A model generated the notes under the pieces. The model saw nothing but the letters and a program-made list of their open reading frames with translations. It made no database searches and was not told the origin of the DNA. The position numbers and the translations under genes are program-made. 33,491 nt of DNA from Candidatus Equadaptatus faecalis. GTDB taxonomy: Bacteria; Synergistota; Synergistia; Synergistales; Synergistaceae. Below are positions 1 to 33,491 of this stretch, piece by piece; position 1 is the first letter of the stretch, and every line of letters starts with the position of its first letter. The stretch is taken from positions 1 to 33,491 of the forward strand of contig JAGHTZ010000061.1 in NCBI GenBank assembly GCA_018065065.1. Reading direction: 5' to 3'.

Positions 1-215
1 GCTCCAAACGGAGGTAAGCCCGTTGCTTTTCAGCTAAAGCTCTGTAACACTTCGGTAACGGCACGCCAAGCGGTCGGGTTTCAGGGTTGAGACACGAGGC
101 CGATGCTTTCGGGAAGGAGGCAGGGAAAGCAAGAGTCCTGCGGCTTCGGACAGAAAACGAACGGACGGCGCAAGCAGTATCTGCGCCCAGCCCAGTAGGA
201 AGTAATCCGGAGTTA
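1..215 (+). other. GC-rich structured non-coding segment, weak cobalamin-riboswitch resemblance
   Basis: No convincing protein is encoded here on either strand. Several stems are visible, for example a GTTTC/GAGAC hairpin near 79-94 and GGCGCA (167-172) pairing with TGCGCC (182-187). On the plus strand GGGAAGG at 111-117 is followed at 127-141 by AAGCAAGAGTCCTGC. This resembles the cobalamin riboswitch 3' core (GGGAAGG, then AAGCCAGGAGACCTGC) with substitutions and one deletion. The 5' hallmarks of that family (GGTGAAAATCC, GCCACTGT) are not clearly present, and no plus-strand gene follows. The family call is therefore only a suggestion. The next 130 bases (216-345) are AT-richer and repetitive (TTAGC/CAGCTT-like words), with no gene. 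Confidence 0.25.
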
Positions 216-322
216 AGCTTTAAGCGGTAAGTTGGAAGCATTTAGAACCTTTAACTGCGCACTTAGCACTTAGCTTTTTGCTTGCAGCTTGCAGTTTGTA
301 GCTGTTAGCTGTGTTTGTTATA

Positions 323-378
323 CCCAAAAGCAATTTTGGGCAAATTAAAAACGGCTTGGGAATTTCCAAGCCGTTTTT
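323..378 (-). terminator. Intrinsic terminator with adjacent GCAA-loop hairpin
   Basis: AACGGCTTGG (350-359) pairs with CCAAGCCGTT (366-375). The stem is flanked by an A-run on one side and a T-run on the other, so it can work in both directions. On the minus strand it would end the tig-to-folC transcript, about 325 bases past the folC stop. Next to it, CCCAAAA-GCAA-TTTTGGG (323-340) forms a second small hairpin. A near copy of this two-part arrangement ends the tRNA operon at 15041-15107. Confidence 0.7.
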
Positions 379-394
379 GTTGCTAATACTGAAA

Positions 395-525
395 TAGAGC
401 CGCTGGATTCTGCGCTGCTCCTGCCGGAGCCCGCAGAAAGACAAAGAAAAAGGCAGAATGACAAGATAAAAAATATTTGTCTCACTGCGAAGCCCAAAGG
501 GCTTGCGCAGTGCCCAGCGGCTTTA
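395..525. repeat. Compound inverted-repeat element with three internal hairpins
   Basis: A 12-bp outer stem with one G-U pair is formed by 395-406 and 514-525. Inside it are three hairpins: 410-436 (CTGCG/CGCAG with GCTCC/GGAGC), 460-481 (GACAA/TTGTC) and 483-512 (CACTGCG-AAGCCC pairing with GGGCTT-G-CGCAGTG). The result looks like a multi-branched RNA or a small non-autonomous mobile element. No coding potential or known family was recognised. It lies between folC and its probable terminator. Confidence 0.55.
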
Positions 526-560
526 CGGGCGAAGCGAGCGTTAAGGTTTTGATTTTCAAT

Positions 561-672
561 ATTGGTTTTCATAGTAATTGTTTCTTATGGTAATTGTATT
601 TTATCGTAATTGGTTCTTTTTGTAATTGGTTCTTTGGGTCATTGGTTTTTATGGTCATTGCTTCTTATTTTC
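561..672. repeat. Seven tandem 16-bp repeats
   Basis: Units start at 561, 577, 593, 609, 625, 641 and 657, exactly 16 bp apart. Each opens with ATTG and is T-rich, with an approximate consensus ATTGGTTCTTATGGTA. They are imperfect copies and end 30 bases before the folC stop codon, in its 3' flank. No function is evident. Confidence 0.8.
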
Positions 673-702
673 CGCGCCGTTTCAGTTTTTGACAAATTTT
701 AG

Positions 703-1992
703 TTACTTTAGAAATTCTTCCGGATAGTTTTCTTTGAGCCATGCGAGCATATAAAGGCTGCCGAAGCAGAGGACGGGACAGCCCTGTTTTGAGGCTTCTT
801 TTACCGCGTCGTAAGGCGAGGCAAAGCTTCCGCGCACGTCAAAGCCGAGAGACGCAGCTGTTTCCGCCATTTCTTCCGCTTTCATGCTACGTTCCATTTG
901 AGGCACTTCCGTGCAGTAAAATTCAATATTAAGTCCTTTGAGCAGTTCCAAGGCGTTTTTAACGTCTTTGTCGCGCATCATTGCAGTTACCGAACATATT
1001 TTCTGCCCTTTGAAAAGCAGGCTGATATTTTCGGCAAGTCTTTTCATCGCGTGAGGATTGTGCGCCCCGTCAAGCAGCAGCGGCGGATTTTTTCGTACAA
1101 GTTCCATGCGCCCCTGCCATTTCATCGTGCTCAGCGCGGTTTTGACAGTTTCTTCCGTCATTCCGCCAAAATATTTGCGCAGTTCTTCCGCGGCGCAGAG
1201 GGCAAGTGCCGTGTTTTCCGCCTGATAGGCACCTGCAAGCGCCGTTTTGTAACTTTTGCCGCTGAAGCTGAGCGTTGTTCCGTCAAGCGAAGTTTCTGTC
1301 AGGCTGTAAGCTGTTTTTGAAAGCAGTCTGTCCCTTGTTCCTTCCCGTGCACATTTTTCAAGGAACTGCTTTTCAAGTTTTTCATTGCCTCCGGCAAATA
1401 TTGCAGGGGCGTTCCCGCGTATTACGGCAAATTTTTCGGCTGCTATTTTTTCAAGCGTATCTCCAAGGTAATCTGTATGGTCAATTCCTATCGGCGTTAC
1501 GAGGGTTAAAATGACGTTTTCAAGCGTGTTTGTCGCGTCAAGCCTGCCGCCGAGCCCCGCCTCGACGACCGCTATGTCCACGTTGTTTTCAGCAGTCAGC
1601 ATAAATGCCGCCGCAGTTGTGAGTTCAAAATAGGTCGGCATATCTTCTTCCGCCGTGCCGCTGTTTTCAAGCGCGTTTTTTATCTGTCCGACAACCCTGA
1701 GCCAGTCGGCAGCGGGAAGCATTTCGCCGTTTATCAGCAGTCTTTCGCCGAAGCAGGCAAGGTGAGGGCTGGTGTAGAGGGCTGTTTTGCAGCCGGAACA
1801 GCGCAGTATCTTTTCAACCGTCGCAGAGGTTGAGCCTTTGCCGTTGGTGCCTACAACGTGCACTGCCTTAAACTGCCGTTCAGGGTTTCCGACAAGCGCC
1901 AGCAGTTTGGAGAGGCGGGCAAGCCCCGGGTGAATTCCGGGGCTTGCGATTTTTTGCAGTTCGTTTTCTATTTCCGAAAATTTAATTTCCAT
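703..1992 (-). CDS. folC: Folylpolyglutamate synthase / dihydrofolate synthase
   Basis: This 429-residue cytoplasmic ligase is the last gene of the tig-to-folC run. The family adds glutamate to folates with ATP, and many members also make dihydrofolate from dihydropteroate. The ATP-binding loop GTNGKGST is at residues 48-55. It is followed by the Mur-ligase-like SPHL motif, the EAGLGGRLDATN segment and, in the second domain, DGAHNPHA. The length is normal for the family. The ATG lies 7 bases after the valS stop, with only a weak ribosome-binding site, so translational coupling to valS is likely. Whether the enzyme is bifunctional cannot be told from the sequence alone. Identification is secure. 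Confidence 0.95.
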   Translation of the reverse strand: MEIKFSEIENELQKIASPGIHPGLARLSKLLALVGNPERQFKAVHVVGTNGKGSTSATVEKILRCSGCKTALYTSPHLACFGERLLINGEMLPAADWLRVVGQIKNALENSGTAEEDMPTYFELTTAAAFMLTAENNVDIAVVEAGLGGRLDATNTLENVILTLVTPIGIDHTDYLGDTLEKIAAEKFAVIRGNAPAIFAGGNEKLEKQFLEKCAREGTRDRLLSKTAYSLTETSLDGTTLSFSGKSYKTALAGAYQAENTALALCAAEELRKYFGGMTEETVKTALSTMKWQGRMELVRKNPPLLLDGAHNPHAMKRLAENISLLFKGQKICSVTAMMRDKDVKNALELLKGLNIEFYCTEVPQMERSMKAEEMAETAASLGFDVRGSFASPYDAVKEASKQGCPVLCFGSLYMLAWLKENYPEEFLK

Positions 1993-1999
1993 TTTGCAG

Positions 2000-4654
<2,655 letters not shown>

Positions 4655-4762
4655 CAGGAATTCCCTCCTCTTTGACAGACCTGGTGGCTGTCGAATCTAT
4701 CTTGACAGATTTCTGCGGCCGTTCCGCAGACATCCGGCAGATGCTTTGAAAAGCGGCGCGGC

Positions 4763-5386
4763 TTAAAGTTTTGCGCCTGCCGCCATTTTTTTCAGTCCGT
4801 TTTTCGCCTCAATAAGTCCCTGCCGAAGCGCTTCCGCCTGTTCGTTGTTCGCGCCGGAGGTGAGATACGGGGGCAGGACGGATTCAATTCCGTTCCTGAC
4901 GTATTTGTCGTAAGTCCCTTTTCTTTTGCCGCCCGAAATTTTATCCGCTTTTGTAAAAACTATAAGCCGGGGCATGTCAATTTCATCAAGCCACTGTTCA
5001 AGTTCAAGGTCATTGTCAAGCATGCCGTGACGGAAGTCAACGAGGTGCGCTACAAAGCTGATTTTGCGTTTCGCGGTGAAATAATCCTCTATCAGCTTCC
5101 GCCAGCTTTTGCGTTCCTCCGCGGATTTCGAGGCGTAGCCGTAGCCCGGTATGTCAACGAGCATGAAGCGTTCGTTTTCCGGCGCTTCTATTTTGTAGAA
5201 GTTTATGCTGCGCGTTTTCCCCGGTTTTGAACTGACTTTGGCAACGCTTCTGCCGAGCAGCGAATTTATCAGCGTGGATTTTCCCACGTTGGAGCGCCCC
5301 GCAAACACAATTTCGTCCAGCTCCGCGGGAGGCAGCTGCTGTTTGTTAAACGCCGTGCAGTAAAGCTCCGATTTCCAGTGCGTCAT
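4763..5386 (-). CDS. ysxC: Ribosome biogenesis GTPase YsxC/EngB
   Basis: This 207-residue TRAFAC GTPase of the EngB/YihA/YsxC family is needed for late assembly of the large ribosomal subunit. The G1 loop GRSNVGKST is at residues 30-38, G3 is DIPGYGYA and G4 is TKADK. The ATG overlaps the lon stop in an ATGA junction, so the two are translationally coupled. The lon-ysxC adjacency is widely conserved in bacteria. The length is normal. Confidence 0.95.
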   Translation of the reverse strand: MTHWKSELYCTAFNKQQLPPAELDEIVFAGRSNVGKSTLINSLLGRSVAKVSSKPGKTRSINFYKIEAPENERFMLVDIPGYGYASKSAEERKSWRKLIEDYFTAKRKISFVAHLVDFRHGMLDNDLELEQWLDEIDMPRLIVFTKADKISGGKRKGTYDKYVRNGIESVLPPYLTSGANNEQAEALRQGLIEAKNGLKKMAAGAKL

Positions 5387-7692
5387 TTTTTCAGCGCCAG
5401 AGCGGCAACCTCGTCAAAGTTTGAGACGTAGTGTATTTCAAGTCCTTCTTTAATCCAGTCCTTGAGCTCTGCCACGTCGTTCTTGTTGTCCGCCGGAACT
5501 ATAAGTTTTTTCAGTCCGAGACGTTTTGCCGCGAGTATCTTCTCACGCACGCCGCCTATCGGAAGCACTTCGCCGTGAAGCGTCATTTCGCCCGTCATGG
5601 CGTAGGAAACGTCTATTTTGCGTCCCGTGAGAGACGAGCAAATAGACAGCGCAAGCGTAATTCCCGCCGACGGACCGTCTTTCGGGACAGCGTTTTCAGG
5701 CACGTGCACGTGGACGTCCTTTTTCTGCCAGTCAAATTTTTCAAGCCCGAATTTCTTTGCGTTGGAACGAATGTAAGCCATTGAATTTTTCAGCGATTCC
5801 TGCATTATATTGCCGAGATTGCCGGTGAACGTTACGTTTCCCGTGCCTTTCATGACGGCGGATTCTATAAGCAGCACTTCCCCGCCGGCTTCCGTCCACG
5901 CAAGCCCTATGGACGTCCCCGCCGCGTTCTGTTTCGGAACGCGCGTTGCGTAAAGCTTCGGGGCGCCGAGATATTCTTTCACTTTGTCGTTGTTTATAAC
6001 GTTTTTCTTTCTCTCGGCTTCCGGATTTTTAGCAATGCCGGCGGCAATTTTGCGCGCTATTTTTGACAGCGCGCGGTCAAGTCCGCGGACACCGGCTTCG
6101 TGCGTGTAGTTGCGTATAACATTCATCAGCACCGGCTTTGAGATACTCATGTCGTCTGCGGTTATGCCGTGTTCTTTGAAGATTTTAGGCAGCAGATGGC
6201 GTTTCGCTATTTCAATTTTTTCTTCGGCAAGATAGCCCGGAAGATGTATGATCTCCATTCTGTCAAGCAGCGGCCCCGGAATAGTCGAGGTCGTGTTAGC
6301 GGTCGTGATGAACATTACACGGCTCAGGTCAAACGGCACTTCAAGGAAATTGTCCGTAAAGCGGAAGTTCTGTTCGGGGTCAAGAACTTCAAGGAGAGCC
6401 GAAGAAGGGTCACCCTTGTAAATGCTTCCGATTTTGTCTATTTCGTCAAGCAGCATGACGGGGTTGTCTGTCCCTGCCTGTTTTATTTTCTGTATTATTT
6501 TTCCGGGCATTGACGCGACGTAGGTACGCCTGTGACCGCGTATTTCAGCTTCGTCGCCAAGCCCGCCGAGCGCTATGTTCACAAACTGACGCCCCATGGC
6601 ACGCGCTATTGACATTCCGAGAGAGGTTTTGCCTACTCCTGGAGGTCCGACAAAACAAAGTACCTGAGCGCGCATTTCCTGCCCCGCAAGCTTTCTGACG
6701 GCAAGATATTCAACTATTCTGTCCTTTACGTCGTCAAGTCCGTAGTGATCTTCGTTGAGAATTTTCTCGGCTCTTGCTATGTTGAGGTCGTCTTCGGACG
6801 ATTTGTTCCACGGCAGGTCAAGCAGCCAGTCTATATACGTTCTGGCAACCGAAGCTTCCGGAGACATTGCGGGCATACGGGAGAAACGCTCTGTTTCCCT
6901 GAGTGCCTTTTCTTTTACCGCTTCCGGCATCAGGGAATTTTCAATTTTTTCCCTGAGTTCCTCCGCGTCCGCACCCGTGCAGTCGTCACCGAGCTTGTCC
7001 TGAACTATTTTCAGTTTTTCGCGCAGGAAATAGTTGCGCTGCGTGTCTTTTATTTTTTCCTGAACCTCATCGTCTATTTCTTTTTCCATTTCAAGCATTT
7101 CACATTCACCTGCAAGCAGCTCTACAAGCAGCCGCAGGCGCGCACCGATTTCCGTCGTTTCAAGCAGACGCTGTTTGCTTTCCGCTTTGATTTTCAGGTG
7201 CGCCACAGTAAGGTCGGCAAAATCTTCAGGATTGGCTATTTCTTCCGCCATCTGGAGAATCTGCTGCGGCACGTGACGGTTCAGCGCGATATATTTTTCA
7301 AGCTCGGTCATGACAGATCTGCGCAGCGCTTCAATCACGTTGCCGGAAGTTTCGCAGGTCGCAGGAACTTTTTCAATTTCAGCTTCAAGATAGCTTGCGC
7401 TGTAGACAAACTGCACTACCTTCGCGCGGCACAAGCCTTCAAGCACAATATTTACGCTTCCGCTCTTGCTCTGCATAACGTTCTGTATCCTGCAAAGCGT
7501 GCCGAACGTATGCACACCGTTTGTTCCGGGGTTTTCAACCGAAGCGTCGTACTGCGCGGAAACAAAGACAAGGCGGTCAGGCGCAACCGCTTTGACCGCG
7601 TTTATGGTGCGTACCCTGCTCGTAAGCAGCGGCGTTATTGAACCGGGGAAAACTACCGTGTCCCGAACAGGAATTACCGGACAGGCGAACAA
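5383..7692 (-). CDS. lon: ATP-dependent protease Lon
   Basis: This 769-residue cytoplasmic AAA+ serine protease degrades misfolded and regulatory proteins. Order of domains: N-terminal substrate-binding LAN region (about 1-200), helical linker, AAA+ module with Walker A GPPGVGKT at 349-356 and Walker B LLDEIDKI, then the protease domain. The protease domain has Ser675 in PKDGPSAG and Lys718 in GGVREKI, the Ser-Lys dyad. The start is probably TTG, directly after the clpX stop, with GAGG about 9 bases upstream inside clpX. No ATG fits the family N-terminus (VIPVRDTVVFPG) better. The length is slightly short but usual for the LonA family. It lies in a protease cluster with clpP and clpX. Confidence 0.96.
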   Translation of the reverse strand: MFACPVIPVRDTVVFPGSITPLLTSRVRTINAVKAVAPDRLVFVSAQYDASVENPGTNGVHTFGTLCRIQNVMQSKSGSVNIVLEGLCRAKVVQFVYSASYLEAEIEKVPATCETSGNVIEALRRSVMTELEKYIALNRHVPQQILQMAEEIANPEDFADLTVAHLKIKAESKQRLLETTEIGARLRLLVELLAGECEMLEMEKEIDDEVQEKIKDTQRNYFLREKLKIVQDKLGDDCTGADAEELREKIENSLMPEAVKEKALRETERFSRMPAMSPEASVARTYIDWLLDLPWNKSSEDDLNIARAEKILNEDHYGLDDVKDRIVEYLAVRKLAGQEMRAQVLCFVGPPGVGKTSLGMSIARAMGRQFVNIALGGLGDEAEIRGHRRTYVASMPGKIIQKIKQAGTDNPVMLLDEIDKIGSIYKGDPSSALLEVLDPEQNFRFTDNFLEVPFDLSRVMFITTANTTSTIPGPLLDRMEIIHLPGYLAEEKIEIAKRHLLPKIFKEHGITADDMSISKPVLMNVIRNYTHEAGVRGLDRALSKIARKIAAGIAKNPEAERKKNVINNDKVKEYLGAPKLYATRVPKQNAAGTSIGLAWTEAGGEVLLIESAVMKGTGNVTFTGNLGNIMQESLKNSMAYIRSNAKKFGLEKFDWQKKDVHVHVPENAVPKDGPSAGITLALSICSSLTGRKIDVSYAMTGEMTLHGEVLPIGGVREKILAAKRLGLKKLIVPADNKNDVAELKDWIKEGLEIHYVSNFDEVAALALKK

Positions 7693-7693
7693 A

Positions 7694-9019
7694 TCAGACA
7701 GCCTCTTTTTTCGGAGTTATCAGCGCTTTGCCGCTGCCTGCAACCATTTCTTTGGTCACAGTAACTTTTGCGATTTCCGACGCTTTACCCGGGATCTCGT
7801 ACTGCAGGTCAAGCATAAGGTTTTCAAGTATCGTTCTGAGCGCACGGGCTCCCGTTCCAAGCTTTATTGCTTTTTTTGCAATTTCCCTGACAGCGTCGTC
7901 TTCAAATTCAAGCTCTACGCCTTCAAGGGCAAACATCTTCCGATACTGTTTGAGCGGCGCGTTTTTCGGTTCTTTGAGTATGCGGACAAGCGCGTCTTCG
8001 GCAAGCGAAGAAAGCGCCACAAGAACCGGAAGACGACCGATAAATTCAGGAATAAATCCGAAAGAGCGAAGGTCGTCGGGCTGAACCTGCTTCAGCAGTT
8101 CATCCGTGCGCTGCTGTTTGAGATTGCTCGTAATGTCGCCGCCGAAGCCTATCGCCTTTTCGGTGGTTCTGCGGGCAATAATTTTGTCGAGTCCGTCAAA
8201 GGCTCCGCCGCAGATGAACAGTATGTGCGACGTGTCAACGGGAATCATTTCCTGACTCGGATGCTTGCGCCCGCCCTTCGGCGGAATGTTTGCAATCGTT
8301 CCCTCAATAATTTTGAGAAGCGCCTGCTGAACGCCCTCGCCGGAAACGTCGCGCGTTATTGAAACAGATTCCGATTTGCGCGCTATTTTGTCTATTTCGT
8401 CAATGTAAATTATTCCGCGCTGTGCCGCGTCAATATCAAAATCCGCCGCCTGAAGCAGCCTGAGAAGTATGTTTTCAACGTCTTCGCCGACGTAACCGGC
8501 TTCCGTAAGGGTCGTAGCGTCGGTTATTGCGAAAGGAACGTTGAGCATTTTGGCAAGCGTCTGGGCAAGCAGTGTTTTGCCGCTGCCTGTAGGTCCGACA
8601 AGCAGCACGTTGCTTTTCGGAAGCTCGACGCCGTCGTCTCCGTCCGAAAGCGGATTTGTTATTCTTTTGTAGTGGTTGTACACGGCAACGGAAAGGACTT
8701 TTTTCGCTTCGTCCTGTCCTATTACGTACTGGTCAAGAAACTGTTTGATTTCCTCAGGCTTCGGGAGCGTGTCAAACACGGGGGCGGAAACGTAGTCAGC
8801 CCTTTTCTCCGCCGGCATACACGGTGTATCGGGAAATGCGTCGCTGCCAAATTCTTCCCTCAGAACAACGTTGCAAAGCTGGATACAGTCGGTACATATA
8901 AAAATATTATTAGGACCGGCTATAAGCCTGCCTACCTCGTCCTGCGTCTTTCCGCAGAATGAGCAGCGCGGCTTGGGGCGTTTGCTGCCTGTATTTTCAA
9001 GCGTATTTTTTCTTACCAT
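7694..9019 (-). CDS. clpX: ClpX, ATPase subunit of the ClpXP protease
   Basis: This 441-residue AAA+ unfoldase recognises tagged substrates and feeds them to ClpP. The N-terminal zinc-binding domain has cysteines at 19, 22, 42 and 45. Walker A is GPTGSGKT (142-149). Walker B is [11 protein letters not shown], the pore loop is GYVGED, and the ClpP-docking tripeptide is IGF (in AIGFGGD). All key residues are present. The gene starts 2 bases after the clpP stop and ends 1 base before the lon start codon, so the cluster is compact and probably co-transcribed. Confidence 0.97.
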
Positions 9020-9021
9020 TT

Positions 9022-9609
9022 TTAACGATTCTCTATAACCTGATCAACTATGCCGTATTTCTTGGCTTCCTGAGCCGACATGTAAAAATCTCTGTCGGTG
9101 TCTTTTTTAATTTGTTCGAGCGGCTGTCCCGTATGCTTTGAGAGAATTCCGTTGAGCGTGTTTCTCGTCTTAAGAATTTCTACAGCCTGAATTTCGATGT
9201 CGGACGCCTGTCCCTGCGCGCCGCCGAGAGGCTGGTGTATCATTACGCGGGAATTCGGCAGGGCTATGCGTTTGCCGTGAGCACCCGCCGCGAGAAGAAC
9301 GGCTCCCATGCTTGCCGCCTGTCCAGTGCATATCGTGGAAACGTCGGGCTTTATATACTGCATGGTGTCGTAAATCGCCAGTCCGGCGGAAACCACTCCG
9401 CCAGGGCTGTTGATGTAAAGGAACACGTCCTTTTCCGGATCCTGGCTCTCAAGGAAAAGCAGCTGCGCGACAACAAGATTTGCGACGTTATCGTCTATCG
9501 CCGTTCCGAGAAAAATTATTCTGTCGTTAAGCAGACGGCTGTATATGTCGTAAGCTCTTTCGCCTCTGCCCGTCTGCTCTATAACCGTTGGAATAAGATA
9601 ACCGCTCAT
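9022..9609 (-). CDS. clpP: ClpP, proteolytic subunit of Clp protease
   Basis: This 195-residue serine peptidase forms the tetradecameric chamber used by ClpX here and by ClpC, encoded about 20 kb away in this window. The catalytic triad is Ser100 (GQAASMG), His125 (MIHQPLGG) and Asp174 (RDFYM). The N-terminus ([22 protein letters not shown]) is typical, with a very short propeptide. A strong ribosome-binding site (GGAGG) lies about 7 bases before the ATG. The gene sits 22 bases after tig. Confidence 0.97.
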
Positions 9610-9631
9610 AAAATTTCCTCCGTCCGGGGAA

Positions 9632-10981
9632 TTATTTCTTTTCCTCTGCTTCGACTTCCTTAACCTGAACCTGCGTTGCGGCGTATTCAGCCGTCTTGCG
9701 CGCGCGGACTTCGTCCATCACCTGATAGAGATGGTCTTTGTTCGAGTAGAGGTAATCTTCGACTTTTTTGAGGTCCATGCCTGAAGCAAGCGCCATTTTC
9801 CTGATTTCAAGCTGCAGTTCTTCTTTCGTGCAGTCAATATCGTTCGCGTCAGCGATTGCTTTGATAACAAGCGAGCGTTTCACGGCTTTTCTTGCCGTAT
9901 CGTCAACCTGTTTCTCAAATTCGTCCTTGTCGGTGCCTGACTGTTTCAGGAATTCGTCAAGCGTCATATCTTCATTGCCGGTCTGGCGTTTGATTCTGTC
10001 TTCCTGTTCGGCTTTTATCGCCGCCTTTTCGCGGTTAATAAGCTTTTCGGGAATGTCTATTTCACAGGCGTCAGTAATTGCGGATATTGCCGACTTTCTG
10101 AGGCTGTCTTCCGTTTCTCTTTCAGCCGCTTTTTCCAGACGCTCCATAACGCTCTTCTTGAATTCCTCAACAGTTTTCAGTCTCGTATAGGTAAGCTCGG
10201 GAATATTTTCATCCGTAAGCTGCGGAATATCTTTTTTCATAATGCCCTGAATGTCAAACTCATAGCGCATTTTCTGTCCCGCAATTTCCTTTACGCTGTT
10301 GTCAGGTTCTACTGTAAATGCCGCTTCGGCTTTTTCTCCGGGCTTTTTGCCGACAAGAGCGAAAACTATTTCAGGGCGGATACCGGGCTGTTTGAGGTCT
10401 ATTTCGGATTTCTGGTCTTTTTCGGCTTCCGTTTCCTTTCCGCCGTCTTCCGCGAGGAAGGAATTGTATTTCACGGAAACTATGTCGTCAGCCGTGATTT
10501 CGCGTTCTTCGTACGACGGTACGACCTTGGCGTGCGCTTCAAGCATCTGCTGAATGTTTTCGTCGCGCATTTTTTCCGTTGCCTTGTAAATTGTCTTTTC
10601 TGCCGTGATTGTTGAGAGGTCGGGAAGAATTACCTCCGGCGACACCTCATAGACGACGGTAAATTCGAACGCTTTGCCCTCTTCAAGAGCGTCTCCGGGC
10701 TTGACATCGGGATATTCGACAAGGTCAAGCTCATTTTCACTGACCGATTCGTCTATACCCTGATTTATAAGCTTTTCCTGCGCCTGAGCACAGATTGCCG
10801 CTTTGCCGAAGCAGAGTTCAAGCGTTTTGCGGGGAACGTGTCCCTTGCGGAACCCTTTGAGGTTTGCTTTCTGCGAAAGCTCCGCATACGCTGCGTCCAG
10901 TGCTTTGCTTACCTCTTCGGCTTCAAAAGCAACCTTCACTGTTAAAATATTTTTTTCCTGAGATACGATTTCTGACTTCAC
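9632..10981 (-). CDS. tig: Trigger factor, ribosome-associated chaperone
   Basis: This 449-residue chaperone meets nascent chains at the ribosome exit tunnel. The N-terminal ribosome-binding domain has the signature FRKGHVPRK, here [14 protein letters not shown] central FKBP-like region (about 150-250) and a long helical C-terminal domain follow. The FKBP-like region is hard to match to the usual active-site pattern (no FIPGFE-like motif), so prolyl isomerase activity may be reduced. Chaperone function does not need it. The start is GTG at 10981, with AAGGGG about 9 bases upstream. This is the first gene of the tig-clpP-clpX-lon-ysxC-valS-folC run. Confidence 0.94.
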
Positions 10982-11025
10982 TGTGTACTGCCCCTTTGCT
11001 CAATAGTTATTGACATAACCGATAG

Positions 11026-11054
11026 ATTTTACCACATTTACGAAAAATTTGCAG
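11026..11054 (-). promoter_or_regulatory. Candidate promoter for the tig operon
   Basis: On the minus strand TAAAAT (11026-11031) is preceded by TGG, giving an extended -10. A weak -35 (CTGCAA, 11049-11054) lies 17 bases further upstream. This would place the transcript start about 40 bases before the tig GTG. A GTTAT-TGAC-ATAAC inverted repeat at 11006-11019 falls in the leader. Confidence 0.4.
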
Positions 11055-11091
11055 AAATAATCGCCGGCAGCCGAAAATTTATAAAAATTTA

Positions 11092-11116
11092 TAAAAAAGC
11101 CCGCGCAAAGCGGGCT
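11092..11116 (-). terminator. Intrinsic terminator after tRNA-Gly(CCC)
   Basis: AGCCCGC (11098-11104) pairs with GCGGGCT (11110-11116) around a GCAAA loop. Read on the minus strand, the stem is followed by a run of six T residues. It lies just 3' of the tRNA gene. Confidence 0.8.
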
Positions 11117-11125
11117 GATTTTCAA

Positions 11126-11201
11126 TGGAGCGGACAACGGGATTCGGACCCGCGACATTCGGCTTGGGAAGCCGACGCTCTACCAGCTGAGCTATGTCCG
11201 C
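11126..11201 (-). tRNA. tRNA-Gly, anticodon CCC
   Basis: The 76-base cloverleaf includes an encoded CCA end. The acceptor stem starts GCGGACA. The anticodon loop TTCCCAA gives CCC, reading GGG, on a TCGGC/GCCGA stem, and the T-loop is TCCGAAT. A TTAAAAT sequence about 10 bases upstream could be its -10 element. A terminator follows directly. Confidence 0.95.
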
Positions 11202-11266
11202 GCAAGAGATATTTTAACACATATTCCGGCGTATGGATTATAATATTTTGGCGAGGTGAATATATT

Positions 11267-11782
11267 ATGCCCGGACCAAAGAGATACAAAACAGCAAAAA
11301 TCGGCGTCATTCTGTCGTCGGAAGAGCTTTTGGAAAAGCTGTCCGGCGGGCTTGCAATATTTGACAAGCTTTACGTAAAGTACGAGCTTGCCGGACTTCC
11401 GCCGCACAACAGCAGGCAGGAACTTGAAAACTATGCCGCAAACGCTAAAAAACGCGGGCTTGAAGCGGTAATAGTATCAGCCGGTTCCAATGACGAACTG
11501 CCGCGTTTTACAGCAGAAAAATGTCTTGCGCCGTTAATTTTCGCACCCGTGTCAAGAACAAACAGAAGCGTGCCGCAAAAGTTTCTTGCTTCGTCGAGCT
11601 TCTGCGTTACCGCCGCAAATGATTTTTCAAAGGCGGCGCACTTTGCGCTCAAAATTCTTGCGATACGCGACAAAAGCCTTTCAAGGCGCCTGTTAAATCT
11701 CTCATTGGCAAAAAACGAACGTTTTGCCGCGGAAGACTCGGAGGACTTTCCTCTTGCGCCGGACGACGCCTACGGCTTTTAA
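11267..11782 (+). CDS. Divergent PurE-like (AIR carboxylase family) protein
   Basis: This 171-residue protein is the only plus-strand coding gene recognised in the window. The overall pattern aligns with PurE, the N5-carboxyaminoimidazole ribonucleotide mutase of purine synthesis. It has KIGVILSSEE at the start, an LPPHNSRQELENYA segment in the place of SAHRTP, AVIVSAGSNDELPRF in the place of VIIAGAGGAAHLPG, and a C-terminal helix like AAQILATHDKELHQRL. Several substrate-binding residues differ: the GSxSD loop is replaced, SAHRTP keeps only its His, and AAHLPG has lost its His. An altered or lost activity is therefore likely. No other purine gene is near. A ribosome-binding site (GAGGTG) precedes the ATG by 8 bases, and TATAAT lies at 11239-11244. 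It is monocistronic and bounded by terminators. Confidence 0.6.
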   Translation: MPGPKRYKTAKIGVILSSEELLEKLSGGLAIFDKLYVKYELAGLPPHNSRQELENYAANAKKRGLEAVIVSAGSNDELPRFTAEKCLAPLIFAPVSRTNRSVPQKFLASSSFCVTAANDFSKAAHFALKILAIRDKSLSRRLLNLSLAKNERFAAEDSEDFPLAPDDAYGF

Positions 11783-11803
11783 CAGGCGGACAAGACTGCA
11801 TTC

Positions 11804-11838
11804 AAAAAATACGGCGCGGAACCCGCGCCGTATTTTTT
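11804..11838. terminator. Bidirectional intrinsic terminator
   Basis: A near-perfect stem (ATACGGCGCGG pairing with CCGCGCCGTAT), with AAAAAA on the left and TTTTTT on the right, separates two convergent genes: the PurE-like gene (+) and the NhaC-family transporter (-). It can serve both. Confidence 0.9.
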
Positions 11839-11866
11839 ATTTTGATTAAACCGTCTGCGTCAAATA

Positions 11867-13282
11867 TTACATTACAAATCCGAGAATTACGTAAAGTACA
11901 AGCGACGCGCCCGCAAAGAACGCGCAGTACGGGGTCTGCGTCTTGACGTGGTCAATAATGTCGCAGCCCGACGTTGAGCAGGACATAATCGTCGTGTCGG
12001 ATATCGGCGACGTGTGGTCTCCAAAGATACTTCCGCCGAATGCCGCACCGGCAACCAAAGGAATGTTCACGCCGAGGTTAATAGCCATCGGAAGGGCGAT
12101 TACGAACATAATAGCCATTGTTCCCATTGAGGTTCCGGTTGCGAAGGATATAAGGCAGGCGATAATGAACACGAGCGCCGGAAGGAACGCCGGATTGAGC
12201 GCCTGGAGGAATATTGACGAGAGGTAGTTGCCCGTATCAAGCGCTTTGACCGTGCTTCCCATCGTAAATCCGAGAAGAAGAACGAAGGCTATCGGAAGCA
12301 TGCTGCCCATGCCCTTGAACATTTCGTCAATAACTTCGTTGAGCGTAAATATTTTCTGGAATACGCAGAGAGCGCCCATAACCACGAGCGATACGAAGCA
12401 GCCCCAAAGCAGCGAGTTCATGCCGCTGCCTTTCATAAGGTTGCCGTTTCCGGTAACGAACAGGGCGATAATAACCGTGAAAAGCAATGTGAGAATCGGA
12501 AGTACAAGGTTCATTACTCTCGGTTTCGCATCGCTGATTTTTACTCTTGAGATTTCTCCGCCTTCTTTTGCGTGCGCAGGATCGTCAAGCATACCCGTTT
12601 CCGCGGCGCGTTCCTCGGCTGCCTTCATTGGTCCGAAATCCTTTTGGAGAACCGCAAGAACGAGAACGCCGAGCACTGCGAAAATGCAGTAGAAATTAAG
12701 GCAGATTGATTTGATAAGCGTCGGGATCGCATCGGCTTCCGCGACTCCGCCGGAGGTAAGATAGCCGATCATTGCCGCGAGCCAGCCGCTGAGCGGGATA
12801 AGAACGCAGACAGGCGTTGACGTGGCGTGGATAATGAACGCCGCTTTTTCGTGCGGAACTTTGAGCGCGTCATTGACAGGACGCGCGACGGAACCCGTAA
12901 CCATGCAGCTGAGCGAGCCAGACGTGAAGATAAGAACGCCGAGCAGCCACGTAAAAATGTTTGCGCCGCGTTTTGATTTGATAATTCCGTTTTTCTTCAC
13001 CATAACGTCAACAAAACCGTCAACGCCGCCGGAACGCTCAATAAGATAGATAAGCGCGCCGATAAAAAGCATCGAGGCGATAACTATCGTGTTGCCGCTT
13101 GACGCCATCGTTTTGACGCAATTGTTGAGCGCCGCGTTGAGAGCCGCGATAAAATTCCAGTCCGCAATGATGAACGAACCAAGGAAAATACCGATAAAGA
13201 GCGAAACAAAAACATTCTTTGTGACAAGCGCGAGAACGATTGTCAGAATTGGCGGTACTATTGACCAGAAACCATACTGCAT
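11867..13282 (-). CDS. NhaC-family secondary transporter, probable lysine (LysW-type) carrier
   Basis: This 471-residue integral membrane protein has about 11-12 hydrophobic segments. The NhaC-superfamily hallmark GDHTSPISDTTIMS lies near the C-terminus. By family alone it would be called a Na+/H+ antiporter. However, it is the second gene of an operon that begins with a lysine riboswitch, and an NhaC-superfamily group named LysW has been predicted as lysine transporters on that kind of evidence. I therefore infer uptake or exchange of lysine or a lysine derivative. The gene starts 21 bases after the deacylase stop, with a strong ribosome-binding site (GGAGGAG). It ends at a bidirectional terminator. 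The family is certain; the substrate is inferred. Confidence 0.85.
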   Translation of the reverse strand: MQYGFWSIVPPILTIVLALVTKNVFVSLFIGIFLGSFIIADWNFIAALNAALNNCVKTMASSGNTIVIASMLFIGALIYLIERSGGVDGFVDVMVKKNGIIKSKRGANIFTWLLGVLIFTSGSLSCMVTGSVARPVNDALKVPHEKAAFIIHATSTPVCVLIPLSGWLAAMIGYLTSGGVAEADAIPTLIKSICLNFYCIFAVLGVLVLAVLQKDFGPMKAAEERAAETGMLDDPAHAKEGGEISRVKISDAKPRVMNLVLPILTLLFTVIIALFVTGNGNLMKGSGMNSLLWGCFVSLVVMGALCVFQKIFTLNEVIDEMFKGMGSMLPIAFVLLLGFTMGSTVKALDTGNYLSSIFLQALNPAFLPALVFIIACLISFATGTSMGTMAIMFVIALPMAINLGVNIPLVAGAAFGGSIFGDHTSPISDTTIMSCSTSGCDIIDHVKTQTPYCAFFAGASLVLYVILGFVM

Positions 13283-13303
13283 TGAACTTCTCCTCCTTAA
13301 ATT

Positions 13304-14659
13304 TTACTTTCTTATGGCTCTTCCAAGCCTGTGGTTTATGATTTTGCCTTTTTCAACGGCGATTTTCCCGCCGATGATTACGTAATCTATTCCTTCCGGT
13401 TCCGCGACAGGGTCTGCAAAGGTCGCGTTGTCTTTTACCGTCTTGGGATCAAAAATAACGATGTCCGCGTCAGAACCTTTTTCAAGTCCGCCCTTGCCTG
13501 AAAGCGACAGCTTCTCTGCGGCTGCGGAGGTCATTTTTGCAATGCCGTCCGCCAGCGAAACCTTGCCGGTGTTGATAAATTCCTTAATAAAGTGTGGGAA
13601 AGCCCCTGCCGCGCGAGGATGTCCCTGTCCGTTGTTCAGAAGCCCGTCACTTCCAAGAATAACGCCGGTATGAGCCATCGCCATATCAACGTCCTCATGC
13701 TTCATAACGTGGCACACCGTAATCATATCGGGATATTCTGCGCGAACCTTGCGAAACAGATCTTCCGTGCAGCGCATGCCCCTGTATTCGCCCTCGCACA
13801 GTTCCACAACGTCATAACCAGTATGATAACGGTCAAGGAACCCTTCATCGTAGGTAGCTGAACCTATCTGCGTCGAATACGCGTAATACGGATAACAGTC
13901 GCAGTGCAGGTTCAGTCCGTTTGCGCGGTAACGGTCGGTAATCTGTAAAAATTCTTCCATTTGTCCGAAACCTGCCATACTTCCTATGTGCGAAATTTCC
14001 GTATTGAGACCAAATTTCAGCCCGGCGCTGATAAACTCCTCAGCGGCGGCGAAAACTCCTGCGGCATCGTCGCGAAGATGCGCGGCGATAAGTTTGTCGT
14101 CCTTTTTGCAAAGCTTCGCCGTTCTTTCAAGCTCTTCCTGAGTCAAGCCCGGAGCATAGCGTATTCCGTAGGAAACTCCCACACAGCCTCCGTCAAGAGC
14201 CCTTGCCGTACTGCGTTCCAGCGTGTCAAGCTGAGAGGGAGTTGCGGCGGCGTATCTGTCTGTCGTTCCTGCTTCGTACCTGAGATAACTGTGTCCGGCG
14301 TACATGGCGACGTTAACCGGTGCGCCCTTAGCGTCCACCGTATCAAGATACCTGACGGGATCGCACAGATTAGTTCCGCAGTTGCCGGCGATAACCGTTG
14401 TTACCCCCATTTTCAGCATACAGTCGAAAATGCAGAAATCAATATCGTTACCGTCCGTGCTCAGCGGGTCCTCATGCATGTGAATATCAATAAATCCGGG
14501 GGAAACTATCTTGCCTTCAGCGTCAATAACAGTATCGGCTTCCGGCTCTTCCCTAAGAAAGGCTTCAATTTTTCCGTCCTTAACCAAAACGTTCTGCTTT
14601 GAAAAAACGGTATTCTTGGCATCAGCGACAAAGCCGTTCTTAATCAAAATGCTGCCCAT
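13304..14659 (-). CDS. N-acyl-D-amino-acid deacylase family amidohydrolase
   Basis: This 451-residue TIM-barrel amidohydrolase resembles D-aminoacylase, which releases D-amino acids from N-acyl forms. The metal ligands are intact: His60 and His62 (HMHEDP), Cys94 (AGNCGT), His194 (AHLRDD), His224 (ISHIGS) and Asp338 (GSDG). Their spacing fits the family (HxH, bridging Cys, two His 30 residues apart, Asp). It has no signal peptide, so it is cytoplasmic. The ribosome-binding site GGGAGG precedes the ATG. The gene is the first reading frame behind a lysine riboswitch and is followed by an NhaC-family carrier, which suggests that the substrate or product is linked to lysine. Other D-aminoacylase-like enzymes act on dipeptides or carbamoyl compounds, so the exact substrate is open. 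Confidence 0.85.
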   Translation of the reverse strand: MGSILIKNGFVADAKNTVFSKQNVLVKDGKIEAFLREEPEADTVIDAEGKIVSPGFIDIHMHEDPLSTDGNDIDFCIFDCMLKMGVTTVIAGNCGTNLCDPVRYLDTVDAKGAPVNVAMYAGHSYLRYEAGTTDRYAAATPSQLDTLERSTARALDGGCVGVSYGIRYAPGLTQEELERTAKLCKKDDKLIAAHLRDDAAGVFAAAEEFISAGLKFGLNTEISHIGSMAGFGQMEEFLQITDRYRANGLNLHCDCYPYYAYSTQIGSATYDEGFLDRYHTGYDVVELCEGEYRGMRCTEDLFRKVRAEYPDMITVCHVMKHEDVDMAMAHTGVILGSDGLLNNGQGHPRAAGAFPHFIKEFINTGKVSLADGIAKMTSAAAEKLSLSGKGGLEKGSDADIVIFDPKTVKDNATFADPVAEPEGIDYVIIGGKIAVEKGKIINHRLGRAIRK

Positions 14660-14710
14660 TGCGTTATCCTCCCTGCTGTAAATTCAGATTTCGGCAGGCA
14701 GCTGTTCTCC

Positions 14711-14741
14711 GAAAAAAACGGCTGATGCTTCTGCATCGGCC
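14711..14741 (-). terminator. Riboswitch expression-platform terminator
   Basis: On the minus strand GGCCGATGC-AGAA-GCATCAGCC forms a stem with one mismatch, followed by seven T residues (14712-14718). It lies about 37 bases 3' of the lysine aptamer and 52 bases before the deacylase start codon. This is the expected position of a transcription-attenuation terminator formed when lysine is bound. Confidence 0.85.
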
Positions 14742-14777
14742 ATTGATTTCAAATTATGCGCAAGGCGCAAAATTCAA

Positions 14778-14945
14778 CTAATACATAGCTCTCCGCAAAA
14801 GCGACAGTCAAACGGATATTATCCGGTTGCCCGGGCAGAGTTCGCAACCTTCCGCCTTCGGCAGCGGTCCCTTTCAGAACGACAACGGTTTTGCGGCACC
14901 TTTGACATCGTCCTTACTCTTGACAACTGCTCCTCTATCCTTTAG
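14778..14945 (-). ncRNA. Lysine riboswitch (L-box) aptamer
   Basis: Read on the minus strand, the 168-base element has the conserved lysine-aptamer blocks in order. These are ATAGAGG-AGC at the 5' side, TCAAGAGTAA (AAGAGTA at 14915-14921), CTGAAAGGGACCGCTGCCGAAG (CCGAAG at 14856-14861), a GGTTGC/GCAACC hairpin, a CGGATAATATCCG hairpin, and GGAGAGCTAT at the 3' side. P1 forms between 14935-14945 and 14778-14788 (CTAA/TTAG and ATAG/CTAT). A promoter lies upstream and an intrinsic terminator downstream. Control is therefore predicted to be premature termination when lysine is abundant. The match was made by eye. Confidence 0.88.
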
Positions 14946-14963
14946 CAATATTCGGTTAACGAG

Positions 14964-14991
14964 ATTATAGCACTTGTTCTGCCGTTGTAAA
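14964..14991 (-). promoter_or_regulatory. Promoter of the lysine-riboswitch operon
   Basis: On the minus strand the -35 TTTACA (14986-14991) and a perfect -10 TATAAT (14964-14969) are separated by 16 bases. Transcription would start near 14957, about a dozen bases before the aptamer's P1 stem. Confidence 0.8.
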
Positions 14992-15040
14992 TATTTTTTT
15001 TGAGAAAAAACCTTGAAAGCCCCATAAAAAATAAACTATC

Positions 15041-15107
15041 AAAAGCAATTTTGGGAAAATTAAAAAATTAAAAACGGCGCGGATTTTTTGTAATCCCGTG
15101 CCGTTTG
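15041..15107 (-). terminator. Terminator of the five-tRNA operon
   Basis: ACGGCGCGGATT pairs with AATCCCGTGCCGT (one bulged C), and on the minus strand the stem is followed by TTTTTAATTTTTTAATTTT. It is 75 bases past the last tRNA. The adjacent CAAAA-GCAA-TTTTG hairpin (15041-15054) is shared with the terminator at 323-378. Between this terminator and the lysine promoter I see nothing else. Confidence 0.8.
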
Positions 15108-15181
15108 TTGTATTTACCGCTTATTTTTCTTTCCTTCAAAACATTCCGAGTACGCAGTGCAATGCCAATGCCCTGTTATTT

Positions 15182-15256
15182 TGGAGCGGAAGACGGGATT
15201 TGAACCCGCGACCCCAACCTTGGCAAGGTTGTGCTCTACCCCTGAGCTACTTCCGC
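15182..15256 (-). tRNA. tRNA-Gly, anticodon GCC (copy 2)
   Basis: The 75-base gene includes CCA. The acceptor stem GCGGAAG pairs with CTTCCGC. The anticodon loop TTGCCAA gives GCC, reading GGC and GGU. The sequence is identical to the neighbouring copy at 15297-15371. It is the last gene of the tRNA operon. Confidence 0.97.
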
Positions 15257-15296
15257 ATATAAACGCGCGTACCGTAAAAACGACTTAATAAAAAAA

Positions 15297-15371
15297 TGGA
15301 GCGGAAGACGGGATTTGAACCCGCGACCCCAACCTTGGCAAGGTTGTGCTCTACCCCTGAGCTACTTCCGC
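15297..15371 (-). tRNA. tRNA-Gly, anticodon GCC (copy 1)
   Basis: This 75-base gene with CCA is identical in sequence to the copy at 15182-15256. The two are separated by 40 bases. The duplication is limited to the tRNA body; the flanks differ. Confidence 0.97.
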
Positions 15372-15386
15372 AAATCGTTTTTCAAG

Positions 15387-15462
<76 letters not shown>

Positions 15463-15479
15463 TTATGACTTCTTAAAAA

Positions 15480-15556
15480 TGGCGGAGCTGACGAGACTCG
15501 AACTCGCGACCTTCGGCGTGACAGGCCGACGCTCTAACCAACTGAGCTACAGCTCC
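15480..15556 (-). tRNA. tRNA-Asp, anticodon GTC
   Basis: The 77-base gene includes CCA. The acceptor stem is GGAGCTG/CAGCTCC with discriminator G. The anticodon loop CTGTCAC on a TCGGC/GCCGA stem gives GTC. It is the second gene of the operon. Confidence 0.97.
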
Positions 15557-15573
15557 GCTTATAAAAGTTGTCA

Positions 15574-15648
15574 TGGTGGGCGGAATAGGTTTCGAACCTA
15601 CGACCCCCTGCGTGTAAGGCAGGTGCTCTCCCGCTGAGCTATCCGCCC
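15574..15648 (-). tRNA. tRNA-Val, anticodon TAC
   Basis: The 75-base gene includes CCA. The acceptor stem is GGGCGGA/TCCGCCC. The anticodon loop CTTACAC on a CCTGC/GCAGG stem gives TAC. It is the first gene of the operon, about 38 bases downstream of the -10 element. Confidence 0.97.
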
Positions 15649-15686
15649 GCTCGCCCTGCCGTACCGCATAAGCGACAACAGGGAAG

Positions 15687-15714
15687 ATTATACATTAATT
15701 TCAGAGACTGTCAA
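15687..15714 (-). promoter_or_regulatory. Strong promoter of the tRNA operon
   Basis: On the minus strand, consensus TTGACA (15709-15714) and TATAAT (15687-15692) are separated by 16 bases. It begins only 9 bases past the ctpA stop codon. I see no terminator between ctpA and the tRNAs, so read-through from the envelope operon is also possible. Confidence 0.92.
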
Positions 15715-15723
15715 TAACTTTTT

Positions 15724-16980
15724 TTATTTTTTCTTTGCTTTGGGCGCGGTTTTGCCCGAAGCCTTTTTGGCAGGCGTCTGAGCGTCAACCTTTACGGGTC
15801 TTCCGGCTATTTTGTCGCGCAGCACGGAGAGCGCTTTCTGCAGCTGTTTGTCTTTTTTCTTGTCTTTTTCAACGTCGCCGGCAATTTTTATGTCAGGCTG
15901 GAGTCCTTTTTTGTCGAGCATAAAGCCTGACGGCGTGGCGTAACGCGCAATCGTGATGTAAACACCGGATTTGTCGGGAAGGTCAAAGAGTGTCTGTACT
16001 GAACCCTTGCCAAAGCTTTTAGTTCCGATGAGCGTTCCGCGTTTGCGGTCTTTTATCGCGCCTGCAAGTATTTCAGACGCGCTTGCGCTGCCTTCGTTTA
16101 TAAGAATTACGACAGGAAGCTTTGTCGCCCTGCCTTTGTCGGCATAAAGCGTGTCGTTGGCACGGTCAAAACGTCCCTTTGTGGAAACTATCAGTCCGCC
16201 GTCAATAAACTGCGACGCAACGTCAACGCATACGTGAAGCAGTCCGCCCGGGTTGTTGCGCACGTCAATGATTATTCCTTTTGCCTTTTTGTCCTTTGCC
16301 GTTTTAAGTGCGTTCGCAACGTCTTTGCCCGTTTTTTCAATGAATTGGTTAATTTTGATGTAGGCAACGTCGTTTCCTATCATTTCTGAGCGGACGGTTT
16401 TAATTTTTATCATTTCGCGCACCATTTTGAAGGTGAGGATTTTATCCACGCCTTTTCTGCGTATCTGAACCGTTACGGGTTTGCCCGGGTCACCGCGCAT
16501 GAGCTTTACAGCGTCTTCCGTCGTTTTTCCAATAATGCTCGTGCTGTCAACCTTCACAATTTCGTCCATGGGTTTGAGCCCTGCTCTGTCCGCAGGCGTG
16601 CCTTCCATAGGCGAAACAACGACTACGCGGTCGTTTTTCATTGAGATGTACATACCAAGTCCGCCGTATTCGCCTTTGAGCTGCGTCAGTTCTTCTTCAA
16701 GGTCTTTCGGATTGACAAATCTCGTGTACGGGTCTTCAAGCGAGGAAACAATGCCTTTCATTGCTCCATAGTACATTTTATCGTCGTCTATTTTTCCCTT
16801 TTTCTCTCCGTCAACCTGATATTCCTTGAGCGTTTCCTTGACCTGCTTCATTATTACAAGCTGCTGCTGAGTAAACGGCCATACGTTGTCGGCTCCCGCC
16901 TGCGGGACAAAATAAGCGGCAGTTCCGGTGATAAAAACACCGAGTATAATTCCGATAAACAGATGTTTGAATTTTTTCAT
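15724..16980 (-). CDS. ctpA: Carboxy-terminal processing protease (S41, CtpA/Prc family)
   Basis: This 418-residue periplasmic serine protease is led by an N-terminal signal or anchor (FIGIILGVFITGTAAYFV). A PDZ domain spans about 95-180 (GGLGMYISMKNDRVVVVSP). The S41 core has the catalytic Ser in GSASASEILAGAI and the Lys in KSFGKGSVQT. The C-terminal ~40 residues are very rich in Lys and Ala. The gene lies 31 bases after the EnvC-like gene, with GGGAG before its ATG. CtpA proteases trim envelope proteins, including murein hydrolases in some species, and the FtsEX-EnvC neighbourhood fits such a role. It is the last protein gene of the long envelope series. Confidence 0.93.
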   Translation of the reverse strand: MKKFKHLFIGIILGVFITGTAAYFVPQAGADNVWPFTQQQLVIMKQVKETLKEYQVDGEKKGKIDDDKMYYGAMKGIVSSLEDPYTRFVNPKDLEEELTQLKGEYGGLGMYISMKNDRVVVVSPMEGTPADRAGLKPMDEIVKVDSTSIIGKTTEDAVKLMRGDPGKPVTVQIRRKGVDKILTFKMVREMIKIKTVRSEMIGNDVAYIKINQFIEKTGKDVANALKTAKDKKAKGIIIDVRNNPGGLLHVCVDVASQFIDGGLIVSTKGRFDRANDTLYADKGRATKLPVVILINEGSASASEILAGAIKDRKRGTLIGTKSFGKGSVQTLFDLPDKSGVYITIARYATPSGFMLDKKGLQPDIKIAGDVEKDKKKDKQLQKALSVLRDKIAGRPVKVDAQTPAKKASGKTAPKAKKK

Positions 16981-17011
16981 TTATAAGACTCCCTTAAAAT
17001 TTGTTTGCAAA

Positions 17012-18202
17012 TCAGCGCAGATACCCCATCGGGTCAACCGTGTTGCCGTTGACGCGTACCTCAAAGTGCAGATGAGGTCCGGTAGCTATTCCGGTCATCC
17101 CGACTTTTCCAATTATAGCACCTTTTGCAACCTTTTGATTTTCCGAACATGAAATTGTTGACATGTGTCCGTAGACAGTCGTCAAATCGCCGCCGTGGTC
17201 AAGTATTACAACCTTTCCGTAGCCGCGCATGGAACCTGCGAAAAGCACTTCACCGGCAGAGGCAGCAGCTATCGGGCTGCCTGTAGATGCCGCTATATCT
17301 ATGCCCGAATGTTTGATTTTGGTTTTAAACACGGGATGCACCCTGACCCCGTAGCCGCTTGTGATCTGCCCCTGAACGGGCCACGCGATTTTTCCGCCCT
17401 TGTAATAAACAACAGTGGTTTTATTTTTGCTTTTGTTTTTCGCGCGTTTTGCCGCAAGCAGTTTGTTAATCGTCCCCTGCAGCTCGCGTGCCGCCTTTTC
17501 AAATTCTTTCTGTTCGGCTATATATTTTTCCTTTTCTTTCTGTATCTGCTTTAACACCGTTTCTTTTTCGCCAACTGCCGTTTGCAGCTGTGCATGCTGA
17601 ATTTTGAGTTCTTTGTTTTTTGTATTAAGAATTCCCTTCTGTCTTCCGAGAGCGTTCTGTTTTTCGTCAAGCTGCTGTTTCTGTTCCGTCAGTTCCATTA
17701 TTACTTCCTGATCCTGTTTCGCTATTTTTTTCAGCAGATACAGATTGTCCATCGCTTCCTGTACGCCTTCGGAGGAGAGCAGTACGCTGAATTCCGACGT
17801 TCTGCCGTATTTGTACATTGAGACAAGCCTTTTGCTCAGATATTTTTCGCACACGGCGATACGTTTTTTTGTGGTCTCAATCTGCGAGTTCAGGACACTT
17901 ATGTTTCCTTCAACTTTTTTTATGTCGCGCGAAACTGTTTCCACCTTTTGTTTGGTGTCGTCAATTTTTTTGTTTATCACGTCTATCTGTTCCACTACTT
18001 TTTTTTCTTTTTTTCTGCTTTCAAAAATTTTCTTTTTTGTCCCCGCTATTTTTCTGCGCAGCTCGTCATATTTCAGTTCCTGACTTTTGAGCTGGCTGTC
18101 TATGCTTTCCTCGGCAGGCGCGGCACACGAAAACACCGCGCAGAACAATACCGCGCAAGCAAGTAGAAATATAATTTTTCCGGTATTTTTCCTGCTCTTC
18201 AT
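17012..18202 (-). CDS. EnvC-like murein hydrolase / activator with LytM (M23) domain
   Basis: This 396-residue exported protein starts with a signal peptide (IIFLLACAVLFCAVFSCAAPA). A long coiled coil follows (about 30-250, Lys/Glu/Gln-rich), then an M23 LytM domain (about 275-396). The zinc-site residues of active M23 peptidases are all visible: His in KHSGID, Asp in the same motif, VYGH, and HLHFE. E. coli EnvC has a degenerate site and only activates amidases, so this protein may cut peptidoglycan itself. It starts 3 bases after ftsX. Its coiled coil is expected to dock to the extracytoplasmic loop of FtsX and so be controlled by FtsE ATP hydrolysis. Confidence 0.9.
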   Translation of the reverse strand: MKSRKNTGKIIFLLACAVLFCAVFSCAAPAEESIDSQLKSQELKYDELRRKIAGTKKKIFESRKKEKKVVEQIDVINKKIDDTKQKVETVSRDIKKVEGNISVLNSQIETTKKRIAVCEKYLSKRLVSMYKYGRTSEFSVLLSSEGVQEAMDNLYLLKKIAKQDQEVIMELTEQKQQLDEKQNALGRQKGILNTKNKELKIQHAQLQTAVGEKETVLKQIQKEKEKYIAEQKEFEKAARELQGTINKLLAAKRAKNKSKNKTTVVYYKGGKIAWPVQGQITSGYGVRVHPVFKTKIKHSGIDIAASTGSPIAAASAGEVLFAGSMRGYGKVVILDHGGDLTTVYGHMSTISCSENQKVAKGAIIGKVGMTGIATGPHLHFEVRVNGNTVDPMGYLR

Positions 18203-18205
18203 CTG

Positions 18206-19090
18206 CTACAAAGGTTTGGAAGCTTTGCGTATAAATTTGTTGACCGCAAGGAAGCTCGCAATCAGACTGACGGTCATGCCGCAGGCAAACAAAAGAAAAC
18301 CGAGACGGCTCACGAGAACGGGAAGTCCCACGAACTGGAAGAACGGAAGCATTTCCCTGAGTTTTTCAAGGGCAAGCGCGTAAGCCGCGGCAAGCAGTCC
18401 AAAGGATGCAACCGAGCCGAATGTACCCAAAATAATTCCCTGTATAACGTACGGAAGGGCTATATAGGTCGGTGTCGCCCCGACAAGAAGCATAATTTTT
18501 ATTTCTTCCTCTTTCGCATAAACAGAGAGCTTTACTGTGTTAAAAAGCACTATTCCGCTGGCGCATACGGCAACCGCGAGCAGAAAAATCGAAAGCATGC
18601 TTACAAAATCCGACAGCCTTGTTATTTTTTCCGCAACTTTTCCGGCGTATATCACTTCTTCCACCCCTGGCGCGGCTTCAAGTTTTTTAACTATTGAAGG
18701 CACCGCCGAGGCTTCGTTGATCATAAATTCAACGCTGTCCGGAAGCGGATTTTCGCCGAGCAGCGACACCGTATCCAGCTGCGCTCCCATCCTTGAACGC
18801 AGTCTGTCAAGAGCCATCTGTTTCGTTACAATTTTTGAACCGCTTATGCCGCGGCTTTTTGCAACCGATTTCAGTACAGCCTGTGCGTCTGCCACCTCAC
18901 GAAGATAAACCTGTATCGTCAGCTGGTCGTCCATCGTCGCAACAACGTGACGCATATTGAGAACAAGCAGAAGTCCTGCCCCAATTACAAAAAATACGGC
19001 AACGGAAGTAAAAACCGTAAGAATGCTCGCCCAAAGGTTTCTGCTTACGAGACGCCAGCCGTCCCTGAAAACGTATCCCGACTTAGTCAT
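18206..19090 (-). CDS. ftsX: Cell division ABC transporter permease-like FtsX
   Basis: This 294-residue membrane protein has the FtsX layout. One membrane segment (about 20-44) is followed by an extracytoplasmic domain (about 50-165) and three further membrane segments (about 170-195, 215-245 and 262-285). It does not transport a substrate. It relays ATP-driven conformational change from FtsE to periplasmic murein hydrolases. It overlaps the end of ftsE by 8 bases, with a ribosome-binding site (GGAGG) inside ftsE. It is followed by the EnvC-like gene, its likely partner. Confidence 0.94.
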   Translation of the reverse strand: MTKSGYVFRDGWRLVSRNLWASILTVFTSVAVFFVIGAGLLLVLNMRHVVATMDDQLTIQVYLREVADAQAVLKSVAKSRGISGSKIVTKQMALDRLRSRMGAQLDTVSLLGENPLPDSVEFMINEASAVPSIVKKLEAAPGVEEVIYAGKVAEKITRLSDFVSMLSIFLLAVAVCASGIVLFNTVKLSVYAKEEEIKIMLLVGATPTYIALPYVIQGIILGTFGSVASFGLLAAAYALALEKLREMLPFFQFVGLPVLVSRLGFLLFACGMTVSLIASFLAVNKFIRKASKPL

Positions 19091-19826
19091 TTGCGGCTAC
19101 CTCCGTTTTCTGTCCGGCTGAAGCAGACGCAAGAGAAACCGCTTCGTAGCAGCCGTTTTCTTCATCTCTTACCACATGTCCCTGCTGCATTTCTATAACA
19201 CGGTGCCTGTAGCTGTTGACGAGATTCGCGTTGTGCGTTGCCATAAGAACTGTCGTACCGCGCGAGTTTATATCAAAAATGAGTTCCATAATCTGTTTTG
19301 CAGTGTGATCATCGAGGTTTCCTGTCGGTTCGTCCGCAATAATCAGCGACGGCTCGTTGACTATCGCACGGGCTATTGCAAGACGCTGCTGCGCACCGCC
19401 CGAAATCTGGTCGGGGTACATGCTGCGGTGCGTCCACAATCCGACCTGCTTAAGGACGTCCGAGACTCTCGGCTTGATTTGCTGTGACGAATAGCCCATC
19501 GTTTCAAGCACAAAAGCGGCGTTTTCAAACACGGTCAGTTTTGGAAGCAGCTGAAAATCCTGAAAGACAACACCTATTTCCCTGCGGTACAGCGCAAGCG
19601 CTACGCTGTTCATTCTTTTGAGTTGCATACCTCCGACGGTCAAATATCCGTTTGTGGGAAGAACCTCGCGCGTTATGCAGCGAAGCAGCGTACTTTTCCC
19701 CGAACCTGTTTCACCTATCAGATAGACGAACTCGCCCTTCCTGATTTTCAGAAACACGTTCTCCAGAGCCGGAGCTGAAGTGCCCGGCATGTATCTTTTT
19801 GTGACACCGTTAAACTGTATATCCAT
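19083..19826 (-). CDS. ftsE: Cell division ATP-binding protein FtsE
   Basis: This 247-residue ABC ATPase partners FtsX. Walker A is GETGSGKST. The signature SGGAQQR replaces the more common SGGQQQR/SGGEQQR. Walker B is [12 protein letters not shown], and the H-loop His lies in LMATHN. It is slightly longer than the usual ~225 residues because of a C-terminal tail after [16 protein letters not shown]. It lies 13 bases downstream of csaB and overlaps ftsX. Confidence 0.95.
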
Positions 19827-19839
19827 TTAGCCACCCCGC

Positions 19840-20847
19840 TTATTGAAGCACTGCTGCAAGTCCATTCCTAAATTCAGAAACAATTTCTTCGCGCGCCGCC
19901 TGAAGCTTGCTGCTGTCCACAATCGCAAATTCGTCGGAAAGTTTTTCAGTAAGCACAGGAAGTTTCCATTCTTCGCAGAAAGCCTCGACCTTCGGGTCGT
20001 AGGCAGACATTGCGGCAGGCAGCGACGCAAGCGCGCAGAGTTCAGCGAAATGAAGTCTCATGCCGACAGCCTGCGAAGCATTAACAGCCATTTTTTCAAA
20101 AACTTCCGCCGTTTCGCACAGAACAATGTCTTTCAGTTTAATTTTATCGTCAGCCTGCAAATTTTCAAGATATACCTGATCTTCCCTCGCAAATGCGACA
20201 CCGATGATTTTAAGTTTGTTTCTTTTGGCGGCAAAATTTGCGATGCGTAGAGCGTTCTCCGCTGCCACGCCATACCCCGGACGCAGATTCAGAAGCAGCG
20301 TATCTCCGCCGCAGTGCTTTTCGGCAAACTGAATACCCATTGCGAGATCCGGCGTTGTTTTGTAACCTTCAACGCCTATTGAATCAAGCAGTGCGGAAGA
20401 TCTCCGATCCCTGATACTGAGATACGCGCAGTTTTTCAGCGCGTTTTTGGTGAACCATTTGCCGAGCATACTTTTAAGCGGTCCGACAGACTGGCTCACA
20501 GCCCATATCTTTGTGCCGGACATCTTTGCCGCACGAACAATCCACCAGTAATATCCGCAGGATTTAACGCTTGTAACGTCCTGGAAAAGTCCGCCGCCGC
20601 CGAGCAGAAAGCTTTTTGACTGCTTCAGCAGAGCGGATACGGTTCCCATATTCCACCGGTTATAGCATTTGACCCCCGTACGCGCTTCGCTTTTCTGAGG
20701 GTCGGCAGACAGGAGGACTATTTTCTCTTTCTGCACACCGGCAGACACGAGATTGCTGACTACTGCTTCCGCAAGCAGTTCGTCTCCCAGATTTCCGAAA
20801 CCGTAATAACCCAGTATAAGTACGTCAATATTTTTTTCAAGTTTCAT
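19840..20847 (-). CDS. csaB: Polysaccharide pyruvyl transferase CsaB
   Basis: This is a 335-residue enzyme of the PS_pyruv_trans family. CsaB adds pyruvate from phosphoenolpyruvate to a cell-wall polysaccharide, creating the ligand for SLH-domain proteins. Family marks are GYYGFGNLGDELLAEA near the start, the GGGGLFQD segment, SIRDRRS, and GMRLHFAELCAL near the C-terminus. I chose the ATG at 20847 (MKLEKNIDV), preceded by GGTGG. An upstream in-frame extension would read into the preceding gene. It starts 2 bases after the DUF5693 gene, an association also known from Firmicutes. It implies SLH-type anchoring proteins elsewhere in the genome. Confidence 0.9.
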   Translation of the reverse strand: MKLEKNIDVLILGYYGFGNLGDELLAEAVVSNLVSAGVQKEKIVLLSADPQKSEARTGVKCYNRWNMGTVSALLKQSKSFLLGGGGLFQDVTSVKSCGYYWWIVRAAKMSGTKIWAVSQSVGPLKSMLGKWFTKNALKNCAYLSIRDRRSSALLDSIGVEGYKTTPDLAMGIQFAEKHCGGDTLLLNLRPGYGVAAENALRIANFAAKRNKLKIIGVAFAREDQVYLENLQADDKIKLKDIVLCETAEVFEKMAVNASQAVGMRLHFAELCALASLPAAMSAYDPKVEAFCEEWKLPVLTEKLSDEFAIVDSSKLQAAREEIVSEFRNGLAAVLQ

Positions 20848-20849
20848 TT

Positions 20850-22706
20850 TCAAACCACCTGTTTTTTGCTTTCGCAAAATATCTTGACGAAAAAGTGCAG
20901 GATAAGAATAAGCACGCAGCCAATCAGAAGCCCCAGCCACCAGCCGTTAAGAACACGGATTACGCTGAGCTGAAGCCTCGTATGGAAGTGGCAGAAGGTG
21001 TTCATCGCAGAACAGAAAGCGAGCGTCGCCGCAAGCCGCAGCGCTTCTCTGTAGTGAGGAAACAAATCTCTCTGTTTAACGTAAAAATACAGCATAAGCG
21101 CAGGATACCCGATAAGAATTTCCTTTGTCCTCGGACGAACAACCAGCGTTCTCTCAAGAAAATCGCGGAAAGCAAGTTCAAAAGAGGGTACGTCAGAAAC
21201 GTTGTCACTCCGCAGCGCCATAACCAGAAGCGCGGCGAGAACTACTGCCGAAAGCGCGAGTTCGCCCCAAAGCGCAGGTCTTGCAAAAAGTTCTTTTGCC
21301 GTTTCGTCATGTATTCTGACCCTCAGGTCATGATAAAGAACAAGCAGAGGCGGAAGCAGAAGCGTAAGCTTTACTCCCGAGAAAGGCAGAAGTCTGAGCG
21401 CAGCTTTTGTCGTTCCGTAAAATGCCGCGGCGGACAGGCCTCCGGCGAATATTATCAGAAGCGCCGGAAGCAGTTTTTTCTTTCCGTCCAAAGCACACAA
21501 AGCTGCCTCAGCAGCGACAAATCCTGTACAGAAACCGCCTGTCAGTTTTGCCAGAACTGATATTTTCAGCAGACAGAACGTATAGATAAGCGACAGGATA
21601 AAAAGAAGCACAATCTCCTTGATTTCTGCGGTTTCGTCAGCAGACGAAACAAGACGAACCCCGTAAAACCATACCGCAGATACAAAAACAAGAGCGAGGG
21701 CAAACGCCGCAAGCTTTCCGCGCTGCCAAGGCTGATAAGGCTCCGGCCAGGCTGCCTTGTAGCCCCTTTGGGCAAGCTTGTCCGTTGTTTTTGCAAGATC
21801 CTCACAAAAAGCGTCAAGTTTGTTTCCCATAAGCAGATCAAACGGTCTCACAAGAATAATTCTGACCGAACGCTCGTGTATTGCCCTTACGTAACGCTCA
21901 ATGGTTGCAGTTCTGGAAATATTTTTTGAAATGACTTCATCTGTAGTGAGACTGTGGAGCGGCACAAGAAGCGGATAAGCCGCAGCAAACGCGCCTGATG
22001 CCCCGACCTGCTTGAAAAATTCCACCTGAGACAGGCTGACGCTGTGTTTTTTCAGCACTTCTGCAATCGGTTTTACGTTCGGATTTCCGGCAATAATAAA
22101 ACCTGCCGGAAGGATATTTTTTATCTGCGGATAATCGGCGAGCAGACCGTCAAGCGCAGCGGCGGTCTGTTCTCCGCCGGACACGGTGCACGTGCCCAGT
22201 CTGAGCAGCGTATTAATATTATTGGTTTTGCAGAATTCCAGCGATTCATAATCCGGAAGCACTGAAGACTGGAAAATCTGCTCCGTTGACGCAGGAAAGA
22301 CGAACGCTGTTTTATCGCCTGTTATTTTTTCTGTTCCGGGAATTTTTACCGCAAGATAACGCTGCAATTTATCGGCATATTTGAATTCTTTCGGAAATAC
22401 TATCGCGGCTTTGCCGTCCAATGTTGTAAAATCCGCGCCCATGGGATGATATTTTATAATCTCTTCGCCCGTGAACTCCTGCGCCGTAAGCGCAAGTACG
22501 GAGCCGCCGTTAAGTTTTTCCCATACCTGTTTCTGCGATATTCCGCTCTGCTGCGCAAGAGCGGTCAGATCCCTGTAATTTGCCGCAAACGCAAAATTGT
22601 TGTTCAAACGTTCGGCTCTGACCCTTGGCAGAAGGGCTGCCGACGCGCACAAAAGAGCGGTAACGACGAAAACGAAATAGATATTTTTGCGGGTAAAGGC
22701 TTTCAA
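20850..22706 (-). CDS. DUF5693-type multipass membrane protein
   Basis: This 618-residue protein has an N-terminal membrane segment (about 9-29). A large extracytoplasmic region of about 300 residues follows, then roughly eight hydrophobic segments from about 333 to the C-terminus. No catalytic motif is recognised. The family is uncharacterised but is often found next to csaB, so a role in making, exporting or modifying the pyruvylated wall polymer is plausible. This is inference from context. The start appears to be TTG at 22706, one base after the maf stop, with GGGGG about 8 bases upstream. Confidence 0.75.
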   Translation of the reverse strand: MKAFTRKNIYFVFVVTALLCASAALLPRVRAERLNNNFAFAANYRDLTALAQQSGISQKQVWEKLNGGSVLALTAQEFTGEEIIKYHPMGADFTTLDGKAAIVFPKEFKYADKLQRYLAVKIPGTEKITGDKTAFVFPASTEQIFQSSVLPDYESLEFCKTNNINTLLRLGTCTVSGGEQTAAALDGLLADYPQIKNILPAGFIIAGNPNVKPIAEVLKKHSVSLSQVEFFKQVGASGAFAAAYPLLVPLHSLTTDEVISKNISRTATIERYVRAIHERSVRIILVRPFDLLMGNKLDAFCEDLAKTTDKLAQRGYKAAWPEPYQPWQRGKLAAFALALVFVSAVWFYGVRLVSSADETAEIKEIVLLFILSLIYTFCLLKISVLAKLTGGFCTGFVAAEAALCALDGKKKLLPALLIIFAGGLSAAAFYGTTKAALRLLPFSGVKLTLLLPPLLVLYHDLRVRIHDETAKELFARPALWGELALSAVVLAALLVMALRSDNVSDVPSFELAFRDFLERTLVVRPRTKEILIGYPALMLYFYVKQRDLFPHYREALRLAATLAFCSAMNTFCHFHTRLQLSVIRVLNGWWLGLLIGCVLILILHFFVKIFCESKKQVV

Positions 22707-22707
22707 T

Positions 22708-23295
22708 TTAATTCCCCCATTGCTTATTCAGGCTGAAGCCGAGTTTGTCAAGTTCAATGCTCAAACGCTCTACAGGCAGTCCGACGACGTTAAAATAACA
22801 GCCTTTTATTTTTTCCACCAGCAGCATACCGTGTCCCTGAATGGCATACGCTCCGGCTTTGTCCAAGCTTTCGCCGGTTGCGACGTAGCTTGCGATTTCT
22901 TCTTCTGAAAGTTTTCGGAAAACGACGTCTGTTTTCTCGACAAAACCTGACAGCTGTTTTCCCGCCGAAACAAGCGAGACGGCTGTCATAACGGTGTGGC
23001 TCCTGCCCTGCAGCTTCGCAAGCATGCGGCACGCTTCTTTTTTGTCTGTTGGCTTGCCCAATACCTCTCCGTCAATAACGACAATGGTATCCGCACCTAT
23101 AACCAACGCATTCGGGAAACGCTCAGAAACCTCGGCAGCCTTGCCGAAAGCAAAGCGTCCGGACATTGCTTCAGCTGTTTCGTCTGCCAGCGAAATTTCG
23201 TCAAACTCTGAGCTGACAGCCCTGAAATTCCAGCCAAGCTCTGAAAGCAGCGCACGTCTTCTCGGGCTTGCCGAGGCGAGCAGAATTTCAGTCAT
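22708..23295 (-). CDS. maf: Maf family nucleoside triphosphate pyrophosphatase
   Basis: This 195-residue cytoplasmic house-cleaning enzyme hydrolyses non-canonical or methylated dTTP/UTP-type nucleotides. Family motifs are LLASASPRRRALL at the N-terminus, SEFDE, and IGADTIVVIDGEVLGKP with the catalytic Asp. The ATG overlaps the DUF4321 stop by one base (TGATG), so the two are translationally coupled. Maf genes frequently lie near cell-shape and division genes. Confidence 0.93.
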   Translation of the reverse strand: MTEILLASASPRRRALLSELGWNFRAVSSEFDEISLADETAEAMSGRFAFGKAAEVSERFPNALVIGADTIVVIDGEVLGKPTDKKEACRMLAKLQGRSHTVMTAVSLVSAGKQLSGFVEKTDVVFRKLSEEEIASYVATGESLDKAGAYAIQGHGMLLVEKIKGCYFNVVGLPVERLSIELDKLGFSLNKQWGN

Positions 23296-23537
23296 CAGCG
23301 CGAAAGCAGTATCCCTGCAATTCCTCCGAAAATTGTTCCGAGATTAATTTTTATGCCGAACATAAATCCGAACTGCACAAACAGAAGCTTTATTTCGGAA
23401 ATATTAAATTTCACGTCTACAAAATTCTGGAAAAGCTGCGCCGTAACGCCGAACTGCTGAAAGAAGATACCTATGCCGGTACCGAGCACAAGACATACAA
23501 GAACAACAAAAAAAGATTTGAGAGAACCTTTAAACAT
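23295..23537 (-). CDS. Small DUF4321-type membrane protein
   Basis: This 80-residue protein has two hydrophobic segments (about 8-26 and 58-78) separated by a short amphipathic stretch. It matches the size and pattern of the DUF4321 family, which has no known function and commonly sits just before maf. It starts 3 bases after uppP and its stop overlaps the maf start, so it is part of the operon. The family assignment is by pattern recognition. Confidence 0.75.
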   Translation of the reverse strand: MFKGSLKSFFVVLVCLVLGTGIGIFFQQFGVTAQLFQNFVDVKFNISEIKLLFVQFGFMFGIKINLGTIFGGIAGILLSR

Positions 23538-23540
23538 TCT

Positions 23541-24347
23541 CTACACCCCCACAAAGGAAATAATGACGGTTGTAAGACCGGCGGCGATGCAGTAAATCCC
23601 GAAGATCCACCATTTCGCGCTTATTACAAGACGTTTCAATATAAACAGCGCAAGCAGACCGCTGACAAACGCTGCCAACGCACCTAAGAACCAGCCGTGA
23701 GGAAGCGCGGCGCAAAACGCTGAAAATCCGCCCAAATCCAGCGCTTCAAGCAGCGTAGCCCCGCAAATGGCAGGAATGGAAACGAGAAAAGACAGTCTGA
23801 ACGCGTCCTCTTTGGAAAGTCCGAGCACGCAGCCGGCAAGGATAGTCATTCCCGAACGGGAAACACCGGGGAATACCGCAATACCCTGTGCCGCTCCGAC
23901 AAAAAGACCGTCCGCGGGACGAACCCGTCCTGACCCTGCCTCTATAAAATGCGACGTTATCAGCAGCACTCCGGTTAAAAGCAGTCCCAAGCCTACAAAA
24001 AGCGAATTTTGCATAACGATTTCAACAACAGGCTTAAGCGCGATTCCGAGAATACCGGTTACAAACGTGGCAAAAATCACTGCCCAGCCTATGGGCCAGC
24101 CCTCTTTTGTTTTGGCGGTGTCGGATATAAATCCGCGCAGCCATTCAGATGCAAGATAATAAATATCAAAGCAGAAAAACAGCAGCGTCGCAAGCATTGT
24201 CGCTATATGCAGAACTATGTCATAAGCGGCGGAGGCATTGTCAATTCCGCAAAAAATCTGTGCCAGAACAAGATGTCCCGAACTGCTTACAGGCAGAAAT
24301 TCCGTTAATCCCTGCAAAAAACCAAGCAAGATAATTTTCAAGTCCAT
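23541..24347 (-). CDS. uppP: Undecaprenyl-diphosphate phosphatase UppP/BacA
   Basis: This 268-residue membrane enzyme converts undecaprenyl diphosphate to the monophosphate, recycling the lipid carrier for peptidoglycan and wall polymers. Family motifs are LQGLTEFLPVSSSGHL near the N-terminus and GVSRSGMT in the second repeat, with about eight hydrophobic segments. I chose the ATG at 24347 (MDLKIILLGF), with AGAAGG 7 bases upstream. The longer frame would run back into the upstream gene. It sits 16 bases after the Na/Pi transporter. Confidence 0.95.
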   Translation of the reverse strand: MDLKIILLGFLQGLTEFLPVSSSGHLVLAQIFCGIDNASAAYDIVLHIATMLATLLFFCFDIYYLASEWLRGFISDTAKTKEGWPIGWAVIFATFVTGILGIALKPVVEIVMQNSLFVGLGLLLTGVLLITSHFIEAGSGRVRPADGLFVGAAQGIAVFPGVSRSGMTILAGCVLGLSKEDAFRLSFLVSIPAICGATLLEALDLGGFSAFCAALPHGWFLGALAAFVSGLLALFILKRLVISAKWWIFGIYCIAAGLTTVIISFVGV

Positions 24348-24363
24348 TTCCGTACCTTCTTTA

Positions 24364-25992
24364 TCAGTCGTGTCTGTGCAGATGATGAATGTCAAGAACA
24401 ACCTGCGCAAGGTTATGGGCGTGGTCGCCCACACGTTCAAGATTGCTCAGCATATCTATAAATGCGACACCCGAGCCCGGCTTGCAGGTTCCTGCGTTAA
24501 GTCTTGCAATATGTTTGGCACGCAGTTCAAGTTCCATGTCGTCTATTTCGTCTTCAAGCTCAACCACGTGCTGTGCCAGCTCAATATTTTCTTCCCTCAG
24601 AGCCTGAATCGCATACTTCACAGCTGAAATTACCATTTCAAACATAGTTTTGCATTCTTTGCGGGCATGCTCGGAGAATGACAAATCGTGTTCTTTCAGG
24701 AATTCATAAAGTTCAACGAGGTTCGTGGCATGGTCGCCTATACGCTCCACGTCGCTCACTCCGCCCGTGCAGGAATTGAGCATGGCGGAAAGATCAGCAG
24801 CAAGTCCCGTCTGCCCAACCTCGGTAGCGTAAACAATAATTTCATCGGAGGTATGGTCAACGTTGTTTTCAGCCTTGTTAATCTTCTCAATCAATTTACC
24901 CGCAAGCTTATCGTCTTTGGACAGGAACAGCGTTTCGGCATTTACAAGCATTTTGGAAGCATATTCGGCAAGTCTTATCAGCTCGCTTCTGACAGCCTGA
25001 ACGGCGGCGGCAGGCGAAACGCTTATCAGCGCCCTGTTAAGATATATCGGTCCGGCTTCCCTTACGCTTTCATCGTCCGGCAGAATTTTCTTTATAAGCT
25101 TTGCATACTGCGGAACAAACGGAAGGAAAAGCAGCGCCACTATAACGTTGAAAATTGTATGGGCGTTTGCCACCTGACGCGCTATGTCGCCTGAAGTATG
25201 CACTATAAGCTTGGTATAAAGCGGAAGCATCGCAAATATTACCAAAGTTCCGATAACCTTGACAAACACGTGGGACGCCGCCGCCTGTTTTGCCGCGCGG
25301 CTTGAACTGAGAGAAGCAATAACCGCGGTCGTTGTTGACCCGATGTTTTCGCCGAGACATACAACTATTGAGGTCGGAAGGTCTATAACTCCCTGCGCGG
25401 CAAAAGCCATTGTCAAGCCGACAGTTGCCGAACTGGACTGCACAAGAAGCGTGATTCCAAGCCCGAACATAAACGCAAAAAGCTTATGCGAACTGAACAT
25501 TTCAGCAATGGCAGGATATTTGCTGAGCTCTCCGAGAGGACCTTTCATCATGTTAATTCCTATGAAAAGCAGGGCAAATCCTATAATGCAGGCGCCGATC
25601 TGTTTAATGCGCTTGTTTTTCGCAATGATACAAATTGCCGCGCCCAGCAGCGCACAGAAATACGCCACGTTGAGAATATTAAACGCGATAAGCTGGGCAG
25701 TAACCGTAGTACCTATATTCGCGCCCAGGTTGACGCTGATTGCCTGAGCAAGATTCATAAAACCTATATCAACAAAGCTGACAACCATAACGCTTGTCGC
25801 TCCGCTGCTTTGCAGAATTCCGGTCACAACCGTTCCGACAAGAAAGCCTTTAAGAGGAGTACTTGTCAGTTTGGCAATCAAAACACGCATTCTGTCTCCG
25901 GCTATAACCTGCAGTGAATCACCCATCAGGATAATTCCGTAAATCAGAACCCCGATACCTGCACAAACCTGCAAAATCATGTTTAACGACAT
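24364..25992 (-). CDS. Na/Pi cotransporter family protein with PhoU-like C-terminus
   Basis: This protein of about 542 residues starts at ATG 25992 (MSLNMILQ), preceded by GGGGAGGAG. The N-terminal ~310 residues hold about eight to nine membrane segments with the duplicated sodium/phosphate motif (ILQSSGATSV and LVQSSSATVG). The C-terminal ~200 residues are helical and PhoU-like, with repeated ERVGDHA-type motifs (VERIGDHATNL and LERVGDHAHNL). The family moves phosphate with sodium, and in bacteria may act in export or balance. It follows RNase J by 29 bases. The substrate is inferred from family. Confidence 0.88.
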   Translation of the reverse strand: MSLNMILQVCAGIGVLIYGIILMGDSLQVIAGDRMRVLIAKLTSTPLKGFLVGTVVTGILQSSGATSVMVVSFVDIGFMNLAQAISVNLGANIGTTVTAQLIAFNILNVAYFCALLGAAICIIAKNKRIKQIGACIIGFALLFIGINMMKGPLGELSKYPAIAEMFSSHKLFAFMFGLGITLLVQSSSATVGLTMAFAAQGVIDLPTSIVVCLGENIGSTTTAVIASLSSSRAAKQAAASHVFVKVIGTLVIFAMLPLYTKLIVHTSGDIARQVANAHTIFNVIVALLFLPFVPQYAKLIKKILPDDESVREAGPIYLNRALISVSPAAAVQAVRSELIRLAEYASKMLVNAETLFLSKDDKLAGKLIEKINKAENNVDHTSDEIIVYATEVGQTGLAADLSAMLNSCTGGVSDVERIGDHATNLVELYEFLKEHDLSFSEHARKECKTMFEMVISAVKYAIQALREENIELAQHVVELEDEIDDMELELRAKHIARLNAGTCKPGSGVAFIDMLSNLERVGDHAHNLAQVVLDIHHLHRHD

Positions 25993-26021
25993 AACTTTTC
26001 TGCTCCTCCCCGGCTGTTGTT

Positions 26022-27734
26022 TTATTTCAGTGTTGTTATAAGAGGAATAATCGTCGGGTAATTGCGCGGCGACTGTCCGCACATTTCCCGTATTCTCTTT
26101 CTGATTTCAGTCGGAAGCGTCTCCGGTTTTGCCCCCGGCGTTCGCGCAAACTGTTCAACAGTTCTGCGGACGGCGCGCTCAAGAACTTCCATACTCTCGT
26201 CATCCGATGTAATTACGCTTCCCTTTGTTTTGATCTGTACCGGTGCCTTAACGTTTCCTTTTTTGTCAATCACAACGGAAACAACAACTATTCCGTTTTC
26301 GGAAAGCTCGCGTCTTTCGCGCAGAAGGCTTCCCTCAAACTCTCCCAGCGCCTTGCCGTCAACAAGCACGGAACCGGCAGGAACTTTTCCGTCTATCAGG
26401 GCTTTTTTACCTGTCTTGAACGTCAGCACGTCGCCGTTTTCCAGTATAAAAATATTTTTCTGCTGAACGCCGAGCTCCCTCGCTAACTGCGCGTGCCGCG
26501 TAAGGTGGCGGAATTCGCCGTGGACAGGCATAAAGAACTGCGGGTTAACCAGACTTAACATTATTGTCAGTTCGTCTCTTGAAGCGTGGCCGGAGACGTG
26601 AGTTTTTTCCTCTTTGCCGTAGATTACGTCGCAGCCGAACGACATAAGCCTGTCTATCGTCTGGCTGACAAGCTTTTCGTTGCCCGGAATCGGATTGGCA
26701 GAGATAATTACAAGGTCTTTTTCACCCATTTTTATAGTCTTGTGCATTCCGCGGCTCATAAGTACAAGCCCTGAAAAAGGCTCTCCCTGACTGCCGGTAG
26801 TAAGAATTACAAGACGGTTGTCGGAAAGCAGCGCCGCCTCTTCGGGAGACACGATAATCTCATCGTTGGGAAGCTTGATGCAGCCAAGCTCAGCGGCAAG
26901 CTCAACGTTAGCAAGCATACTCCGCCCAACAAGCATAACCTTTCTGTTAAAACGCGCCGCAACGTTCAGCACCTGCTGAATTCTGTGAAGATTGCTCGCA
27001 AATGCCGCTATTATAATGCGTTTGTCCTTGTGAAGCCTGAAAAGGCGTTCAAAGGTCTGTCCCACCGTCTTTTCGGACGGGGTAACGCCGTCGCGCTCCA
27101 CGTTTGTGGAGTCCGACATAAGCATAAGCACGCCTTCTTCTCCAAGCCGCGCAAATTTTGCAAAATCTGTCCTGACACCGTCAATCGGCGTCGGGTCAAG
27201 CTTGTAGTCGCCCGTGTGGACGATAGTGCCCAACGGCGTGCCTATTGCAAGAGCCAAAGCGTCAGGAATCGAGTGGCATACCGAAATAAATTCAATATCA
27301 AAACTTCCCGCTTTCACCTTTGCCCCGCGTGCAATCTCGCGGAACTTCGGCTGGTAATCGGGACACACTTCATCCAGTTTGTTCTTAATAAGACCTGCTG
27401 TGAGACGGGTGCAGTAGACAGGCACGTTCAGCAGGGGAAGCACAAGCGGCAGCGCGCCGATATGGTCTTCATGCCCGTGCGTAATGAAAATACCCTTGAT
27501 GTTTTTTCTGTTTTCTATGAGATACTGAACGTCCGGAATTACAAAATCAATGCCGAGCATTGTTTCGTCGGGGAACTTAAGCCCGCAGTCAACGATAATA
27601 ATATCGTTGTTCCAGCGGAATACCGTCAGGTTTTTCCCTATTTCGCCAAGTCCTCCGAGCGGAATTATTTTCAGTTCTCCCTGCGCAGTTTTCGCGGCTC
27701 CGCCGCCCCTGCGCCGTGTCGTAAAATTCATCAT
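26022..27734 (-). CDS. rnj: Ribonuclease J
   Basis: This protein of about 570 residues is a metallo-beta-lactamase/beta-CASP ribonuclease for RNA decay and processing. The zinc site is HGHEDHIGALP. SDSTNVERDG, a GSQGEP segment, HVSGHASRDEL and PVHGEFRH mark the beta-CASP and later motifs, and a C-terminal dimerisation domain follows. I chose the ATG at 27734, because an in-frame TTG further upstream lies inside the ribosome-binding site (GGAGGG, 10 bases before this ATG). A second ATG follows immediately. It is the first gene of the long envelope series that ends at ctpA. Confidence 0.95.
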   Translation of the reverse strand: MMNFTTRRRGGGAAKTAQGELKIIPLGGLGEIGKNLTVFRWNNDIIIVDCGLKFPDETMLGIDFVIPDVQYLIENRKNIKGIFITHGHEDHIGALPLVLPLLNVPVYCTRLTAGLIKNKLDEVCPDYQPKFREIARGAKVKAGSFDIEFISVCHSIPDALALAIGTPLGTIVHTGDYKLDPTPIDGVRTDFAKFARLGEEGVLMLMSDSTNVERDGVTPSEKTVGQTFERLFRLHKDKRIIIAAFASNLHRIQQVLNVAARFNRKVMLVGRSMLANVELAAELGCIKLPNDEIIVSPEEAALLSDNRLVILTTGSQGEPFSGLVLMSRGMHKTIKMGEKDLVIISANPIPGNEKLVSQTIDRLMSFGCDVIYGKEEKTHVSGHASRDELTIMLSLVNPQFFMPVHGEFRHLTRHAQLARELGVQQKNIFILENGDVLTFKTGKKALIDGKVPAGSVLVDGKALGEFEGSLLRERRELSENGIVVVSVVIDKKGNVKAPVQIKTKGSVITSDDESMEVLERAVRRTVEQFARTPGAKPETLPTEIRKRIREMCGQSPRNYPTIIPLITTLK

Positions 27735-27832
27735 AAATACAATTCCCTCCAAGTTACTATTCTACAACTCAGGCGAAGATTTTTCCATGCTTTTGTCAAA
27801 ATAATTATGATAAATATTTTTTCGCGGACTGA

Positions 27833-27860
27833 TTGACAATACGTTAAATTGTGCTAAAAT
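27833..27860 (+). promoter_or_regulatory. Promoter of tRNA-Gln/tRNA-Glu
   Basis: Consensus TTGACA (27833-27838) and TAAAAT (27855-27860) are separated by 16 bases. Transcription would start about 7 bases before the mature 5' end of tRNA-Gln. The rest of the 27735-28047 interval holds the two tRNAs and the shared upstream region of rnj. I could not fix a convincing rnj promoter. Confidence 0.88.
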
Positions 27861-27873
27861 TCTTATCTGTTGT

Positions 27874-27947
27874 TGGGGTATGGTGCAACGGCAGCACGCC
27901 TGACTCTGGATCAGGTAATCTAGGTTCGAATCCTGGTACCCCAGCCA
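27874..27947 (+). tRNA. tRNA-Gln, anticodon CTG
   Basis: The 74-base gene includes CCA. The acceptor stem is TGGGGTA/TACCCCA. The anticodon loop CTCTGGA on a CCTGA/TCAGG stem gives CTG, reading CAG. It is the first gene behind a strong promoter. Confidence 0.96.
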
Positions 27948-27961
27948 TTATTATATTCAGC

Positions 27962-28037
27962 GGTCCCTTCGTCTAGCGGCCCAGGATGTCGGGTTCTCAG
28001 CCCGTTGACATGAGTTCGAATCTCATAGGGACTGCCA
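27962..28037 (+). tRNA. tRNA-Glu, anticodon CTC
   Basis: The 76-base gene includes CCA. The acceptor stem is GGTCCCT/AGGGACT with a G-U first pair. The anticodon loop TTCTCAG gives CTC, reading GAG. The anticodon stem TCGGG/CCCGT has a T-T mismatch at its first pair (27-43). It lies 14 bases after tRNA-Gln. Confidence 0.93.
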
Positions 28038-28047
28038 AAGAAAATTA

Positions 28048-28076
28048 AACTCCCCTCTGTTGAGGGGAGATTTTCT
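28048..28076. terminator. Bidirectional terminator between tRNA-Glu and clpC
   Basis: AACTCCCCTC pairs with GAGGGGAGATT around a TGTT loop. It is followed by TTTTCT on the plus side and by T-rich sequence on the minus side. It can end both the tRNA transcript (+) and the convergent ctsR-clpC transcript (-). Confidence 0.8.
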
Positions 28077-30366
28077 ATTCTGTTTTTTGAAAAACAAGCT
28101 TTTCTCCGTTGGAAGATACCGACAGTTTATCACCCTTGACAAGCTCTTTTGCAAGAAGCATTTCTGCCAGTTTGTCCTCAAGCATGGTCTGTACAGCCCT
28201 GCGCAGCGGACGCGCTCCGTATTTCGGGTCGTAAGCTTTTTCAAGCATAAATTCCTTTGCCGTTTCGTCAACGGAGATTTCTATTCCGCCGGAACGCGCC
28301 GCTTCGGCAACGCGTTTCAGCAGAACGTCCATGATACCGAACAGGCTGTCTTTCTCAAGAGCTTTGAACACAACTGTTTCGTCAATTCTGTTTAAGAATT
28401 CAGGACGGAAAAATTCAGCAGCTTTCGCAAGCATTGCGGATTTCAGCTTTTCGTGGTCATTCTTTTCCGGAATTTTTGCGGAAACTCCGAAACCAAGCGC
28501 GGCGGGCTTTACTTCCTCAGGCACGCCGAGATTGCTCGTCAGAATAATTATCGCGTTTCTGAAATCGGCAAGGTGTCCCTGCCCGTCGGTAAGCCTTCCG
28601 TCGTCAAGCAGCTGGAGAAGCATATTATAAACGTCGGGGTGCGCTTTCTCCACCTCGTCGAACAGCACAACGGAGTACGGCCTCCTGCGTATTGCTTCCG
28701 TCAGTTTTCCGCCTTCTTCGTAGCCTGCATAGCCCGGCGGAGGACCTATAAGCTTTGCAGCCTCGTGCCGTTCCATATATTCGCTCATGTCAAGCCGTAT
28801 CATTGCTTCGTCGCTGCCGAAAAGGAAATTGGCAAGCGAACGCGCTATCTGTGTTTTGCCGACGCCCGTTGGTCCGAGGAAAAGGAAACTGCCGAGCGGA
28901 CGTTTTGAGTCCCTCAGCCCCGTTCTCGCGCGGCGAACGGCACTTGAAACCGCGTGCAGCGCTTCTTCCTGCCCTATAACGGTTTTTGAAAGCTCTTCCT
29001 CCATGCGGAGCAGTCTGCCGCTCTCTTCCTCAGTGAGCTGCGAAACAGGCACCTTGGACCATGCGGAAACGGCTTCGGCTATATCCGCGAAAGAAACAAG
29101 TGCCTCCGTCTTTCTTTCGTCCGCAAGCTGTCTGATTTTTACGCTTGCAGATGCCTCGTCCACCAAATCAATAGCCTTGTCCGGAAGAAATCTGTCCGTA
29201 ATGTAGCGTTTTGAAAGAGAAACAGCGGCTTTCAGAGCCTCGTCGCTGATTTTTACACGGTGATGTTTTTCATAGCTTTCGCGGACGCCTTTAAGAATTT
29301 CAAACGTGTCATCTTCGGAAGGCTCGTCAACGTGAACAGGCTGGAAACGGCGCTCAAGTGCGCTGTCCTTTTCAATATACTTTCTGTACTCGGAAATAGT
29401 AGTCGCGCCGATGAGCTGTATATCCCCGCGGGCAAGCGCCGGCTTCAGAATATTAGCCGCGTCCACAGCCCCCTCGGTGCCTCCGGCGCCGACTATCGTG
29501 TGGATTTCGTCAATGAAAAGAATAATATTTCCGGCTTCGGACACTTCCTTCATCAGCTTCGTGATTTTCTCCTCAAACTCGCCGCGGTATTTGGTTCCGG
29601 CAACAAGAGAGGCAACGTTAAGCTGCATGAGCCTTTTGCCCTGCATAATTTCTGGCACCCTGTTCTGCGACATAAGAGCGGCAAGTCCCTCAACAACGGC
29701 GGTTTTGCCTACGCCGGGCTCTCCGACAAGGACAGGATTGTTCTTGGTTTTTCGTGACAAAATCTGAATTACCCGCTGAATTTCCCTGCTTCGCCCTATT
29801 ACGGGGTCCAGCTTTCCGGCAGACGCCTCAGCCGTTAAATCCGCTGCGGTTTCGTCAAGCGTCGGAGTTTCGGCTTTTGCCGTACTGAAAGGCACGGTTT
29901 CCTGCGTTCCTCTGTCTCCGTCAGACGGTTCGGCAGAAGACGAGGCTGCCAAAACCGCTTTCATTTTAACAGCGGTAACGCCGTGAGCCGCAAGTATTCC
30001 GGGACGTCCCTCTGCCTCCTCGTCCAAAAGTCCGAGCAGAATATGTTCAGTCCCGATATAGCCGCTGTTAAGCTCCCTTGCTTCCTTCATTGCAAACTCA
30101 AAAACAGCCTTCGTTTCCTGAGAGGCAGGCAAATCGGCAGACGTCTCCGTCTTTTCACCGCTGCCGAGAAGCTCCGCAACGCTTCTGCGTACTGCTTCCG
30201 GATTGGCTTCGCAGCTGCCGAGAAGCTCTGCGAATCTCGCTCCGTCCTCTTCAAAAAGCGCGGCAAGCAGATGTTCGGTATTTAAGAAAGAACTGCCGTG
30301 CTGCCGCGCGATATAGTTTGCCGTGCTGAATATTTTTTTGCTTTTTTCGGTAAAATCAAGCGCCAT
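28075..30366 (-). CDS. clpC: ClpC-type AAA+ protease ATPase lacking the middle domain
   Basis: This Hsp100 unfoldase of about 763 residues partners ClpP. It has a duplicated Clp N-domain (about 5-145) and a first AAA+ module with GEPGVGKT and pore loop KYRGEFE. The second AAA+ module has GPTGVGKT, pore loop GYAGYEEGG and a ClpP-docking LGF. Between the first module (EASASVKIRQL) and the second (DIAEAVSAWSKVPVS) only about a dozen residues remain. ClpC proteins normally carry a coiled-coil middle domain of some 45-60 residues there, which binds adaptors such as MecA and McsB. I prefer the ATG at 30366 (MALDFTE). A GTG at 30375 is closer to the GGAAGG site and is possible. It lies immediately downstream of ctsR. 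Confidence 0.93.
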   Translation of the reverse strand: MALDFTEKSKKIFSTANYIARQHGSSFLNTEHLLAALFEEDGARFAELLGSCEANPEAVRRSVAELLGSGEKTETSADLPASQETKAVFEFAMKEARELNSGYIGTEHILLGLLDEEAEGRPGILAAHGVTAVKMKAVLAASSSAEPSDGDRGTQETVPFSTAKAETPTLDETAADLTAEASAGKLDPVIGRSREIQRVIQILSRKTKNNPVLVGEPGVGKTAVVEGLAALMSQNRVPEIMQGKRLMQLNVASLVAGTKYRGEFEEKITKLMKEVSEAGNIILFIDEIHTIVGAGGTEGAVDAANILKPALARGDIQLIGATTISEYRKYIEKDSALERRFQPVHVDEPSEDDTFEILKGVRESYEKHHRVKISDEALKAAVSLSKRYITDRFLPDKAIDLVDEASASVKIRQLADERKTEALVSFADIAEAVSAWSKVPVSQLTEEESGRLLRMEEELSKTVIGQEEALHAVSSAVRRARTGLRDSKRPLGSFLFLGPTGVGKTQIARSLANFLFGSDEAMIRLDMSEYMERHEAAKLIGPPPGYAGYEEGGKLTEAIRRRPYSVVLFDEVEKAHPDVYNMLLQLLDDGRLTDGQGHLADFRNAIIILTSNLGVPEEVKPAALGFGVSAKIPEKNDHEKLKSAMLAKAAEFFRPEFLNRIDETVVFKALEKDSLFGIMDVLLKRVAEAARSGGIEISVDETAKEFMLEKAYDPKYGARPLRRAVQTMLEDKLAEMLLAKELVKGDKLSVSSNGEKLVFQKTE

Positions 30367-30387
30367 AAAAATCACACAGCCTTCCGT

Positions 30388-30879
30388 CTATTGCAATGTA
30401 AGCCCTGTCAGCAATTTTTTGAGCAGCTCGGCGCGCATGACATCTCTCTTGTACGGCGAAACATCAAAAAGCGTCCTGCTGTTCTCGTCCTGATTTCTCA
30501 GCGCAACCTCAATAAGCAGGCGCTCGCGTGCGGAAATCAGCTCACGGTTCTGCAAATTGACAAGCAGCCTGCGGGCTTCCTGATCTGTAACCGATATTCC
30601 GACAAGATTGGCAAGATGCGAAATTTTTTCCTCAACATCGTTGAAGGTAAGATGCATAATCTTTATATAACCGTGTCCGCCCCGCTGGCTCTCGACAAGA
30701 AAACCGTTCTCAGGCGCAAAACGGCTGCGGAGAACGTAATTTATCTGGCTCGGCACGCAGCCGAACTTCGCCGCGACGTCCTTCCGCCTCAGCAGAATAC
30801 TGCCCTCGGCAGCGTCCTGCAAAAGCTGTCCGAAATATTCTTCTATCGCCTTGGTAATGCTGTCGCTTTCAAACGCCAC
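30388..30879 (-). CDS. ctsR: CtsR, repressor of class III heat-shock genes
   Basis: This protein of about 163 residues is a DNA-binding repressor that controls clp genes and is inactivated by heat. The winged-helix part contains FGCVPSQINYVL, and the wing is ESQRGGHGYIKI, equivalent to the usual RGGGGYIRI. I prefer the GTG at 30879 because GGAG (30888-30891) sits 8 bases upstream. An in-frame ATG at 30885 is only 2 bases from it. A tandem CtsR-like operator lies about 45 bases upstream. clpC follows directly, with no mcsA or mcsB between them, unlike Firmicutes operons. Confidence 0.9.
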   Translation of the reverse strand: MAFESDSITKAIEEYFGQLLQDAAEGSILLRRKDVAAKFGCVPSQINYVLRSRFAPENGFLVESQRGGHGYIKIMHLTFNDVEEKISHLANLVGISVTDQEARRLLVNLQNRELISARERLLIEVALRNQDENSRTLFDVSPYKRDVMRAELLKKLLTGLTLQ

Positions 30880-30923
30880 TGCCATCACTCCGTTTCATAA
30901 ACTTGTATAAGTTTATCATATTT

Positions 30924-30940
30924 GGTCAATATAAATCAAC
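30924..30940. promoter_or_regulatory. Candidate CtsR operator
   Basis: On the plus strand GGTCAAT-ATA-AATCAAC matches the tandem heptad CtsR box (GGTCAAA-NAN-GGTCAAA) in most positions. On the minus strand its complement supplies a TTGACC -35-like hexamer, so bound CtsR would cover the promoter region of ctsR-clpC. This suggests autoregulation. I found no comparable box before tig/clpP or lon. Confidence 0.6.
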
Positions 30941-30957
30941 AGGCACTTCCGAGAACA

Positions 30958-30996
30958 AAAAAACGGCTCGGGAGAAACATTTTCCCAAACCGTTTT
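30958..30996 (-). terminator. Terminator of the trimeric autotransporter gene
   Basis: AACGGCTCGGGA pairs with TCCCAAACCGTT with minor mismatches. Read on the minus strand it is followed by seven T residues. It lies about 30 bases past the adhesin stop codon and just before the ctsR control region. Confidence 0.8.
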
Positions 30997-31028
30997 ATCG
31001 TTGTTTTTTTCAAGTCTGCGGTCAAATC

Positions 31029-33491
31029 TTATTTGAAAATAAATCCGTTAATTCCGGCGGCTTTAAGCTGAGCAAGTACCGCCTGCGGATTGTCGCCGCC
31101 GTCAACAAAAGTTCTGTAATAAGTTCTGTCCTTCACAACGCCCTCTCCGACAAAAGCGTTGTAGCCTTTGGCATTGAGATTGTCCGCAAGCCGCTGCGAA
31201 TCGCTTCTTCTTGCGGAAGAAAGCACCTGAATATTCTTGCCGGATACAGGCTTCTGCACAGCGACTGTTTTCGTTTCAGGTTTCGGCTGTACCGTTTTCG
31301 CAGGCTGTTTCTGTTCGGACACGGGAGCAGGCTTTGCCCTGTTGTTCTCAAGTTTTTCAACTCTTTCAAGCAGTTTGCGTATAACCTTGTCCTGTGCAAC
31401 GAGTTTTTCGTTCTGCTCTTTGTTTTCCGCTATAATGTCGGCATTTTCCGCAGAGAGGCTGACGATCTGTGTTTTCAGCACTTTGTTTTCTTCGTTGACG
31501 AACTTTACCTGTTTCTGCAGTTCAGCTCTCGTCTTTGCCGTTTCGCCCTTGCCGAATTTAATGCTGAAACCTGCGTTGTAGGCGTTCTGACTGTCGTTTC
31601 CGTTGCTTATTGACGTTGACGCGCTGAACATCATATTCGGGTTAGGTTTGTAGGCAATTCCTATCGCTTCTGCGTTCGCGCCTCTGTAGCCGCCGTACGC
31701 CACCGCTCCGACGACCTTGTCATCGCCTTCGCCCGACGGTTCAACGTAGTGCAGTCCGGCGAGTGCCGCGGATATTGCGCCGACTTCTTTCACTTCGTTT
31801 GAAACGGAGCCGAGCTGATTCTGTACGTTCGCAAACGCTCTGTCAACCTGTCCGACTGTTACTGCGTCTGTCGCGTATTTTCCGTCCGCCATGCCGCTTA
31901 TCGTACGTCCGCCTACAGCTACGGTATTGCTTTCCGTTACCTCCAGCGTTTTTCCGTCCACAGAACCGAACGCAATCGTGTTTTTAACGCCTTCCCCGAT
32001 TTTTACGCTGCTGCCGAGAACAAAGTTGTTATCGCCCTCTATCGTGTTGTTGTTTCCTATCGCGTAGCTTCCGTTTCCGGATATTACGTTCGGGTCGCCG
32101 AACGCGCCGGAGTTATTGCCTGTGACAACGTGTCCCGTGCCTATCGCTATTGAGTTTGCGCCCGACGCTTTTGCGCCGTAGCCTATTGCTACCGATTTTT
32201 CTCCGGCTGCTTTAGCGTTTTTGCCAAGCGCAGAGGCACCGGCTCCCGTTGCTGTCGCGTTCACGTCTTCAACATCAAACGCCGAAGCCGCGGACGGCTG
32301 TTCCTGACTGTTTATCGCAAGGTCAAGCGCTTCAAGGTTTTCTGCCACTGTCTTTGCTCTTTTCACGTAGAAACCGTCTTTGGCAGTGGTCTGCGCTTTT
32401 ATTGTGTCAAACCGGTCGTCAACGTATGCCCTGTCTGCTTTTCCGGCGGAGGCTGTTTCAAGCGCGGCTATGTCGCTTTTTGCCTGCGTCATGTCTGTCG
32501 TCAGATTATTTATTTTTTCTGTGTGCTCCTGCGCCGTGTTTTCAAGCACCGTTATTTTTCTTTCCGAGGCAGCTGTTTTTTCCGCCAGTTCCGCAACCTG
32601 AGTTGCGTCTGCTTTTTTACCGAGAGCATTGTCAATTTCCTGTTTTGTGTAGGCATCCGTTATTCCGTAGCCTGCAAGTGTTGCCGCTTTCTGCGCAAAT
32701 TTCGCGTCTGCCGCCTCCGTTGTATAGGCATCGGTTATTCCGTAGCCTGCAAGCGTTGTCGCTTTCTGCGCGAATTTGTCGTTTGCTTCGGCTTTCGTGT
32801 AGGCGTTTGTAATGCCGTAGCCTGCAAGTGTTGTCGCTTTCTGCGCAAATTTTGCGTCTGCCGCCGCCGTCGTATATGCGTCCGTTATTCCGTAGCCCGC
32901 AAGTGTTGTCGCTTTCTGCGCAAATTTCGCGTCCGCCGCCGCCGTTGTATATGCGTCGGTTATTCCGTAGCCTGCAAGTGTTGCCGCTTTCTGCGCGAAT
33001 TTCGCGTCTGCCGCCGCCGTCGTATAGGCATCCGTTATTCCGTAGCCTGCAAGTGTTGTTGCTTTCTGCGCAAATTTGTCGTTTGCTTCGGCTTTCGTGT
33101 AGGCATTTGTTATTCCGTAGCCTGCAAGCGTTGTCGCTTTGTCTGCTTTTGTCGTCTGCAGGGAAGTTATACTGTTGCTGTTTGCAAGTATGGCATTTTC
33201 GTTGAGTTTTACCTGAGCGTCAAGGCTGCTTATCGCGGATATTGTCGAAACGCCCGACACATAGTAGCTGCCTGATGTTGTAATTGTGTCGCCTGCAATT
33301 CTCGCCAGCTGTTCAGAATACAGCTGGCCCGCGTTTGCCGCGTCCTTTGAGCCTGCCGCGATTTCTCCGTCCGCCACGTTCGTTATTTTAAGTTCGTTGG
33401 CGTTGATACCTGCCGACGTTATGTAATACTTCTTCCCCACCATAAGCGAGTCCTGCGACAAGCCTGAATATATTTCCGAGCTTATAACGTC
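31029..33491 (-). CDS. Trimeric autotransporter adhesin (YadA-type) with C-terminal coiled coil and SPOR domain, 5' incomplete
   Basis: The frame is open to the window edge (820 residues visible), so the N-terminus and any signal peptide are missing. Visible from the N-side: a stalk/neck motif (ITNVADGEIAAGSKDAANAGQL), seven 25-residue repeats, a coiled coil, YadA-head repeats (SVAIGYGAKASGANSIAIG, 31420-32260 region downward), a neck (ATDAVTVGQV) and a four-strand YadA anchor ending near FSIKFGKG at about 31550. In known adhesins the protein stops there. This one continues with a ~65-residue coiled coil, a Pro/Lys/Gln-rich linker and a SPOR domain (NIQVLSSARRSDSQRLADNL to the C-terminus). 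The extra part should be periplasmic, and SPOR domains bind denuded peptidoglycan. The other family functions (adhesion, autoaggregation) are inferred. Confidence 0.88.
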   Translation of the reverse strand, partial: DVISSEIYSGLSQDSLMVGKKYYITSAGINANELKITNVADGEIAAGSKDAANAGQLYSEQLARIAGDTITTSGSYYVSGVSTISAISSLDAQVKLNENAILANSNSITSLQTTKADKATTLAGYGITNAYTKAEANDKFAQKATTLAGYGITDAYTTAAADAKFAQKAATLAGYGITDAYTTAAADAKFAQKATTLAGYGITDAYTTAAADAKFAQKATTLAGYGITNAYTKAEANDKFAQKATTLAGYGITDAYTTEAADAKFAQKAATLAGYGITDAYTKQEIDNALGKKADATQVAELAEKTAASERKITVLENTAQEHTEKINNLTTDMTQAKSDIAALETASAGKADRAYVDDRFDTIKAQTTAKDGFYVKRAKTVAENLEALDLAINSQEQPSAASAFDVEDVNATATGAGASALGKNAKAAGEKSVAIGYGAKASGANSIAIGTGHVVTGNNSGAFGDPNVISGNGSYAIGNNNTIEGDNNFVLGSSVKIGEGVKNTIAFGSVDGKTLEVTESNTVAVGGRTISGMADGKYATDAVTVGQVDRAFANVQNQLGSVSNEVKEVGAISAALAGLHYVEPSGEGDDKVVGAVAYGGYRGANAEAIGIAYKPNPNMMFSASTSISNGNDSQNAYNAGFSIKFGKGETAKTRAELQKQVKFVNEENKVLKTQIVSLSAENADIIAENKEQNEKLVAQDKVIRKLLERVEKLENNRAKPAPVSEQKQPAKTVQPKPETKTVAVQKPVSGKNIQVLSSARRSDSQRLADNLNAKGYNAFVGEGVVKDRTYYRTFVDGGDNPQAVLAQLKAAGINGFIFK
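32616..33140 (-). repeat. Seven 75-bp in-frame tandem repeats in the adhesin stalk
   Basis: The period is exactly 75 bases. The unit codes for KATTLAGYGIT-(D/N)-AYT followed by about ten variable residues ending KFAQ. The seventh unit diverges at its end (KQEIDNALGK). The TLAGYGITDAYTK-type unit is common in phage tail-fibre proteins. Copies alternate between AAADAKFAQ and AEANDKFAQ endings, which suggests duplication of blocks by recombination. Confidence 0.95.

Follow-up and report, generated by a model that had tools for sequence, protein, structure and literature searches.

Locus and domain architecture

The window, the whole stretch of 33,491 nucleotides that was analyzed, is C61, one of 100 contigs in the fragmented assembly of a 1.6 Mb genome. 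It contains at one end a gene for a trimeric autotransporter adhesin, whose single frame is uninterrupted between the contig end and the stop codon and encodes 820 residues (Table 1). The N-terminus is absent, as the contig end cuts the frame; a relative with a similar tail on C64, as well as relatives with only a coiled coil, start with an apparent signal sequence as judged by eye. Between positions 32500 and 33300, the passenger consists of repeats of approximately 34 residues each (KATTLAGYGITDAYTTAAADAKFAQ), and these repeats are probably the cause of the assembly stopping at the contig end. Between the adhesin stop codon and ctsR lies a stem with a T run after it (fold -23.9 kcal/mol, z -4.1), likely to be a transcription terminator ahead of ctsR-clpC. 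A pattern scan did not list this element, since the loop is longer than that scan allows.

Table 1. Features of the adhesin locus and further SPOR proteins of the genus
Feature	Position	Strand	Evidence or remark
Trimeric autotransporter adhesin gene	31029..33491	-	820 codons present; stop codon 31029-31031; open frame and Pfam
YadA anchor (PF03895), residues 592-646	31554..31718	-	Pfam; fold match to YadA anchor 2LME
Post-anchor coiled coil, residues 650-715	31347..31544	-	One 66-residue helix in model; heptad test
Pro/Lys/Gln-rich linker, residues 716-752	31236..31346	-	Predicted disordered, mostly pLDDT <50
SPOR domain (PF05036), residues 754-819	31035..31232	-	Pfam, AlphaFold2, Foldseek, alignment
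Stem then T run, 3' of adhesin stop codon	30959..31002 (limits approximate)	-	Fold
OmpH/Skp-like or similar periplasmic protein, Lys/Pro/Gln linker, C-terminal SPOR	L055:2582-3580	+	One of four such loci (this and the next three rows), which together cover both genomes of the genus
As above	L057:5432-6274	-	
Similar protein, OmpH resemblance by eye only	L196:976-2163	+	SPOR below Pfam threshold
As above	L197:1344-2540	-	

Head and stalk repeats (PF05658, PF05662) lie N-terminal to the anchor, with Pfam E-values of 4.2e-11 for YadA_head and 2.8e-11 for YadA_stalk, both over the curated cut-offs. The anchor scores 30.1 bits against a cut-off of 22.7, and the SPOR domain 30.5 bits against a cut-off of 21 (E 2.5e-8 when the tail is searched by itself). 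The FGKG motif that ends the anchor is followed by 171 residues, comprising the coil (66), the linker (37) and the SPOR segment (68). The coil terminates in RVEKLE, which matches R-h-x-x-h-E, the trimer motif of the coiled-coil literature. Pfam detected neither SLH nor OmpA domains in the adhesin; SPOR stands in their place. The protein is a type Vc trimeric autotransporter whose anchor is followed by a coiled coil, a linker, and a SPOR domain. The original prediction, made from the DNA alone, had described some 170 residues of this composition beyond the anchor in one reading frame; the count, the frame, and the profile matches to both SPOR and the anchor bear it out.

Predicted structure of the tail

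AlphaFold2 was run on five relatives, with one chain of the trimer modeled. The result displays four anchor strands, a single helix (78-143 of the modeled piece) and a linker that is disordered, before a SPOR domain with a pLDDT of ~90. As a whole the model scores low (mean pLDDT 64, pTM 0.32), which is to be expected when a single chain of a trimer is folded by itself. The order of elements in the SPOR domain (strand, helix, two strands, helix) is that of the RNP-like β-α-β-β-α fold. Foldseek searches against the PDB returned the SPOR domains of CwlC and RlpA and the YadA anchor 2LME with a probability of 1.00 each, at modest E-values (≥4.8e-3). A phmmer search of PDB sequences with the SPOR stretch found no match; the link to SPOR came from Pfam and from the fold, which agree on the identity originally proposed for the tail.

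Copies and conservation

The genome of the window holds ten YadA-anchor genes, all with some post-anchor tail. SPOR follows the anchor in three (C61, C64, C79) and is missing from the other seven. Two more SPOR-tailed adhesins are present in a sister genome (G001), a Synergistaceae MAG from an independent assembly, giving five over two genomes of the genus, all over the Pfam SPOR cut-off. A contig scan for further copies matched only the sister MAG. At the sequence level, the SPOR tail is under purifying selection: in this segment, pairwise dN ranges over 0.03-0.15 and pairwise dS over 0.38-1.07, at a ratio of ~0.09-0.22 (NG86, short segments), and in most adhesin pairs the coil is less conserved than SPOR. 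In a tree of 27 SPOR domains, the five from adhesins group firmly at 100/100; the tree, which has long branches and an unsettled bootstrap, did not resolve the source of the adhesin SPOR tail.

Post-anchor tails across Synergistota

YadA anchors and SPOR domains were surveyed in 188 Synergistota genomes. Anchors occur in 19 of these, belonging to 9 genera. Tails were read for 28 anchors covering all 9 genera, and every one extends 47 to 177 residues past the matched anchor. Most tails have coiled-coil character (mean heptad z 2.1 over 40 tails), and the trimer motif is found in 21 of 40 against 1.2 expected by shuffling, a comparison in which the tails are related, with a few repeated, and so do not count as independent. 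The notion that such proteins normally end with the anchor holds for Proteobacteria but fails in Synergistota, both in the 28 tails sampled and in all ten adhesins of the window's genome. SPOR follows a YadA anchor only in the window's own genus; the proposed search for further C-terminal SPOR domains on YadA-anchor proteins, carried out across the 188 Synergistota genomes, yielded none in other genera. As judged from these comparisons, the post-anchor coiled coil is a trait of the phylum, and SPOR is the unusual part.

A typical Synergistota genome has one SPOR match, in a protein of ~200-340 aa; there are seven matches in the window's genome and four in the sister genome. Elsewhere in the phylum, four matches each were seen in G031 and G040 (family f8), two of them in one 334-aa frame of G040, and SPOR frames of 708 aa occur in G037 and G056 (C1).

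Bechon et al. 2020 reported that in Veillonella the anchor of every trimeric autotransporter is followed by a coiled coil or an SLH domain, that coiled-coil, SLH, or OmpA domains occupy this position in other Negativicutes, Synergistetes, and Fusobacteria, and that Streptobacillus moniliformis trimeric autotransporters have OmpA domains there (PMC7549365). Peptidoglycan attachment was proposed for these domains, and the function of the coiled coil was stated as unknown (PMC7549365). The novelty of the window protein is smaller than first claimed, because post-anchor domains were published in 2020. Wall-binding tails on adhesins are already known; SPOR as the module appears to be new, with no earlier report on autotransporters found in the open-licence literature.

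SPOR on other envelope proteins

A 1,318-aa frame on C97 (L048:1-3954, +) ends in 154 residues, including SPOR, that lie beyond a barrel. Its AlphaFold2 model (barrel modeled from L129:1486-2760) has 12 strands mostly >90 pLDDT, a disordered linker, and SPOR, and Foldseek matches it to EstA, EspP, AIDA-I, and NalP at ~1e-12. Most close relatives of the C97 protein in the same genome stop two residues past the barrel (WYEFGK). Sequence and model indicate that a type Va autotransporter has gained a SPOR tail without a coiled coil. Two other type Va autotransporters carry SPOR-less post-barrel tails of 58 and 94 residues (L149:1649-3001, -; L150:528-2999, -).

OmpH/Skp-like proteins with a C-terminal SPOR are found on C44 and C39, and a further probable OmpH-like SPOR protein on C20 has a sister-genome counterpart that passes the SPOR cut-off. 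Skp is a periplasmic chaperone, normally without a wall-binding domain. Together with the type Va autotransporter, these proteins make the finding wider than the original prediction, which was confined to the adhesin. The SPOR domains of the adhesin, type Va, and OmpH-like classes do not group clearly together in the 27-SPOR tree, which fits separate acquisitions without proving them.

Probable wall attachment and alternative readings

In YadA-type barrels, the C-terminus of the anchor faces the periplasm, and the residues after FGKG should therefore be periplasmic; both the barrel topology and the side on which the tail lies follow from family knowledge. Three chains would form one 12-stranded outer-membrane barrel, with head and stalk exposed at the cell surface. 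Past the barrel, in the periplasm, they would run on in a trimeric coil, ~10 nm in length if helical throughout (66 residues x 0.15 nm), and then in flexible linkers and three SPOR domains that hold glycan strands lacking stem peptides. Clamped to the wall in this way, the adhesin would add to outer-membrane tethering, and it would probably be enriched in zones where amidases abound, for instance the septum and the new poles. We consider it probable, though well short of certain, that this type Vc adhesin is clamped to peptidoglycan by its periplasmic SPOR tail and is richest in such zones; the trimeric tail, glycan binding, load bearing, and localization are what we infer beyond the domain architecture, the SPOR fold, its conservation, and the purifying selection on it, to which sequence and model attest.

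SPOR domains bind only glycan without stem peptides (denuded glycan), a form concentrated at the septum, and the contact depends most on a basic patch and on the Gln of profile position 8 (PMC6895207). In the window protein, Q755 occupies position 8; this Gln is invariant in the five adhesins and aligned across the 27 SPOR domains. R793 is a conserved Arg, the Arg of YYR aligning with that of HRVRV; the three-Arg patch was partly checked only. Two amidase_3 genes in the window's genome mean that denuded glycan could be made there. On the basis of the conserved Gln and these genes, the SPOR tail is likely to bind peptidoglycan. Counting against this, profile position 12 is Ser rather than the preferred Phe (PMC6895207), and counting against a clamp, known SPOR proteins all act in division or morphogenesis, not tethering (PMC6895207). 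SPOR is not needed for anchoring, since only three of the ten adhesins have it, and an OmpM-type tether already in the genome further weakens the need for a SPOR clamp. An SLH domain with an apparent signal peptide lies at a contig edge (L098:87-218, -, contig C15) and probably belongs to an OmpM-like protein broken by the assembly. No OmpA-domain proteins were found in the window's genome. The clamp draws support from the profile and fold matches, the five copies, the selection on SPOR, the trimer motif in the tails, the lack of OmpA-domain proteins beside a retained OmpM-like SLH protein, the published SLH and OmpA domains behind YadA anchors, and a second, unrelated outer-membrane barrel of the same genome, the type Va autotransporter, that likewise ends in linker plus SPOR.

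The preference of SPOR for septal, denuded glycan and the presence of amidase_3 genes would also suit a tail that serves mainly as an address label for the septum or young poles, with little mechanical role. Binding and placing are, however, not exclusive, and the OmpH-like SPOR proteins suggest a wider use of SPOR in the genus, so that we regard a pure label as unlikely. Still less probable is a role in biogenesis, with the coil nucleating the trimer or holding the barrel in register during insertion by BAM and SPOR as a dispensable add-on. In its favor, the coiled coil by itself is the element present in all sampled members of the phylum, and seven of ten adhesins here lack SPOR, but the selection on SPOR, its better conservation than the coil in most pairs, and its use without any coil on the type Va autotransporter argue otherwise.

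Given the fragmented assembly and the position of the protein at a contig end, the architecture might also stem from a frameshift, mis-assembly, or a chance SPOR-like sequence. We give this almost no credence, as three loci in the window's genome and two in an independent assembly share the architecture, and SPOR passes the Pfam cut-off in each copy, with a fold match. Fusion of two genes by a frameshift, the objection raised with the original prediction, is rejected on the five equally organized copies in two assemblies and the low dN/dS of SPOR.

A broader proposal is that in this genus SPOR, elsewhere a division module, has become an all-purpose clamp of the envelope, attached to at least three unrelated kinds of protein (type Vc, type Va, and OmpH/Skp-like), where it would form an outer-membrane-to-wall tethering layer beside OmpM and link adhesion to the state in which amidases leave the wall. 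We hold this only tentatively, as a possibility with somewhat less than even chances.

Comparison with known systems

The finding gains interest from the presence of SPOR on several envelope proteins of unrelated kinds within one genus. Should the tail bind denuded glycan, the force of adhesion would pass straight to the wall, and placement of the adhesin would hinge on amidase activity; the same anchor with and without SPOR provides a natural comparison within one genome. SPOR would then join SLH, OmpA, and LysM among the wall clamps on autotransporters, suggesting that adhesins of diderm Terrabacteria repeatedly recruit any available wall-binding module.

The SPOR fold and its conserved Gln are shared with FtsN, DamX, DedD, RlpA, and CwlC; these, however, are division or lytic proteins that are inner-membrane, lipoprotein, or secreted, and are not fused to outer-membrane barrels. 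OmpM (PMC10628300) is likewise a trimeric outer-membrane protein with a periplasmic coiled-coil stalk bearing three wall-binding domains, but it is a porin with an N-terminal stalk and SLH instead of SPOR, and is encoded by a separate gene in the window's genome. Intimin and invasin (type Ve inverse autotransporters), as summarized where PMC13078405 cites Leo et al. 2015, are also adhesins with a periplasmic peptidoglycan-binding domain; in that account, they are non-trimeric, with LysM N-terminal of the barrel. Another parallel is with the adhesins of Veillonella and other Negativicutes and of Streptobacillus moniliformis (PMC7549365), which are type Vc proteins with an anchor that is not C-terminal and a periplasmic coil or wall-binding domain. 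In contrast to the Veillonella-type adhesins, the wall module of the window protein is a SPOR domain, for denuded glycan, set behind a coiled coil and linker.
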